Origin: Clostridia bacterium
Lineage (GTDB): Bacteria > Bacillota > Clostridia > Christensenellales > Pumilibacteraceae
Length of the DNA stretch: 64,000 nt
Direction of reading: 5' to 3'
Assembly: GCA_017500845.1 (NCBI GenBank)
Contig: JAFVXY010000022.1
Span: 17,948 to 81,947 of the forward strand
The position numbers and the translations under genes are program-made. The notes under the pieces are model-generated. The model was not told where the DNA came from. It was given only the letters and a program-made list of their open reading frames with translations, and did no database searches. Below, piece after piece: positions 1 to 64,000 of the stretch (the stretch's first letter is position 1; each line of letters opens with the position of its first letter).

Positions 1-57
1 GGGGCGGCATACTTAAATTTTGTGCAAGAAAGCGAAAATCATAATGCAAACAAGTAA
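1..57 (+). CDS. C-terminal tail of a possible upstream gene (partial)
   Basis: The first frame of the + strand is open from base 1 to a TAA at 55-57 and would encode an 18-residue tail. A strong hairpin with a T-run follows 20 bases later, as expected after a gene end. Too little is present to assign a family, and a chance open stretch is possible. Confidence 0.35.
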   Translation, partial: GAAYLNFVQESENHNANK

Positions 58-76
58 GAGCGCATCACAAAAAAGC

Positions 77-117
77 AAAAATACGGTGTATCTCAAAAGA
101 GGTATTCCGTATTTTTT
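77..117. terminator. Bidirectional intrinsic terminator
   Basis: AAAAATACGG at 77-86 pairs with CCGTATTTTT from 107, with an inner TATCTC/GAGGTA stem. There are T-runs on the + side and A-runs (T on the minus strand) on the other. It can end an upstream + gene and the minus-strand amidase gene that stops at 231. Confidence 0.75.
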
Positions 118-230
118 GGTTGCGGTTTTTGCGGTGTGGTTATAAGTGTATAACTAACTTTGTGATAAAAACAAAAGCACGTATATCCGTTTTATTTGCA
201 CAGCAACAGCAAAGGACGGACAAAAACTGC

Positions 231-1292
231 TTATGGCAACGGTCTGCCGCCGCCAAGAGGAGTAAGGCGCGACCAAGTCATTCTGCCCACGATGCCGTCA
301 CGATCTAAGCCGTTTTCCTCTTGAAATTGCTCGACCGCAGTTTGCGTTGCTCCGCCAAAAACTCCGTCAATATTGCCGACGGGATAAAGCTTAGAAAGTA
401 GCTTTTGCTGTAAGTACCGCACAAATACGCCCCGACTGCCTCGGCGTAGAGTGGGCAATGGCATTTGCCGAGTTAGATATGCCCAAGTATTTCTACCCAC
501 TATGCCATCGGCGGCAAGTCCGTTTTGCGTTTGAAATTCACGCACAGCCGCTTCGGTGCCGCTACCGAAAGCTCCGTCCACCGTAAGCTCCTCGCCGTAA
601 AGGTTAAGGTAGCATTGAAGAATTTGCACGCTTTTGCCCCGACTGCCTCGGCGTAGGGTTGGGAGTGAGGTGTAATAAATTTGCGGAACGTAGCTTACGT
701 CCAAATCCTCGCTTACTCCTATGCACGCGCCGTCCCCACAGCTTTCTTGAAAGTCAGGGTCAACCATAAGCTTTGCTTCGTTAAAGTTAGTCATAAAGCC
801 GCATTCGGCAATTACAGCGGGGCAGTTTACCGAGCGCAAAACGCCGATTTCGGTAAGCGTGCCCACGCCGAGATTGCGAAGCGGAATTTCCTCGCTTAGT
901 CCTGCCGACACGTCGTAGGCAAGCAAACGGCTTAGCGTGCTGTAATAGTTCTCGCGCGAGTAGTAAACGGCGTATCCGTTAGCCGAAGAAAAGGTCGAGC
1001 TGTCTGCCGCCGCGTTGTAGGCGAATGTAACCAGTCTCGAAAGACCTTGTCGATTTATTCTCGTCACCCTTTGGCTGATGGATAAGTCGGTAAGCTCGGG
1101 CTTAACGTCGTATACATTAAAGCCTGTTCTTAGACACGCAAGCAAAAAGTAATACTTAGCGGGTCTATTAAATTCGTTTTCGTAAAAGCTTCTCCCTATG
1201 TACGGCATAATGGGCGTGCGCTTGCCCACGGTGGGTGGAAACTGTCCGTGCTCGTCGTTTGCGCCTATGTAAAAATTGTCTGCGTTAGCCAT
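231..1292 (-). CDS. N-acetylmuramoyl-L-alanine amidase-like protein with two peptidoglycan-binding domains
   Basis: The predicted protein has 353 residues. The first ~190 resemble Amidase_3 zinc amidases: an early H-G (in DEHG), an E-x3-N-x3-A helix, and near the end of the domain AVIAECGFMTN, which matches the catalytic-Glu motif V-E-x-G-F-x-x-N. The rest is two tandem PG_binding_1 domains, each starting LRRGSRG and ending DGIVGR-x-TW. The start at 1292 follows a clear GGAGG; an upstream in-frame ATG at 1346 lacks one. There is no signal peptide, so export would need a holin, lysis or another route. The usual second zinc His (S-I-H-A-N) appears to be replaced by F-A-Y-N, so activity is uncertain. 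A role in wall turnover, sporulation or as a prophage-like endolysin is possible. Confidence 0.75.
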   Translation of the reverse strand: MANADNFYIGANDEHGQFPPTVGKRTPIMPYIGRSFYENEFNRPAKYYFLLACLRTGFNVYDVKPELTDLSISQRVTRINRQGLSRLVTFAYNAAADSSTFSSANGYAVYYSRENYYSTLSRLLAYDVSAGLSEEIPLRNLGVGTLTEIGVLRSVNCPAVIAECGFMTNFNEAKLMVDPDFQESCGDGACIGVSEDLDVSYVPQIYYTSLPTLRRGSRGKSVQILQCYLNLYGEELTVDGAFGSGTEAAVREFQTQNGLAADGIVGRNTWAYLTRQMPLPTLRRGSRGVFVRYLQQKLLSKLYPVGNIDGVFGGATQTAVEQFQEENGLDRDGIVGRMTWSRLTPLGGGRPLP

Positions 1293-1346
1293 AAAAACCT
1301 CCATTAGCAGTATTTTATGTGTATTTTGCGCGCGGTGTTCATGCAT

Positions 1347-1375
1347 TTGACTTTTGGCGTGTAAGTTGATACAAT
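1347..1375 (+). promoter_or_regulatory. Sigma-70 type promoter for the peptidase E/dtd operon
   Basis: TTGACT at 1347-1352, a 17-base spacer, then TACAAT at 1370-1375. The predicted start near 1382 leaves a short leader containing AGGGGAAG before the ATG at 1394. Confidence 0.7.
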
Positions 1376-1393
1376 ATAGAAAAGGGGAAGAAT

Positions 1394-2050
1394 ATGCAAA
1401 AAAGGATTATTGCTATCGGCGGAGGCGAAATTCGCAACAAAACCACGCTGGAAATAGACAGAATTATAGCGTCATACATAAAAGAGCGCGCTTACCCAAA
1501 CCGTGGAACGGCGCTGTTTTTAGGTACGGCAAGCCACGACAGCATGCCGTACTTTAACAGCTTTCGTAAGACGTATACATCGATTTTTGACATAAAAGCG
1601 GAGGTAGGACTGCTCGTTTACGGTGAAAACGACGACGAGAACATTCGTGCAAAGTTCGCAAAGGCGGATTGCATTTACGTGGGAGGCGGCGACACTAAAT
1701 TTATGCTTGACCTCTGGCGAGAGCGAGGGATAGACAAGCTTTTGCTTGAAGCTTACGAGCGCGGCGTAATTATCTGCGGGCTAAGCGCAGGAGCGGTTTG
1801 TTGGTTCGATAACGCCTACACCGATTACGATATTATGCGCGGACAAAGCTCGGAGTACAAGGTTCTACCCGCGCTTGGCTGGCTACGCGGAATTGCTTGT
1901 CCGCACTACGACGAGCGACCCGAGTTTGACGGGGTGGCAAGCGGCTTTGATCTTGCCTACGCAATAGGCAACGACAGCGCAATCGAATTTGTTGACGGCA
2001 AGCCTGTAAGCTATATCGGCAACGCAAAAAGAATGGGGGACAAAGAATGA
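1394..2050 (+). CDS. Peptidase E-like (family S51) serine peptidase
   Basis: 218 residues with the class I glutamine-amidotransferase-like fold of peptidase S51. An N-terminal I-I-A-I-G-G-G-E strand opens the fold, and IYVGGGDTKFML is followed by the nucleophile elbow GLSAGA, whose Ser is the expected catalytic residue. In characterised relatives (PepE) the enzyme cleaves dipeptides with N-terminal Asp; related members are cyanophycinases. No signal peptide, so cytoplasmic. The ATG has a GGGGAAG ribosome site, and the stop overlaps the start of dtd (ATGA), so the two are translationally coupled. The exact substrate is inferred, not shown. Confidence 0.85.
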   Translation: MQKRIIAIGGGEIRNKTTLEIDRIIASYIKERAYPNRGTALFLGTASHDSMPYFNSFRKTYTSIFDIKAEVGLLVYGENDDENIRAKFAKADCIYVGGGDTKFMLDLWRERGIDKLLLEAYERGVIICGLSAGAVCWFDNAYTDYDIMRGQSSEYKVLPALGWLRGIACPHYDERPEFDGVASGFDLAYAIGNDSAIEFVDGKPVSYIGNAKRMGDKE

Positions 2051-2484
2051 AGGCGGTTATTCAAAGGGTAAAAAGCGCAACGCTTAGCGTAGACGGACAG
2101 CTTATCAGCCAAATCGGTGTAGGGCTTTGCGTTTATTTTGGAGTCGAAGCAGGGGACTGCGAGGAGCAGGCCGACTATATGGCAAAAAAAATTGCCGCAA
2201 TGAGAATTTTCGAGGACGAAAACGGCAAAATGAACAAGGCGCTTGCTGATGTGGGCGGCTCGATTTTGCTTATTTCGCAATTCACACTGTGCGCGGACAC
2301 CTCGCACGGCAACCGTCCCAGCTTTACCTTGGCAGAAAAGCCTGAGCGAGCAAAAGCACTTTACGAGTACGAGGCGGCAAAGCTCCGTGAATATGGAATA
2401 GAGGTAAAGCAAGGCGTTTTTGGCGCAGATATGCAAATTTTGCAGCATAATGACGGGCCTGTAACCATTATTATGGAGCGATAA
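2047..2484 (+). CDS. dtd: D-aminoacyl-tRNA deacylase
   Basis: 145 residues, the usual length of DTD. The protein begins MKAVIQRVKSATL and has the two active-site signatures of the family: S-Q-F-T-L in the middle and a C-terminal N-x-G-P-V-T-I (here NDGPVTI). DTD hydrolyses D-amino acids, and glycine mischarged on tRNA-Ala, from tRNA in the cytoplasm and so protects translation. It overlaps the peptidase gene by four bases. In many Firmicutes dtd follows relA; here it does not. Confidence 0.95.
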   Translation: MKAVIQRVKSATLSVDGQLISQIGVGLCVYFGVEAGDCEEQADYMAKKIAAMRIFEDENGKMNKALADVGGSILLISQFTLCADTSHGNRPSFTLAEKPERAKALYEYEAAKLREYGIEVKQGVFGADMQILQHNDGPVTIIMER

Positions 2485-2507
2485 AGCTAATTGTAATATA
2501 TATTTTG

Positions 2508-2640
2508 GACAAAATTGTGCAAAAATAGGGCAAAAAATATTTAATTTGACAAAATTGTATAATTTTGCGCGACAATAAATTAAGACTCTTTTGTTTTTTG
2601 TGTGATTTTGGTATCGTTATTTAGAGAAGTGTGGTATAAT
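2508..2640 (+). promoter_or_regulatory. AT-rich regulatory region upstream of the ABC exporter operon
   Basis: The gap 2485-2681 holds two direct copies of GACAAAATTGT (2508-2518 and 2548-2558). The second lies in a perfect inverted repeat CAAAATT-GTAT-AATTTTG (2550-2567) next to a TTGACA (2546-2551). Downstream, an extended -10 TGGTATAAT ends at 2640. The ribosome site AGGAGG is at 2665-2670. The repeats look like operator sites; the regulator is unknown. Confidence 0.5.
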
Positions 2641-2681
2641 ATCGTTGTATGGTGTAAGCTTAAAAGGAGGAAAGGGCAGGC

Positions 2682-5045
2682 TTGCAGTATTATTTGTTGA
2701 TTATAGCCGGCATTGTTATAGCCGTGGGGCTCGTATGTTTCGAAAGATACGTTGGCGAGTTCCGCTTTTTGTTTTCTTTTTTGCGCAAAAGGGAAGACGA
2801 TGTTGACCTATCATCGACAGCAAGCGAGAATGAAAATTACGATGACGTATCCTCAAAACATATACCAAATAATAAAAAATCAAAGCGTGATAGGTTTGCT
2901 AAGCTCAATGGAAAGTACCTGTATCCCGTCATCGCGCTGATTATTCTTTTTACAATCAGATATCTATCAGGTGATCGAGCTCTTTGGGACGTTGCGGCAC
3001 TTAGCTATCCTACGGTGGCACCGTGGCTTGTGGCACTGTCCGGGATTTTTATGTGGCTGGAAATCGCCGCGCTGTTTGTTGTAATTCTTTACGTATTCTT
3101 TGATTTTGCAAACATCAACAATCTTGTAAAGTTTTTCGCAACCCCAATTTTCGTGTTGGGGCTTTTGCTCATAATTCCCGCCATAAAGCTGTTCTGCGGC
3201 GCAAGCGGCGAGCTTAATCTTTCGTCTGTTACCATGGCGATGGAGATAGGCGTAGGACTGACCATTTGTGCTTTTGCGTGGCTCCGCGACAGAAATTTCA
3301 AAATATCAAAGAGTGAGCTTATCAATTTGTTGCTTTCTCTTTTACCTATCATAATAGCGGCGCTTCCTCCGTACACACTGCAGCTTTTGTTTGGTTACGC
3401 TAAAGGTTTTATCGACATAAAGGGAATTACGCCCGAGCATAGAATCTTCCTTTACTTTGCATTCATAATTCCTATTGCGATTTACTTTGCTATAAGGAAT
3501 AAAAGTGAAGATGTAATACGCTTCTCGATGGTTTACCTAAGCCTTGTAACCATGACGTCGTACACATTCAACTATACGTTTGCGGATTTTCTTAATCCTA
3601 CTCACTGGCCGTTGCACCTTTGCAACACGGCAATGTATATCGTTCCGCTTTGTCTGATTTTCAAATGGGACAAGCTGTTTTATTTTACGTACTTTATCAA
3701 TGTTATGGGCGCATTCCTTGCTATGGCGATGCCCAACTATGCTGACGGAACAAACATACTCAGCACACACCTCGTGCTGTTTTGGACAAACCACTTCTGT
3801 GCGTTCTTTATGCCGCTTCTTATCGTTGCGCTAAAAATTTTCCAGCGTCCCAAGCTTCGGCAGTTTATTTATTCGATGGTGGGCTTTTTGATTTACTTCG
3901 TGTTTATCCTTATAATAAACGGCTGGTTCAGCAACTACGGAAGCGTGGATTACTTCTTCCTTAACAGCGACTTCATTGTAGACAAGCTTGGTTTATGGGC
4001 AGAAAAAACGCGCGACCTTACGTGGAAATTCAATATTGGCGAGCTTCGATTTGTATATTATCCGATATACCAGCTGCTGTTCTTCCTCGTATACGTAGGA
4101 ATTGCGTTTGGAATGTGGTTTATATACGAGCAATTCTTTATTATCGCCGATTCGCATTTTGATATGCATAACCGCAACCGCGCTTATCGCCAGGATAAGT
4201 ACGCACTGCTTAGCAAACTTAACGGGAGGAAAATGACAGGACCTATGTATACGGAAGAAACCGACAAGCTTATAATCGAAAACTTTGGCAAGCGATACGG
4301 ATCAAGCAACGTTTATGCTGTTCGTAACGCCAACCTCGAGGTTCACGCAGGTGAAATTTTCGGCTTCCTCGGCCCCAACGGTGCAGGTAAGTCAACCATA
4401 ATAAAGAGTATCGTAGGTATTCAGCCCATTACCGAGGGCACTATAAAGGTGTGCGGCTACGATGCGGAAAAGCAGGCGGTAGAGGCAAAAAGGCAAATAG
4501 GCTACGTCCCCGACCACTACGCTTTGTACGAGCGCCTCACCGGCAGAGAATACATCAACTATATAGCAGATATTTACGACGTCCCCAAGGCAGAGCGTGA
4601 CCAACGCATAGAGGGCTTTATCAAGCTATTTGAGTTGGAGGGGGCGTTTGACAACAGCATGCGCACGTACTCGCACGGTATGAAGCAAAAAATCGCTATC
4701 ATGGCGGCGCTCGTACACAATCCCAAGCTTTGGATTCTTGACGAGCCGCTTACGGGTCTTGACCCCAACAGCATATATCAGGTTAAGGAATGCATGAAAA
4801 ACCACGCAAAGGCGGGCAATATAGTATTCTTCTCCAGCCATATCATCGATGTGGTGGAACGCATTTGCGACCGAATTACGATTATCAAGCAGGGTACTAT
4901 TTTGTGTACCCGCAGTGTGTCGGAATTTAACGAAAACAACACCCTTGAGGACTTCTATCTTAAGACCATCGAGGAGAGCGAAGCAAAACGTCAGCAAATC
5001 AGTGCGGACAAGAAAGGTAAGGAGCAATTAGGTGAAAGAGCTTAA
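2682..5045 (+). CDS. YwaF/TP0381-like membrane domain fused to an ABC transporter ATPase
   Basis: 787 residues. Residues 1 to ~490 are hydrophobic with many membrane segments. The stretch with THWPLHLCN-x-A and later NYADGTN...HLVLFWTNH resembles the integral membrane YwaF/TP0381 family. Residues ~525-760 are a full ABC ATPase: Walker A GPNGAGKS near 565, an SHGMKQK signature near 662, Walker B LWILDEP near 683, and an SSHI switch. The start is a TTG after AGGAGG; no ATG fits better. The gene overlaps the following permease by 14 bases, so the ATPase most likely powers that permease as a drug, lipid or peptide exporter; the substrate is unknown. The fusion is unusual. Confidence 0.8.
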   Translation: MQYYLLIIAGIVIAVGLVCFERYVGEFRFLFSFLRKREDDVDLSSTASENENYDDVSSKHIPNNKKSKRDRFAKLNGKYLYPVIALIILFTIRYLSGDRALWDVAALSYPTVAPWLVALSGIFMWLEIAALFVVILYVFFDFANINNLVKFFATPIFVLGLLLIIPAIKLFCGASGELNLSSVTMAMEIGVGLTICAFAWLRDRNFKISKSELINLLLSLLPIIIAALPPYTLQLLFGYAKGFIDIKGITPEHRIFLYFAFIIPIAIYFAIRNKSEDVIRFSMVYLSLVTMTSYTFNYTFADFLNPTHWPLHLCNTAMYIVPLCLIFKWDKLFYFTYFINVMGAFLAMAMPNYADGTNILSTHLVLFWTNHFCAFFMPLLIVALKIFQRPKLRQFIYSMVGFLIYFVFILIINGWFSNYGSVDYFFLNSDFIVDKLGLWAEKTRDLTWKFNIGELRFVYYPIYQLLFFLVYVGIAFGMWFIYEQFFIIADSHFDMHNRNRAYRQDKYALLSKLNGRKMTGPMYTEETDKLIIENFGKRYGSSNVYAVRNANLEVHAGEIFGFLGPNGAGKSTIIKSIVGIQPITEGTIKVCGYDAEKQAVEAKRQIGYVPDHYALYERLTGREYINYIADIYDVPKAERDQRIEGFIKLFELEGAFDNSMRTYSHGMKQKIAIMAALVHNPKLWILDEPLTGLDPNSIYQVKECMKNHAKAGNIVFFSSHIIDVVERICDRITIIKQGTILCTRSVSEFNENNTLEDFYLKTIEESEAKRQQISADKKGKEQLGERA

Positions 5046-6717
5046 GGCAAAAACTCCATTAAAGGCTAGGCTAAAGCACTTTATTTCGCTGGTGCTTATG
5101 CAGCTTAGGGACAAAATGGACAGAACAGCGTTCTCGACAAAAAGAAAAGCCATTTTTAGGGTGGTCTTTTTGGCGTTGCGCTTTATTGCCGTTGCCGCGA
5201 TTTCGTATCTGCTGTTTTATTATGCGGCGCTGTTTGGTATTTTTTCGATAAGCAGCGTTGTGCCTATCGGTATTGTTGCTGTTATATTTACAATTATCTT
5301 TGTGCTAAGCGTGCTGTCCTGCACAAGCGGACTTATGAATACGCTGTATTTTGCCGATGACAACAAGGTGCTTGTTACACTTCCCGTAACAGGCGATATG
5401 GTGTTCTTTTCTAAGCTTGTAGTATACTTTATTTTTGAGCTTGGTAGGTCGTATACCTTTACCTTGCCGATACTGCTTGGCTACGGAATGAGCGCGGGCT
5501 TTGGGTTTGGAATGTACGTTTGGCTAATATTTGCACTATTTTTCGTATCGGCGGCTCCGGTTGCGCTTGGAGCATTGCTTTCTATGCCGGCTATGGCGGC
5601 GTATAAGGGGCTTAAGCGTCACGAAACTGCTAAAATAGCGCTACTGTGCCTTGTGGTGGGCGCGTGCGTGTGGGGAATCATTTCGCTTATTTTGGCAATT
5701 CCCGAAAACATCAACATAGTCGAACAGCGTCCGTGGATTATGCAGAGTATATATAGCTTTGTATCTGCATTCAACAAATACACATATCCGTCGTACAAAA
5801 TCGCAACCATGCTTATGGGCAGTTACGTCAATATGAGGTTCGTACATACGGGCGAAACATTTGTTACGTTTGGTTTTCTTTTGGCGGCGATAGTTGTTTT
5901 TCTGGTTATAGTGTATCTTTTGGCAAAGCCGCTTTTCCTCAAAATGACAGCGCAGCCCTTCGAGTACGAAAAGAAGGAGAACATAAGGGCAAGGGCAAAC
6001 AGCAAGCACACAAAGTACAGGTCGATACTTCTAAAGGAGCTTCGCCTTGCGCTTCGCTCTACCGAAATTTCATATTCGTTTATAGTGGTTTATCTTGCCG
6101 TGCCCATTATGATACTGCTTCTAAACAAGATTTTTGCGGCAATGAGCACTAAGCTTCTCGGTCAGTATATGACGTATTCGTTCAACCTGCTTATTATTTT
6201 GCTCATATTGCTTGCCTCCAACGCCATTGTTTCTACAATGTATTCGATGGAGGGTAGGGCAGGCGGAATGAAAAAGACCAAGCCCATCAACCTTGTGATT
6301 CCGCTTCTATGCAAAATTTTCTATAATGGCATAATGTCCATTGTGTCTATTGGCGCGGCTATGGCAATATTCGGCGCACATACGCATTTTACGATAGCGC
6401 AGACGCTTATGCTTGCCATCTGCGTCCTTGCGTTTCAGTACGGTCATATCCTTTGGTGTGCCGAGCGTGACCTTATGAATCCGCAAAACGAGCAGTACGC
6501 AACAAGCGGAACGGTTATGAACAACCCCAACAGCAACAAGGCAACGCTTACTGCCTTCCTTATTGCGTTTGCGGTATTTGGCGCATCGCTTAAATTGTTT
6601 ACCGAAAACCCCGTTTCGGCTTGCATAAAGCTTATGCTGGCAGGCATTGTGTTCTTTATAATGCGCGCATACTTATTCGTGGTCAAGGTAAGAGTATATT
6701 ATAGGGAGAAGATGTAA
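5032..6717 (+). CDS. ABC transporter permease (ABC exporter type)
   Basis: 561 residues with many hydrophobic segments split into two blocks around a charged cytoplasmic loop (KKENIRARANSKHTKYR), as in putative ABC-2 type exporter permeases. The start is a GTG with AAGGAG upstream, inside the end of the ATPase gene. It is the probable transmembrane partner of the upstream fusion protein and is followed by a small membrane-anchored protein with a one-base overlap (TAATG). Substrate unknown. Confidence 0.75.
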   Translation: MKELKAKTPLKARLKHFISLVLMQLRDKMDRTAFSTKRKAIFRVVFLALRFIAVAAISYLLFYYAALFGIFSISSVVPIGIVAVIFTIIFVLSVLSCTSGLMNTLYFADDNKVLVTLPVTGDMVFFSKLVVYFIFELGRSYTFTLPILLGYGMSAGFGFGMYVWLIFALFFVSAAPVALGALLSMPAMAAYKGLKRHETAKIALLCLVVGACVWGIISLILAIPENINIVEQRPWIMQSIYSFVSAFNKYTYPSYKIATMLMGSYVNMRFVHTGETFVTFGFLLAAIVVFLVIVYLLAKPLFLKMTAQPFEYEKKENIRARANSKHTKYRSILLKELRLALRSTEISYSFIVVYLAVPIMILLLNKIFAAMSTKLLGQYMTYSFNLLIILLILLASNAIVSTMYSMEGRAGGMKKTKPINLVIPLLCKIFYNGIMSIVSIGAAMAIFGAHTHFTIAQTLMLAICVLAFQYGHILWCAERDLMNPQNEQYATSGTVMNNPNSNKATLTAFLIAFAVFGASLKLFTENPVSACIKLMLAGIVFFIMRAYLFVVKVRVYYREKM

Positions 6718-7154
6718 TGAAAAAATCTGTTATTTTGGCAATCCTTGCAATTTACATCTTGTCCATAGCGATAGTTGGCTATTTTGGTATGAAAACAGCC
6801 GTTTACAACGAAATCAAGTACGTTACGCACATTCAGCTTATCGACTCAAAGGACGGCGATTATACGGTTATTTATGACGTTGAGGATGATCGCGATAATA
6901 TTGCCTTGCAGTATCACGACGGTCTTAGGTTTCAGCTGTATTACGAGGTTACGCCGATAGACGCAACCAACGCAGCGGTAACCTTTGATTTTGAGCTTGA
7001 TGAATACTCTGAATTTATTCAAATCAGCCCCACGGGAGTCGTTACTGTGTTGCCCGGTGATTACGAATATATAACCGTTTACGGAAAAATCCGCGCTCAA
7101 GACGGTTCGAGAGCGTCAAGTCGAACAATATGTATTTTTATAATGAATTGGTAA
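6717..7154 (+). CDS. Small membrane-anchored extracytoplasmic protein of the ABC operon
   Basis: 145 residues with one N-terminal membrane segment (about residues 4-24) and an outside domain predicted to be all-beta and Ig-like (alternating V-T-F-D-F and F-I-Q-I-S-P-T-G-V-V-T-V-L-P-G). The phrase SPTGVVTVLPGDYEY resembles the turn of bacterial Ig-like (BIG) domains. It follows the permease with overlapping stop and start codons, so it is probably an accessory subunit of this exporter. I recognise no named family. Confidence 0.65.
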   Translation: MKKSVILAILAIYILSIAIVGYFGMKTAVYNEIKYVTHIQLIDSKDGDYTVIYDVEDDRDNIALQYHDGLRFQLYYEVTPIDATNAAVTFDFELDEYSEFIQISPTGVVTVLPGDYEYITVYGKIRAQDGSRASSRTICIFIMNW

Positions 7155-7204
7155 CAAAAACGTATAAGCGTAATACGGTTTTATTATCACAGCACCGTTT
7201 TTGT
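7154..7204 (+). terminator. Possible weak terminator after the ABC operon
   Basis: ACAAAAACG (7154-7162) is complementary to CGTTTTTGT (7196-7204) across a long loop that contains a small CGTAT/ATACG hairpin. The T-run is short, so termination is uncertain. Confidence 0.35.
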
Positions 7205-7268
7205 CTAACACTATCATAACGCCAACGAGCAATCGAAGGCGATAATATATAAATAAAGGGAGGTAAAT

Positions 7269-9503
7269 ATGAAAAGAGTAAAGTTTTTTACGGCGTTGAT
7301 TTTTGTTTGCTTGCTTGCGTTTTGTGCCGTAGCGTGCAACCTGGGCGAAAAGATTGATAAAATCGAAATCAAAAGCGGCACGGTTGCAACCGAAATCACC
7401 GTTGGTGACACGCTTGATACGTCAAGCCTTACTGTCACCGTTTATTTTGCTGACGGTACGACCAAGGAGGTCAGCGGAGAGGATCTTACCATTGGTCAGA
7501 TTGATACGGCTTCTGTAGGACAAAAGGTACTTACAGTTACCTACAAGGACTTAGAAGCTAAAATCAATATAAATGTAAAAGCTGCCCCCGTGGTAAATCC
7601 CAATTCCACCTTGGATATCATCGCAGTAAAGTCTGACCTTAAGCTTGAATATACCAGCAATATTGCGAATAAGGTTAACAAGGAAGAACAGTTTGCAAAT
7701 CAAGCAGATGGCTATTACGTAGGTGACGATAACGAGTTTATTTATAAGCCCCGAGCAGAAGAAGCATCCAAGGGATATCCGCGTAGCATAAGCGAGGATC
7801 TTCTTGATATGGAAATTTCGCTTTCGGTTATGGATGAAGATGGGGGATTTAACAATGTGGCTAACGCAGGAACATACGTTACGACAAACGGCTATGGCAT
7901 GTTTGACTTTAACGAAGAAGCGATAGGCAAAACTTTCTCGCTTACTGTAATTCCGTTTGTAAAAGAATTTAGAGAAACGACAAATTCGAGAAACGTATCC
8001 GAAACGATAACCTTTACCGTAATCGACGGCTGGAACGCTTATACAGTAGCAGACCTTTCGATGATAGATAACCGCTCGGAGAGCTCGGAGAATGAGGAGG
8101 AAGCGGCTCGCGCAGCAGCATGGAATACGTATAAGACAGAAAAAGGACTTCCTGTAGACGTTGCTCCCAATGCGGTAATTATGCACAGCGATATGACCGT
8201 TACCGCAAGCGATATTCCGTCGATCTTCTTCTACAATGAGGGCGACGAGGACATAAAATCGTCTGACGATGACGTTAGAGGGGTAGAGGGTTATGTAAGT
8301 CCCGTTGGCTCTCTTAGAGATTACGAGGATATTTATAATCGCTACGTAGGTGCCGATAAGACCTTTGCGTTCATCGGCAACTACTTTACGCTTAATGCCG
8401 AAACAGTGCCTGTTGTTATTCGTGAAAACGGAGATCTCACCAAGGCGGGTGATGTACAAGGTCACTCTCAGCTTATAAGATTCCACGGCGACAGAGGGGT
8501 TCCCTCCGACAAGACGATTGGCAAGGTGGATATGAAGAATATTTATATCTTAGGTAATGCTAACCGTACCGAGAACATGCTTGCGGGCGGTGGTCTTATC
8601 TCGCACAAGGCGCGCAACGTTGACGCAACTATCCAAAACGTTATTGCTCGTGAGTGGTATATCACCTTCTTCTCGGAAGCAGACGGCGAGAACGGTGTTC
8701 CCGATACCACCCTTTATACCGTTAAGGACTCTAAGGCTTACGACAACTTCAACAGCTTTGTATACGTATGGGGCGGTCAAAACAATACCTTTGAGGACTG
8801 CGAAATGATCGGCGCAGGTGGCCCGGTTATGATTGTCGACCACGTTTTAGGTAAAGATAACGGCACCGAAGCTACGGATGACGACAGACCTGATTCTCCT
8901 GCTGACGTTAAGATAAGAAATTGCAATCTTAAGTCTATCGTTACAGGCACCGAGGGTTGGTTCCAAAGCTTTGAGGCAACTCCCTTAGCGGCGGCGTTAA
9001 AGGACTTGAACGGACTGTTTACCCAATACGGCAAATCCATTCTCGTCAGCGGTAACGGAACAATAACAGGCAATATTCAAAGTGACGTTTATTTTAACCT
9101 CGTTGTTATTACAAAATCGGGCTCGGCACAGGGTATGACCTTTGAGCAAATTGCCAACAGCATACAAATTGACGATGGACAGCCGCTCGACTTTGGTACC
9201 AAGGCGAGTGAGGACACTAATTCTTATATGCTAAAAGCGCATTTGGATGGACTTCTTGGTTTTGAAGCTCCGCTAAAGGCTGTCTTCCAAAGCTCGGCAG
9301 GTGGCGTAGCATTTACAGACGGTCAAACGCCTGCACCTGTTAGATTGACGGGTATGGCTAATCCGCCCTATGCACCTATTACGGATGCAACCGATTCGGT
9401 GTTTGACGGAGATTACCTCAACACATATATTGGTGGTGCGGGTGACGGTTATATGGGCGCAATCTTCCGCTATTACGATTATAACACCTCGAGCGCATCC
9501 TAA
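7269..9503 (+). CDS. Large lipoprotein with an N-terminal BIG-3-like domain
   Basis: 744 residues. The signal peptide ends in a lipobox-like AVAC, so the protein is probably lipid-anchored outside. Residues ~30-105 form a bacterial Ig-like domain (I-D-K-I-E-I-K-S-G ... F-A-D-G-T-T-K-E-V) of the type common in Clostridial surface proteins. The large C-terminal part has phrases typical of right-handed beta-helix proteins (NTFEDCEMIGAGG, DVKIRNCNLKSI), but I recognise no catalytic residues. Good ribosome site AAAGGGAGG. Followed by a strong terminator, so it is a single-gene unit. Function unknown; glycan binding or degradation is a guess. Confidence 0.8.
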   Translation: MKRVKFFTALIFVCLLAFCAVACNLGEKIDKIEIKSGTVATEITVGDTLDTSSLTVTVYFADGTTKEVSGEDLTIGQIDTASVGQKVLTVTYKDLEAKININVKAAPVVNPNSTLDIIAVKSDLKLEYTSNIANKVNKEEQFANQADGYYVGDDNEFIYKPRAEEASKGYPRSISEDLLDMEISLSVMDEDGGFNNVANAGTYVTTNGYGMFDFNEEAIGKTFSLTVIPFVKEFRETTNSRNVSETITFTVIDGWNAYTVADLSMIDNRSESSENEEEAARAAAWNTYKTEKGLPVDVAPNAVIMHSDMTVTASDIPSIFFYNEGDEDIKSSDDDVRGVEGYVSPVGSLRDYEDIYNRYVGADKTFAFIGNYFTLNAETVPVVIRENGDLTKAGDVQGHSQLIRFHGDRGVPSDKTIGKVDMKNIYILGNANRTENMLAGGGLISHKARNVDATIQNVIAREWYITFFSEADGENGVPDTTLYTVKDSKAYDNFNSFVYVWGGQNNTFEDCEMIGAGGPVMIVDHVLGKDNGTEATDDDRPDSPADVKIRNCNLKSIVTGTEGWFQSFEATPLAAALKDLNGLFTQYGKSILVSGNGTITGNIQSDVYFNLVVITKSGSAQGMTFEQIANSIQIDDGQPLDFGTKASEDTNSYMLKAHLDGLLGFEAPLKAVFQSSAGGVAFTDGQTPAPVRLTGMANPPYAPITDATDSVFDGDYLNTYIGGAGDGYMGAIFRYYDYNTSSAS

Positions 9504-9521
9504 TGCAAATATACAAGATAC

Positions 9522-9551
9522 AAAAAAGCACTTCGACAGAGGTGCTTTTTT
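9522..9551 (+). terminator. Intrinsic terminator
   Basis: AAAAAAGCACTT pairs with AGGTGCTTTTTT across a short loop, directly after the 7269-9503 lipoprotein gene. Confidence 0.85.
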
Positions 9552-9577
9552 GCTACTCAAAAACAGCTATCATTTTA

Positions 9578-9606
9578 TTGATTTTTTTGTAAAATACTGT
9601 TATAAT
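9578..9606 (+). promoter_or_regulatory. Promoter of the shikimate operon, probably leaderless
   Basis: TTGATT at 9578-9583, a 17-base spacer and a perfect TATAAT at 9601-9606. Only six bases separate the -10 box from the ATG at 9613, which puts the expected transcription start on or next to the start codon. No Shine-Dalgarno sequence is present. Confidence 0.75.
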
Positions 9607-9612
9607 TAAAAT

Positions 9613-10641
9613 ATGAGATATCTTACCGCAGGAGAGTCGCACGGCGAGGAGCTTCTTGGCATAATCGAGGGCTTGCCGAGCGGACTTGAAATTAATTTAT
9701 CAAAAATCAATTCTATGCTTGCTACGCGCCAGCAGGTTTACGGCAGAGGAAGCCGTTCATCGCGTTGCCCCGACACGGCAGAAATTAGGTCGGGTGTTTA
9801 CGGGGGTAAAACCACGGGTGCGCCTATTGCGGTCGCAATCAAAAACGGTAGCTGCGGAACAGGCGAGTTTGACTTTTTCCGTCCCGGCCACGTGGATTAT
9901 GCGGCGGCGGTCAAGTACGGCTACGACTCTCCGTGGCTGGGTGCCGAGCGTGCCAGCGCAAGAGAAACGTCAATAAGAACTGCGCTTGGCAGTATCGCGC
10001 TTATGCTTTTAAGCCAGCTTGGTATTACCGTAAAAGCTACTGTTGCGCAAATAGGTAATGCAGTGGGCAAGTGCAATCCGCTTGAGCTTAGCGAGGATAT
10101 GAAGCGAGAAATCGACGGAGCAGGTCGTAGCGGCGACACCTTGGGTGGAAAAATCAAGGTTAGTATAAGCGGACTAAAGGCAGGCTTTGGCTCGCACGTG
10201 CATTTTGACCGTAGACTTGACGGCATTTTGGCAGGTGCGCTTATGTCAATTCCGTCTGTTAAAGCGGTGGAGGTCGGTTTTGGGACTGACTTTGCTTGCG
10301 TTAAAGGAAGTGAGGTTGCAGATATTCTCATCGGCCAAAACGGCAATATTGCTCGCAAAAGCAATTTTGGCGGCGGTATCGAGGGCGGCATAAGCAACGG
10401 AGAGGATATAACTCTTACGCTTACTCTCAAGCCCATTCCGTCTGTTGCGGGTCTGCCTACGGTGGACAAATACGGTAATGCTTGTCTTACAGGCAAGGTG
10501 CGCGGTGACGTTACGGCTGTTCCTGCCGCATGCGTAGTGGCAGAGGCGGCCTCGTCACTTGCGCTTTGCGAGGTTATTCTTGACTGCCTTGGTGGCGACA
10601 CTATGGAAGAGATTAAAGATAGATACATCAAAAAGGGGTAA
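9613..10641 (+). CDS. aroC: Chorismate synthase
   Basis: 342 residues. AroC catalyses the last shikimate step, conversion of EPSP to chorismate with reduced FMN as cofactor. Seen are the start motif A-G-E-S-H-G, the G-R-G-S-R-S-S-R region and R-A-S-A-R-E-T. First gene of a six-gene shikimate operon. The protein aligns from its first residue, so the ATG at 9613 is convincing even though it lacks a ribosome site. No DAHP synthase gene is linked. Confidence 0.96.
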   Translation: MRYLTAGESHGEELLGIIEGLPSGLEINLSKINSMLATRQQVYGRGSRSSRCPDTAEIRSGVYGGKTTGAPIAVAIKNGSCGTGEFDFFRPGHVDYAAAVKYGYDSPWLGAERASARETSIRTALGSIALMLLSQLGITVKATVAQIGNAVGKCNPLELSEDMKREIDGAGRSGDTLGGKIKVSISGLKAGFGSHVHFDRRLDGILAGALMSIPSVKAVEVGFGTDFACVKGSEVADILIGQNGNIARKSNFGGGIEGGISNGEDITLTLTLKPIPSVAGLPTVDKYGNACLTGKVRGDVTAVPAACVVAEAASSLALCEVILDCLGGDTMEEIKDRYIKKG

Positions 10642-10646
10642 CGGCG

Positions 10647-11588
10647 GTGCAAAAAATCGAAATCAATTCGGGCAAGGAAATGGACGTACTGCGCAAGGCG
10701 GCGTTCGTTGTTACCGACCAAAATTTGTACGATATATACGGCCCGTTGCTCCCTAAGGATACCTTTGTAGTGCCTGCGGGAGAGGGAAGCAAAACGCTTT
10801 ATTACGCCGAGAAAATCGCTTCCGAACTGCTTAGGCGTGGGGTAAGGCGTACCGACACTATTGCGGCTTTTGGCGGCGGAATGGTGGGTGACCTGGTCGG
10901 CTTTGCGGCCTCTGTTTATATGCGCGGAGTAGGGTGGAGCTTTGTTCCTACCTCGCTTCTTGCGATGGCGGACAGCAGTATCGGCGGCAAAACAGCCGTC
11001 AACGTGGGCAAGATCAAAAATGCGGTTGGCTCGTTTTGGCTACCCGACACGTATATCGAAACAAAATATTTGAGTACTTTGCCTAAAAGCGAGTACGAAA
11101 GCGGCATGGGCGAAATTGTCAAAACGTCCCTTCTTGATGGTGAACTGTATAAGCTTATGCACGGCGAATTCAACGAGGTCGAGGCGATAAAAAAATGCGT
11201 TTGTGCAAAAAGCGAAATCGTCAGCCGCGATATGACCGATAAGGGCGCACGCAAGGTGCTTAATATGGGTCATACCGTGGGACACGCTATCGAGCTTCTT
11301 TCGGGGCTTAGTCATGGCAAATGCGTTCTTATAGGTATGCGGCTCGAGATGCTTATGCTTCGGGATCTTATACCGCATAACTTTTTCTACGAGGCGCAGT
11401 CGTATCTTGGCAGATTTATAGGCAACGGAGCGATCGATTTTTGCGCTGACGACGTGGCAAAAATTGCACAAAACGACAAAAAGAACGGTGACGGTATCTC
11501 GATTATGTATCCATGCGGTATCGGCGACGTAAAAGAGGCAGTGCTAAGCGGCGACGAATTTACGCGTCTGATAAAGGGGGCTATATGA
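10647..11588 (+). CDS. aroB: 3-dehydroquinate synthase
   Basis: 313 residues, shorter than the usual ~350. AroB converts DAHP to 3-dehydroquinate using NAD and a divalent metal. Visible are the NAD-binding G-G-G-M-V-G-D-L-V-G-F-A-A stretch, PTSLLAMADSSIGGKTAVN, and metal ligands in GMGEIVK, GHTVGHAIE and the later S-H-G. The start is a GTG five bases after aroC. The N-terminal strand region is compressed, which explains the short length. Its last codon overlaps the aroA start (ATGA). Confidence 0.94.
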   Translation: MQKIEINSGKEMDVLRKAAFVVTDQNLYDIYGPLLPKDTFVVPAGEGSKTLYYAEKIASELLRRGVRRTDTIAAFGGGMVGDLVGFAASVYMRGVGWSFVPTSLLAMADSSIGGKTAVNVGKIKNAVGSFWLPDTYIETKYLSTLPKSEYESGMGEIVKTSLLDGELYKLMHGEFNEVEAIKKCVCAKSEIVSRDMTDKGARKVLNMGHTVGHAIELLSGLSHGKCVLIGMRLEMLMLRDLIPHNFFYEAQSYLGRFIGNGAIDFCADDVAKIAQNDKKNGDGISIMYPCGIGDVKEAVLSGDEFTRLIKGAI

Positions 11589-12793
11589 GGGTTAAGCCCA
11601 TAAAGCAGTTTTTAACCGCACTCACTCCACCGCCCGACAAAAGCATAACTATTCGTGCGTTAATTATGGGACTATTGGCAAGCGGAACGACTTACGTTTA
11701 TAATCCGCTCGTCAGCGGCGATACCGTGTCGGCATTAGGTGCAGTGTCTGCCCTCGGAGGTGAGGTGGATTTTCGCGGCGGTGTGATTACAATCAAGGGA
11801 GCAGGCTCCTTGCTTGATTGCACTGTGGACGCAGGCAACTCGGCAACTGCACTCAGACTTCTTATGGGCGCGGTAGCGGGGCAGAATGTTACCGTAAAAT
11901 TTACGGGCGACAGCTCGCTTTGTAGCCGAAGCCACAGGGCGGTGGCAGAGGCTCTTGCGGCTATGGGTGCAGATATAAGCGCTTCAAAAGCACCCCTTAC
12001 CGTACGAGGCAAGCAGCTTAGCGGTATAGATTTTGTGCCGAGCTCACCCTCGGCGCAGGTAAAAAGCGCGGTTTTGCTTGCAGGGCTTAACGCAAGCTCG
12101 CCTACCACGGTTACCGAAAAAATCAAAACAAGACCGCACACCGAGGAAATGCTGCGCCGTTTTGGTGCAGATATTACGGTGGACGGCAATACGATTAAGC
12201 TAAACCCAAGCAAACTGAGCGGGGCAAAGATCACCGTCCCGGGAGATATTTCCTCGGCGGCGTATCCAATGGTGCTTGCGCTAAGAAAAGGATATTGCTA
12301 TCTAAAAAACGTGGGTAATTCTCGTCGTGAGCTTATAGATTTTCTCGTTGGCATAGGTGGTGAAATCGAGGAAGAAAAGGGAGAATATTCGTCCAACCTT
12401 ACCGTCAAGCAGTCAAATTTACGTCCGTTTACCGTTAGCGGTGCGCTTTCTACCGCACTTATTGACGAGCTTCCCTTGCTTGCGGCTTTAGCAGCTACCA
12501 TCGAGGGCGAAAGCGTAATTAAGGACGCAGACGCGCTTCGCAACAAGGAGTGCGACCGCATAAGGCAAACGGTGACAAGCCTAAAAAATATGGGCGTGGA
12601 TATTACCGAAAACGCCGACGGCTTTACGGTGCGCGGCGGTCAAATAACAGGCGGTAGCGTGGTTACAAAGGGTGACCACCGCATAGCGATGAGCATGGCG
12701 GTTGCGCTTGCGTTGTCTGCTAAGGGTGGAAGCGTGGACGACGATAAGTGCGTGGAAATAAGCTATCCGTCCTTTTGGGAGCTTTTGCAATGA
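11585..12793 (+). CDS. aroA: 3-phosphoshikimate 1-carboxyvinyltransferase (EPSP synthase)
   Basis: 402 residues. AroA transfers enolpyruvate from PEP to shikimate-3-phosphate. Motifs seen are PPDKSITIRAL near the N-terminus, DAGNSATALRLLMG, KTRPHTEEML, LRNKECDRI and GDHRIAMSMAVA. The ATG at 11585 overlaps the aroB stop and gives the family N-terminus (MRVKPIKQF). A longer reading from 11513 would add 24 basic residues out of aroB sequence and is unlikely. In E. coli EPSPS a Gly follows the NSGT core; here the core reads NSATALR, an Ala at a position linked to reduced glyphosate sensitivity, but classing it would need an alignment. Confidence 0.95.
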   Translation: MRVKPIKQFLTALTPPPDKSITIRALIMGLLASGTTYVYNPLVSGDTVSALGAVSALGGEVDFRGGVITIKGAGSLLDCTVDAGNSATALRLLMGAVAGQNVTVKFTGDSSLCSRSHRAVAEALAAMGADISASKAPLTVRGKQLSGIDFVPSSPSAQVKSAVLLAGLNASSPTTVTEKIKTRPHTEEMLRRFGADITVDGNTIKLNPSKLSGAKITVPGDISSAAYPMVLALRKGYCYLKNVGNSRRELIDFLVGIGGEIEEEKGEYSSNLTVKQSNLRPFTVSGALSTALIDELPLLAALAATIEGESVIKDADALRNKECDRIRQTVTSLKNMGVDITENADGFTVRGGQITGGSVVTKGDHRIAMSMAVALALSAKGGSVDDDKCVEISYPSFWELLQ

Positions 12794-13515
12794 AAAGATT
12801 TTTCGTTTTAGGACAAAATATAGGCTACTCGCTCTCGCCCAAAATTCACACCTCACTGTACGAAATTTTTGGCGACAAAGCAGAGTACACAATAGTCGAT
12901 ATTGCGCAAAAAGACCTACACGTATTGCCGAAATTGTGTTGCGGTGCGGACGGCTTCAACGTAACTAAGCCTTTTAAGACCGAGATAATCAAGTACCTTA
13001 GTTTTGATAAAAGCGAGTGCGCAAGCGTTAATACCGTTACTACGCACGATATGGCGGGATACAGCACGGACGGTGACGGGTTTTTGTTTGATATCGAGCG
13101 TAGCTTTAAGGACGCGTCAAGCTCCGATGTGCTCGTGCTTGGCTATGGCGGTGCGGCAAAGGCGTGTGTGGCGGCACTCAAACGAAGCGGCGCGGCCGTG
13201 TCGGTTGCGGGTAGAAATCTTGCTTCTGCCGAGGCTTTTGCGCGTGATATGGGCGTAAGCTTGTACGATGGCGGCAAGGTGGACGGAGTGGTAAGCTGTA
13301 CAAGCGAAACGTTTTATCCTAAGCTTAGCGGCGGCGTAAAATTCTGTTATGATTTGCGTTATAGCGGCGAAACGCTTAAGCTTGATTGCCCATCGGCTAA
13401 TGGGCTTGGCATGCTGATTGCGCAGGCAATATATTCGTACGGTATTTTTATGTGCAAACAATTTGACTTTTGTGAGGTAACGGAGTTATACTCAATGGTA
13501 AAGGAGAGATTATGA
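12790..13515 (+). CDS. aroE: Shikimate dehydrogenase
   Basis: 241 residues, a little below the usual ~270. AroE reduces 3-dehydroshikimate to shikimate with NADPH. Seen are the substrate motif S-L-S-P-K-I-H, the N-V-T-K-P-F-K segment with its catalytic Lys, the S-V-N-T-V hinge, the Rossmann loop L-G-Y-G-G-A-A-K-A and the C-terminal ANGLGMLIAQA. The start ATG at 12790 overlaps the aroA stop. Confidence 0.93.
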   Translation: MKRFFVLGQNIGYSLSPKIHTSLYEIFGDKAEYTIVDIAQKDLHVLPKLCCGADGFNVTKPFKTEIIKYLSFDKSECASVNTVTTHDMAGYSTDGDGFLFDIERSFKDASSSDVLVLGYGGAAKACVAALKRSGAAVSVAGRNLASAEAFARDMGVSLYDGGKVDGVVSCTSETFYPKLSGGVKFCYDLRYSGETLKLDCPSANGLGMLIAQAIYSYGIFMCKQFDFCEVTELYSMVKERL

Positions 13516-13928
13516 GGATTTTGGTTATTTCGGGTGCAAATCTCAACAAGCTTGGCAGTCGCGAAAAAATTTACGGCTCGTTTGCACTTAACGAGCTGCA
13601 AAGGGAGATTGCGGATTATGCCGGCGAGGCAGAGCTTGAGTTTTTCACCTCCAACAGCGAGGGCGAAATTATTGACGCCGTACAAAACTGCGCGGCTGAT
13701 GCGCTTATTATCAATGCTGGCGGATATTCACACACGAGTGTGGCGATTGCCGACGCGCTTGCTATGTTGGCTATTCCCAAAATCGAGGTGCACCTAACCA
13801 ACGTTATGGCACGCGAGCCGTACAGACACTTTTCGGTGACGGGATCGAAGTGCGACGGCGTAATTACAGGGCTTGGCATTGACGGCTACAAGGCGGCAAT
13901 TGACGTAATAAAAAGGAGAGTAAAATGA
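13512..13928 (+). CDS. aroQ: 3-dehydroquinate dehydratase, type II
   Basis: 138 residues, the normal size of the dodecameric type II enzyme. It dehydrates 3-dehydroquinate to 3-dehydroshikimate. Family motifs are G-A-N-L-N-x-L-G-x-R near residue 8, the tyrosine region KIYGS, N-A-G-G-Y-S-H-T-S-V-A-I-A-D-A-L, and E-V-H-L-T-N with the following REPYRH. It overlaps aroE and aroK by four bases each. Confidence 0.95.
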   Translation: MRILVISGANLNKLGSREKIYGSFALNELQREIADYAGEAELEFFTSNSEGEIIDAVQNCAADALIINAGGYSHTSVAIADALAMLAIPKIEVHLTNVMAREPYRHFSVTGSKCDGVITGLGIDGYKAAIDVIKRRVK

Positions 13929-14440
13929 AAAACATTGCTTTTATAGGTATGATGGGCTGTGGCAAGACGGTTACGTCCAAGGTCGTAGCCCAAAAGCTTG
14001 GTATGAGCTTTTTGGACATTGACGATTGCATAGTGGCAAAGATGGGTATGCCCATTTCGGTAGCCTTTCTTCAGCTTGGCGAAAAAACCTTCCGCGACCA
14101 CGAGTACGATATTATGTGCTCGGTGGTATGGCAGGAAAATTTTGTAATCAGCTGCGGTGGCGGAATCCCCTTATTCCCCCGAAATATGGAGCTTATAAAG
14201 GACTTTATCAAGGTGCGCCTTACGGCTTCGCCCGAGGTTATCTATGACCGAACCAAGGACGACTTTGCAAGGCCGCTTCTAAAAGACAACAGCCCAGCTA
14301 AAATCGCCCAGATGATAGCCGAGCGTGAGCCTGCATATTCTGCGGCGGCGGATATCACCGTGGATACCGTGGGCAAAACGGTAGAAGAGGTGGCAGACGA
14401 GGTAATAGTCCGACTTAAGGCAAAGGGCTATATCGATTAG
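13925..14440 (+). CDS. aroK: Shikimate kinase
   Basis: 171 residues. AroK phosphorylates shikimate at the 3-OH. The P-loop is G-M-M-G-C-G-K-T, followed by the D-I-D-D magnesium/shikimate motif and the substrate loop C-G-G-G-I. The lid (RPLL) is also seen. Last gene of the operon; no clear terminator follows before the pyrC promoter, so readthrough into the pyrimidine operon is possible. Confidence 0.95.
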   Translation: MKNIAFIGMMGCGKTVTSKVVAQKLGMSFLDIDDCIVAKMGMPISVAFLQLGEKTFRDHEYDIMCSVVWQENFVISCGGGIPLFPRNMELIKDFIKVRLTASPEVIYDRTKDDFARPLLKDNSPAKIAQMIAEREPAYSAAADITVDTVGKTVEEVADEVIVRLKAKGYID

Positions 14441-14486
14441 GCTTATAATAGCTATAAAAATTTTTCTTCCTATATCTTAGATTTGC

Positions 14487-14516
14487 TTGACAGTAAGACT
14501 AAAAAAATGGTATGAT
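14487..14516 (+). promoter_or_regulatory. Promoter of the pyrimidine operon, probably leaderless
   Basis: TTGACA at 14487-14492, an 18-base spacer and TATGAT at 14511-14516. The ATG of pyrC at 14525 lies eight bases beyond, so the transcript would have at most a couple of untranslated bases. No ribosome site and no room for a PyrR-type attenuator. Confidence 0.75.
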
Positions 14517-14524
14517 TAGTCGAT

Positions 14525-15715
14525 ATGGAAAAGATAATCAAGCCCACATCTAAATACAACTTGGAGTTAGCTGCCAATCATCTTGGCGAGTTATCTAATT
14601 TGACTATTTTACCCGGTTTTTGCGACGTGCACGTGCATTTTCGTGAGCCGGGTTTTTCTTATAAGGAAACGATTGCTTCGGGCTGTGCGGCGGCGGCTCG
14701 TGGCGGCTACACCACGGTGTGCACTATGCCAAATCTTAATCCTACCCCCGACAGCGTAAATACCCTTGCCGCTCAAACGGATATAATAAGGCGCGACGCT
14801 ACGATAGACGTGCTTCCGTACGGAACGATTACAAAGGGTCAGTTGGGCAAGGAGCTTGCCGACATGGACGAGATTTGCGGTGACGTCATTGCCTTTTCGG
14901 ACGACGGCAGGGGCGTGCAGGACGAGGGAATTATGCGCGAGGCTATGATACGCGCAAAGGCTCTCGGCAAAATGATAGTGGCGCACTGCGAGGACAATTC
15001 GTTGCTTAAGGGTGGCTATATTCACGACGGCGAGTATGCTATGGCGCACGGACACAAGGGTATATGCTCGGCATCCGAATATAAACAAATCGAGCGTGAC
15101 CTGCGCCTTGCGGCAGAGGTGAATTGCAAGTACCATGTTTGCCACATTTCGTGCAAGGAAAGCGTTCAGCTTATCCGCGATGCAAAAAAGAGTGGCGTGG
15201 ACGTCACGTGTGAAACGGCTCCGCACTACCTGGTTCTTACCGACGCCGACCTAAAGGAAGAGGGCCGATTCAAAATGAACCCACCGCTTCGAGGTATAGC
15301 CGATAAGGAAGCTCTCATTCAAGGCATAACAGACGGCACGGTGGATATGCTTGCAACCGATCACGCACCGCATTCGGTCGAAGAAAAAAGCCGTGGGCTT
15401 AGCGGGAGTGCATTCGGCATAGTGGGACTGGAAATAGCCTTTCCGCTTCTTTACACGCACCTTGTAAAAAAGGGCGTAATAAGCATGGACAGGCTGACGG
15501 AGCTGCTTGCTTACGCGCCCAGACAGCGATTCGGCTTGCCTAATGCGCACGATTACTCGGTGTGGATGCTTGATAAAGAGTTCGTTGTAAATCCCGACGA
15601 GTTTTTGAGTAAGGGGCGGGCAACGCCGTTTGAGGGGCAAAGGCTGTTTGGCGTAAATATGCTGACCGTTCACGGTGGCAAAGTCGTATACAAAAATAAA
15701 CAAAAGAATATATAA
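14525..15715 (+). CDS. pyrC: Dihydroorotase
   Basis: 396 residues. The enzyme cyclises carbamoyl-aspartate to dihydroorotate. It has the amidohydrolase zinc motif D-V-H-V-H-F-R-E-P-G near residue 35, the A-H-C-E-D and C-H-I-S zinc histidines, and the A-T-D-H-A-P-H motif near residue 280. This is the long class I type found in Gram-positive bacteria. The ~25-residue N-terminal sequence before the metal motif is shorter than in many homologues. First gene of the pyr operon. Confidence 0.95.
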   Translation: MEKIIKPTSKYNLELAANHLGELSNLTILPGFCDVHVHFREPGFSYKETIASGCAAAARGGYTTVCTMPNLNPTPDSVNTLAAQTDIIRRDATIDVLPYGTITKGQLGKELADMDEICGDVIAFSDDGRGVQDEGIMREAMIRAKALGKMIVAHCEDNSLLKGGYIHDGEYAMAHGHKGICSASEYKQIERDLRLAAEVNCKYHVCHISCKESVQLIRDAKKSGVDVTCETAPHYLVLTDADLKEEGRFKMNPPLRGIADKEALIQGITDGTVDMLATDHAPHSVEEKSRGLSGSAFGIVGLEIAFPLLYTHLVKKGVISMDRLTELLAYAPRQRFGLPNAHDYSVWMLDKEFVVNPDEFLSKGRATPFEGQRLFGVNMLTVHGGKVVYKNKQKNI

Positions 15716-15742
15716 AGAAGAACAGATTTAAGGAGACATATT

Positions 15743-18700
15743 ATGGCAAAGAGGAAAGACATCAAAAAGATTTTGATTATTGGCTCGGGACCGATCGTCA
15801 TCGGTCAGGCGGCAGAGTTCGACTATGCGGGAACGCAAGCATGCTTAGCGCTTAAGGAGGAGGGCTACAAGGTTGTGCTTGTAAACTCCAACCCCGCTAC
15901 CATTATGACGGACACGACGGTTGCCGACAAGATTTATATGGAGCCGCTTACACTCGAATACATAGCAAAGATTTTGCGTTACGAGCGCCCCGATGCCATA
16001 CTTCCGGGAATCGGCGGTCAGACCGGTCTTAACCTTGCCATGCAGCTCGAAAAGAAGGGCATCCTTAAGGAATGCCGTGTAGAGCTTTTGGGCACGAGCA
16101 GCGAAAGCATCGAGCGCGCTGAGGACAGAGATTTATTTAAGCAGCTTTGCCAGTCTATCGGCGAGCCCGTTATTCCCTCGCGAATCACCTACAGCCTCGA
16201 GGAGGCAAAGCAGGCTGCCGCCGAAATCGGCTATCCGGTTGTTCTACGTCCGGCATACACCTTGGGCGGCACGGGTGGCGGCTTTGCAGACAACGAGCAG
16301 GAGCTTATCGAGGTAGGCCTTAATGCCTTCAAGCTCTCGCCCGTACATCAGGTTTTGATTGAAAAGAGCGTAAAGGGCTATAAGGAAATCGAGTTCGAGG
16401 TTATGCGCGACTCCGAGGACAACGCTATCACCATCTGCGGTATGGAAAACGTAGACCCGGTTGGCGTTCACACGGGTGACTCCATAGTAGTTGCGCCCAT
16501 TATGACGCTTAGCGAGCACGACAGAAAGATGCTCAATGACAGCGCGATCAAGCTTATAAAGGAGCTTAAGATTTCGGGCGGCTGTAATGTTCAGTTTGCG
16601 CTTCATCCCCAAACCAGCGAATATTACCTTATCGAGGTAAATCCCAGAGTTTCGCGCTCGTCCGCACTTGCTTCTAAGGCAAGCGGCTATCCGATTGCAC
16701 GAGTTACCGCTAAGGTAGCAGTCGGTATGACTCTTGACGAAATTCCCGTAGGCGGCGGCACGGCGGCAATCGAGCCCAGCCTTGACTACGTAATTGCAAA
16801 ATTCCCGCGCTTCCCGTTTGACAAATTCACCATGGCGTCCAACGTTCTTGGTACGCAAATGAAGGCGACAGGCGAGGTTATGGGCATTGGCGCAAATCTC
16901 GAGGAGTGTATGCTCAAATCTGTGCGCTCGCTTGAAATCGGCGTTTGTCATTTGCACCTTGGTAAGTTCGACAATATGACCAAGGCAGAGCTTCTTGAGT
17001 ACATAGCACAGTTCAAGGATGACAATATATTTGCAATCGCACAGCTTATGCGCCTTGGCACTTCGGTTGACGAGCTCTTTAAGGCAACGGCAATCACACC
17101 GCTGTTCTTGCAGACAATAAAGAACATTGTGGACTTCGAGGCGGTGGTTAAGGCAAACGTAAGCGATATCGAAACGCTCAAAAAAGCAAAGACCATGGGC
17201 TTTAGCGATAAATTTATTGCTAAGCTTTGGGGCACTAATGAAGAAGCGGTTTATCAGCTTCGCAAGGCAAACAAGATATATCCCATCTTCCGTATGGTAG
17301 ATACCATGCATACGGGCGCGTATATTCCGTACCTTTACTCGTCGTACAGCGGCAAAAACGAGTCGCGCAAAACCGACAAAAAGAAAATTGTAGTGTTGGG
17401 AGCAGGTCCCATTCGTATCGGTCAGGGTATCGAGTTCGACTATTCGACGGTACACGCAGTTACGACTATCAAAAATTCGGGCTACGAGGCAATCATCATC
17501 AACAACAACCCCGAGACCGTTTCTACCGACTACACCACCAGCGACAAGCTGTACTTCGAGCCGCTTACCACCGAGGACGTAATGAACATAATTGAGTTCG
17601 AGCAGCCCGAGGGCGTGGTTGCTTCGCTCGGCGGTCAGACGGCAATCAACCTTGCCGAGCCGCTTATGCGCCGTGGCGTAAAGATTATCGGTACCGACTG
17701 TGCCGCAATCGAAAAGGCCGAAAACCGTGACAGCTTCGAGCGTGTGCTTAACGAGCTTAATATACCGAGGCCCGAGGGTGCGGCTGTTACCAATATCGAG
17801 GACGGCATAAAAACAGCTAAGCGTATCGGCTATCCCGTGCTTGTTCGTCCCAGCTTCGTGCTTGGCGGCAGAGCAATGCAGATCGTAGCCAACGAGGCGC
17901 AGCTTCGAAGATACCTTAAATCCGCAGTAGAAATTGACAAGGACAAGCCCGTTCTTGTGGATAAGTACGTAAGCGGAAAAGAGGTAGAGGTAGACGCAAT
18001 CTGCGACGGCAGGGACGTATTCGTGCCCGGCATTATGGAGCTTGTAGAGCGCACGGGTATTCACTCGGGCGACTCCATCAGCGTATATCCCGCGTTCTCC
18101 ATCTCGGACAAGGTAAAAGGAACAATACTGCAGTACGCCAAGAAGCTTGGCCTTGGAATTGGCATCATCGGTCTATTCAATATTCAGTTTATCGTAGACG
18201 AAAACGAAAAGGTTTATATCATCGAGGTAAATCCGCGTTCGTCGCGTACCGTACCGTTCCTTTCTAAGGCAACGGGATACAGCCTTGCGGATATCGCTAC
18301 CGAGGTAATTCTTGGCAAGTCGCTTAAGGAGCAGGGTATCTTCGATATATATCCCACCGAAAAGAAGCGCTGGTACGTAAAGGTTCCCGTATTCTCATTT
18401 AACAAAATCAGAGGCTTAGACGCATATCTTTCGCCCGAAATGAAGTCCACAGGTGAGGCAATCGGCTATGACGACAAGCTGTACCGCGCAATGTATAAGG
18501 GCTTGCAGGCTTCGGGCATGAAGCTTCAAAATTACGGAACGGTATTCGCTACCATTGCCGATAAGGACAAGGAGGAAGCATTGCCGCTAATTCGCAGATT
18601 CTACAATCTTGGCTTTAATATCGAGGCAACCGAGGGCACGGCTAAATTCCTTAAGGAGAACGGAATTCGCACACACGTATTGCATAAGCTTGGCGAAAGC

Positions 18701-18910
18701 AACGAAATTCACGATGCAATCAGGGCGGGCTATATCGCATACGTAATCAACACGAGGGACATCGACTCGGTGGGCGAAAGTGACGGCTACAAGATTCGTT
18801 GCTACGCAATCGAAAACAACGTAACCATTTTCACCTCGCTCGATACGGTAAAGACGCTCCTTGACGTTCTGGAGGAAACCACCCTCTGCATTTCGCCCAT
18901 CGACGCTTAA
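15743..18910 (+). CDS. carB: Carbamoyl-phosphate synthase large subunit
   Basis: 1055 residues, full family length. CarB makes carbamoyl phosphate from bicarbonate, ammonia and two ATP. There are two homologous ATP-grasp halves, opening with KKILIIGSGPIVIGQA and, near residue 550, KIVVLGAGPIRIGQG. Each half keeps the EVNPR(V/S)SR metal-binding motif. A C-terminal MGS-like domain would bind allosteric effectors. Ribosome site AAGGAG. The small glutaminase subunit gene carA is not next to it or anywhere in this window. Confidence 0.97.
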   Translation: MAKRKDIKKILIIGSGPIVIGQAAEFDYAGTQACLALKEEGYKVVLVNSNPATIMTDTTVADKIYMEPLTLEYIAKILRYERPDAILPGIGGQTGLNLAMQLEKKGILKECRVELLGTSSESIERAEDRDLFKQLCQSIGEPVIPSRITYSLEEAKQAAAEIGYPVVLRPAYTLGGTGGGFADNEQELIEVGLNAFKLSPVHQVLIEKSVKGYKEIEFEVMRDSEDNAITICGMENVDPVGVHTGDSIVVAPIMTLSEHDRKMLNDSAIKLIKELKISGGCNVQFALHPQTSEYYLIEVNPRVSRSSALASKASGYPIARVTAKVAVGMTLDEIPVGGGTAAIEPSLDYVIAKFPRFPFDKFTMASNVLGTQMKATGEVMGIGANLEECMLKSVRSLEIGVCHLHLGKFDNMTKAELLEYIAQFKDDNIFAIAQLMRLGTSVDELFKATAITPLFLQTIKNIVDFEAVVKANVSDIETLKKAKTMGFSDKFIAKLWGTNEEAVYQLRKANKIYPIFRMVDTMHTGAYIPYLYSSYSGKNESRKTDKKKIVVLGAGPIRIGQGIEFDYSTVHAVTTIKNSGYEAIIINNNPETVSTDYTTSDKLYFEPLTTEDVMNIIEFEQPEGVVASLGGQTAINLAEPLMRRGVKIIGTDCAAIEKAENRDSFERVLNELNIPRPEGAAVTNIEDGIKTAKRIGYPVLVRPSFVLGGRAMQIVANEAQLRRYLKSAVEIDKDKPVLVDKYVSGKEVEVDAICDGRDVFVPGIMELVERTGIHSGDSISVYPAFSISDKVKGTILQYAKKLGLGIGIIGLFNIQFIVDENEKVYIIEVNPRSSRTVPFLSKATGYSLADIATEVILGKSLKEQGIFDIYPTEKKRWYVKVPVFSFNKIRGLDAYLSPEMKSTGEAIGYDDKLYRAMYKGLQASGMKLQNYGTVFATIADKDKEEALPLIRRFYNLGFNIEATEGTAKFLKENGIRTHVLHKLGESNEIHDAIRAGYIAYVINTRDIDSVGESDGYKIRCYAIENNVTIFTSLDTVKTLLDVLEETTLCISPIDA

Positions 18911-18920
18911 GTGAGGTAGT

Positions 18921-19658
18921 ATGAAACAAGGACTTTACACAATAGCAGAGAACGTGCCGCTTACGCACAGTATTTACAAAATGAAGCTTGTCGGCGACAC
19001 GTCCGAATGCACCAGACCGGGACAGTTTATCAACATTTTGATAGACGGCTTGTTCCTTCGTCGTCCCATTTCGGTGGCTGATTACGACGAGCAATCAATT
19101 ACCATTATTTACAAGGTAGTGGGTAAGGGAACTGCCGCAATGAAAAAAATGAAGGTGGACGACACTCTTGACGTTTTGACCGGGCTGGGCAACGGATACG
19201 ACACCTCGTGCTCGGGCGATAAGCCGCTTCTTATGGGTGCGGGAGTAGGCGTTCCGCCGCTATATAAGCTTGCAAAGGAGCTTGTAAGTCAAGGTAAGGC
19301 AGTAAAAGTGCTTATCGGCTTTCATAGCGCAAGCGACGTATTTTTGGCAGATGATTTTGCCGCAATCGGCGCTGACGTAACCGTAGTTACTTCGGACGGC
19401 TCGGTGGGCAAAAAGGGCAGAGTTACTCAATATATGGACGATTATACCCACGTTTATGCGTGCGGCCCCGAGGGAATGCTAAAAAGCGTGTACGAAAATT
19501 GCACCACAAGCGCACAGCTCAGCTTCGAGGAGCGTATGGGCTGCGGCTTTGGCGCATGCATGGGTTGCAGCTGCAAGACGGTTACCGGCTACAAGCGCAT
19601 TTGCAAGGACGGTCCCGTGCTCTTTAAGGAGGAAATTTTATGGCAGACACAAAAGTAA
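18921..19658 (+). CDS. pyrK: Dihydroorotate dehydrogenase electron-transfer subunit
   Basis: 245 residues. PyrK carries FAD and a [2Fe-2S] cluster and passes electrons from PyrD to NAD. Seen are the FAD-binding L-R-R-P-I-S-V motif near residue 50, the G-A-G-V-G-V-P-P-L NAD-binding loop, and the cysteine cluster C-G-F-G-A-C-M-G-C with a later C in KRICKDGPV. It overlaps pyrD by 19 bases. Its presence defines the downstream PyrD as the type 1B enzyme typical of Gram-positive anaerobes. Confidence 0.95.
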   Translation: MKQGLYTIAENVPLTHSIYKMKLVGDTSECTRPGQFINILIDGLFLRRPISVADYDEQSITIIYKVVGKGTAAMKKMKVDDTLDVLTGLGNGYDTSCSGDKPLLMGAGVGVPPLYKLAKELVSQGKAVKVLIGFHSASDVFLADDFAAIGADVTVVTSDGSVGKKGRVTQYMDDYTHVYACGPEGMLKSVYENCTTSAQLSFEERMGCGFGACMGCSCKTVTGYKRICKDGPVLFKEEILWQTQK

Positions 19659-20551
19659 GCCTCTGCGGAATAGAGCTTGACAATCCCATAATTCCGGCAA
19701 GCGGAACGTTTGGCTACGGCTACGAGTTTGCCGAGCTTTATGACATAAATATTCTTGGTACTTTTTCTTTTAAGGGCACAACTTTAGAGCCGAGATTTGG
19801 CAATCCCACGCCGCGTATAGCGGAATGCACCGCAGGTATGATAAATTCGGTAGGCTTGCAAAACCCGGGTGTCGAAAAGGTTATTGCCGAGGAATTACCC
19901 AAGCTTACAAGATGCTTTAACAAAAAGGTTATGGCAAACGTGGGCGGCTTTTCGGTAGAGGAGTACGTTCGTACCGCGGCTATGCTGGATGCGTGCGACT
20001 GCGTAGGCTGGCTGGAAATCAACATCAGCTGTCCCAACGTTCACGGTGGCGGAATAGCGTTCGGCACGTCAGCAAGTGCGGCGGCACAAATCACCGCGGC
20101 AGTAAAAAAGGCGGTACGTAAGCCCGTTATTATAAAGCTCTCGCCAAATGTAACCGATATAGCAGGTATTGCGGCGGCGTGCGAGGACAGCGGCGCGGAC
20201 GGCGTAAGCCTTATCAACACCTTGCTTGGTATGCGTATTGACATTAAGACAAGAAGGCCCGTCGTAGCAAATCGCAAGGGTGGCTTTTCGGGCGAGGCGG
20301 TATTCCCCGTGGCGGTTCGTATGGTCAACGAGGTGGCACAGCGTGTCAAGATTCCCGTTGTGGGAATCGGCGGCGTGGCAAGTGCCGAGAACGTTATCGA
20401 AATGATGATGGCAGGAGCAACTGCCGTTCAGGTGGGCGCGGCAAACCTTGTCAATCCGTTTGCGTGCAGGGATATTATAGCTGGCCTTGCGCCCACTATG
20501 GAAAAATATAAAATCAATTCACTAAAAGAAATTATAGGAGCGTGTGTTTAA
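19640..20551 (+). CDS. pyrD: Dihydroorotate dehydrogenase, catalytic subunit (type 1B)
   Basis: 303 residues. It oxidises dihydroorotate to orotate with FMN, working in a complex with PyrK. Motifs are [13 protein letters not shown] at the N-terminus, N-I-S-C-P-N-V with the catalytic Cys, K-L-S-P-N-V-T-D, the N-T FMN/substrate motif and G-I-G-G-V-A-S-A-E. The ATG at 19640 has AAGGAGG upstream, inside the end of pyrK. Confidence 0.96.
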
Positions 20552-20552
20552 T

Positions 20553-21251
20553 ATGGGAAAGGACGTAATCATTGCGTGCGACTTCGACAGCGCACAAAAG
20601 ACACTTGACTTTTTGGCAAGGTTCAAGGGCAAAAAGCCGTTTGTTAAAATCGGCATGGAGCTTTATTATGCGGCAGGGCCGAGCATCGTAAAGGAGCTTA
20701 AAGAGCGTGGACATAAGGTGTTCCTTGACCTTAAGCTTCACGATATTCCCAACACCGTCAAAAAGGCGATGGCGGTGCTTTCGGAGCTTGGCGTAGATAT
20801 GTGCAACGTTCACGCGGCAGGCACCAAGCGCATGATGAGCGCGGCAATTGAGGGTCTTACGCGTGCGGACGGAACAAGACCGCTTCTTATTGCGGTAACT
20901 CAGCTTACATCTACCGACGAGCAAACCATGCACGACGACTTGCTTATTGATGGCCCGATTGACAAGGTAGTTATGCACTACGCACAAAACGCTATGTACT
21001 CAGGTCTTGACGGCGTTGTATGCTCGCCGCTCGAGGCAGGCAAGGTTCATTCCGTTTGCGGCAAGAGCTTCGTTACCGTTACCCCCGGCATCAGATTTGC
21101 AGGTGGGGACGTGGGCGATCAAAAGCGTGTAACCACCCCGGCTCTTGCTAAGGAGCTTGGCTCGGACTATATTGTAGTCGGCAGACCGATTACCGCGGCA
21201 GAGGATCCCGTTGCGGCATACGAGCAATGCGTAGCCGAATTTGTTGGCTAA
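20553..21251 (+). CDS. pyrF: Orotidine 5'-phosphate decarboxylase
   Basis: 232 residues. The enzyme makes UMP from OMP. The key motif [10 protein letters not shown] is present near residue 60, with the initial ACDFDS substrate strand and the later T-P-G-I-R-F loop. I chose the ATG at 20553; a GTG at 20544 would add three residues but lies only three bases after the AGGAG site. It follows pyrD directly. Confidence 0.93.
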
Positions 21252-21298
21252 GCCACGGCCTTACAATCAAGAAAAAACCCCTAAAGGAGAAAACAAAT

Positions 21299-21928
21299 AT
21301 GAAAAAGAGAATTGCAAAGGATTTACTTTCCATAAAGGCAGTATTTTTGCGCCCCGAAGAGCCGTTCACTTGGGCAAGCGGAATCAAAAGCCCCGTTTAT
21401 TGCGACAACCGTCTTACGCTTACAGCACCCGCCGTTCGTGACGATATCGAAAACGGTCTTGCCGAGCTTGTAAAGACTCACTATCCCGAGGCAGAGGTTC
21501 TTATGGGAACGTCCACCGCAGGTATTGCACACGCGGCAATCGTAGGTCATATTCTCAATATGCCGATGGGCTACGTTCGTAGTGGCGCAAAGGATCACGG
21601 CAGACAAAACCGTATCGAGGGCAAGCTGGAAAAGGGTCAAAAGGTAGTAGTTGTAGAGGATTTGATTTCCACAGGCGGCAGTGCAATCGAGGTAGTCGAG
21701 GCTCTTCGCGAGGAGGGCGCAGAGGTGCTTGGTATTGTAAGCATCTTCACCTACGGTATGCAAAAGGGTCTTGACAGATTCAAGGCGGCAAACGTAATCA
21801 ACTATTCGCTTACCGATTTCGATACCATCGTAGAAACGGCTGCAGAAGAGGGCTACATCAAGGCAGAGGATAAAAACAGACTTATCGCTTTCCGCAACAA
21901 CCCCTCGGACGAAAGCTGGATAAAATAG
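21299..21928 (+). CDS. pyrE: Orotate phosphoribosyltransferase
   Basis: 209 residues. It joins orotate with PRPP to give OMP. The PRPP motif [13 protein letters not shown] and the orotate-side sequence [14 protein letters not shown] are seen. The ATG at 21299 follows AAAGGAG; the frame stays open 24 codons upstream but that extension lies across the pyrF end and has no ribosome site. Next to last gene in the operon. Confidence 0.95.
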
Positions 21929-21929
21929 T

Positions 21930-22982
21930 ATGAAAAGTCTTATTGATATTCTCGATTTTTCGGTAGAGGAGCTTGACGCGCTTATCAAAACGGGTATGGA
22001 TATTGCAGGTAATCCCAAAAAGTACGCAAAAGCGTGCGAGGGCAAAACGCTTGCAACGCTCTTTTTCGAGCCGTCCACCCGCACGAGGCTTAGCTTCGAG
22101 GCGGCTATGTGCGAGCTTGGCGGCAACGTAATCGGATTCTCCGAGGCAAGCAGCTCGTCTGCGTCAAAGGGCGAAAGCGTAGCGGACACCGCAAAAATTC
22201 TCAGCTGCTATGCCGACATTATGGCTATGCGTCACCCATTGGAGGGCGCACCGTACGTTGCGGCGCTAAATGCTTCGGTGCCCGTAATCAACGCAGGTGA
22301 CGGCGGCCACCATCACCCCACGCAAACCCTTACCGACCTTCTTACCATATATAGAGAAAAGGAAACCCTAAGCGGTCTTACAATCGGACTTGTTGGCGAC
22401 CTCAAATACGGCAGAACAGTTCACTCGCTCGTTGCGGCAATGTCCAGATACGAGGGCAATAAGTTTATTCTCGTTTCGCCTAAGGAGCTTCAAATGCCCG
22501 ACTACGTAATCAGCGATGCGCCCAATGCCGAGTTCGTGCAGACTACCGACCTAAGCGAATATATGCACGAGTTTGATATTCTTTACGTAACCCGCATTCA
22601 GCGTGAGCGCTTCCCCGATATGGCGGAGTACGAGCGTCTTAAAGACAGCTATATTCTTACTCCCGAAAAAATCGAGTGCGCAAAAAAGGATATGGCGATT
22701 TTGCATCCGCTTCCGAGGGTCAACGAAATCAGCGTTCGTGTGGACGAGGATAGCCGCGCTTGCTATTTCCGCCAAGCACTCAATGGCAAGTATATCCGTA
22801 TGGCACTTATTATGTATCTGCTTGGGCTTAGTGACGGCAAACCGATTGCTCGTCCCCAAGGAGAGGAAGGTTACAAATGCACCAATCCTAAGTGCATAAC
22901 CTCTGTCGAGCAGGAGCTTAAGCATATCTACAAAAAAGACATACACGGCGTAATGCGTTGCATTTACTGTGATAAAACCTAA
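21930..22982 (+). CDS. pyrB: Aspartate carbamoyltransferase with a C-terminal PyrI-type zinc domain
   Basis: 350 residues. Residues 1 to ~300 are the catalytic subunit, with the carbamoyl-phosphate motif F-F-E-P-S-T-R-T-R near residue 49, the H-P-L-E/H-H-P-T-Q loops and [11 protein letters not shown] tail of ~35 residues has Cys at 317, 322, 344 and 347 (C-x4-C-x21-C-x2-C), the spacing of the zinc domain of the regulatory subunit PyrI. The allosteric nucleotide-binding half of PyrI is absent. The domain may stabilise oligomers rather than carry feedback control. Starts two bases after pyrE and ends at a strong terminator. Confidence 0.93.
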
Positions 22983-22988
22983 AAAACC

Positions 22989-23015
22989 AAAGGAGCTTTT
23001 TGTAAGCTCCTTTTT
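22989..23015 (+). terminator. Terminator of the pyrimidine operon
   Basis: AAAGGAGCTT (22989-22998) pairs with AAGCTCCTTT (23004-23013), followed by a T-run. It lies seven bases after pyrB. Confidence 0.9.
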
Positions 23016-23043
23016 CATATCTCTAAAAAAGCAAAAACGCATA

Positions 23044-23072
23044 TTGACAAGGCAACAAATATATGGTAGAAT
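23044..23072 (+). promoter_or_regulatory. Promoter of the small LRR lipoprotein gene
   Basis: TTGACA at 23044-23049, a 17-base spacer and TAGAAT at 23067-23072. A GGGAG ribosome site precedes the ATG at 23098. Confidence 0.75.
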
Positions 23073-23097
23073 ATAATAACTACAAGGGAGAAGCCAT

Positions 23098-24189
23098 ATG
23101 AAAAAGATTTTGATTTTGATGTGTGCGTTGATTATCGTTGTGTGCTCTATGCTTATAGTGACGTCTTGTCAAAAGGAAGATTGGGGCGTGGGCGATGGTG
23201 ACCCGAGCTTGCTTGAATATAGGCTGTCCGATGATAAGACGTATTACAAGGTAACAGGAATCGGCGACTACGTAGGCGAGCATTTGGTTATCCCCGAGGA
23301 ATACTGCGGTCAACCGGTAAAGGAGATCGGCAGCGAGGTGTTTTCCGGCTATTATCATTTTGTAGGGCCAGTCTGGACGCTCGAATTAGCCGCGCCGTGG
23401 CTTAAAGCTCTAACTATTCCAAACAGCGTTACAAAAATTGCAGAGGGTTCTTTTACCAATTCAAACATCGAAAGAATATATATAGGTAGCGGTGTAAGTG
23501 ATATACAAGAGCATGCTTTTTCTGCCACCGAAAAGCTTACCGAGATAAACGTAAGTAAGGACAATCAAAGCTATATGTCAAAGGACGGCGTTTTGTATTC
23601 TAAGAACGGTACAAAGCTAATTAAATATCCCGAGAATAAGGACAAGGAAACGTTTAGAATCCCCAACAAGGTTGTTGTAATAGCAGAATATGCTTTCGCG
23701 GGAGCCAATAATCTTATAAAAGTTAAGATGAGAAATAAGGTAACCAATATAGGTAAATTTGCTTTTAATAGAGCAAGGATAGAGGAGATAAAAATGCCCG
23801 ACAGTGTAGAAAGTCTTGGGGCAAGTGCGTTTGAAGGCTGTTCGCTGCTTAAAAAGGTTAATCTAAGCAAGGGTCTTACGGAGATTGAACAGGCTACGTT
23901 TCTCAATTGTGATCGCTTAGAAGAGATTATAATTCCCAAAAGCATAAAAACCATAAGGGCGGCGGCGTTTTTCTGTGAAAGCTTGACCAAAGTTTTTTAT
24001 GAGGGTGACGAAAACGGGCTGACTAACATCAAAATTGATATGGAGTATTATGATGAACACGGTCAAATGACTGTGTTGCCGCCGTTTTTGGACGTTTCAC
24101 AATTTTATGGCTACAGCAAGAAAAAGCCAAGTGATAATGCTAATTATTGGCATTACGTTTTTGGTAAGCCCACCGTTTGGGAAAACTAA
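23098..24189 (+). CDS. BspA-like leucine-rich-repeat lipoprotein
   Basis: 363 residues. The signal peptide ends at a lipobox-like VTSC, so it is probably anchored outside. After a short domain (YYKVTGIGDYVGEHLVIPEEY) come LRR_5 (BspA/TpLRR) repeats of ~23 residues with the pattern L-x-x-I-x-I-P-x-S-V-x-x-I-x-x-x-A-F. BspA-type proteins bind host or bacterial surface ligands in characterised cases. It is shorter than the three paralogues at 54-62 kb and differs at its C-terminus. Own promoter and terminator, so a single-gene unit. Confidence 0.88.
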   Translation: MKKILILMCALIIVVCSMLIVTSCQKEDWGVGDGDPSLLEYRLSDDKTYYKVTGIGDYVGEHLVIPEEYCGQPVKEIGSEVFSGYYHFVGPVWTLELAAPWLKALTIPNSVTKIAEGSFTNSNIERIYIGSGVSDIQEHAFSATEKLTEINVSKDNQSYMSKDGVLYSKNGTKLIKYPENKDKETFRIPNKVVVIAEYAFAGANNLIKVKMRNKVTNIGKFAFNRARIEEIKMPDSVESLGASAFEGCSLLKKVNLSKGLTEIEQATFLNCDRLEEIIIPKSIKTIRAAAFFCESLTKVFYEGDENGLTNIKIDMEYYDEHGQMTVLPPFLDVSQFYGYSKKKPSDNANYWHYVFGKPTVWEN

Positions 24190-24198
24190 ATGCAAAGT

Positions 24199-24231
24199 AA
24201 AAAGCAAGAGTAAATTACTCTTGCTTTTTTT
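24199..24231. terminator. Bidirectional terminator between converging genes
   Basis: A perfect 14-bp stem, AAAAAGCAAGAGTA (24199-24212) with TACTCTTGCTTTTT, loop AAT, T-run on both strands. It ends the LRR gene on + and the 24251-25501 gene on the minus strand. Confidence 0.9.
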
Positions 24232-24250
24232 GTGGGTGTTATAATGCCAA

Positions 24251-25501
24251 TCAATAGTTGATTTTTATAAACGTAATATCGTCACCGCCAAAGGTGTTCG
24301 AGGTGTTTCCAAGGACAAGCATGCCGTCCTCGCAGGTAAATACTTTGGCGTTTGTCATAGAGCAAACAAAGGTGCTTTCGTATACCTTACTGCCTGCAAG
24401 AAAAGAACGTATACTCATTTTGCTGCCTAGTGTAGACACCGAGTGGACAAAGCCATTATCTTTCCAAAACGAGGTTACGCCGTACGAGGCGGAAAAGGAT
24501 ATTTTGCTTCCGTCAAGGCAGAAAAATTCGCTTCCTGCGCTTACGTAAATATACCTATCGTCACCCGAAATGGCGTAATGCGAAGCCGCGCCCGTAAGCG
24601 TTATTACGTCGCCGCTTTCGGTGATAAGCATCGTTTTGCCTACCGTGGTCGCAAGATAATAAATATCGTCCGTGACCCAAAAGCTTGATACCGTATACGA
24701 GTTTTCGTGCGGAAAGTGTGCAAGCTTCTCGCCCCAAGTGCCGGTGCAAAGCATATTGCGTAGGCTGGATAGGGCGTTTGCCACAAGCTTATAGCTCCCC
24801 ATAATATCCAACGTATCTACGTAATCAAGACTGTAAACCTCGTCGGTCACAACCGAGCTTTTAAATTCGAGATCAGGGGTAAGTATGGTAAGCTTCAATT
24901 TTGTAAAATCGGTTATGCCTTGTATCAGCGAGGTGACAAATAAGTATCCGCCATCCACGTATTTTACGTCAAGCGCAACCTCCGCCCTGACGGTGGGCAA
25001 GGCAAGGGATTTTTTCTCTCTGCCGTCATAATCTATGGCAATAGCAATGGGGGTAGAGCTTTGGTCTATGGCAAGCAAGTATCCACCCTCGTACAGCGTA
25101 ACAGCAACAAGCTTGCCCTCGTAGGATACAAAGTCAAGCGTTTTTCCGTAGGCATCCGTTATTGCAACAAAGGCGCCGCTACGGTCAAAGTCGTAGTCGA
25201 CGGACGTTGTGTTGCCAAATATGTACAGCCGTTCGCCGTGATAGAATACGTCCACAAGCTGCTCGTCACCGCTTCCGCCTATGGTTTGACTAAAGGCAAA
25301 CGATGGGTCAAGGCTGACGGTTGCCTCACGCACTCGTTGGTGGGGGGTGGGTTGCTCGCCTTCGCCTTCGTCCGTAATACTGCCGTCACCTGCGCTTGCC
25401 GATATCGCTGTCGGCTGATAAAACACCAGCCCCACGGCAAGCGAAAGTACGACGACCAGCAGGGCGGCAATAACGCGCAGTTGATTTTTTGTTTCGTGCA
25501 T
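24251..25501 (-). CDS. Secreted or membrane-anchored protein of unknown function, probable beta-propeller
   Basis: 416 residues. An N-terminal hydrophobic segment (about residues 9-28) is a signal anchor or signal peptide, followed by an acidic low-complexity linker. The rest is rich in short beta strands; GGSGDEQLVDV near the start of the domain and NTSNTFGGDDITFIKI at the C-terminus resemble blades of SBBP-like propellers. I recognise no catalytic motif. Ribosome site AAGGAG. It lies downstream of murG on the same strand with 91 bases between, where a -10-like TATACT is seen. Confidence 0.7.
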   Translation of the reverse strand: MHETKNQLRVIAALLVVVLSLAVGLVFYQPTAISASAGDGSITDEGEGEQPTPHQRVREATVSLDPSFAFSQTIGGSGDEQLVDVFYHGERLYIFGNTTSVDYDFDRSGAFVAITDAYGKTLDFVSYEGKLVAVTLYEGGYLLAIDQSSTPIAIAIDYDGREKKSLALPTVRAEVALDVKYVDGGYLFVTSLIQGITDFTKLKLTILTPDLEFKSSVVTDEVYSLDYVDTLDIMGSYKLVANALSSLRNMLCTGTWGEKLAHFPHENSYTVSSFWVTDDIYYLATTVGKTMLITESGDVITLTGAASHYAISGDDRYIYVSAGSEFFCLDGSKISFSASYGVTSFWKDNGFVHSVSTLGSKMSIRSFLAGSKVYESTFVCSMTNAKVFTCEDGMLVLGNTSNTFGGDDITFIKINY

Positions 25502-25592
25502 ATAAGCATCTCCTTATAAGGATAGAATTTATAAGGGTAGTATAATGCCCAAAATTTGACTTTCGTTCAAACAAACGGTCGGTTTTTGACTT

Positions 25593-26576
25593 TTATGTGC
25601 GAAGTAAAAGCTCGGCAACCCTTTTTGTGCCGTCAACCTCAAGCGAGGACGGAGCAAAGCTTTGCGTTTTTTCAATCTCGGAAATAAGCCTTTTTGGGGT
25701 AAGCTCGTCTTGATTAAGAACCCTAACAAGCCCCTTTTGTCTAAAATATTCAGCATTTTCAACCTGATCGCCGCGTGACGCTCCCTTAGGCAAGGGAATA
25801 ATAAGGGCCTTTTTGTTGAGTGCGGCGATTTCGAACAGCGAATTTGCTCCCCCGCGCGATATTATTACGTCCGCATCAGCGTAAACGTCTGCCATAAACG
25901 AGCAAAATTCAAGCTCGACATAGCGCGGAATTTTCTTTCCGCTTGCCTTGCCCTTGCCTACGATATGCACTACCGTGTACTTTTGTGTAAGTGTATCAAG
26001 GCAGGACAGTAAGCAGTCGTTGATTGCCGCACTTCCAAGGCTTCCGCCCATAACGAGCAGAGTAGGGTATGCCGAGTGACGGGTGCCGCCATATAGCTCT
26101 TGCCTGATAATCGCACCGGTATATACGCCGTTTTTCAGCCCCTCGGCGGTAACGTCAAACGAGGTGCATACCTTACAGCACCTATGCTTAATCAGCCTAT
26201 TAGTCAGTCCCAGGCTCATATCGCTTTCGTGTGTGATAAGAGGAATTTTTCCCGAGGCATAGGCAACGGGCAGGCTTACGTAGCCGCCTTTGCTAAAAAT
26301 TACGTTTGGTTTAATATCCTTAATGATTTTTTTTGCCGCAGACACCGATTTTGCAAGCTTAAATGGAATGGGTAGGTTGTCTAAAATTTTTCCGCGCACG
26401 TATTTTACGCAAGGAATTTCGTGATAAATTACGCCTTTTTGCTCGGCGATAAGCTGTTTTTCAATACCGCTTCCGCCGATATAATGAACATCACAGCCGC
26501 TTAGATACGGCAAAAGGGCAATATTGGGCATTACGTGGCCTGCCGTGCCTCCACCCGTTAGGACGATTTTTTTCAT
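25593..26576 (-). CDS. murG: UDP-GlcNAc:lipid I GlcNAc transferase (MurG)
   Basis: 327 residues, somewhat short for the family (~355). MurG adds GlcNAc to lipid I on the inner face of the membrane to give lipid II. Seen are the N-terminal T-G-G-G-T-A-G-H-V-M-P, F-S-K-G-G-Y-V-S-L-P, the nucleotide loop M-G-G-S-L-G-S and S-R-G-G-A-N-S-L-F-E with the later GDQVENA. The GAGGTGAA ribosome site supports the ATG at 26576. It sits away from other wall genes, so it could be a second MurG-like copy; the motifs are complete. Confidence 0.88.
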   Translation of the reverse strand: MKKIVLTGGGTAGHVMPNIALLPYLSGCDVHYIGGSGIEKQLIAEQKGVIYHEIPCVKYVRGKILDNLPIPFKLAKSVSAAKKIIKDIKPNVIFSKGGYVSLPVAYASGKIPLITHESDMSLGLTNRLIKHRCCKVCTSFDVTAEGLKNGVYTGAIIRQELYGGTRHSAYPTLLVMGGSLGSAAINDCLLSCLDTLTQKYTVVHIVGKGKASGKKIPRYVELEFCSFMADVYADADVIISRGGANSLFEIAALNKKALIIPLPKGASRGDQVENAEYFRQKGLVRVLNQDELTPKRLISEIEKTQSFAPSSLEVDGTKRVAELLLRT

Positions 26577-26629
26577 ATTTCACCTCGTATATATTTTATT
26601 TCCGCAGCCGATAAATATTACGAAAACGG

Positions 26630-26683
26630 TTGACAATGACCTTATTTTTATGATAGAATAGTAAGGTAGTCAGTTTACTGACT
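26630..26683 (+). promoter_or_regulatory. Promoter with a palindromic operator for the XRE-type regulator
   Basis: TTGACA at 26630-26635, 18-base spacer, TAGAAT at 26654-26659. Directly downstream, over the expected transcription start, lies the perfect inverted repeat AGTCAGT-TT-ACTGACT (26668-26683). This is a natural place for autorepression by the regulator encoded just after it. Confidence 0.65.
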
Positions 26684-26695
26684 GAGTAGGTGAAT

Positions 26696-27061
26696 ATGAC
26701 AAAAAGAGAACGCAGTAAAAAAACTTTTGGCGGATATCTGTACGATTTGCGAAAAGAGAGGGGGATTGGCTTCGATGAGCTCCGTCTTCATTTGGGTGTT
26801 TCCAAGGCATACCTCAACGATGTCGAAACGGATTCTTGCAGGCCGCCAACGCCCGAAATTCAGACAAAAATACTAAAATATATTTGTCAAAAAAAAGCGC
26901 TAAAACAGGAGCAAATCAGTAGGTTTTATTCGCTTGCCGCTTCAAGCCGTGGCGAGCTTCCTGCAGACGTATTACAGTTTCTTATATCCAACGATAGTGT
27001 GCTTGATGAAATTCGAGCTACACAAAACTACAAAACGTTTTGGCAAAACGAGGGAATTTAG
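26696..27061 (+). CDS. XRE-family helix-turn-helix regulator
   Basis: 121 residues. Residues ~10-65 form an XRE-type HTH (G-x-Y-L-x-x-L-R-x-x-R-G-I-G-F-D-E-L, then L-G-V-S-K-A-Y-L-N-D-V-E). The C-terminal part is helical with no recognised ligand domain. A GTG at 26690 is an alternative start, two codons upstream; both lie close to the weak AGGTGA site. It ends 14 bases before parE, so it may be co-transcribed with topoisomerase IV, which is unusual company for such a regulator. Its probable operator is at 26668-26683. Confidence 0.75.
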   Translation: MTKRERSKKTFGGYLYDLRKERGIGFDELRLHLGVSKAYLNDVETDSCRPPTPEIQTKILKYICQKKALKQEQISRFYSLAASSRGELPADVLQFLISNDSVLDEIRATQNYKTFWQNEGI

Positions 27062-27075
27062 ATTTGGGGGTTAAT

Positions 27076-29022
27076 ATGCAAAAAAGCTATAAGGCATCAG
27101 ATATAAAGATTTTGGAGGGACTTGACGCCGTTCGTCTTAGGCCCGGTATGTATATAGGCACGACGGGTATCAAGGGGCTTCACCATATTTTGTGGGAAAT
27201 CGTAGACAACTCGATGGACGAGATCACAAACGGCTACGGTAATTATATAGAGATTATTTTGCACGAGGACGGCTCGGCATCGGTGGAGGACAACGGCAGA
27301 GGTATTCCCGTAGATATTCATCCTCAGCTTGGTGTAAGCGCAGTGCAGGTGGTATTCACTCAGCTTCATGCAGGCGGCAAGTTCGATAACGACAACTATG
27401 CGACAAGCGGCGGCTTACACGGGGTAGGTGCGTCCGTTACTAACGCTCTAAGCGAATGGCTAAACGTAGAAGTTTACAAGAACAACCAAATCTACAAGAT
27501 GGAGTTCGAGAGCAAAACAGTTAAGGGCGAGGTAAAGGGTGGCTTGCCCAAGGGACCCCTTACAACAACGGGCAAAAAGACAAAAAAGCAAGGTACGTAT
27601 ATTCGTTTTAAGCCCGACGGCAGAATTTTTGAGAGTACGGTATTCAATTTTGATACCATCAAACGCCGCATAAAGGAGCTTGCCTTTCTTAATAAGGGTG
27701 CAAAAATCACACTTGTCGATAGGCGCAACACAGACGAGGAGCAAAGCGTAACGTATTGCTACGAGGGCGGCGTAATTGATTTTGTAAAGGATCTAAACGA
27801 AGCCAAAACGCCTTGCTTTAAGACTCCTGTGTATATCTCGGGCACAGAAAACAATATCCATATGGAGCTTGCCTTCCAATATACCGACGGCTATACGGAC
27901 AACATTTTCTCGTACGTCAACAACATTCCTACAAGCGAGGGCGGCACGCATGAAACCGGATTTAAGAGCGGTCTTACAAGGGTAATGAACGACGTCGCTC
28001 GCAAAAGCGGATTCCTAAAGGATAAGGACGAAAACTACAAGGGCGACGACTTTTTGGAGGGATTGACGGCAGTTCTTAGCATAAAGATGCAAAGCGTGCA
28101 GTTTGAGGGGCAAACCAAAACCAAGCTTGGCAATCCCGAAGCACGCATTGCAATCGAACACCTCGTAGTCACCGAGCTGCACAAGTTCTTTGCCTCGTCA
28201 GGTGCAAAAGCCACGATGGATGCAATCCTCAAAAAGGCGGCAATTGCGGCAAAGGTAAGGGAAGAAGCGCGAAAGGCAAAGGAAATAACAAGGCAGAAAA
28301 ACAGCATCGAAAGCTTCAACCTTGTTGGCAAGCTGTCCAACTGCACGGGCAAAAGGGCGGCAGACAACGAACTGTACATTGTCGAGGGTGACTCGGCGGG
28401 TGGAACGTGTAAGCAAGCACGCAACAGACATTACCAAGCTATTCTTCCGCTTAGGGGCAAACCGCTAAACGCGGAGAAAAAACGCATCGACCAAGTGCTT
28501 GAAAATGTGGAAATTCGCACGATTATATCTGCGCTCGGTTGCGGAATAGGCGAGGATTATGACGAGGACGACCTTAACTTCCACAAGGTAATTATTTTGT
28601 CCGATGCCGACCAAGACGGCGGACACATTCGCGCGATACTGCTTACATTTTTCTACCGCTACATGAAGGAGCTGATTACAGGCGGTCATGTTTACATCGG
28701 AATGCCGCCTCTATACAAGGTTTCGCGCAAGGACAATGTGGAGTACGCATACAACGACGACGAGCTTGCGGCGGCAAAGGAAAAGCTTGGCGGCAAGTCG
28801 GAAATTCAGCGATACAAGGGTCTTGGCGAAATGAATGCCGAGCAGCTGTGGGAAACAACTATGGACCCAGCGCGCCGAACACTTATTCAGGTGTCTATCG
28901 ACGATGCGGCAGAGGCAGAAAGGCTCGTGTCCGTGCTTATGGGCGACGCGATCGAAAAGCGCAAGGCGTTTATTATAGAGAATGCAAACTTCAATCGAGA
29001 GGATAACTTTAAGGTAGGTTAG
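27076..29022 (+). CDS. parE: DNA topoisomerase IV subunit B (GyrB/ParE family)
   Basis: 648 residues. The ATPase subunit of a type IIA topoisomerase. Seen are the GHKL ATPase motifs [16 protein letters not shown] and [10 protein letters not shown], then the TOPRIM motifs E-G-D-S-A-G-G and D-A-D-Q-D-G. The phrase [17 protein letters not shown] and the partner lacking a GyrA box point to the topoisomerase IV-like pair rather than gyrase. The ATG at 27076 has a G-rich ribosome site; an upstream TTG at 27040 overlaps the regulator gene. The parC gene starts four bases after it. Confidence 0.85.
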
Positions 29023-29026
29023 AAAT

Positions 29027-31435
29027 ATGGAAAGCGCAAAAACATTATATAAAACGATGGAAGAGGTAATGACCGATTCCATGATTCCGTATTCCGAATA
29101 CGTAATTATGGATCGCGCTTTGCCTCGTGTTGAGGACGGTCTAAAACCAGTTCAGCGTAGAGTGCTGTACGCTATGATGGAGCTTGGCATTATGCCGGAC
29201 AAGCCGTACAAAAAGTGCGCACGTATCGTAGGTGACTGCCTTGGTAAATATCATCCGCACGGCGACACGTCCGTTTACGGAGCACTTGCCCGTATGGCAC
29301 AGCCGTTCAATATGGGCTCGGTGCTTGTGGACGGTCACGGAAACTACGGCTCGATAGACGGCGACAAGCCGGCGGCAATGAGATACACCGAGGCTCGTCT
29401 TGCTCCCCTTGCGCTTGAGCTTATGCGCGACCTCGAAAAGAATACGGTAAACTGGCAGCCCAACTTTGACGACAGCCTTACCGAGCCGTGCTATCTTCCC
29501 GGCAGATTTCCCAACCTTTTAGTAAACGGTGCTACGGGTATTGCGGTAGGTCTTGCTACCAACATTCCGCCGCATAACCTTGTAGAATCTATAGACGGCG
29601 TAATTGCATATATTGACAACCCCAATATAAGCCTTGAGGAAATGATGAAAACCATCAAAGGACCCGACTTCCCCTCGGGCGGAATAATCGTTCAAGGCGA
29701 TCTCGTTGCGGCATACGAAACTGGCAAGGGCAAAATAGGATTAAGGGCAAGAGTTCACGTCGAAAACGAGGGCGAAAAGCGACTTATTGTAATTGACGAG
29801 CTACCCTACCAAGTAAACAAATCAGCTTTGCTCGAAAGTGTTCTTAAGCTTCGCGAGGACAAAAAAGGGGAGCTTTCGTTTATCAGCGACATCTCCGACG
29901 AATCTGACCGAAACGGTATGCGCGCAGTAATAAAGGTCAAAAAAGATGGGGACGTAGATAAGATTTTAGAGCTTTTGTTCAAAAACACCGATCTCCACGT
30001 TTCGTACGGAATAAATATGGTGGCAATTGCTGACGGCAAGCCGCAGCAAATGGGACTGCTTGACATTATCGCTTATTATGTCAACTATCAGCGCGGCCTT
30101 ATAATAAGACGCACCAAGTACGAGTTAGAGCAAGCAAAGGAGCGCGCTCATATTTTAGAGGGGCTTGTTGTTGCGGTAAAAAATATCGACGAGGTCGTTC
30201 GTATAATCAAAACGAGCAAAAACACCACCGAGGCAAAGGAACGTCTGCGTGAAAGATTTTCGCTAAGTGAAAAACAGGTTCAGGCAATTATCGAGCTTCG
30301 TCTTGGCAGACTTACGGCGTTAGAGGTGTACAAGCTCGAGCAGGAGCTTGACGAGCTTCGTCAGCTTATCGAAAGACTTACAAAAATTTTGGGCAGTCGC
30401 AAGCTCCAAATGGAAACGGTAAAAAGCGAGCTTTTCGAAATTAGACGCAAATACAAGCAACCGCGAAAGAGCCTTATTATCAGCGACCTAAGCAAGTACA
30501 AAGTCGAGAAGGCAGATGATCAAAAGGTGCATGAGGAGTACGTGGTTGCTATCACCGAGGCAGGCACCATCAAAAAAATGCTTGTCAAAAACTACAATAT
30601 GGCAACTAAGGATTACGGCGAAAACAGCTCGCTTTACGAGGTATGCGCGCATCTCGTTTTACTCAAAGCCGAAAAGAAGCTTAGCTTGTTTACAAATCTT
30701 GGCAACTGCTTCAAGCTGACCGCGGACGACATTCCCATGGGTAAGTGGCGCGAAAAGGGCGATACGCTAAGCTCGTGTATCAAGGGCTTCGGCGAAAAAG
30801 AGCGGGTGGTCTATGTGCTAAACGGCGATTTACCCGAGGGTGACGTATTTTTCTTTACCAAATGCGGTATGGTCAAAAAGTCGCCGTGGAGTGAGTACAA
30901 CATCATTAAGCACGCATATCAAGCAATGAAGCTTCGCGAGGACGACGAGGTAATCGGAATGCAAACCGTGACGCCCGGTCAGTCGCTTGTGTTTGTTACT
31001 GCAAACGGTATGTGCCTAAGATGCGACGGTGATGAGGTGCCTTGCCAAGGCAGAATTTCGGCAGGCGTAAAGGGCGTTAAGCTTAGTGTGGGCGACGAGG
31101 TTATTGCCGCGGGACAAAACGACGGCGAGGGTCACATCGCACTTATCACCGAAAACGGCTATGCAAAGCGAATGAAAATATCCGAAATAGATGTTATCGG
31201 CAGATACAGCAAGGGCGTAAAGTGTATTGACTTTAAGCAAGGCGCAAAACGACTTGCGTTTGCAAGCATAATCACCGAGGAAATCAAGCCGCTTCTCGAG
31301 CTTGACGGCGAATATCTTATGTGCGTTCCCTCCGACAACTTCAAGGTGGAAGCGCGTATTCACGCGGGCAAGCCGCTTGTAAAAAAATCCGAGGTAACCA
31401 GGGTCATGGTGTACAAGGATAAGTATCAGCAATAA
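29027..31435 (+). CDS. parC: DNA topoisomerase IV subunit A (GyrA/ParC family)
   Basis: 802 residues. The breakage-rejoining subunit. The catalytic Tyr is Y120 in A-A-M-R-Y-T-E. The quinolone region reads [18 protein letters not shown], so the Ser-83 equivalent is Thr81 and the acidic residue (Asp87 of E. coli GyrA, Glu84 of ParC) is Gly85. A C-terminal beta-pinwheel of degenerate blades is present, but no GyrA box (Q-R-R-G-G-x-G) is seen, which favours ParC. It ends at a strong bidirectional terminator. Confidence 0.87.
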
Positions 31436-31483
31436 AAATTAAGGCTTTGCTATTACAGTTGGTTATTAACTGCAAAGCGCAAA

Positions 31484-31514
31484 AAAAAACGAGCATACGT
31501 AATGCTCGTTTTTT
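31484..31514. terminator. Bidirectional terminator between parC and mntP
   Basis: AACGAGCAT (31488-31496) pairs with ATGCTCGTT (31502-31510), with an A-run before and a T-run after. It serves parC on the + strand and mntP on the minus strand. A second hairpin (GCTTTGC/GCAAAGC, 31444-31478) lies just upstream. Confidence 0.88.
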
Positions 31515-31532
31515 GTCAAATTTGTTTACGTG

Positions 31533-32099
31533 CTAAAAGAACAAATGCTCAAGAAGAATTTTTATGCCGAGTGCAACAAGGACGATACCGCCCAAAAGCT
31601 CGGCTTTTTTCTTGTATTTTGCGCCAAATACGTTGCCGATTTTTACTCCAACAGTAGAAAGGACAAAGGTAATAACACCGATTATTCCTACCGCAATAAA
31701 GATGCTAAAGCTTATTCCGTCCATTGCTATCGATATACCCGCCGCCATAGCGTCAATGCTTGTTGCAATCGCAAGAGGAAGCATTGCAAAAAAAGCTACC
31801 GAGGCGTCGGCTTCTTCCTCGTCACCGGGCTTCAATGCCTCGTAAATCATCTTGCCGCCGATAAAGCCAAGCAGGGCAAATGCGATCCAATGGTCAAACG
31901 CCATTATGTACTCAGCTACAAGCGAGGCAAGCAAAAAGCCAAATAGCGGCATAAGCCCCTGCATTATGCCAAACCAGCCGCCCACAATAAAGGCGTTTTT
32001 AAGCGAAAACCTTTCGGATGCAAGTCCCTTGCAGATTGCAACTGCAAATGCATCCATGCTCAGCGCAAGTCCAAGCAATACAACTTCCCAAATACTCAT
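31533..32099 (-). CDS. mntP: Manganese efflux pump MntP
   Basis: 188 residues with six predicted membrane helices in two repeated halves. The family signatures are visible: A-L-S-M-D-A-F-A-V-A in helix 1 and the related A-T-S-I-D-A-M-A-A-G in the second half, where the Asp residues are thought to handle Mn2+. It exports manganese and prevents toxicity. The start codon has only a weak A/G-rich upstream sequence (AAGAAAAAA) instead of a clear Shine-Dalgarno. A ~100-base leader precedes it. Confidence 0.93.
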   Translation of the reverse strand: MSIWEVVLLGLALSMDAFAVAICKGLASERFSLKNAFIVGGWFGIMQGLMPLFGFLLASLVAEYIMAFDHWIAFALLGFIGGKMIYEALKPGDEEEADASVAFFAMLPLAIATSIDAMAAGISIAMDGISFSIFIAVGIIGVITFVLSTVGVKIGNVFGAKYKKKAELLGGIVLVALGIKILLEHLFF

Positions 32100-32237
32100 A
32101 TTTTTTCTTGTTTTGTAAGGCTACGTCACGCTATCCGTTTTATATAGAGAGTGGAGCTGTGACTTTGATACAAGTCCTTTATTTTTTTGTCTTTTTCAGA
32201 GCTCAAACAGTATAACACTATATTAAACAAAATTCAA
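32100..32237 (-). promoter_or_regulatory. mntP promoter and structured leader
   Basis: On the minus strand TTGAAT (32232-32237), a 17-base spacer and TATACT (32209-32214) form a promoter. The ~100-base leader can fold into a GACTT/AAGTC hairpin and a GTCAC...GTGAC hairpin with an inner CTAT/ATAG. The conserved GGGGAGUAG of the yybP-ykoY manganese riboswitch is not seen, so control by that class is not supported. Confidence 0.6.
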
Positions 32238-32270
32238 GCAAATAGCAGTAGCATTTTTTTCGTTAAGTAC

Positions 32271-32299
32271 TTGATTTTTGTATTTATTTGGTGTATAAT
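32271..32299 (+). promoter_or_regulatory. Promoter of the fumarase operon, probably leaderless
   Basis: TTGATT at 32271-32276, a 17-base spacer and TATAAT at 32294-32299. The ATG at 32306 follows after six bases, with no Shine-Dalgarno sequence. Confidence 0.75.
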
Positions 32300-32305
32300 T
32301 TTAGT

Positions 32306-33148
32306 ATGAGAGATATATCCGTTCAAAAAATAACCGATGCGCTTGTCCAGCTTGTGCATTCTGCCTGCCTTTCTTTAGCACCCGGAGTGGTTGATAAGCT
32401 TAGACAAGCAGAGTTAAAGGAAGAAAACGATACTGCAAGGTTTGCGCTTAAAACCTTAATCGACAACGCACAGCTTGCTTCAAGCAACGCCGTTCCCGTT
32501 TGTCAGGATACCGGAATGGCGGTGGTCTTTGCCGAGATTGGGCAGGACGTACGCTTTGTTGGCGGTAGCTTTACCGATGCGGTAAACGAGGGCGTAAGGC
32601 GTGGCTATAAGGAATTTTATTTGCGCAATAGCGTGCTTGACCCCATCACTCGCAAAAACACGGGAGATAACACCCCTGCTATTATTCATACCTCGCTTGT
32701 GCTTGGCGACAAGGTAAAGCTCACGCTTTTACCAAAGGGCTTTGGTAGCGAAAATATGAGCAAGCTCTATATGCTTACCCCGGCGGCAGGAGTAGCGGGA
32801 GTTATGGATAAGGTGGTAGAGGCGGTATTTAGTGCGGGCTCCAATCCATGCCCGCCCATAGTAGTTGGCGTGGGCATAGGCGGCACGGCAGACTATGCGA
32901 TGCTGCTTGCAAAAAAGGCTTTGCTTCGTGACGTTGGGGTGGCGTCATCAGATCCTCAGCTTGCCGAGATGGAGCAAATTTTGCTTACACGTATCAACGA
33001 TTTAGGGATCGGCGCACAAGGATTCGGAGGCAAGACAACTGCACTTGAGGTTCGTATCGAAAAGCATCCCACACATATTGCGGCGCTTCCCGTAGGCGTG
33101 GCAATTCAGTGCAACGCTCACAGAGTAGCAAGGACGGAGGTTTTATGA
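32306..33148 (+). CDS. Class I fumarate hydratase (or tartrate dehydratase), alpha subunit
   Basis: 280 residues. The iron-sulfur half of a two-subunit hydro-lyase that interconverts fumarate and malate. Seen are V-P-V-C-Q-D-T-G-M-A with one cluster Cys, G-F-G-S-E-N-M-S, and N-P-C-P-P-I-V-V-G-V-G-I-G-G with another. The cluster makes it oxygen-sensitive, fitting an anaerobe. A TtdA-type tartrate dehydratase cannot be excluded by sequence reading alone. The stop overlaps the beta subunit start (ATGA). The longer frame from 32288 would begin upstream of the -10 box and is rejected. Confidence 0.9.
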   Translation: MRDISVQKITDALVQLVHSACLSLAPGVVDKLRQAELKEENDTARFALKTLIDNAQLASSNAVPVCQDTGMAVVFAEIGQDVRFVGGSFTDAVNEGVRRGYKEFYLRNSVLDPITRKNTGDNTPAIIHTSLVLGDKVKLTLLPKGFGSENMSKLYMLTPAAGVAGVMDKVVEAVFSAGSNPCPPIVVGVGIGGTADYAMLLAKKALLRDVGVASSDPQLAEMEQILLTRINDLGIGAQGFGGKTTALEVRIEKHPTHIAALPVGVAIQCNAHRVARTEVL

Positions 33149-33669
33149 CAAAAAGAGTTCAGCTTCCCATTTCGCAAGAGGATATGCTTTCACTAAAAGC
33201 TGGTGATCCGGTTCTTTTAAGCGGTAAAATGCTTACCGGCAGAGATGCCGCACATAAGCGTATTGTCGAGGGGCTTAAGGACGGTAGCTTGTCGTTTGAT
33301 ATTAGCGGCGCAACCATATACTACGTAGGTCCCTGCCCTGCAAAGCCGGGTGACCCGATTGGCAGCTGTGGACCGACCACCTCGTATCGCATGGATCCGT
33401 ATGTGCCCACGCTTATGGACAACGGACTTAAGGCTATGATAGGCAAGGGTGGCAGAAGCAAAGATGTTATTGATGCCATAATTCGCAACAAGGCGGTTTA
33501 TTTTGCGGCAATCGGCGGTGCGGGCGCGATATACAGTCAGCTGGTAAAGGAAGCAAGAGTTATTGCGTACGATGACCTCGGCACCGAGGCTGTGCGCGAA
33601 ATAGAAGTAAAGGATTTTCCCGTAATCGTGGCAATCGACCATAAAGGCAACTGCGTTTACGATAGGTAA
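33145..33669 (+). CDS. Class I fumarate hydratase (or tartrate dehydratase), beta subunit
   Basis: 174 residues. It supplies the catalytic swivel domain of the class I enzyme. Family motifs are S-G-K-M-L-T-G-R-D-A-A-H-K-R near residue 32 and Y-V-G-P-C-P-A-K-P-G-D-P-I-G-S-C-G-P-T-T-S-Y-R-M near 65. The ATG at 33145 has ACGGAGG and overlaps the alpha subunit stop. With the alpha subunit it forms the active site. Confidence 0.92.
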   Translation: MTKRVQLPISQEDMLSLKAGDPVLLSGKMLTGRDAAHKRIVEGLKDGSLSFDISGATIYYVGPCPAKPGDPIGSCGPTTSYRMDPYVPTLMDNGLKAMIGKGGRSKDVIDAIIRNKAVYFAAIGGAGAIYSQLVKEARVIAYDDLGTEAVREIEVKDFPVIVAIDHKGNCVYDR

Positions 33670-33680
33670 AGGGGGATTTT

Positions 33681-34295
33681 ATGAATAAGATTATTACCAT
33701 AGGCAGAGAACTTGGTAGCGGCGGTAGAGAGCTTGGCAGACGTCTTGCCGACTTGCTTGGCTGGGCGTACTACGACAGCGAGATTATAAGCGGAATTGCT
33801 CAAAAGACCGAGCTTGCCGAGTCTTATGTTAAGCAAATTGTTGAACGTAGCCCTGTGGCGAGCTTTCCTATTACGATAGGTCATTCGTTCTTCCCTGTGG
33901 TAAACCCCGGGATGGATCAAACGACCAACATTTACGTAGAGCAAAGTAACATAATCACCGAAATGGCGAATATGTCTGACTGCGTAATCGTTGGAAGATG
34001 CGCCGACTATATTTTGCGAGATCGCAACCCATTCAAGATTTTTGTGTACGCTTCGCCGCAATCGCGTATCGAGCGTTGCAGAAAAAAAAGACCCGAGGAC
34101 GATGCTTTAAGCGACCGTCAAATGTGGAGAAATATTCATAGAGTAGACAGACACCGTGCAAAGTACTATATGTTTTATACGGGTCTAAAATGGGGACACA
34201 AAAACAACTACGATATCTGCATAAATACAACAAACGCCGATATCAAATCGGTTGCCGAGGCACTTGTAAAGATGCTTGCGCCGGAGCAAAAATAA
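33681..34295 (+). CDS. Cytidylate kinase-like family protein
   Basis: 204 residues. The N-terminal I-I-T-I-G-R-E-L-G-S-G-G-R-E-L-G is the altered P-loop of the cytidylate kinase-like family, distinct from classical Cmk. The VIVGRCADYIL and RIERC segments fit the kinase core, and an R-x3-Y helix near residue 152 fits the lid. Substrate unproven; nucleoside monophosphates are likely. It follows the fumarase pair after 11 bases with AAAGGGGG, so it may be in that operon. Confidence 0.85.
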   Translation: MNKIITIGRELGSGGRELGRRLADLLGWAYYDSEIISGIAQKTELAESYVKQIVERSPVASFPITIGHSFFPVVNPGMDQTTNIYVEQSNIITEMANMSDCVIVGRCADYILRDRNPFKIFVYASPQSRIERCRKKRPEDDALSDRQMWRNIHRVDRHRAKYYMFYTGLKWGHKNNYDICINTTNADIKSVAEALVKMLAPEQK

Positions 34296-34352
34296 AACAA
34301 CGTATAGGCAAAATTTATACATTCATCAGGTTAAAACTCGGAGAAAATACTA

Positions 34353-35576
34353 ATGCAATCGGTAAAAAACATATACAAAATAGGGTTTGGACCATCAAGC
34401 TCGCATACTATGGCGCCTGTTAAGGCGGCAACTCTATACAAGGCGAAGTTCCCTGCGGACGAGTACAAGGTAGTCATCTATGACTCTCTTGCAAAAACGG
34501 GCAAGGGGCACCTTACCGACAAGGCGATTATTCAGGCGTTTGCCCACAAAAAGGTGACGGTCGTATTCGACCCCGACACCGCGGTTCCCCATCCCAACAC
34601 TATGGATTTTTATACCGGCGATGGCGAAAACTTCGTTAGAGTATTCAGCGTAGGCGGTGGCGAAATAGTAGTTGAGGGCGAGCCGATTGACGACAAAAAG
34701 GTAAAAAACGTTTATCCTCACAATACTTTTCGCGGTATAGTTAAATTTTGCGAAAAGAACGGACTTTCGCTAAGCGAATACGTTTTCCATTTTGAGGACG
34801 AGGATATTCACGACTATTTGCTTACCGTTTGGCGTACCATGAACGAGGCAATCTCGGCGGGACTTAAGGCGACGGGCGTGCTTGGCGGCGGACTGCGAGT
34901 AGAACGCAAGGCGAAAATGCTTTTTAATCAAAGGTTTATGGACGAGTCGCCCGAAACGAGAGAAAGCCGTTTGGTGTGCGCGTTTGCGTATGCAGTGTCC
35001 GAGCAGAACGCAGGCGGTGGCAAAATTGTTACCGCACCGACGTGCGGAGCGTGCGGCGTGTTGCCTGCTGTTCTTAGCTACATGAAGCAAAAACGCAAAT
35101 TCAGTGACGAGGATTTTGTTCGCGCGCTTGCGGTAGCCGGACTTATCGGCAACCTTATAAAGACTAACGCGTCCATCAGCGGTGCAGAGTGCGGTTGTCA
35201 GGCAGAAATAGGCTCGGCTTGTTCTATGGCGGCGGCGGCTTTGGGTGAGCTTTTTGGTATGAGTATTTCGCAAATCGAGTATGCGGCTGAAATGGCAATC
35301 GAGCATCATCTTGGACTTACCTGCGACCCTGTTAATGGGCTTGTTCAAATTCCGTGTATCGAGCGTAATGCCGTTGCGGCAATGCGTGCTATAAACTCGG
35401 TCAATCTTGCAAGCTTTTTGTATACCACGCGTAAAATATCTTTCGATACGATAGTCAAAACTATGTACGAAACGGGCAAGGACCTCAGCAACCGCTATCG
35501 CGAAACGTCCGAGGGCGGCCTTGCAAAATCCGTTCAGATAAAGACTAAGGCAAAGACACCCAAAAGCTGTGACTAA
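34353..35576 (+). CDS. sdaA: L-serine dehydratase, iron-sulfur type, single chain
   Basis: 407 residues. It deaminates L-serine to pyruvate and ammonia. The beta domain comes first (N-I-Y-K-I-G-F-G-P-S-S-S-H-T), followed by the alpha domain with cluster cysteines in T-A-P-T-C-G-A-C-G and G-A-E-C-G-C-Q-A-E-I-G-S-A-C. This fused form is oxygen-sensitive. First of three genes for catabolism of hydroxy-amino acids, with the threonine dehydratase and RidA behind it. Ribosome site CGGAG. Confidence 0.93.
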   Translation: MQSVKNIYKIGFGPSSSHTMAPVKAATLYKAKFPADEYKVVIYDSLAKTGKGHLTDKAIIQAFAHKKVTVVFDPDTAVPHPNTMDFYTGDGENFVRVFSVGGGEIVVEGEPIDDKKVKNVYPHNTFRGIVKFCEKNGLSLSEYVFHFEDEDIHDYLLTVWRTMNEAISAGLKATGVLGGGLRVERKAKMLFNQRFMDESPETRESRLVCAFAYAVSEQNAGGGKIVTAPTCGACGVLPAVLSYMKQKRKFSDEDFVRALAVAGLIGNLIKTNASISGAECGCQAEIGSACSMAAAALGELFGMSISQIEYAAEMAIEHHLGLTCDPVNGLVQIPCIERNAVAAMRAINSVNLASFLYTTRKISFDTIVKTMYETGKDLSNRYRETSEGGLAKSVQIKTKAKTPKSCD

Positions 35577-35610
35577 GTCAAAATAATGCCAATAAAAAAG
35601 GAGAAAAGCG

Positions 35611-36804
35611 ATGATAACTCTCGAAAAGGTAAAGGACGCCGCAAGGGCACTAAAGCCGATTATAAGCAATACGGACATTTTGCCTATGCCCATAAAGTGC
35701 GACAACCAGATTTTTCTTAAAACTGAAAACCTTCAAATTACGGGCTCGTTCAAAATAAGAGGTGCGTCTTACAAGATATCAAAGCTCTCGCCCGAGGAAA
35801 GGGCGAGGGGTGTAATAGCATGCTCGGCAGGAAACCACGCTCAGGGCGTTGCGCTTGCCGCACAAAAGAACAACATTCCCGCGCTTATTTGCCTTCCCGA
35901 GGGTGCGCCCATATCCAAAATAGAGGCAACGCGTAGCTATGGCGCGCAGATTATGCTTGTCAAGGGTGTGTACGATGACGCATATCAAAGGGCGCTCGAG
36001 CTTCAAAAGGAGCACGGCTATACCTTTATTCATCCGTTTGACGATGATGACGTAATAGCAGGTCAAGGCACGCTTTCGTTAGAAATCTTAGAGGAAATGC
36101 CCGACCTTGACGCGATAGTAGTTCCCATCGGTGGCGGTGGACTTATATCGGGCGTAGCGTTCGCCGCAAAGCAAATCAAGCCAAGCATCAAGGTGTATGG
36201 CGTGCAGGCAAGCAATGCGTCTAGCATGTATAACTCCATCAAGGAGGATAGGGCAATCAAGCTTGCTTCGGTCAACACGCTTGCCGACGGTATTGCAGTA
36301 AAACAGCCGGGCGACCTCACTTTTGACTATACCAAGCATTACGTGGACGAGATTTTCACCGTAAACGAGGCGGAAATTTACACCGCAATCCTTACGCTTA
36401 TCGAAAAGAAGAAAATGGTTGCAGAGGGTGCGGGCGCAGTTGCACTTGCTGCCGCTATGTTTAACAAGCTGCCGCTTACAAACAAAAAGGTTTGTTGTGT
36501 AATTTCGGGCGGTAATATCGACGTAAACAGATTGTCGCGCGTAATCACGCAAGGTCTACTCAACACAGGCAGACGTGCAATGATCACCATTCAGCTAAAG
36601 GACACCCCCGGTCAGCTTAGCGAGGCAATTCAGTGCGTAGCAAAGCTGGGCGCAAACGTAATTTCCGCTCAGCACGAGCGTCTTGCGGCAAATGGCGATA
36701 TCGACACCTGCTACCTCAAATTAGAGCTTGAAACACGAAATTTTGAGCATATTCAGTCAATCAAAGCTACCCTTCACGGAAACGGCTTTAGTATAATAGT
36801 ATAA
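35611..36804 (+). CDS. Threonine ammonia-lyase with a C-terminal ACT domain
   Basis: 397 residues. A PLP enzyme that converts threonine to 2-oxobutanoate and ammonia. Seen are the PLP lysine in G-S-F-K-I-R-G-A, S-A-G-N-H-A-Q-G-V-A, and the phosphate loop V-P-I-G-G-G-G-L-I-S-G. Residues ~325-397 form one ACT domain (I-Q-L-K-D-T-P-G-Q-L). The length fits the shorter catabolic/IlvA2-like form rather than the long E. coli IlvA; both ilvA and tdcB have been used as names. The context with serine dehydratase and RidA suggests amino-acid catabolism. Confidence 0.92.
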   Translation: MITLEKVKDAARALKPIISNTDILPMPIKCDNQIFLKTENLQITGSFKIRGASYKISKLSPEERARGVIACSAGNHAQGVALAAQKNNIPALICLPEGAPISKIEATRSYGAQIMLVKGVYDDAYQRALELQKEHGYTFIHPFDDDDVIAGQGTLSLEILEEMPDLDAIVVPIGGGGLISGVAFAAKQIKPSIKVYGVQASNASSMYNSIKEDRAIKLASVNTLADGIAVKQPGDLTFDYTKHYVDEIFTVNEAEIYTAILTLIEKKKMVAEGAGAVALAAAMFNKLPLTNKKVCCVISGGNIDVNRLSRVITQGLLNTGRRAMITIQLKDTPGQLSEAIQCVAKLGANVISAQHERLAANGDIDTCYLKLELETRNFEHIQSIKATLHGNGFSIIV

Positions 36805-36818
36805 AAGGAGATACAAAA

Positions 36819-37190
36819 ATGAAAGTTATCAAGACAGACAAAGCACCCGGCGCAATCGGACCTTACTCGCAAGGCATGATCGTAAACAACCTTGTTTACA
36901 CCTCGGGACAGATTCCCCTCAACCCCCAAACCGGCGAAATCGCAGGCACCACCATCGAAGAGCAGACCGAGCAGGTTTGCAAGAACGTAGTTGGCGTGCT
37001 TGAGGGAGCAGGCACCTCGATTGACAAGGTATTCAAGACCATGTGCTTCCTTAGCGATATGAGCGACTTTGCGGCATTCAACGGCGTATATGCAAAGTAT
37101 TTCACCTCTTGCCCGGCACGCTCGTGCGTAGCTGTAAAGACTCTTCCGAAGAACGTTTTGGTAGAGGTAGAGGTTATCGCAGAGCTCTAA
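36819..37190 (+). CDS. ridA: RidA-family 2-iminobutanoate/2-iminopropanoate deaminase
   Basis: 123 residues. RidA hydrolyses the reactive enamine/imine intermediates released by PLP dehydratases. Signatures are K-A-P-x-A-I-G-P-Y-S-Q-G near the N-terminus, Y-T-S-G-Q-I-P-L-N-P and the C-terminal PARSCVAVKTLPKNVLVEVEV with the expected substrate Arg. It lies 14 bases after the threonine dehydratase, so the enzyme that makes the imines and the one that removes them are produced together. Ribosome site AAGGAG. Confidence 0.95.
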   Translation: MKVIKTDKAPGAIGPYSQGMIVNNLVYTSGQIPLNPQTGEIAGTTIEEQTEQVCKNVVGVLEGAGTSIDKVFKTMCFLSDMSDFAAFNGVYAKYFTSCPARSCVAVKTLPKNVLVEVEVIAEL

Positions 37191-37220
37191 ATCAAGCATA
37201 CGTATATTGATTTTATGTAC

Positions 37221-37257
37221 AAAGCACCCCAAAAGCATTAGCCTTTGAGGTGCTTTT
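37221..37257. terminator. Terminator between ridA and the HtrA-type gene
   Basis: AAAGCACC (37221-37228) pairs with GGTGCTTT (37249-37256), with an inner CAAA/TTTG stem. The T-run is short, so it is weaker than the other terminators of this window. Confidence 0.65.
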
Positions 37258-37279
37258 ATGTATATTTTTATTGAGTCGG

Positions 37280-38560
37280 TTACTCGCCAAGGGTGATATC
37301 GAATGTAAGAAGATCCTCGCCGCGAAGCACGGTTACCGTTACGGTGTCGCCGGGGACGGAAGTAAGAAGCGGGTCGGTAAAGTGGAATTGTCGCTTGCCC
37401 TCGTAGGTTACACCGTCCACCGTTATGGACACGAGAACGTCGTTTTCCTGCAGCTTGCCTGCGCTTGCGCCCTCGGCGGAATTTACGGTTACCGTTTCAC
37501 GAATTTTCATATTGCCGTGTTCGTCGATGTAAGCAGATGAGTCGGTAGAGTAAATGGTGATGCCAAGCATACCTTTTTCAAAAACGCCGTCTTCTATGAT
37601 GTTGTCGGCAACACGAATAGCGATAGAGGTGGGTATTGCGTACGCCATATTTTCGATAGAGGTATCGCTCGCCTTGGCGTTTACGATGCCTATAAGATTG
37701 CCGCTTGTATCAAAAAGGCCGCCGCCGCTGTTGCCCGAGTTTACAGGGGTGTCAATACGCATTACTCGCATATTTACGTACGACGATTCGGTTTCGATGT
37801 CGGTCATGGGGATGGTTTCGCTGTCTACGCTTACAATTCCCTCGGTTGCCGAGATTCCGTAGCCTGCGGGGTTGCCAATAGCAATTGCAGTTTGACCAAC
37901 CGCTACCTCATCGGAGGCAACGGTTACCGCAAGAGGAATTTCACTGCTAAAATAATCGTCCGTGGCCTTAAGAATTGCAATATCGTACAGCGAGCTTCCG
38001 CCCACGTAAGATGCGGAAATCGCGCTTCCACCGTACGGTGTAACGGTTATCGTGTCGCTTATGCCTGTATCGGTGCTACTGTCCATGCTGAATACAACGT
38101 GAAAGTTGGTGATTATGTATGCCGAGCCGGCTGTTGCATTAAGCCTATAAATCACGCCCGCGCCTGCTTGTGAAAAGCTACCCGATTCCATAAAGCTCGG
38201 CCTTGCTTTGGTGAAGGCGCAATTAATCAAAACGGCGCTTCTGAGTCCCTTGTTTATTGCGCCCGAGTTATCCACGGCTTCTTCAAAGCTGAGATACTCA
38301 AACAAAAAATCGCTAATAGTGCCCTCAAAGCCGTTTTTTACAGCCTCGTTATAGAGGTCGGTGATGGTAATGCTCGTTCCGTTCTTGCCGTCCTTGCCAT
38401 CTACGCCGTCCTTACCCTTAAGGGAAAGAAGCCATTCCGCCTCGGTGCCCTCAAAGCCGTTTTGCACAGCTATGTCGTATGCCGAAGCCTCACAGCCTAC
38501 GGCAAAAACGAGCAAAGTCGCCATCACAATCGTTAGAATTAGGCTTTTTATTTTGTTCAT
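37280..38560 (-). CDS. HtrA/DegP-type serine protease lipoprotein with PDZ domain
   Basis: 426 residues. The signal peptide ends at a lipobox VGC (Cys23), so it is predicted to be anchored outside. Residues ~28-90 carry two copies of a module with NGFEGT, separated by a collagen-like linker (GKDGVDGKDGKNGT). The protease domain has His154 (T-N-F-H-V-V), Asp193 (Y-D-I-A-I-L) and Ser278 (N-S-G-N-S-G-G). A PDZ domain ends the chain. It probably degrades misfolded exported proteins. The same collagen-linked module type is seen in the lipoprotein at 62509. Confidence 0.9.
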   Translation of the reverse strand: MNKIKSLILTIVMATLLVFAVGCEASAYDIAVQNGFEGTEAEWLLSLKGKDGVDGKDGKNGTSITITDLYNEAVKNGFEGTISDFLFEYLSFEEAVDNSGAINKGLRSAVLINCAFTKARPSFMESGSFSQAGAGVIYRLNATAGSAYIITNFHVVFSMDSSTDTGISDTITVTPYGGSAISASYVGGSSLYDIAILKATDDYFSSEIPLAVTVASDEVAVGQTAIAIGNPAGYGISATEGIVSVDSETIPMTDIETESSYVNMRVMRIDTPVNSGNSGGGLFDTSGNLIGIVNAKASDTSIENMAYAIPTSIAIRVADNIIEDGVFEKGMLGITIYSTDSSAYIDEHGNMKIRETVTVNSAEGASAGKLQENDVLVSITVDGVTYEGKRQFHFTDPLLTSVPGDTVTVTVLRGEDLLTFDITLGE

Positions 38561-38590
38561 AAGAGTTTACTCCTCGTAATTTACTGTAGT

Positions 38591-38619
38591 ATTATACACC
38601 ATTTTAATATTTTTTACTA
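38591..38619 (-). promoter_or_regulatory. Promoter of the HtrA-type gene
   Basis: On the minus strand a perfect TATAAT at 38591-38596, with a weak -35 (TAGTAA) at 38614-38619 and 17 bases between. A GAGGAG ribosome site lies before the ATG at 38560. Confidence 0.5.
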
Positions 38620-38753
38620 TATTTTATTGAAATTGTAAACAAATTCAACTGAAATTTTGACGAAAATTTTTGCGAACGGTTAATTTTGTTTTTGCGCTTG
38701 TCGCAGCATACCGTCTAAAAAGGGCGCGTTGGTCAAAAATTATTCTTATTTTA

Positions 38754-38936
38754 TTGACAAATTGCATTTTTAGTGGTATTATAGTTTAGAATATATATAA
38801 TATAAAGAAGTATTATAGAAGGACGTGACGTTCGGGATATTTTGTTTGGCAGCCAAGGGACGGCTTCGGCGGCGGAAGAATATAAATACGAGCCGCAACA
38901 AATTTATTGCAAAATTTTTTTAGGAGGGCATTATTT
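38754..38936 (+). promoter_or_regulatory. Promoter and long GC-richer leader of the YbjN-like gene
   Basis: The 376-base gap between the diverging HtrA-type and YbjN-like genes holds on the + strand TTGACA (38754-38759), 17 bases, TATTAT (38777-38782). The leader of ~148 bases contains a TTGGC-A-GCCAA hairpin near 38850 and a GCGGC...GCCGC stem, unlike the AT-rich sequence around it. TAGGAGGG at 38921-38928 is the ribosome site. No known riboswitch was recognised; 38620-38750 shows nothing else. Confidence 0.6.
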
Positions 38937-39416
38937 ATGTCAGATACAAAGCAGATGCAGGCACAAAGAGTTTATAAGTCCATTATTAATATGTTGGACT
39001 CAAGAGATTGGAAATACGAAAGACATGACGAAGATCTTTTGATTAAAAGCGGAATAAAGGGCGAGGATTTGCCCATCGAGTTCATTCTTTTCGTTGATGC
39101 GGAAAGGGAGCTTATAAGATTGCTTTCTAAGCTGCCGTTTTCTATCCCTGAGGATAAGCGAGTGGACGCGGCAGTAGCTGTTTGTGCCGCAAACAACTGT
39201 ATGATCAACGGATGCTTTGATTTTGATATGAACGACGGTGATCTTAGCTTTAGACTTGTGTCCAGCTATAAGTCGGGTAGCGTGCTCAGCGACGATTTGC
39301 TGGAGTATATGATTTTGGTTTCGGCGTCGACCATCGACAAGTACAACGACAAATTCTTTATGCTTGGTAAGGGTATGCTTACCGCCGAGCAGTTCCTTAA
39401 GCAAGAGGGCAACTAA
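38937..39416 (+). CDS. YbjN-domain protein
   Basis: 159 residues, soluble and acidic. The pattern fits the YbjN/type III chaperone-like fold: a helix, then W-K-Y-E-R-H-D-E-D-L, G-E-D-L-P-I-E-F-I-L-F-V, LPFSIPED, A-A-N-N-C-M-I-N-G-C-F and D-G-D-L-S-F-R. Members are found across bacteria with no settled biochemical role; several are linked to stress. ATG with a strong AGGAGGG. Single-gene unit with its own promoter and terminator. Confidence 0.75.
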   Translation: MSDTKQMQAQRVYKSIINMLDSRDWKYERHDEDLLIKSGIKGEDLPIEFILFVDAERELIRLLSKLPFSIPEDKRVDAAVAVCAANNCMINGCFDFDMNDGDLSFRLVSSYKSGSVLSDDLLEYMILVSASTIDKYNDKFFMLGKGMLTAEQFLKQEGN

Positions 39417-39440
39417 CGATAGATAAATTCACAAGCAATA

Positions 39441-39480
39441 AAAAGAGCAAAACGTTAATAAAACGGCTTGCTCTTTTTTT
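39441..39480 (+). terminator. Intrinsic terminator
   Basis: AAAAGAGCAA (39441-39450) pairs with TTGCTCTTTT (39468-39477), inner CGTT/AACG stem, T-run. Ends the YbjN-like gene. Confidence 0.88.
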
Positions 39481-39518
39481 GTTGAGTGATATTTACGCCT
39501 ACCAACTTGGCCGGCGAC

Positions 39519-39567
39519 TTGCTTTTTTGCGGCAATTGTGGTATAATATCACATCAAAAATTGTGAT
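39519..39567 (+). promoter_or_regulatory. Promoter and palindrome ahead of the two-component system
   Basis: TTGCTT at 39519-39524, 17 bases, extended -10 TGGTATAAT ending at 39547. Immediately after the -10 is the inverted repeat ATCACA-N8-TGTGAT (39548-39567), placed over the expected transcription start. It is a candidate site for the response regulator or another repressor. Ribosome site AGGAG before the ATG at 39621. Confidence 0.6.
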
Positions 39568-39620
39568 TTTTAATACTTGCTTAACAATTTGAAAGTATAT
39601 TACTATAGGAGCTTAGTGGT

Positions 39621-40289
39621 ATGTTCAAGATTTTACTTGCCGAGGACGAAATTAACCTCAACAAAATTCTATCTTCAAGGCTAAAAAAGGAAGGCTACGA
39701 GGTGTACTCTGCCTTTGATGGACAAGAAGCGTACGAGGTTTTGTTGTCTAAGCCTATCGACTTAGTTGTGACCGACGTTATGATGCCTGTCGTTGACGGA
39801 GTAGAGCTTACAAAAAGGGCGCGCCAGGTTAGCAACGATATACCCGTTATTATGCTGACGGCGCTAAGCGAGCTGGAGGACAAGGTTAAGGGCTTCGAGG
39901 CGGGTGCGGACGATTATTTATCCAAGCCGTTTGCCTTCAAGGAGCTGCTTCTTCGCATCAAGGCATTGTTGCGCAGATACAAAAAGGCGTCCGAGGGTAA
40001 GCTTATTATAGGTAGCTCGGTTCTTGACTACAGCACGATGACCTTTACCGAGGATGGGGTGGAAATCTCCTTGGGTAAAAAGGAATTTGGCATACTGTTT
40101 TTGTTGCTTACTTCGCCCGGATTTATTTTTTCTCGCGAGCAAATTCTAAGCGAAATTTGGGGATACGACAGCGAAAGCAACGACCGCACAATTGATACGC
40201 ACATTACTTGGATTCGCAGTAAAATCAGCGGCAAGGATTTCGAGATTGTGACGGCGCGCGGTCTGGGTTATAAGGCGGTGCTCAAATGA
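39621..40289 (+). CDS. OmpR/PhoB-family response regulator
   Basis: 222 residues. The receiver domain has the acidic pocket E-D in LLAEDE, the phospho-acceptor Asp in L-V-V-T-D-V-M-M-P, Thr in VIMLTAL and Lys in Y-L-S-K-P-F. The C-terminal winged helix ends N-D-R-T-I-D-T-H-I-T-W-I-R-x-K and G-L-G-Y-K-A. It overlaps the sensor kinase gene by four bases. Likely targets are its own operon, including the enzyme pair downstream. Confidence 0.95.
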   Translation: MFKILLAEDEINLNKILSSRLKKEGYEVYSAFDGQEAYEVLLSKPIDLVVTDVMMPVVDGVELTKRARQVSNDIPVIMLTALSELEDKVKGFEAGADDYLSKPFAFKELLLRIKALLRRYKKASEGKLIIGSSVLDYSTMTFTEDGVEISLGKKEFGILFLLLTSPGFIFSREQILSEIWGYDSESNDRTIDTHITWIRSKISGKDFEIVTARGLGYKAVLK

Positions 40290-41317
40290 AAAAGGTCAAA
40301 AAAACACGTAGCTTAGTCGCCAAAATTTTGGTGGGTGTAATTGCCTTACTTGCAGGAATGCTTGTTATATTTAATATGATTGGCGTGTTCGTGCTTGGCG
40401 ATATTGACGGCAAAATAGAGCTCAACCCCACGGTAATCGTAGGCACGTTTGGCATGATTGTGCTTGCAACTATATTCATAGTGATTATCTACAACGTACT
40501 TCTAAAACGCATCGAAGCACTTAACGAGGCGGTCAAAAGGGTAAGTCACGGCGACTATACGGTTACCGTTTCGGACAAGGGCAACGACGAGCTTTCGCTT
40601 CTTGGCGAAAACTTCAATAAGATGGCAAAGGAGCTTGCCGCCAACGCTATGCTAAGCAAGGACTTTATCAGCTACGTTTCGCACGAGCTAAAAACTCCGC
40701 TAAGCGTAGTTCGCACTCATGCCGAAGCGCTGCTTGATGAGTGTGACGCGGAGGAGCGCAACGCTTATGCAAGCGTCATAATCAGCGAAACGGACAAGCT
40801 TAACGAAATGTCTAAAAGCATTATTACGCTGTGTAAGCTTGATAGCTCGGGACTTTTGCCGATGAACGATGCTTTTAGTCCTGCCGAGCAAATCAAATCC
40901 TTCTTGCTTGCAACACAAGATAAGCCCGAAGCAAAAAAGCTTAATGTCGAGCTTGACGCAGAGGACTTTGACATTCGCGGTAACGCGGCTCTTACTTACC
41001 TCGTTTGGCAAAACCTTATTACCAACGCATACAAATTCACCGAGCAAGGTGGTAACGTCAAAATCAGCCTGACTAAATCGGATGGTGAGTTGCGTTTTAC
41101 CGTGACGGATGACGGAGTTGGAATTTTGGACGGGGATAAGCAAAAGATTTTTACGCTGTTCTTTGTAGGTAACCGCTCACGCAATAGCGAGGGTAGCGGA
41201 ATCGGCTTGTATCTTACCAAGGTCGTGGTCGAAAAACTCGGGGGCGTTATCTCGTTTTTGTCGACAAAGGGCGAGGGAAGCACCTTTATTGTTACCTTAC
41301 CGATAATGGACGTCTAA
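40286..41317 (+). CDS. Sensor histidine kinase, intramembrane-sensing architecture
   Basis: 343 residues. Two membrane helices (about 12-36 and 47-70) are separated by only ~10-12 residues outside, as in intramembrane-sensing kinases that respond to envelope or antimicrobial stress. A HAMP segment follows (R-V-S-H-G-D-Y), then HisKA with the phospho-His in V-S-H-E-L-K-T-P-L, and HATPase with N-L-I-T-N-A, D-D-G-V-G-I and G-S-G-I-G-L-Y. Partner of the upstream regulator. The signal is inferred only from architecture. Confidence 0.93.
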   Translation: MKKVKKTRSLVAKILVGVIALLAGMLVIFNMIGVFVLGDIDGKIELNPTVIVGTFGMIVLATIFIVIIYNVLLKRIEALNEAVKRVSHGDYTVTVSDKGNDELSLLGENFNKMAKELAANAMLSKDFISYVSHELKTPLSVVRTHAEALLDECDAEERNAYASVIISETDKLNEMSKSIITLCKLDSSGLLPMNDAFSPAEQIKSFLLATQDKPEAKKLNVELDAEDFDIRGNAALTYLVWQNLITNAYKFTEQGGNVKISLTKSDGELRFTVTDDGVGILDGDKQKIFTLFFVGNRSRNSEGSGIGLYLTKVVVEKLGGVISFLSTKGEGSTFIVTLPIMDV

Positions 41318-41344
41318 TAAAAAGGAAAAAGCAGGAGAGTATAT

Positions 41345-42361
41345 ATGTACAAACTTAAGACGCTTATTATGAAAAAGCAGATTGCAAAAAAGCAGAAAAG
41401 CAAGCCTTTTGATTACGAGGCGGCAGAAAGCTTTATGCTTGCCGAGGACGAAAGCCCGCTTGTCAACAACAGCTATTATTTTTCCGCTCACGGTGAGAAA
41501 GAAAGCTTTTATTGCAGACTCGGACTCAGATCCGACCGCACTGAGGTTTGGTTTTATTATAACAATGGCGACGAGCGTCTGGTAGCAAAAACAAATTTAT
41601 ATAAGACTAATCCGCCCCTTAGAGTTAAAAGGACGGAAAGCGGCTGGGACGTTTTTTACGACGGCGAGCTGACTGACGAGCATAATAACTGTTCAAATGC
41701 AACCTTTGAGGGACACTTTAGCTCCAACCACGCGCCCGTGGACTTTTTCTCGCATATGCCGCCCGTTTGTACGGCGAGGGCTATGGCGGCGGAAAAGTGG
41801 AGCAAGGAGTTTTTCGCCGAGGTGCAAAAAAACAATCAGGTTCATTACGAGCAGACGGGCAGACTTGTGGGCTTGCTTAAAATAGCAGGTGCGGAATACA
41901 ATATCGACCTTCCCTGCGTGCGTGACCATTCCTTTGGTGCGCGTGAGTGGGAATATATGAACAACCATCTTTGGATTATGGGAGTAAATGAGCGCAGTCA
42001 GATAAACTTTTCGATGGTGTCGTATCCTTCGCTAACCTTGCTCGAGGTTGGCAATCTTATGGTAGACGGCAAAATGAGGTTTATGACGGGGTGTAGCTAT
42101 AGGCGCGAGTTGGTTATGGGCGGCTTCCCCGAGACGCTTACCCTAAACCTTAAGATGGATGACGGAAGTCGCCTCAAGGTGGTAGTAAGCAAGGAGGACG
42201 AGGAAAGATATTCGTTTGACGGCGGAGCTTATAATTTCAGCGAGGGTGTTGCAACCATTACTGTCGACGGCGAAAAATTCAGAGGCATTTTTGAGCTTGG
42301 CTACAACCGCAACCCAAAACGCATATTCAACGGAAAGGAAATACGAAAATTAAAGGTATGA
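41345..42361 (+). CDS. Uncharacterised protein coupled to a PEP-utilising enzyme (DUF7064-like)
   Basis: 338 residues, soluble, beta-rich, no signal peptide. The notable motif is R-D-H-S-F-G-A-R-E-W at 193-202, followed by YMNNHLWIMG. I associate this pattern with lipocalin/AttH-like domains (DUF7064-type) that occur beside or fused to rifampicin-phosphotransferase-like proteins; this link is from memory and not checked. The stop overlaps the start of the PEP-utilising enzyme (ATGA), so the two are translationally coupled and probably work together, perhaps as a substrate-binding partner. It begins 27 bases after the histidine kinase. Function unknown. Confidence 0.7.
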   Translation: MYKLKTLIMKKQIAKKQKSKPFDYEAAESFMLAEDESPLVNNSYYFSAHGEKESFYCRLGLRSDRTEVWFYYNNGDERLVAKTNLYKTNPPLRVKRTESGWDVFYDGELTDEHNNCSNATFEGHFSSNHAPVDFFSHMPPVCTARAMAAEKWSKEFFAEVQKNNQVHYEQTGRLVGLLKIAGAEYNIDLPCVRDHSFGAREWEYMNNHLWIMGVNERSQINFSMVSYPSLTLLEVGNLMVDGKMRFMTGCSYRRELVMGGFPETLTLNLKMDDGSRLKVVVSKEDEERYSFDGGAYNFSEGVATITVDGEKFRGIFELGYNRNPKRIFNGKEIRKLKV

Positions 42362-44754
42362 AAATTTTTGAAATAGGAAAACTTGACCAAAAGCTGTACC
42401 CCGAGGTGGGCGGTAAGGCAAGAGGGCTTGACTTTCTTGCTCGTCACGGTAATCTTATTGCCGACGGCTTTATCGTTACGGATATAGACAAGGTGGGTGA
42501 GGATGAGCTTGACGGGATTTACGGCGCATTTGATAAACTTAACGCACCAAGAGTATCCGTTCGCTCCAGCGCTAGCGGTGAGGACGGCGAGGATTTTTCC
42601 GGCGCAGGACAGTACGAAACCTGTCTTGACGTAAAAAGGGAGGGGCTTTGCGAGGCGGTAGGCCGTTGCCTTGCTTCTCTTTCGGGCGATAGAGCAAGGG
42701 CGTATTCGCAAAATCTTTCGGGTGAGTATAGTGCAAAAATGAATCTCGTCGTAGAGCGTATGATTGACGCGTCGTTTGCGGGCGTTATGTTTAGCACCGA
42801 TCCGATGAACGGCGACAACGTGCTTATCGAGGCGGTGTGTGGCAAGGGCGAGGAGCTGGTTAGCGGCGCAAGCAGTGCGTACAGATATTCTTTGCCCAAA
42901 AGCGGCTTTGTCTATGAACAAAAGGAAGGACTAAGCGAGGATCTGCTCAGGCAGATTTACACCGAGGGTAACAAAATCGCAACCGAGTACGGCTCGCCTG
43001 CCGACCTCGAGTGGGTAATTGACCAAAGCGGCAAGCTGTATTGGCTTCAGCTTCGTCCCATTACGGCGGTAGACGATGCTTCGCTTGACGAATTTAATCC
43101 CGCACGTTCGCTAGACAATCATCTTTTGACAACACGAAACATAGGCGAAATGATGCCCGGTTCGATTACCCCGCTTTCCATATCGACTACCGTGCTTGCA
43201 ATTGACTACGGTATGCGCAATATGCTTCGCAGGGTGGGCGCATTCAAAAGAAAGGAAGCGGTGCCCGACTACTATATGGCACTTGCCGTAAAGTATCATT
43301 TGTTTATAGATATGTCATCGCTGTATCGCATAGCAAAGCGTGTAATGCTTGCTTCGTGCGATGCAATGAACCTCTCGATACTTGGCGAGTATTACGACAA
43401 CTATCCAAAGCCAAACGAGAAAAATGCATTTTTCCTTACGAAAATAATCAACGGAATCAAGTTTGCAAAATATCTTTTCTCGTCAAAAAAGGCAAAAAAG
43501 CGTATAGTCGAGCTTGGCGACGGTCTTGATTTTGAAGTAACGGGTGACGAAAAATCGGTCTACGACGAAATAACCGCAAAGCACCGGGTTATGAACGATA
43601 CGCTGTGCTGTCACTACGTTTGCTCCAGCTTTTCGGGCTCTATGAACAGCGCGCTCACCATCATGCTATCCGACACATTCGAGAGCAAAACCGACTATCA
43701 GGTGTTTATATCCAAGCTTTTGTCAGACATTGACGGAATCGAAAGCGCGGACATTTTGCTTTCGCTTCGCAAAATTGCGGCGGCTATCGTAAAGCACAAT
43801 ATGGGTGCGGCAAGGCTATCCGACGAGCAGCTTCTTGCGCTTGTCGAGGACGAGCAAAGCACCGAAATTAACCGACTTTACAAGGAATTTTTGGCAAAGC
43901 ACGGACACCGTTCCATAAAGGAAGCCGAGCTTCGCAGTAAGCCGTGGAAGAACGACCGTATTGGGCTTATCAAAAATATCCGTACGGTAATCATGGGCGG
44001 CGAAATAAAGGAAGAGAACAAAAAGCCGTTTGACCTCGAGGAGCTTTTGTTGGAGGTGCCTAAATCTAAGCGCAAGGCGATAAGGTGGATAGGCGGTAGG
44101 GCAAGGCAAGCTGTGCGTGACCGAGAGTTTACTAAGTCCAATATGATTAAGGTAATCGACAAATTCAAGGATAGATACGCATATCTTGCAAGGCTTCTTG
44201 TAGACAAGGGTTATCTTGCAGACGAGGACAGTATATACTTTTTGTCGCATGATGAAATAGGTCAGCTTATTGGCGGCAATATCGCACTAAAGCGCAAAGC
44301 CTTACTGCGCCGTGTGGCGTTTTATGAGTCCGAGGAGCTTGCTTTTAGCGACATCAATTTGGGTGTTCCTCAACCTTTAGAGCTTGATAGGGGCGAGGCG
44401 GGCGACTGCATAAAGGGTATTCCCGTTTGCCGAGGTAAGGTTTACGGCAGGGCAAGGGTGGTAAGGTCGCAGGACGACGCCCAAAAGATCCAAAAGGGCG
44501 AAATCATGGTTGCGCCGTTTACCGATATAGGCTGGTCGCCGTATTATTCGCTTGTTGGTGCGCTTATCACCGAGGTTGGCAGTACGCTTTCGCACGGGGC
44601 TGTGGTCGCAAGAGAGTATTGCTTGCCCACGGTCGTTAACGCTAAAAATGCGACCAGGCTGATAAAAACAGGCGATTGCCTTTGCGTAGACGCAAGTCAC
44701 GGCAATATACATATTATTTCGGAAGAAGAATTTTTGACAAAGACTAACGCTTAG
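42358..44754 (+). CDS. PEP-utilising enzyme, rifampicin phosphotransferase-like
   Basis: 798 residues. N-terminal ATP-binding domain of the PPDK_N type: GGKARGL with Lys20, R-S-S-A-S-G-E-D and the L-Q-L-R-P-I-T end near residue 240. A helical middle domain (about 260-660) contains K-H-G-H-R-S. The C-terminal swivelling domain has the phosphorylated His, H746, in T-L-S-H-G-A-V-V-A-R-E-Y. This ATP-domain/helical/His-domain order and the length fit rifampicin phosphotransferases better than PEP synthase, since there is no TIM-barrel PEP domain. It likely transfers phosphate from ATP to a small molecule; which one is unknown. Confidence 0.8.
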   Translation: MKIFEIGKLDQKLYPEVGGKARGLDFLARHGNLIADGFIVTDIDKVGEDELDGIYGAFDKLNAPRVSVRSSASGEDGEDFSGAGQYETCLDVKREGLCEAVGRCLASLSGDRARAYSQNLSGEYSAKMNLVVERMIDASFAGVMFSTDPMNGDNVLIEAVCGKGEELVSGASSAYRYSLPKSGFVYEQKEGLSEDLLRQIYTEGNKIATEYGSPADLEWVIDQSGKLYWLQLRPITAVDDASLDEFNPARSLDNHLLTTRNIGEMMPGSITPLSISTTVLAIDYGMRNMLRRVGAFKRKEAVPDYYMALAVKYHLFIDMSSLYRIAKRVMLASCDAMNLSILGEYYDNYPKPNEKNAFFLTKIINGIKFAKYLFSSKKAKKRIVELGDGLDFEVTGDEKSVYDEITAKHRVMNDTLCCHYVCSSFSGSMNSALTIMLSDTFESKTDYQVFISKLLSDIDGIESADILLSLRKIAAAIVKHNMGAARLSDEQLLALVEDEQSTEINRLYKEFLAKHGHRSIKEAELRSKPWKNDRIGLIKNIRTVIMGGEIKEENKKPFDLEELLLEVPKSKRKAIRWIGGRARQAVRDREFTKSNMIKVIDKFKDRYAYLARLLVDKGYLADEDSIYFLSHDEIGQLIGGNIALKRKALLRRVAFYESEELAFSDINLGVPQPLELDRGEAGDCIKGIPVCRGKVYGRARVVRSQDDAQKIQKGEIMVAPFTDIGWSPYYSLVGALITEVGSTLSHGAVVAREYCLPTVVNAKNATRLIKTGDCLCVDASHGNIHIISEEEFLTKTNA

Positions 44755-44784
44755 TGTTTGACAAAATACAAGGAGGAACAAAAG

Positions 44785-45657
44785 ATGTTTCAGTTATTTA
44801 CCGATACGGATACCGACATTTTACCCGAGGAGGCAGGCTTTTACGGCTACAAGCTGATAAGTATGCCGTATGCAATCAAGGACGGCGAAACGGTATATCC
44901 GTACGAGGATTTTGACGTTTTTGAGTCGCGTATGTTTTACAATTCGCTTAGAAACGGAACGTTGCCTACGACCTACGGCCTTTCGCCCGTAAAGTATATA
45001 GAGTACTTCGAGCCGACATTGAAAGAAGGTAAGGATATACTGTACGTTCACTTCTCGGCGGCAATGAGTGGAACGTTCGATTCTATGAAGCTTGCGTGGA
45101 AGGAGCTGTCCGAAAAATATCCCGATCGCAAGCTGTATACCGTAGACACCAAGGCGATTACCATTTGCAGTAATAATATCGTCAAGGAGATCGGCGAAAT
45201 GGCTCTCCGCGGCGCAAGCGTAGAGGAAATTCTTGCTTGGGCGCATACCGAGGTAGATAAGTTCGCGGTTTATTTCTTTGCCGACGACCTTAAGTTTTTT
45301 GTACGTAGCGGCAGGGTAAGCGGCTTGTCGGCAGTCTTTGGAGGGATCTTGGGCATTCGTCCCATCATCAATATAAATTCGGACGGAATTATGGGCTCGG
45401 TTGCAAAAGCTAAGGGACGTAAGGGTGCAATCAATAAAATTCTTGCTTATGTGGACGAGCTTCAAGACAACATTAAGGAGCACCGTGTAATCGTGGGACA
45501 CGCTGATGCACCCGAGCTTGCGGCAGAGGTTGAGCTTAGGCTTAAGGAAAAATACGGTGACGATCTTCGTACCGAAATCGTGGTGGTAAATCCCACGGCG
45601 GGCAGTCATTGTGGACCCGATACGGTGGGTGTGTGCTTCCACGCAAAACACAGATAA
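44785..45657 (+). CDS. DegV family fatty-acid-binding protein
   Basis: 290 residues. DegV proteins bind a fatty acid and, in characterised cases (FakB), present it to the FakA kinase for phosphorylation. Seen are the N-terminal F-T-D-T-D-T-D-I, the F-S-A-A-M-S-G-T-F-D-S loop, F-V-R-S-G-R-V-S, and the C-terminal HCGPDTVGV. No fakA is in the window. The ATG at 44785 has AAGGAGG and gives the family N-terminus; a TTG at 44758 is rejected. Ends at a strong terminator. Confidence 0.93.
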   Translation: MFQLFTDTDTDILPEEAGFYGYKLISMPYAIKDGETVYPYEDFDVFESRMFYNSLRNGTLPTTYGLSPVKYIEYFEPTLKEGKDILYVHFSAAMSGTFDSMKLAWKELSEKYPDRKLYTVDTKAITICSNNIVKEIGEMALRGASVEEILAWAHTEVDKFAVYFFADDLKFFVRSGRVSGLSAVFGGILGIRPIININSDGIMGSVAKAKGRKGAINKILAYVDELQDNIKEHRVIVGHADAPELAAEVELRLKEKYGDDLRTEIVVVNPTAGSHCGPDTVGVCFHAKHR

Positions 45658-45680
45658 ATAGGACACAAATAAAACTAAAT

Positions 45681-45725
45681 TACCGAGCCCAATAAGAACT
45701 CTTATTGACAAGCTCGGTATTTTTT
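45681..45725 (+). terminator. Terminator whose 3' arm carries the next promoter
   Basis: TACCGAGC (45681-45688) pairs with GCTCGGTA (45712-45719), and inner CAATAAGA (45690-45697) pairs with TCTTATTG (45700-45707). A T-run follows. It ends the DegV gene and overlaps the -35 box of the hydrolase promoter. Confidence 0.88.
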
Positions 45726-45733
45726 GTTATAAT
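45705..45733 (+). promoter_or_regulatory. Promoter of the alpha/beta hydrolase gene
   Basis: Consensus TTGACA at 45705-45710, 17-base spacer, consensus TATAAT at 45728-45733. The -35 is built into the 3' arm of the terminator hairpin and the spacer is its T-run. The ATG at 45762 has GAGGTGA upstream. Confidence 0.85.
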
Positions 45734-45761
45734 GCATTCAAATTATTTTCGAGGTGAAGAA

Positions 45762-46709
45762 ATGGATTGGTGGCAAATAGCGTTAATTGTTTTGGCTTCG
45801 GTTGTGTTGCTTATGCTAATCATGTCATTCGTGCTGTACATGGTTGTGTTTTACAAGTCGCCCCATAAGATGCTCGGCGAGGGCGAGTACGAATATCCTC
45901 CGGGACGTGTCTACGAGCCGCACAAGCCGCGCCTTAGAGCATGGGTAGATGCACTTAGGGCTATGCCGCATGAGGATTTTTATATCAAATCGCACGACGG
46001 GCTAAGCCTTAGGGGAAGCTATTACGAATGCCAAAAGGGCGCGCCTATCGAAATTATGTTTCACGGCTACGGCGGCTATGGCGAGCGTGACGGCGGCGGT
46101 GCTATCGAGCGTTGCTTTAAGATTGGGCACAACGCTTTGCTTATCGATCAACGCGGATGCGGCCTGTCGCAGGGCAAAACTACAACCTTTGGAATAAAGG
46201 AGCGCTTTGATTGTGTAAGGTGGGCGGAGTTCGTTACCGAGCATTTTGGCAAAGAAACCAAAATTATGCTTTCGGGTATATCCATGGGTGCGGCAACCGT
46301 GCTTATGGCGGCGGGCGAAAATCTCCCCAAAAACGTCGTTTGCGTGCTTGCCGATTGCGGCTACTCATCCCCCAAGGAAATAATAAAAACGGTTATTCGC
46401 AAGATGAAATTACCTGCGTGGCTATTCTATCCGTTTATAAAGCTTGGGGCAAGAATATTTGGCGGCTTTAATTTGGAGGAAACCTCGCCGATAGAAGCGC
46501 TTGACAAAGCCACCCTGCCCATAATATTCTTCCACGGCGACCACGATAATTTTGTTCCGTGCGAAATGAGCCGCATTCTACATTGTAAATATAATGGAGT
46601 AAAAAAGCTTGTTGAGGTAAAGGGTGCAGGTCATGGACTTGCGTATCTTATCGACGAAAAGCTTTACCTCCACGAGTTAAATGAATTTCTAAAAGTTTGG
46701 AAAGAATAA
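45762..46709 (+). CDS. Membrane-anchored alpha/beta hydrolase
   Basis: 315 residues. One N-terminal membrane helix (about residues 5-28) then an alpha/beta hydrolase fold. The oxyanion strand is M-F-H-G-Y-G-G, the nucleophile Ser lies in G-I-S-M-G-A, the acid is probably Asp in HGDHDNFVP and the His in G-A-G-H-G-L. The sequence resembles the YqkD/BAAT-like group of Firmicutes hydrolases. Substrate unknown. The ATG at 45762 has a ribosome site; the upstream frame runs through the promoter and is rejected. Confidence 0.88.
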   Translation: MDWWQIALIVLASVVLLMLIMSFVLYMVVFYKSPHKMLGEGEYEYPPGRVYEPHKPRLRAWVDALRAMPHEDFYIKSHDGLSLRGSYYECQKGAPIEIMFHGYGGYGERDGGGAIERCFKIGHNALLIDQRGCGLSQGKTTTFGIKERFDCVRWAEFVTEHFGKETKIMLSGISMGAATVLMAAGENLPKNVVCVLADCGYSSPKEIIKTVIRKMKLPAWLFYPFIKLGARIFGGFNLEETSPIEALDKATLPIIFFHGDHDNFVPCEMSRILHCKYNGVKKLVEVKGAGHGLAYLIDEKLYLHELNEFLKVWKE

Positions 46710-46723
46710 ATGGCTGACAAAGA

Positions 46724-46756
46724 AAAAAACACCTCTCGAGATTTCGAGAGGTGTTT
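46724..46756. terminator. Bidirectional terminator between the hydrolase gene and tRNA-Arg
   Basis: AACACCTCTCGA (46728-46739) pairs with TCGAGAGGTGTT (46744-46755), loop GATT. On the minus strand it is followed by seven Ts and so ends the tRNA transcript right after its CCA; on the + strand it ends the hydrolase transcript. Confidence 0.9.
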
Positions 46757-46833
46757 TGGCGCGCCTTAAGGAGTTCGAATCCCTAACCTTTGGTTCCGTA
46801 GACCAACGCTCTATCCAGTTGAGCTAAAGGCGC
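46757..46833 (-). tRNA. tRNA-Arg (anticodon ACG)
   Basis: On the minus strand the acceptor arm is GCGCCTT/AAGGCGC, the D arm GCTC...GAGC, the anticodon arm TTGGT-CTACGGA-ACCAA with anticodon ACG, and the T loop TTCGAAC. The terminal CCA is encoded (46757-46759). ACG becomes ICG after TadA editing and reads CGU, CGC and CGA codons. Confidence 0.95.
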
Positions 46834-46852
46834 ACGACTCAATTGCCTACAT

Positions 46853-46881
46853 ATTATAGTACACAAAAAAATAAAAGTCAA
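46853..46881 (-). promoter_or_regulatory. Promoter of tRNA-Arg
   Basis: On the minus strand TTGACT at 46876-46881, a 17-base spacer and perfect TATAAT at 46853-46858, giving a short 5' leader to the tRNA. Confidence 0.85.
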
Positions 46882-46922
46882 ACATTTAATGGGCGAAAAA
46901 TACAAAAATATTGATAAATCAG

Positions 46923-46951
46923 TTGAAAAAATTTATAAGCCGTGGTATAAT
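46923..46951 (+). promoter_or_regulatory. Promoter of the MDR/MMPL gene pair
   Basis: TTGAAA at 46923-46928, 17 bases, extended -10 TGGTATAAT ending at 46951. A GAGGTG ribosome site precedes the ATG at 46993. Confidence 0.8.
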
Positions 46952-46992
46952 AACCTCGCTAAAGCAAATATCATCAATTTTTTGAGGTGTTT

Positions 46993-48009
46993 ATGAGAGC
47001 ATGGAGATTAACCGCGCCCGGTAAAATAGAGCTTGTAGATATGGACAGTCAGCCGGTTGGCGCAGGTTGTGTAAAAATCAAGCTTCGTTACAGCGCAATA
47101 AGCGCATCCGACCTTATGGCCTACGACGGTAAGGTTCCCTTTGATGTTCCGCTTATTCCGGGCAGACAAGGCATTGGTATGGTTACCGAGGTAGGCGAGG
47201 GCGTAAAGAACGTCGTTCGCGGTGACATAGTTGCGATTCGTCCGTTCAGTGTTTGCGACGGTTGCCTTATGTGCAAAAAGGGCGACTTCGAGCTGTGCGA
47301 AAACAAGCTTGTTCGCGGTGTAAACGAGGACGGCTGTCTTAGCGATTTCGCCGTAGTAAGTGCGGCAGATGTATATAAACTTCCCGAACGCATCGACAAA
47401 AAGAACGCTTTGCTTCTCGAGCACGTGGATATTGCTATTTCTATTATCAATAAGCTTAAGCTTGAGCGCGGCGAGCATATCGTTATTGCTGGCGCATCGT
47501 ATCTTGGCATAACAATTGCTCAGCTTGCAATGAGCTATCAAGCTGTTCCCATCATCGTGGACGTGGATGACGAAAAGCTTGCCGAGGCGGCAAAATACGT
47601 GTATTATGCATTCAACTACTCTCAGGTGGATATCCGAAAAAAGGTTCTTACGCTTACGGGCGGCAGAATGAGCGAGATGGGTGTGCATCTTCATTCCAGT
47701 GCATTGCCCATCAATCAGACGCTTGCGCTCGTTGGCAAAAGCGGCAGAGTCGCAATCGCAGGCTGGGAAAACAGCGTCAACCTTTCGGGCATGGACGGCG
47801 AGCAAATTCTTGACAAGCAGCTTACCGTCGTTGGTATCAACGGAAGCAACAACAACTTCCCTGCGGCAATCAATATGATGGTAAATCATACCGTAAAAAT
47901 GGACTTTGATAAATTACCCGAGGTGAGCTTTGCGGACGTGGGTGAGCTTTTCAAAAACCAAAAGAGGATAGAAAATCGTTTTATTTACACACGCGTAGTG
48001 ATGGAATAA
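46993..48009 (+). CDS. Medium-chain dehydrogenase/reductase-like protein lacking catalytic zinc ligands
   Basis: 338 residues with the MDR fold: an N-terminal GroES-like domain and a Rossmann domain (V-I-A-G-A-S-Y-L-G near residue 165). The structural zinc lobe is intact, with Cys88, Cys91, Cys94 and Cys102 (C-x2-C-x2-C-x7-C). The catalytic zinc site is not: the usual C-G-S-D is S37-A-S-D and the usual G-H-E is G57-R58-Q59. It may be a non-zinc reductase or a non-enzymatic protein. ATG with GAGG five bases upstream. The MMPL exporter gene begins one base after its stop. Confidence 0.85.
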   Translation: MRAWRLTAPGKIELVDMDSQPVGAGCVKIKLRYSAISASDLMAYDGKVPFDVPLIPGRQGIGMVTEVGEGVKNVVRGDIVAIRPFSVCDGCLMCKKGDFELCENKLVRGVNEDGCLSDFAVVSAADVYKLPERIDKKNALLLEHVDIAISIINKLKLERGEHIVIAGASYLGITIAQLAMSYQAVPIIVDVDDEKLAEAAKYVYYAFNYSQVDIRKKVLTLTGGRMSEMGVHLHSSALPINQTLALVGKSGRVAIAGWENSVNLSGMDGEQILDKQLTVVGINGSNNNFPAAINMMVNHTVKMDFDKLPEVSFADVGELFKNQKRIENRFIYTRVVME

Positions 48010-48010
48010 T

Positions 48011-50806
48011 ATGGAAGGAATTGCAAGATTTATCGTAAAATACCGAATATACTTTACGATTTTATTTATAGCGCTGGCTCTTGTCGGCGCTTTTTGCAGC
48101 ACGCTTGTAAATCAAAATTACGATCTTTCCAAATATTTGCCGTCCGACTCGGAGACCACTCAGGGTCTTGCCATAATGAAGGACGAGTTTGGACTAAGCA
48201 GCTCGGCAACCGTTATGGTGGAGATGAACGAAAGCGAGGTAGCTCAACTAAAAGGTAAGCTATCCGCAATAGACGGAGTTCAGCTTGTAACGCTGGGCGG
48301 CTATAAGGACGGTAGCGCCCTACTGAACATTACGCTCGTTGGCGATGAATATTCGCAAAACGCACAAAATGCCATGGAACAAATCAAAGAAGTGTTGGAT
48401 GGCATGGATTATGCGCTAACCGGTGGAATAGAAACAACCATAGACCTAAGAAGGTCGCTTGGCGCCGAAATGCCCATCATAATGGCAATCGCTATCGTTA
48501 TAATTCTTGCGGTGCTTTTTGCAACCTCACATTCGTGGATCGAGCCGCTTTTGATTGGTATAGTTTTGCTGTGTGCGGTGCTTATAAATATAGGCAGTAA
48601 TATAATCTTTGGCGAGATAAGCTACGTTACCTTTACGGTATCGGCAATACTTCAGCTTGCCTTGTCGCTTGACTATTCCATAATCTTATTGCATGCATAC
48701 AATGCTCAAAGGGTAGGCGGGCTAAGCTCGGAAGAAGCGCTTATCAAGGCGCTTGCCCACAATATGAAGCCAATATCGAGCAGTGGACTAACCACTATAG
48801 CCGGGCTTATTGCACTCTTTTTTATGAGCTATACCATCGGCTTTGATATAGGAATAGTGCTTGCAAAGGGAATTTTGATAAGCCTGCTTTGCGTAATTAT
48901 GTTTATGCCTGCGCTTATAATCTTCTTTGGTAAGGCTTTGTCCAAAACGGAGCATAAGGCTGTTCAGCTTGGCGGCACAAAGGTCGCAAAAGCGTCCGTA
49001 TCCATGCGAAAGGTTTTGCCCGCGGCTACGGTGGTGATAATCGTTTTGTCCTTCTTTTTGCAAATGGGCAACACCTATACGTTTGGTATCAGTAGTCAAA
49101 CGGCCGAGCAAAAGGCAGTCGAGGACAGATTCGGTAGTTCAAATCAGGCGGTGGTTATTGTAAACGGTGATTACGCCGAGGATGTGGCGGCACAAACCAA
49201 TTTTGCCATAGCGGTATCGCAAATTTCTAACAGTCAAGGCAACACGATTGCAAAAAGCACCATGTCGTGGGGCACTCTGGAGGCAAGCTACGACGATCTT
49301 ATCGGGGCAATCGGACTCAGCGGTGCGGCATTACAGCCGTATGTCAGCTTGCTTCTTGGCGACGATCAAACGGTGGGCAATTTGTATAGGTTGTGGCAAT
49401 CGTGGGATGGTGATATATATAATATGGTTATCTCTAAGGAGCTGTTTTGCGTGCTTTTGGGCAAGGATGAGTTCGATGCCGAGGCAAGCAGAATATACGG
49501 CTTTCTTGACGAGGACGGTGTAGTTACTCTTGGCAGTGCCGTAACTCAATATGGCGTGTATGCAGGGATAATGTCTGATTACGTAAATGAAACCGTTGAC
49601 AAGGTGCTAAGGCTTTTGCGTACCCGCAAAGAGGAAATATCCGCGGCGGTAAGCAATATGATTGCGCCCGTTATAGCTAACGCAGTAGCCGAATACGGCG
49701 AAAATGCAAGCGTGTATAAAATTCGGCTACACGTAGACAAGATTTTTGGTTCTTTGTGTGGCGTGCTTTTCCGCTCGGACACCCTAAAGGTGCACGATTT
49801 TTACGATATGCTTCATAGGCAAGACGGCAAAATTTTGCAGTTTGTTCTTACGGACGATATGCTTAATGCGGCAAGCGGCACGTATTTACCCGAGGTGCTC
49901 GTAGACGGAGTAAGGCAGTTGGATGAGGACGCAAATATTACCGTGCGCGACCTTTTGCATTATGTATATACAGAGGGCGAGAGCTTAATCCAAAGCGGCT
50001 CGGTTAGTCAAGCGGCGGTATCTGCATGCTCGTTGATTTATCTGTTTGCAGATGATTTTGACGTCGTGCTCAGCGAGGTCGTGGCTTCCTTGCTTGACGG
50101 GCTAAAAAGCAATTTTGTCGGAGCACAGCACGGCAGAATCGTACTGGTTATGGACTTGCCCAAAGCAGGCGAGGACACCTTTAATGCAATAGACGAAATA
50201 AAGAAGCTTGCAAATCAGTTTTTCGGCACGGACAACTGTCTTGCAGGCGAAAGCGTGACGTATAAAGATATAGCTATGGCGTTTGACAGCGACCTGCTTG
50301 TTATCAATATCATAACAGTAGTTTCCATATTGCTGATAGTAGCGGTGCTTTTCCGTTCACTGCTTTTGCCCATAATTCTCGTACTGATTATTCAAGGCGG
50401 AATTTGGATAACGATGGCGGTGCAGTTCATTGTGGGCAATCCTATTTTCTTTATGTCGTACATTATTTGTATGTGTATTCAGATGGGCGCAACTATCGAC
50501 TACGGAATACTGATTTCAAGCAACTACCGAAGAAACCGTGCCACCATGGACAGAATGTCCGCTACGGTAGAGGCGGTAAGAACAGCTATGCCCACCATTC
50601 TTACTTCGGGCACGATTTTGGTTTCGGCGGGCTTTATAATCGGCTTCGTATCGTCCATTATGCCCATTTACTCTATCGGTAGGCTTTTGGGGCTTGGTGC
50701 GATAATTTCTATACTGCTTATGATCTTTTTGCTTCCCGCCGTGCTGTATTTACTTGATAAGCCCATTTCGGCAACCACCAAGGACGGCATCGTGCCAAAG
50801 GATTAA
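48011..50806 (+). CDS. MMPL/RND-family exporter
   Basis: 931 residues with a helix near residue 20, an outside domain, five or six helices at ~150-340, a second outside domain of ~370 residues and a matching helix set at ~760-920. This duplicated layout is typical of MMPL transporters. Seen are A-L-S-L-D-Y-S in the first half and the matching M-G-A-T-I-D-Y-G in the second, where Asp-Tyr pairs carry protons. Family members export lipids or other hydrophobic compounds. It is translationally close to the MDR-like protein, whose product might supply or modify the cargo. Confidence 0.88.
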   Translation: MEGIARFIVKYRIYFTILFIALALVGAFCSTLVNQNYDLSKYLPSDSETTQGLAIMKDEFGLSSSATVMVEMNESEVAQLKGKLSAIDGVQLVTLGGYKDGSALLNITLVGDEYSQNAQNAMEQIKEVLDGMDYALTGGIETTIDLRRSLGAEMPIIMAIAIVIILAVLFATSHSWIEPLLIGIVLLCAVLINIGSNIIFGEISYVTFTVSAILQLALSLDYSIILLHAYNAQRVGGLSSEEALIKALAHNMKPISSSGLTTIAGLIALFFMSYTIGFDIGIVLAKGILISLLCVIMFMPALIIFFGKALSKTEHKAVQLGGTKVAKASVSMRKVLPAATVVIIVLSFFLQMGNTYTFGISSQTAEQKAVEDRFGSSNQAVVIVNGDYAEDVAAQTNFAIAVSQISNSQGNTIAKSTMSWGTLEASYDDLIGAIGLSGAALQPYVSLLLGDDQTVGNLYRLWQSWDGDIYNMVISKELFCVLLGKDEFDAEASRIYGFLDEDGVVTLGSAVTQYGVYAGIMSDYVNETVDKVLRLLRTRKEEISAAVSNMIAPVIANAVAEYGENASVYKIRLHVDKIFGSLCGVLFRSDTLKVHDFYDMLHRQDGKILQFVLTDDMLNAASGTYLPEVLVDGVRQLDEDANITVRDLLHYVYTEGESLIQSGSVSQAAVSACSLIYLFADDFDVVLSEVVASLLDGLKSNFVGAQHGRIVLVMDLPKAGEDTFNAIDEIKKLANQFFGTDNCLAGESVTYKDIAMAFDSDLLVINIITVVSILLIVAVLFRSLLLPIILVLIIQGGIWITMAVQFIVGNPIFFMSYIICMCIQMGATIDYGILISSNYRRNRATMDRMSATVEAVRTAMPTILTSGTILVSAGFIIGFVSSIMPIYSIGRLLGLGAIISILLMIFLLPAVLYLLDKPISATTKDGIVPKD

Positions 50807-50854
50807 ATCACAAAAAACAAAGCCAAAGCAGTTCTTTTTTGTGCTGACAAAACA

Positions 50855-50860
50855 TATAAT
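50855..50860 (+). promoter_or_regulatory. -10 box of a probably leaderless promoter
   Basis: Perfect TATAAT ending five bases before the ATG at 50866. The -35 is weak (TTCTTT at 50832-50837, 17 bases away). No Shine-Dalgarno sequence can fit between. Confidence 0.6.
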
Positions 50861-50865
50861 TCGGT

Positions 50866-51516
50866 ATGAAAAAGTTCTGTTTTTTTGTTTTATCTGTGGT
50901 AATTATGTCTATGCTTGTCGGTTGCGACAACGGTCTAAGCAAGCAACAAAAACTCGTTTCGGAATACCGTGACGACTATCTTGTGGGCAGTAGTGAAAGC
51001 TTCTCTGCCGAGGCGGTAACCGGCTATCGCGAAAGCCCGTTTGCTATAGACGGCATCTCGTCCGAGAATAAAACTGACTTCTTTTTGCTTACCCTTACGC
51101 CCAAGATTTATGATCCGACAAGGGAATACGGTTACTGTGTTAATATCGGCGGCAAAACGTACGAGGGAAGCTTTAATAAGCATCCGTTCGAGAATACTTA
51201 TTCCTTCGAGCTTAACGTCAGGCTAAGCGGCGGAGCGGTAGCGGTCACCGTTGACGGTGAAGAAATCTCGCTTACGTCTATCAAAACCGAGCAATTTATC
51301 ACGCCCGATAAGGCTTTCGAGATTGCAATAGACAGATTGGGCGATACGGCAACGGTCAAAAGTGGCGAGTACGAAATTTACGTTCGCCTTATAGCAAATC
51401 CCATCAGCGCATCGGGCGGATATTTTTGGTACGTTGCGTTCGTGGACGTGGATGGCGAAACGGTAGCCGTGCTAATACAGCCCGAGACGTTAGAAATCGT
51501 CGCCGTAAGAGAATAA
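50866..51516 (+). CDS. Lipoprotein of unknown function
   Basis: 216 residues. A short signal peptide ends at lipobox LVGC (Cys20), so the protein is likely anchored on the outer face of the membrane. The body is mainly beta (Y-G-Y-C-V-N-I-G-G-K-T-Y-E-G-S-F), and residues ~145-215 resemble a PepSY-like end (A-F-E-I-A-I-D-R-L-G ... Y-F-W-Y-V-A-F-V-D-V-D-G-E-T-V-A-V). That likeness is weak. The start has no ribosome site but sits just after a -10 box. Confidence 0.75.
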   Translation: MKKFCFFVLSVVIMSMLVGCDNGLSKQQKLVSEYRDDYLVGSSESFSAEAVTGYRESPFAIDGISSENKTDFFLLTLTPKIYDPTREYGYCVNIGGKTYEGSFNKHPFENTYSFELNVRLSGGAVAVTVDGEEISLTSIKTEQFITPDKAFEIAIDRLGDTATVKSGEYEIYVRLIANPISASGGYFWYVAFVDVDGETVAVLIQPETLEIVAVRE

Positions 51517-51563
51517 TAAAGTAAAAAGTTTTCATAAATTTATGTAAAGGCACTGATTTTGTG

Positions 51564-51592
51564 TTGACCTATGCCGACTTTTGTGTTATAAT
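51564..51592 (+). promoter_or_regulatory. Promoter of the 51624 gene and perhaps guaB
   Basis: TTGACC at 51564-51569, 17 bases, TATAAT at 51587-51592. A GGGGAG ribosome site precedes the ATG at 51624. Confidence 0.8.
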
Positions 51593-51623
51593 ACAAAATA
51601 ACACAAGAGTGGGGAGACGTAGG

Positions 51624-52475
51624 ATGGAGCAGCCTTCTATAAGGAAAGTGATATTAAAAACCGCAGTCGTCACGGTAGCAGCCTTGCTGCTTGCCTGTGT
51701 TATGGTTGCGGTTATTGTTTTATTTTGCTTTCCTCTTGGCGGCTACAAATTCTCCATAAATCTTGGGTTAGAGCGAAGTGCTCTCGTCTTTGCCGAACGT
51801 TATGCGGACAAAGGCAACATTGATGGCCTCGTGTATTGTGTAGAGCTTGACGAGGAGCTTCTTTCTTCTACGGGCAAGCAAAAGTACGCAGACAAAATGA
51901 TTGCTCACACCGAGGAATTTTTCGAGTACGAGGAGGTTTACGAGTATTTCGATAAGCTTGACGAGTACTATTTGGAAAACTCACCTCAGCATACACACGT
52001 AGGCCTATTTAGCTATTACGAGTATGTGGTAAGCTGTAATTACGTGGCAAGGTGCGTTGTTGGCGAGGGTGAGAATATACTCTTGGACGGCGAAGAGGTC
52101 GAGCTTGGCAGCGTGCCGTTCGGCGAGCTTGACGAGGTTCAAACAGCAATCGTTTATTCAGCGGTGGCAAAGGCTATTGCAAGCGGCAATATGGACGTAA
52201 GCTTGCTTTACGATGGCGATAGCTTTACCGAGTTTTATACCGAATTATTAGGCAGCGTATCGCCGTTTTTGGATTCGCTTGTAGGTAGCGATACCTTGCA
52301 GACGCTCTTTCTTATGCGTAGTGTAATAAGTGTAGAGGACGAGATAAGCAATCTTTTCGAGGAGCTGGGCGTGGATATTTCTACCGACTGGCAATGCATA
52401 AACGACTATTTGTACGGTGGCAGCTCATTGCGTGATGCATACACTGCGCTGTACTTAGATTATATCAAAGGATAA
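51624..52475 (+). CDS. Membrane-anchored extracytoplasmic protein of unknown function
   Basis: 283 residues with one N-terminal membrane helix (about 12-36) followed by an acidic, mostly helical outside domain rich in Glu, Asp and Tyr. No motif recognised. It ends 21 bases before guaB with no terminator between, so guaB may be read from the same promoter. The frame is open back to 51561, but that part spans the promoter. Confidence 0.7.
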   Translation: MEQPSIRKVILKTAVVTVAALLLACVMVAVIVLFCFPLGGYKFSINLGLERSALVFAERYADKGNIDGLVYCVELDEELLSSTGKQKYADKMIAHTEEFFEYEEVYEYFDKLDEYYLENSPQHTHVGLFSYYEYVVSCNYVARCVVGEGENILLDGEEVELGSVPFGELDEVQTAIVYSAVAKAIASGNMDVSLLYDGDSFTEFYTELLGSVSPFLDSLVGSDTLQTLFLMRSVISVEDEISNLFEELGVDISTDWQCINDYLYGGSSLRDAYTALYLDYIKG

Positions 52476-53957
<1,482 letters not shown>

Positions 53958-53977
53958 ATAAAAAGCTTAAAGCTTAT

Positions 53978-54010
53978 AAAAGCGAAAGAGTACGCTCTTT
54001 CGCTTTTTTT
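53978..54010 (+). terminator. Terminator of guaB
   Basis: AAGCGAAAGAG (53980-53990) pairs with CTCTTTCGCTT (53995-54005), T-run to 54010. Confidence 0.9.
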
Positions 54011-54137
54011 GTATGCCTTTGTCACAAAACCAAAATCTAAAAAAGGATATAAAATAAGCCTAAACTAAATCGAAATAAAAAAATTATAAAAAATTTTCAA
54101 ACTTAGGAAACAAAAGGTCAAAAAAACAGATATACAC

Positions 54138-54232
54138 AGTAAAGGTAGTTTACTTAGGGTATCAAATCTTGTTTGTAAGCTACTGGGTAAATGCAAATAC
54201 TGTATTTGCAATAAAATTTTGTTTTTTATAAT
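54138..54232 (+). promoter_or_regulatory. Promoter with palindromic operator for the LRR gene cluster
   Basis: In the AT-rich gap 54011-54251 a perfect palindrome TGCAAATACTGTATTTGCA (54192-54210) covers the -35 position (TTTGCA 54205-54210). The -10 TATAAT follows at 54227-54232, 16 bases on. A second inverted repeat AGTAAA-GGTAG-TTTACT is at 54138-54154. AGGAGG at 54241-54246 is the ribosome site. A repressor binding the palindrome would block the -35 box. Confidence 0.6.
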
Positions 54233-54251
54233 TTTAGTTTAGGAGGTAGTT

Positions 54252-57200
54252 ATGAAACGCAGAAGAATTCTATTTGCTATAATCACCGTACTTTTTGTTG
54301 GCATTATAAGTGCAACGCTTATTACCGCTTGCGAAAAACCGCATACGCATGCGTATGATATCGGGCAAACGGTAAAATCCACCTGTACCACAGATGGAAG
54401 AATTACATACGTATGCGACTGCGGCGACTGTTATACCCAAATAATCCCTGCCCTCGGACACGATATTCTTGTACACGAGGTAAAGGCGGTAAAGTGTACC
54501 GAAGTAGGCTTGGGCGAGTACGCAACATGTAAAAGGGAGGGCTGTGATTACGCCACGTATACCAAGCTACCTAAGCGACACAATACCCAAGAAAACGATG
54601 GCCGTTGTGTATGGTGTAATACTATGGAAAGCTCGGCGGGACTTGAATTTCGGCTTAAAGGCGACGGAACCTACGAGCTCGTTGGTATGGGCAGGTGTAC
54701 CGACGCGGATATCCTAATAAGCTTTTATAACGATATTGACGTTACTTCTATCGCCGAAGATGAGCTCACTTATTGCAGCAGCTTAGAGAGTATAACGATT
54801 GGTGACGGCGTAACCACTATTGGTAGTTATGCGTTCAGTTATTGCAAGAACTTAAAGAAAGTAGAAATGGGTGACAGCGTAAGTACTATTGGTAGTTATG
54901 CGTTTTATGACTGCGACAGCTTAACTGATTTTTCAGTATCGGATGAGAACAAAGAATACAAATCAATTGACGGCAACTTGTACAGCAAGGACGAAAAAAC
55001 GTTAGTTCGATATGCAATAGGAAAATCAGCTGCTTCGTTTGCGGTGCCAAGTGGAATAACCGCAATTGGCTCGTATGCTTTTGCCGGCAGCGACAATCTA
55101 ACGGGTGTAGAAATCCCTGATAGCGTAACATGGATTGGAGTCAGAGCATTCTATTATTGCCAAAAAATGCAGGATTTGGAAATCCCCGATAGCATAACAG
55201 ACATTGAATATTACGCTTTCTACGGTTGTGACAACTTGACGTTTACGGTAAAGGATGGGCTTGAGTATTTAGGTAATAGTGGTAATCCGTATTTGTGCTT
55301 GACAGATGCAAGAAACAACTCTATTACAACGGCAACAATAGAAAGCTCATGTAAAGTTATTGGTAGCTCTGCATTCGAGCGTTGCTACGACTTGGAGGAA
55401 GTAAAAATTCCTGTCGGCGTTATCACGATTGGTAGCTCTGCATTTTGTGATTGTTATTTAACAAACGTAGAAATTCCTAACGGTGTAATAACGATTGGTA
55501 GTTATGCTTTTTTTGGTAACCCATTTTTAGACGTAGAAATCCCGAATAGCGTAGTCACTATTGGTAATTACGCATTCAGTAGTTGTGACGGTCTAACCGA
55601 TATAATAATCCCCGACAGCGTAACCACAATTGACGACTGTGCGTTCAGATATTGCGAGAGCTTAGAGAGCGTAGAAATCGGAGACGGTGTTATAACTATT
55701 GGTGATAGCGTATTCGAGTATTGTTCTAGCTTAGAATACGTAATGTTCGGCAACAGAGTGTCTTCGATCGGTGATAGGGTATTCAAGCATTGCGATAGCT
55801 TAACGAGTATTGCAGTATCTGATAAAAATACAAAATTAAAATCTATTGACGGCAACCTATACAGCAAAGATGGAAAAACGTTAATTCAATATGCAATAGG
55901 AAAACCCGCAACCTCGTTTGTTGTTCCAAGCGGAGTAGAGGTGATTGGGGAATACGCATTTAACATTTGTGATAATTTGGTGGACGTAGAAATCGGCGAC
56001 AGCGTAACCACGATTGGTGAGTATGCGTTTCATAATTGCGTAAGCTTAAAAAGTGTACAATGTGGGGGCAATGTGGCTAATATAGGGGCTTGTGCGTTCC
56101 GAAGCGGCTTAGCCTTGACGGATATAACGGTGTCGGATACAAATGCAAAATATAAATCTATTGACGGCAACCTATATACCAAAGATGGCAAAACGTTAAT
56201 TCAATATGCGATAGGAAAAACTGAAGCCTCGTTTGTTGTGCCAAACGGCGTAACCACGATTGGCGAGTATGCATTCTCCGGTAGCCGCTTACAAAGCGTG
56301 ACTATTGGGGACAGCGTAACTACGATTGGCGAGTATGCGTTCGCATATTGCGTAAGCTTAAAAAGTGTAGAAGGCGGGGATAGTGTGACTACGATTGCTC
56401 AGCGTGCCTTCTCCAGCTGTGACAGCTTAGAGAGTGTAGAATTTGGTGACAGCGTAACCACCCTTGGTGATAGTGCATTCATTTGGTGCGAAAGCTTGAA
56501 GTGCATAGTGATTCCCGACAGCGTAACCACCGTTGGTGATAGTATATTCGAGTTTTGTTACAGCTTGCAAAGCGTAGTAATCGGTGATAACGTAACTGCG
56601 ATTAGCGATAGGATGTTCTATGGTTGCGATAATCTAACAAGCGTGACTATCGGTGACAGCGTAACTGCCATTGGCGAAGGTGCATTTCATGGCAGTAGGC
56701 TAACAAGCATAGTAATTCCCGACAGCGTAATCACTATTGGTGCGAGTGCGTTCGAGTATTGCTACGACCTGTTGGAGATAACGATTGGTAATAGTGTAAC
56801 CACGATTGGCGAGTATGCGTTCGGTAATTGCCGCGATTTAAGCAGTATAACATTGCCCAACAGCTTAACTTTGATTGGTTACAGTGCATTTAGTGGTTGC
56901 TACGGTCTAACCGATATAATAATCCCCGACAGTGTAACCACGATTGGAACCGGTGCGTTCGATTATTGTAGAGGGTTGGAAAGCGTGGTGATCGGTGACG
57001 GTCTAACCTCAATTGGCAATAATGTTTTTTATGAATGTAATAGCTTAACAAGTATTACCGTATCGGATACCAATGCAAATTACAAATCTATTGATGGCAA
57101 CCTATACAGCAAGGACGGAAAAACCTTAGTTCAATATGCAATAGGAAAATCCGCAACCTCGTTTATAGTTCCAAGTGGAGTAGAGACGATTGGTAAATAT

Positions 57201-57521
57201 GCGTTAAGTGGTTGCGACAATTTGCAGAGTATGGTAATCGGAGACGACGTAACCACAATTGGTGACAGGGCGTTCTATGATTGCAAAGCCCTAACAAGTG
57301 TAGAATTTGGCGACAGTGTAACCACGATTGATGAATATGCGTTCTTCCGTTGTGATAGCTTAGATAACGTAACGTTTAAAAACACTGACGGCTGGTGGGT
57401 GACTAGGATGGACACGGCGACAAGCGGAACGGAAATTTCGCCCGATGACCTTGCGGATACTTCGACCGCCGCAACGCTGTTGACGGATACGTACAATGGT
57501 TTCTATTGGAAGCGCGGATAA
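54252..57521 (+). CDS. Large BspA-like leucine-rich-repeat lipoprotein
   Basis: 1089 residues. The signal peptide ends at lipobox ITAC (Cys27). Residues ~30-125 hold Cys/His-rich repeats (H-T-H-A-Y, C-D-C-G-D-C, A-L-G-H-D, C-K-R-E-G-C) like those in other Firmicutes surface proteins. Then come some 30 LRR_5 repeats of ~23 residues, core I-P-D-S-V-T-T-I-G-x-x-A-F, interrupted by spacers reading KSIDGNLYSKDGKTL. The C-terminal block (NTDGWW, then ISPDDLAD, STAATLL and WKRG) recurs in both downstream paralogues. Probable adhesin or ligand-binding surface protein. Confidence 0.9.
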   Translation: MKRRRILFAIITVLFVGIISATLITACEKPHTHAYDIGQTVKSTCTTDGRITYVCDCGDCYTQIIPALGHDILVHEVKAVKCTEVGLGEYATCKREGCDYATYTKLPKRHNTQENDGRCVWCNTMESSAGLEFRLKGDGTYELVGMGRCTDADILISFYNDIDVTSIAEDELTYCSSLESITIGDGVTTIGSYAFSYCKNLKKVEMGDSVSTIGSYAFYDCDSLTDFSVSDENKEYKSIDGNLYSKDEKTLVRYAIGKSAASFAVPSGITAIGSYAFAGSDNLTGVEIPDSVTWIGVRAFYYCQKMQDLEIPDSITDIEYYAFYGCDNLTFTVKDGLEYLGNSGNPYLCLTDARNNSITTATIESSCKVIGSSAFERCYDLEEVKIPVGVITIGSSAFCDCYLTNVEIPNGVITIGSYAFFGNPFLDVEIPNSVVTIGNYAFSSCDGLTDIIIPDSVTTIDDCAFRYCESLESVEIGDGVITIGDSVFEYCSSLEYVMFGNRVSSIGDRVFKHCDSLTSIAVSDKNTKLKSIDGNLYSKDGKTLIQYAIGKPATSFVVPSGVEVIGEYAFNICDNLVDVEIGDSVTTIGEYAFHNCVSLKSVQCGGNVANIGACAFRSGLALTDITVSDTNAKYKSIDGNLYTKDGKTLIQYAIGKTEASFVVPNGVTTIGEYAFSGSRLQSVTIGDSVTTIGEYAFAYCVSLKSVEGGDSVTTIAQRAFSSCDSLESVEFGDSVTTLGDSAFIWCESLKCIVIPDSVTTVGDSIFEFCYSLQSVVIGDNVTAISDRMFYGCDNLTSVTIGDSVTAIGEGAFHGSRLTSIVIPDSVITIGASAFEYCYDLLEITIGNSVTTIGEYAFGNCRDLSSITLPNSLTLIGYSAFSGCYGLTDIIIPDSVTTIGTGAFDYCRGLESVVIGDGLTSIGNNVFYECNSLTSITVSDTNANYKSIDGNLYSKDGKTLVQYAIGKSATSFIVPSGVETIGKYALSGCDNLQSMVIGDDVTTIGDRAFYDCKALTSVEFGDSVTTIDEYAFFRCDSLDNVTFKNTDGWWVTRMDTATSGTEISPDDLADTSTAATLLTDTYNGFYWKRG

Positions 57522-57613
57522 GGGCACAAAAAAGCTTTTGGCTTAGGCTTTATCAATGTGAATTTGTTTATATACACACCTTGCTGAATTGGTGTAAAAT
57601 TAAAAAAAGGGTA

Positions 57614-57643
57614 TTGACACAAAGCATAAATATATAGTATAAT
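57614..57643 (+). promoter_or_regulatory. Promoter of the second LRR gene
   Basis: TTGACA at 57614-57619, 18-base spacer, TATAAT at 57638-57643. The start codon ATG at 57702 has TGGAGG upstream. The gap 57522-57613 shows only a weak AAAGC/GCTTT hairpin. Confidence 0.75.
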
Positions 57644-57701
57644 ATTTTTACTAAATAAACGATCCAATTTAATAATTGTAAATCATTTTTTGGAGGCAAC
57701 T

Positions 57702-59420
57702 ATGAAGCAAAAAAGACTTTTATTTGCTATAATCACCGTACTTTTTGTTGGTGTTATAAGCGCAACGCTTCTTACCGCCTGCGAGGATAACGCAGACTAT
57801 ACCGAGGGACTAAAATTTACTATCAATGAAGACAGGGCGTCGTACAGTGTTGCGGGTATAGGCGATGCAACCGATACGGATATAGTAATACCGTCCGTTT
57901 ACAACGGCAAGCCCGTAACGGAAATAGCACTATCCGCATTCAGTGAACGCACCGAGATAACAAGCGTGGTAGTCCCCTATAGCGTAACCACGATAGGCAA
58001 CTCTGCGTTCTCCTATTGTGATAGCTTAAAGAGCGTAACGATTAGCAATAGGGTAACTAAGATTGGTGGATAAGCCTTCTATAATTGCCTTAGCTTAGAG
58101 AGTATAGAAATTCCTGACTCTGTCACGACCATTGGACAGCTTGCGTTTGCTTGTTGCGATAACCTAAATAGTGTAATGTTTGGTGGCGGGGTAACGACGA
58201 TTGATAAATCTGCGTTTGCCAGCTGCATCAGCTTAACCGATATAACAATTGGAGACAGCGTAACCGCGATAGGTGAATCACCGTTCTATAATTGCACCAA
58301 TCTAACAAGCATAACGGTTTCGGATGCGAATGCGGCATATAAATCCATAGATGGTAGCCTTTACACAAAAGATGGCAAAAAATTGGTACAATACGCAATA
58401 GGAAAAACCGCAACCTCGTTTGCAGTCCCAAGCGGAGTAGAAACGATTGGGCATAGCGCTTTTGCTGAGTGTGTAAACTTGAATACCGTAACTATAAGTG
58501 ATGGTGTAACCGCAATTGACGATGAAGCGTTTATGTATTGCGCCAATCTAACAACCGTAGATATCCCCGATAGTGTATCTAAGATGGGTAATGGAGTATT
58601 CCATAGCTGCAGCAGCTTAGAGAGTATAGCACTCCCCGACAACGTAACCAAGATAGGCGAACGGTCATTCTATTTGTGCGGCGAGTTATCCAGCGTAACG
58701 TTGGGAAACGGCGTAACCACGATAGGTGAATATGCCTTCTACGGTTGTGTCAGCTTAGAGAGTATCGAAATTCCCGACAGCGTAACCAAAATTGCACAGC
58801 AGGCGTTCCAAGGTTGCGACGAATTAGATTACACAAGAAAAAATGAGCTTAAATATTTAGGCAATAGTAATAATTTGTATTTGTGCTTGATGGGACCTAC
58901 TAATTCTAATATTACATCGCTAACAATAGAAAGCACGTGTAAGATTATTGCCGATAATGCGTTTGATTATTACAATAGCTTAGAGAGCGTAGAAATCAGC
59001 GGTGGCGTTACCACGATTGGGCAAAGGGCGTTCTTTGCATGCGAAAATTTGATAAGCGTTAATATCGGCGGTAGTGTTACAACGATAGGTGATGAGGCGT
59101 TCAGTCAGTGTGAAGGCCTGCAAAGCGTAGTAATCGGCGACAGCGTAACCGCGATAGGAGATGGTGCGTTCTGCTGGTGCACCAACTTGCAAAGCGTAGA
59201 AATTGGCTTCGGCGTAACCACGATAGGTCATAATATGTTCGGTCCTCATTGCTATGATTTAACAAGCGTAGTTTTCAAAAACACCCAAGGCTGGATGGCG
59301 GTTGATTACTTCTCGGCAACATACGGAATAGCAATTTCGCCTGCTGACCTTGCAGATCCCTCGACAGCCGCCACGCTTTTGAAGGATACATACAGAAGCT
59401 GCTTGTGGAGACGCGGATAA
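57702..59420 (+). pseudogene. BspA-like LRR lipoprotein gene with an in-frame nonsense codon
   Basis: Without the interruption the product would be 572 residues. The signal sequence (MKQKRLLFAIITVLFVG, lipobox LTAC) is almost the same as that of the gene at 54252. Codon 124 is TAA (58071-58073) within an LRR repeat: V-T-K-I-G-G-stop-A-F, where paralogues have an aromatic Tyr codon (TAT), so one T-to-A change explains it. The frame and LRR pattern continue unbroken on both sides, giving an upstream piece 57702-58073 and a downstream open frame with its first ATG at 58176. The downstream piece lacks a signal peptide. Readthrough or a sequencing error are alternatives. Confidence 0.8.
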
Positions 59421-59475
59421 GTACAGGAAAAACCTTTTGAACTTTTATTAAATACCAAAAATCAGGAGTATTTGT

Positions 59476-61734
59476 ATGAAAAAAGTTAAATTGCTGGCAT
59501 TAATTTCAATTGTTTTTGCAGTAGTCCTTTCGTTTGCTTTACTTACCGGTTGCGAATTGTTTATAGGTCGTGGCAAAGGTCTGAAATTTTCTTTGAATCA
59601 AGACGGGGAGTCGTATAGTGTTACGGGTATAGGAAACGTGACCGATTTGGAAATAGTAATACCGTCCGTTTACAAGGATAAACCAGTAACGAATATAGCA
59701 AAATACGCGTTTGATAATTGCGCCAACATAACAAGCGTGGTAGTCCCTGATAGTGTAATCGAGATTGGTGATTCTGCGTTTGTCCGTTGTTTTGATCTAA
59801 CAAGCATAAAAATCGGTGATGGCGTAACGGTGATTGGTAAGGGTGCGTTCGAAAGCTGTACCAAATTGAAAAACGTAGAAATGGGAGAAAGCATTACTAC
59901 AATAAAGGAAGATGCGTTCCTAGACTGCCATAGCTTGAATTATACCGTAAAGAATGGTCTTAAATATCTGGGCAATAGCGATAATTTGTATATAAGCTTG
60001 GTATTTAGTGAAGAGACTGTTGCTACAGCGACAATAGAAAGCTCTTGTAAGATTATCGCTGATTGTGCGTTTACTTTTTGTTCGAGATTATCAAGCGTAG
60101 AAATCCCCGACTCGCTAAAAAGCATAGGAAGTAAAGCGTTCTTTTTATGTGATAGCTTAACAAACGTAGAAATCCCAAATAGCGTAACAACGATAGGGGA
60201 TTATGCGTTTGCTGGTTGCGAAAGCTTAACAAACGTAGAAATCCCAAACAGCGTAACAATATTAGGCGTTTTTGCGCTTTCTAGTTGCGAAAGCTTATCC
60301 GGTATAGAAATACCCGACAGCATAACTGCGATTAGTGACGGTCTGTTTGCAGATTGCAAAAGCTTAACCGCTATAGAAATCCCTGACAGCATAACCGAGA
60401 TAGGCGATGAGGCGTTTGCCGGTTGCGAAGGCTTAAAGAGCGTAGAAATCGGTGATGGCGTAATGGCGATTGGCAATAAGGCGTTCTACGGCTGCGAAAA
60501 AATGGATAGCATTGCAATCGGTGACAGTGTAATGAGGATAGGCGATGAGGTGTTCAAAAATTGCTATGGACTTTCAAGTGTAGAATTAGGCGACAGCGTA
60601 ATCACAATTGGGGCTGATGCGTTCCATAGCTGCGAAGGCTTAAAGAGCGTTTCATTCGGAGATAGCGTCATCACCATAGGAATGCGCGTCTTCTATGGAT
60701 GCAATAGCCTAACAAATATTACGGTGTCCGAAGAAAACACGGTATATAAATCAATTGATGGCAACTTATATAGTAAAGATGGAAAAACGTTACTCGAATA
60801 TGCAAAGGGAAAACCCGCAACCTCGTTTGTTGTTCCAAGCGGAGTAGAGGAGATTGGGGAATACGCATTTAACACTTGTGAAAATTTGGTGGACGTAGAA
60901 ATCGGTGACAGCGTAATGGCGATTGGTGATTATGCGTTTCAGAGCTGCCCCAGCTTAGCAAATGTAGAAATTGGCGACGGTGTACTCATTATTGGTCAGA
61001 GCGCGTTTTCGTATTGCCAAGCATTGAAGAGCGTAGAAATCGGTGACAGCGTAATCAAGATTGATTCTAAGGCGTTCCAAGACTGCCGAAGCTTAGCGAA
61101 TGTACAAATCGGTGACAGCGTAATCACGATTGGTGAATATGCATTTAATAATTGTTCAAGATTAACCGCCATAGAATTGCCTGATAGCGTAATCGAGATT
61201 TGTGACGGTGCTTTTGATTGGTGCACTAGCCTAACAAACATTAATTTCGGCAACGGTGTTACGTTTATTGGTAATATTGCATTCAGTAGTTGTAACCTCA
61301 AAAGTATAACGATTCCCGACTCTGTTACAAGCATAGGTAATGGTGCGTTCTCAGATTGCCGTAGCTTAACTGAAATAACAATTTCCGATTCTGTCACGAG
61401 CATAGGAGATTCTGCGTTCTATTGGTGCACTAGCCTCACAAGTGTAATTATCCCCGACTCAGTAACGAGCATAGGCGAAACTGCTTTTTATGGTTGCAGT
61501 AAACTAACAAGCATAACAATTGGAAGTAGAGTGAAAAGCATAGGGAAAAGAGCATTCTATCGTTGCGGTAGCTTAACAAGCGTAACATTTAAGAATATAG
61601 AAGGTTGGAATGCAGATAGCTCCGACACCGAAACTGTCGGAATACCAATTTCACCCGATGACCTTGCTGATGCTTCTACCGCCGCCACGCTTTTGAAGAG
61701 TACGTACGACTATTATTACTGGAAGCGCAGATAA
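59476..61734 (+). CDS. BspA-like leucine-rich-repeat lipoprotein
   Basis: 752 residues. The signal peptide ends at lipobox LTGC. A short domain (LKFSLNQDGESYSVTGIGN) leads into ~25 LRR_5 repeats with the core I-G-D-S-V-x-x-I-G-x-x-A-F and one KSIDGNLYSKDGKTL spacer. The C-terminal block (ISPDDLADAS, TAATLL, WKRR) matches the two neighbours upstream, so the three genes are tandem paralogues. It begins 55 bases after the broken gene with AGGAG upstream and no separate promoter seen. Confidence 0.9.
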   Translation: MKKVKLLALISIVFAVVLSFALLTGCELFIGRGKGLKFSLNQDGESYSVTGIGNVTDLEIVIPSVYKDKPVTNIAKYAFDNCANITSVVVPDSVIEIGDSAFVRCFDLTSIKIGDGVTVIGKGAFESCTKLKNVEMGESITTIKEDAFLDCHSLNYTVKNGLKYLGNSDNLYISLVFSEETVATATIESSCKIIADCAFTFCSRLSSVEIPDSLKSIGSKAFFLCDSLTNVEIPNSVTTIGDYAFAGCESLTNVEIPNSVTILGVFALSSCESLSGIEIPDSITAISDGLFADCKSLTAIEIPDSITEIGDEAFAGCEGLKSVEIGDGVMAIGNKAFYGCEKMDSIAIGDSVMRIGDEVFKNCYGLSSVELGDSVITIGADAFHSCEGLKSVSFGDSVITIGMRVFYGCNSLTNITVSEENTVYKSIDGNLYSKDGKTLLEYAKGKPATSFVVPSGVEEIGEYAFNTCENLVDVEIGDSVMAIGDYAFQSCPSLANVEIGDGVLIIGQSAFSYCQALKSVEIGDSVIKIDSKAFQDCRSLANVQIGDSVITIGEYAFNNCSRLTAIELPDSVIEICDGAFDWCTSLTNINFGNGVTFIGNIAFSSCNLKSITIPDSVTSIGNGAFSDCRSLTEITISDSVTSIGDSAFYWCTSLTSVIIPDSVTSIGETAFYGCSKLTSITIGSRVKSIGKRAFYRCGSLTSVTFKNIEGWNADSSDTETVGIPISPDDLADASTAATLLKSTYDYYYWKRR

Positions 61735-61746
61735 CAACAATCAATA

Positions 61747-62035
61747 ACAAAAAAATCCATCTGCTAAAAGGTGAGGTTCTTATAACGACAGAAAGAGATA
61801 ACAAATCGGTTAGTAGCCGAAACGTTATCTCTTTTTCTGTTAGTGAAGTTTTCGCTACTGCGAAAGTGAAGTTGCGATGCAGTGAAGTTTGCCGATCACT
61901 TCACCGACAGGTGAAACTTCACTCACAAGGTGAACTTCACTATCAAAGATAACTTCACTTGCCCAAAGGGCAAACTTAGTTAGCGTGAATTGTCCGCTTT
62001 AGGACATCACGCTAAGCGCGGATGGATTTTTTTGT
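61747..62035. repeat. 289-bp palindromic element with terminal inverted repeats and AGTGAAGTT boxes
   Basis: The ends are a perfect 15-bp inverted repeat: ACAAAAAAATCCATC (61747-61761) and its complement (62021-62035). Inside are a terminator-like hairpin GAGATAAC/GTTATCTC (61795-61831), three forward AGTGAAGTT boxes (61842, 61865, 61881), three inverted copies (61915, 61933, 61951), and small palindromic spacers between them. A hairpin TTAGCGTGA/TCACGCTAA (61980-62015) follows. No ORF. It could be a MITE-like element or a repeated intergenic structure; no clear target duplication is seen. Confidence 0.8.
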
Positions 62036-62203
62036 GGTTTAGCATAATGTTTTAGAACAATAAGAGTATTTATGCGCAAAAGTGTAAATACTATTTTTGT
62101 TCTGTTGATATAAGGTTGGAGTCTATGCGTATTCGCCTTTTATTGTCAAAAATAACGCCTATATGTGAGGCAAAAGCAAAGGACAATAATCAAGCAAAAA
62201 AAG

Positions 62204-62249
62204 CCTCCACCTGTGTAAGGGGAGGTGGCGCCGATAGGCGGCGGAGGGG
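62204..62249. repeat. Short branched palindromic repeat
   Basis: CCTCC (62204-62208) pairs with GGAGG (62243-62247). Between them are two hairpins, CCACCT/AGGTGG and CGCC-GATA-GGCG, giving a compact three-way junction, GC-rich in an AT-rich gap. I have the impression that similar sequences recur in gut Clostridia genomes, but this could not be checked here. A 66-codon frame across it is not a gene. Confidence 0.65.
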
Positions 62250-62296
62250 ATGTAAAGCTTGTTCTAATACAAAGGACAAATTTAATCAAAAAAGCG

Positions 62297-62326
62297 TTGA
62301 CAATGATATTGAATAAGTGATAGAAT
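62297..62326 (+). promoter_or_regulatory. Promoter of the collagen-like lipoprotein gene
   Basis: TTGACA at 62297-62302, 18 bases, TAGAAT at 62321-62326. The predicted start near 62333 coincides with the first base of the structured leader. Confidence 0.8.
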
Positions 62327-62332
62327 ATATTT

Positions 62333-62503
62333 GCGACCCAACTTAATATTCACAGAAGCATACTTTCCTTAGGGCAATAGTGTGCCTTGTTTTGCTTTTA
62401 CAAATCTTCTGTGGAATATATTTTGTTGGTGTCGCAACCGGCAAACAATGCCACTTTGCTAGTGTCGTCTGTTTGTTGGCGACACTTTTTTATTTACAGG
62501 AGG
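62333..62503 (+). promoter_or_regulatory. Riboswitch-like leader with overlapping terminator
   Basis: Closing stem GCGACCCAAC (62333-62342) with GTTGGTGTCGC (62425-62435), one bulge. Inside it, CACAGAAG/CTTCTGTG (62351-62358 and 62406-62413) and AGGGCA/TGCCTT (62371-62388). A hairpin GGCA/TGCC follows (62440-62452), then an intrinsic terminator GTGTCG (62462-62467)/CGACAC (62480-62485) with a T-run, just before AGGAGG (62498-62503). The 3' strand of the closing stem, GTGTCGC at 62429-62435, can instead pair with GCGACAC at 62479-62485, which would prevent the terminator. No known riboswitch class was recognised. Confidence 0.7.
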
Positions 62504-62508
62504 CAGGT

Positions 62509-64000
62509 ATGAAAAAGAAGCTTTTATCGGTCTTTCTTTGCATTTGCTTGATTTTGACGGTAAGCTTGTTGTTTGTGGCGTGCGATCTCGAAAACGGAAC
62601 CGTGCTAGACGAATATCAGCAGGCATATGCAAGGTATGTGGTATTTGCGGAGACTAACGGCGAAACGGCGCTTAGCTACGAGCAGTGGCTGGAATCCATC
62701 AAGGGTGAGGACGGTATAACTCCCATGCTCAAGATGGAGGGTGACGTTATTTACGCATCTTACGATCAAGGCGAAACATGGACGCCGCTTGGCAATATCG
62801 CAGGCGCAGACGGCAAGGACGGCGTTGGCATACACTCTATCGAGAAGCATTCAACCGAGGGCAACGTAGACGTTTACATTATTACATATACGGACGGTAC
62901 AACGACTACCTTTACGGTTACAAACGGAATAGACGGCACCAATGGCGAGGATGGTACAGACGGCGTTGGCATTGATGACGTTCAGCTTGATGACGGCGAG
63001 CTGATAATTACATTTAGCGATGGCAGCTCGGTTAATCTTGGCAAGATAACGGGGGATAAGGGCGCAGACGGCAAGGACGGACTGGGCATTTTGTCGATTG
63101 CAAAAACCTCAACGCAAGACAATGTTGATACTTATACTATCACCTATACCGACAGCACTACCTTTACGTTTACCGTTACCAACGGTAAGGACGGTGAGGA
63201 TGGAAAGGATGGCATTACTCCTGAATTCAAGCTTGAGGATGGCGTAATTTTTGTATCTTACGATAACGGCAAGACGTGGACACCTCTTGGTAATATCGCA
63301 GGCGCAGACGGCGAGGATGGAGAAAACGGTGAAGACGGCGAGGACGGCGAGGACGGAAAAGACGGAATTACTCCCGAATTTAAGGTAGAAAATAGTGTTC
63401 TTTACGTATCTTACGATGATGGTAAAACATGGACACCGCTTGGCAATATCGCAGGCGCCGATGGCGAAGACGGAAAGGACGGAGCCGACGGCGAGGACGG
63501 AAAGGACGGAATTACTCCCGAATTTAAGGTAGAAAATAGTGTTCTTTATGTATCCTACGATGATGGCAAAACGTGGACACCGCTTGGTAATATTGCAGGT
63601 GCAGACGGTGCAGACGGTGAAGACGGAGCCGACGGCGAGGACGGCGAGGACGGCATTGGCATAGCAGGTGCTTATATTGATGAAGAAGGATACCTTATTT
63701 TAGTTCTTTCCAACGAAAAAACGATAGTTTGCGGCATGGTTAAGGGCTTGGACGGTATAGACGGCAAGCCCGGTGAGGATGGTAACGATGGCGTAGGCGT
63801 AGAAAGTATTTTTGTTAATAACGATGGCGAGCTAGTACTTACTTACACCAACGGAGAAACCGTAAACCTTGGTAAGGTAGTAGGCGCAAATGGCACTAAC
63901 GGCACAAACGGTGCTGATGGTAAAGACGGCGTAGGCATAGCAAACGTAACGCTTACCGAGGCTGGCGAGCTTAGTGTAGAGCTTACCAACGGCACGTTAA
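62509..64000 (+). CDS. Modular lipoprotein with collagen-like linkers (partial, runs off the window)
   Basis: At least 497 residues; the frame is open to the last base. The signal peptide ends at lipobox FVAC. Residues ~30-70 contain a module ending EQWLESIKGEDG, of the same kind as in the HtrA-type protein at 37280. The rest alternates Gly-x-Asp/Lys-Asp-Gly linkers (GADGKDG, GEDGEDG) with two beta modules: ITPEFKVENSVLYVSYD then GKTWTPLG, and I-T-Y-T-D-G-T-T-T-T-F-T-V-T-N-G. Two ~144-nt units (from 63367 and 63511) are nearly identical in DNA. Likely a surface stalk or adhesin; expression appears controlled by the leader upstream. Confidence 0.85.
   Translation, partial: MKKKLLSVFLCICLILTVSLLFVACDLENGTVLDEYQQAYARYVVFAETNGETALSYEQWLESIKGEDGITPMLKMEGDVIYASYDQGETWTPLGNIAGADGKDGVGIHSIEKHSTEGNVDVYIITYTDGTTTTFTVTNGIDGTNGEDGTDGVGIDDVQLDDGELIITFSDGSSVNLGKITGDKGADGKDGLGILSIAKTSTQDNVDTYTITYTDSTTFTFTVTNGKDGEDGKDGITPEFKLEDGVIFVSYDNGKTWTPLGNIAGADGEDGENGEDGEDGEDGKDGITPEFKVENSVLYVSYDDGKTWTPLGNIAGADGEDGKDGADGEDGKDGITPEFKVENSVLYVSYDDGKTWTPLGNIAGADGADGEDGADGEDGEDGIGIAGAYIDEEGYLILVLSNEKTIVCGMVKGLDGIDGKPGEDGNDGVGVESIFVNNDGELVLTYTNGETVNLGKVVGANGTNGTNGADGKDGVGIANVTLTEAGELSVELTNGTL

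Follow-up and report, generated by a model that had tools for sequence, protein, structure and literature searches.

The preQ1, SAM-II, ZTP and fluoride riboswitches contain pseudoknots, and in each the expression platform shares a strand of the pseudoknot. T-box and amino-acid leaders act by attenuation, in which an antiterminator competes with a terminator. The c-di-GMP-I and c-di-GMP-II riboswitches are leader RNAs found before adhesins and surface proteins, and passages of two reports associate those of Clostridioides and Bacillus with collagen-binding surface proteins (PMC7423583, PMC6447587). Passages of a further report describe candidate structured RNAs of the human microbiome, found by comparative analysis of gut bacteria (Fremin and Bhatt 2021, PMC8040213), which is also how the present family was found.

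The leader described here lies on the forward strand of a 64,000-nt stretch of DNA from a Clostridia bacterium, the whole of which we call the window. It precedes a gene for a collagen-like lipoprotein (62509–64000) that extends beyond the end of the window. Judging from its sequence and those of its relatives, it probably switches transcription in cis by means of an aptamer-like domain, and would represent a new orphan class of riboswitch. Like the c-di-GMP riboswitches it stands before surface proteins, but it has no Rfam match at threshold and its presence is not linked to GGDEF proteins. As in the preQ1, SAM-II, ZTP and fluoride riboswitches, one strand would be common to the pseudoknot and the antiterminator if the pseudoknot that we propose is right; the leader differs in that this common strand falls outside P1, the closing stem, and in having no Rfam match at threshold. 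Competition between antiterminator and terminator is held in common with the T-box and amino-acid leaders, but here again there is no Rfam match at threshold, and the 25 commonest downstream families listed include none of aminoacylation or amino-acid biosynthesis. The passages of PMC8040213 do not describe the leader; the supplementary motif lists of that survey fall outside this comparison, and overlap with them is possible.

All 4227 models of Rfam 15 were scanned against the window and 48 homologous loci (18 of the 48 solely at the gathering threshold). None reached its gathering score on the leader, the T-box model included, in keeping with the preliminary description of this DNA, which had seen no match to the signatures of c-di-GMP I/II, SAM, TPP, FMN, T-box, purine, lysine, glycine, fluoride, ZTP and yybP-ykoY. 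In the window there are sub-threshold overlaps with mir-64, SNORA48 and eiav_FSE in the sense direction and with Spd-sr07 on the other strand. Among the homologues SCARNA7 overlaps one leader in the sense direction (L036; 24.6 of 65 bits), and tmRNA overlaps another in the antisense direction (L020). All are far below threshold and were dismissed as chance; the weak matches of a further scan lie clear of the leader. A literature search covering some of the surveys, apart from their supplementary motif lists, gave no description of the leader, nor is it described in the passages found in PMC8040213, PMC11109978, PMC8632094 and PMC7266159. We have filed the leader family as new and absent from Rfam 15, of a riboswitch-like attenuator kind.

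The leader in the window is preceded by a sigma-70 type promoter, TTGACA-18-TAGAAT (62297–62326), that has 11 of 12 consensus bases and a TG before the second hexamer; 4 nt separate the end of the −10 box from the motif. Just 5′ of the leader (61850–61975) dense direct and inverted GTGAAGTT/AACTTCAC repeats are visible by eye. The RNA from 62331 to 62494 folds with −57.5 kcal/mol, compared with −33.7 ± 3.3 kcal/mol for shuffled sequences (z = −7.1; 0 of 200 as good). P1 is the outermost helix of this fold, formed by segment a (62331–62342) and segment b (62425–62437, with U62430 bulged), and is assigned from folding and covariation. Within it lies an internal loop with a conserved UNAAUA element (62343–62350; sequence and family alignment), followed by the 5′ arm of P2 (62351–62358). 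The apical hairpin P3 (62359–62384, arms 62359–62364 and 62379–62384) carries a GGYA-like loop and is assigned by covariation. Segment J (62386–62395), proposed from a family test to form a pseudoknot by pairing across P1, comes before the 3′ arm of P2 (62406–62413); both P2 arms are supported by family covariation and by a test that needs no alignment. Directly after P1 is segment c (62438–62447), the proposed switching segment, whose partners would be c′ in an antiterminator or J in the pseudoknot. The intrinsic terminator, found by folding and by terminator detection, is a 9-bp hairpin (62461–62486) with a U run extending to 62491, and c′ (62470–62479), identified by folding and a family complementarity test, lies within it. 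In the antiterminator fold a small CACU:AGUG hairpin (62452–62464) takes up the first part of the terminator 5′ arm. The Shine-Dalgarno sequence AGGAGG follows at 62498–62503. The preliminary description of this DNA had drawn a promoter at the aptamer edge, a closing stem around a multi-helix domain and a terminator before the ribosome site, and all three stand.

Searching with the DNA sequence gave a single paralogue within the source genome (72% identity, E = 1.7e-15), where it stands before a gene for a lipoprotein with BspA-type leucine-rich repeats, and a single copy within a sister genome; over the aptamer this search gave no match in 6 of the 8 genomes of the genus. A covariance model built from these two sequences and the window found 12 places in 8 of 74 genomes of the taxonomic family (E up to 1). 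A second model of 9 sequences (E up to 0.1) gave matches in 17 of these 74 genomes and, when applied to the order, in 48 of 396. A third, of 72 sequences (E up to 0.01), matched 89 of the 396 order genomes, spanning 29 of 142 genera, and 51 of 245 class genomes, spanning 36 of 158 genera; in a phylum-wide sample of 398 genomes the source genome was the sole match. The order, class and phylum samples overlap in part. These tallies count genomes, and the matches listed within a genome, as many as 11, may include strand echoes: the near-palindrome makes a place match on its opposite strand as well, and the four matches in the source genome fall in two places. A pattern scan of named genomes found at least 119 stretches, nearly all in Clostridia MAGs. 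Two carriers are titled like isolated strains and not as MAGs, Clostridia bacterium UC5.1-2E3 (L181) and Lachnospiraceae bacterium MD329 (L178). A spot check with 46 loci gave matches to the third model in 43 (L147, L154 and L172 among them had helped to build it), and L119, matched weakly at 34.9 bits, was counted as false and left out. The set of 209 instances includes four pattern matches judged false (L119, L126, L143 and L174). The first three were removed ahead of the P3 parse and promoter count, and all four for the terminator count and the alignment-free tests of P2, c:c′ and J:c, leaving 205. The exact pattern, which sees only part of the family, occurs in one stretch of a viral collection, also a true model match; with this single stretch a phage element is disfavored. 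As judged from these comparisons, the leader belongs to a large family of structured RNAs that is widespread in gut Clostridia, and it stands before genes of many related genomes.

Two complete promoter-leader-terminator cassettes lie close together on one strand in each of L111 (5740–6210) and L229 (60–480), with closing stems that have diverged but are compensated. In L184 (5465–5775) and L185 (7263–7570) model matches lie ∼105 nt apart on the same strand. It seems that the leader duplicates as a unit together with its promoter. Copies that are almost identical by eye occur in L082, L086, L091, L120 and L131, from bins labeled Clostridia, Firmicutes and Gastranaerophilales; by the same inspection this looks like misbinning or recent transfer.

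Compensating changes in homologues are plentiful. Across 95 distinct sequences 92.5% of cells are paired, and there are 458 both-side changes compared with 127.8 ± 10.4 on shuffling. When the partners were slid by 1–3 columns only 66–106 such changes were seen. In the unshifted alignment both-side changes occur in 6 of 7 base pairs of P1, 8 of 8 of P2 and 6 of 6 of P3. RNAalifold applied to the 72-row alignment recovered P1 and P2, and not P3. Because the covariation alignments were fitted to a model, we added a test without alignment, comparing cognate with permuted duplex energies for sequences less than 70% alike. For P2 the cognate value was −17.3 kcal/mol and the permuted value −6.2 ± 0.3 kcal/mol (n = 66; 0 of 1000 permutations). 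Members found by the model are selected for P1–P3 pairs, and the 26 members found by pattern were therefore tested separately; their search pattern required the arms of P1 and the UNAAUA element but nothing more, and is blind to P2. These gave −17.9 versus −7.3 ± 0.6 kcal/mol (0 of 1000). The same test is circular for P3, and was excluded from the evidence. A hairpin parse assigned P3 in 148 of 209 instances and none in 61, the window among them, with some parsed hairpins visibly wrong. In the UNAAUA element the A, A, U and A are present in 89, 95, 94 and 92 of 96 rows respectively, values partly ascertained through the search pattern; in nonredundant members found by the model AATA is present in 46 of 57, for an expected fraction of 0.18. 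The 5′ leader contains a conserved structured domain, of which the conserved unpaired core is small, comprising UNAAUA and the GGYA-like loop.

The promoter lies outside both the model and the search pattern. Its −10 box ends 4–5 nt ahead of the motif in 182 of 205 copies; the promoter score is ≥11 in 85% of copies compared with 6% of shuffled upstream sequences. These 205 are the 206 instances less L172, which has too little upstream sequence, with L174 still included; they were not thinned for redundancy, the −10 end was sought 1–14 nt upstream, and the shuffles were simple. Since the −10 spacing is fixed at 4–5 nt, transcription would start inside the first base pairs of P1, given the usual distance to the start site. 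A terminator was detected 3′ of the motif in 196 of 205 copies.

The preliminary description proposed that closing stem and terminator are linked by a 7-bp alternative pairing of the P1 3′ arm with the terminator 3′ arm (b:a′). The complementarity is present, GTGTCGC (62429–62435) with GCGACAC (62479–62485), but it is not the main switch. Forcing this pairing in the window costs ∼7.5 kcal/mol (−49.6 versus −57.1 kcal/mol). Across the family cognate b:a′ pairs are only a little better than permuted ones, −8.6 versus −7.9 ± 0.15 kcal/mol (n = 92), with 0 of 300 permutations reaching the cognate value, and we have rejected it in this role. The pairing of c with c′ is 10 bp by eye and was forced as 9 bp in the fold, giving an antiterminator state of −56.2 kcal/mol in the window with P1 kept intact. 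P1 and the antiterminator can coexist in the window, and the switch is therefore not set by P1 alone. Once the terminator arm is complete the terminator state is at −57.1 kcal/mol, 0.9 kcal/mol from the antiterminator. When the RNA ends at 62479 or 62482, the most stable fold is the antiterminator (−55.6 and −56.2 kcal/mol respectively), a rank that it keeps until the terminator 3′ arm is nearly finished.

For the family, c was defined as the ∼20 nt after P1 and tested against the 5′ half of the terminator, again free of alignment. Pairing within the own leader gave −16.1 kcal/mol and with other leaders −9.5 ± 0.4 kcal/mol (n = 63; 0 of 1000); for the 26 pattern-found members the values were −15.3 and −9.8 ± 0.6 kcal/mol (0 of 1000). 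The control, c against the terminator 3′ arm, leans slightly the same way (−6.0 versus −5.6 kcal/mol; 9 of 300). Six or more c:c′ pairs are possible in 90 of 92 nonredundant members. Terminator and antiterminator thus exclude each other in these leaders, and the complementarity on which this depends is conserved. At equilibrium the terminator is better by 4.9 ± 5.0 kcal/mol on average, and the antiterminator is within 3 kcal/mol or better in 34 of 92 members. With the terminator favored in most members, kinetics would have to decide the switching. The J:c pairing gave −6.8 versus −5.4 ± 0.3 kcal/mol when permuted (n = 38, the window not among them; 0 of 1000), a modest effect, and a shifted control shows the same tendency (15 of 300). 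In the window, by eye, 62389–62395 could pair with 62441–62446 with one bulge. It is likely that c is the toggle strand, with c′ or J as partner; the c:J pseudoknot is the more weakly supported pairing.

These results support interpretation of the leader as a riboswitch or attenuator, with c:c′ replacing b:a′ as the main switch pairing. Of the outcomes that the preliminary description had named as counting against it (a hit to a known Rfam class, a lack of covariation, a lack of the leader before related genes) none was found. We suggest that a ligand would stabilize the pseudoknotted domain and so tie up c in J:c. This would leave c′ free and the terminator would form, so that binding of the candidate ligand turns the gene off. 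Without ligand, c:c′ would form once c′ is transcribed, leading to read-through and the gene being on. A fuller reading, for and against which the balance is roughly even, is of an orphan class across many genera of its taxonomic class (named matches being mainly in gut Clostridia) that responds to some unrecognized signal, not c-di-GMP, and turns surface-protein genes off, with the transcript starting at the first base pairs of the aptamer and c toggling outside P1. The downstream genes point to no metabolite. Several copies occur per genome, before unrelated genes. When one kind of leader controls many unrelated genes, the signal that it reports is often a global one. The family precedes lipoproteins, BspA-type repeat proteins and others in poorly cultured gut Clostridia. 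The domain and switch strands are delimited and the family is large, and the question of the ligand is therefore directly testable.

An RNA-binding protein might instead dock on the domain and favor terminator or antiterminator, which we consider rather unlikely. Such a protein-bound attenuator would have the same switch anatomy; the small unpaired core is consistent with it, and the many unrelated downstream genes would fit one trans-acting regulator. But the domain is ∼85–115 nt in size with three helices and a probable pseudoknot, and this exceeds the needs of most attenuator proteins. Moreover, the commonest families of first downstream genes (25 of 58 and 25 of 282 listed) include no obvious candidate regulator.

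A riboswitch is also to be preferred to a stand-alone sRNA or constitutive 5′ structure, where a terminated RNA of ∼155 nt would be the main product with leakage into the gene. That is improbable, although most copies have their own promoter and terminator, the terminator is favored at equilibrium in most members, and 23 of 204 instances gave no downstream gene. In the other 181 (167 nonredundant) the first downstream gene was identified, with a ribosome site, and it starts 60–95 nt past P1 in 131 of the 167 nonredundant cases. Each leader preserves its own c:c′ complementarity, which would be superfluous for a plain sRNA.

It is very improbable that the leader is a c-di-GMP riboswitch changed past recognition by sequence models. 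The regulated genes are alike, in that collagen-binding surface proteins feature in the passages on the known examples (PMC7423583, PMC6447587), but no c-di-GMP model of Rfam reached threshold on the leader. No GGDEF protein was found in the source genome (75% complete; E up to 1e-5). At the same cut-off, and with some genomes incomplete, GGDEF proteins were found in 26 of 89 carriers versus 120 of 307 non-carriers; 63 of 89 carriers are thus without one found, and the trend is in the opposite direction (Fisher p = 0.10). Presence of the leader does not track GGDEF proteins, and c-di-GMP is therefore unlikely as the ligand. That the leader is a DNA element and not RNA, such as a recombination or phase-variation site or an integron-like hairpin, is scarcely credible: it is a long near-palindrome in multiple copies with neighboring duplicated cassettes, but promoter spacing, strand-specific terminator and c:c′ complementarity are all RNA-level features, and no attC consensus was seen by eye.

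The protein encoded downstream in the window has a lipoprotein signal by eye, and a Pfam collagen match of 28.0 bits against a cut-off of 27.2. A loose pattern finds a lipobox-like signal in 72 of 167 nonredundant downstream proteins. Domain scanning of 150 (17 proteins of 57–128 aa being omitted) gave LRR_5 in 48, Flg_new in 9, Zn_Ribbon_1 in 9, collagen in 4, and TIR and ABC transporter families in 2 each. Lipoproteins and BspA-type repeat proteins are the commonest, and by these predictions surface proteins are the commonest downstream class, not the sole class. In L018 and L025, from ∼1688, the leader precedes zinc-ribbon proteins with a DIFICY motif fitting a TIR domain, and therefore not all the downstream genes encode surface proteins. 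The two TIR_2 matches among the 150 may or may not be these proteins. L002 and L012, from two genomes, have a near-identical leader and signal peptide around 1440–1760 with differing mature proteins, which we read as replacement of the gene body that follows the leader. In a relative of the same genus (L014, 1210–1460) a different inverted-repeat sequence stands before another lipoprotein, and is possibly another attenuator.
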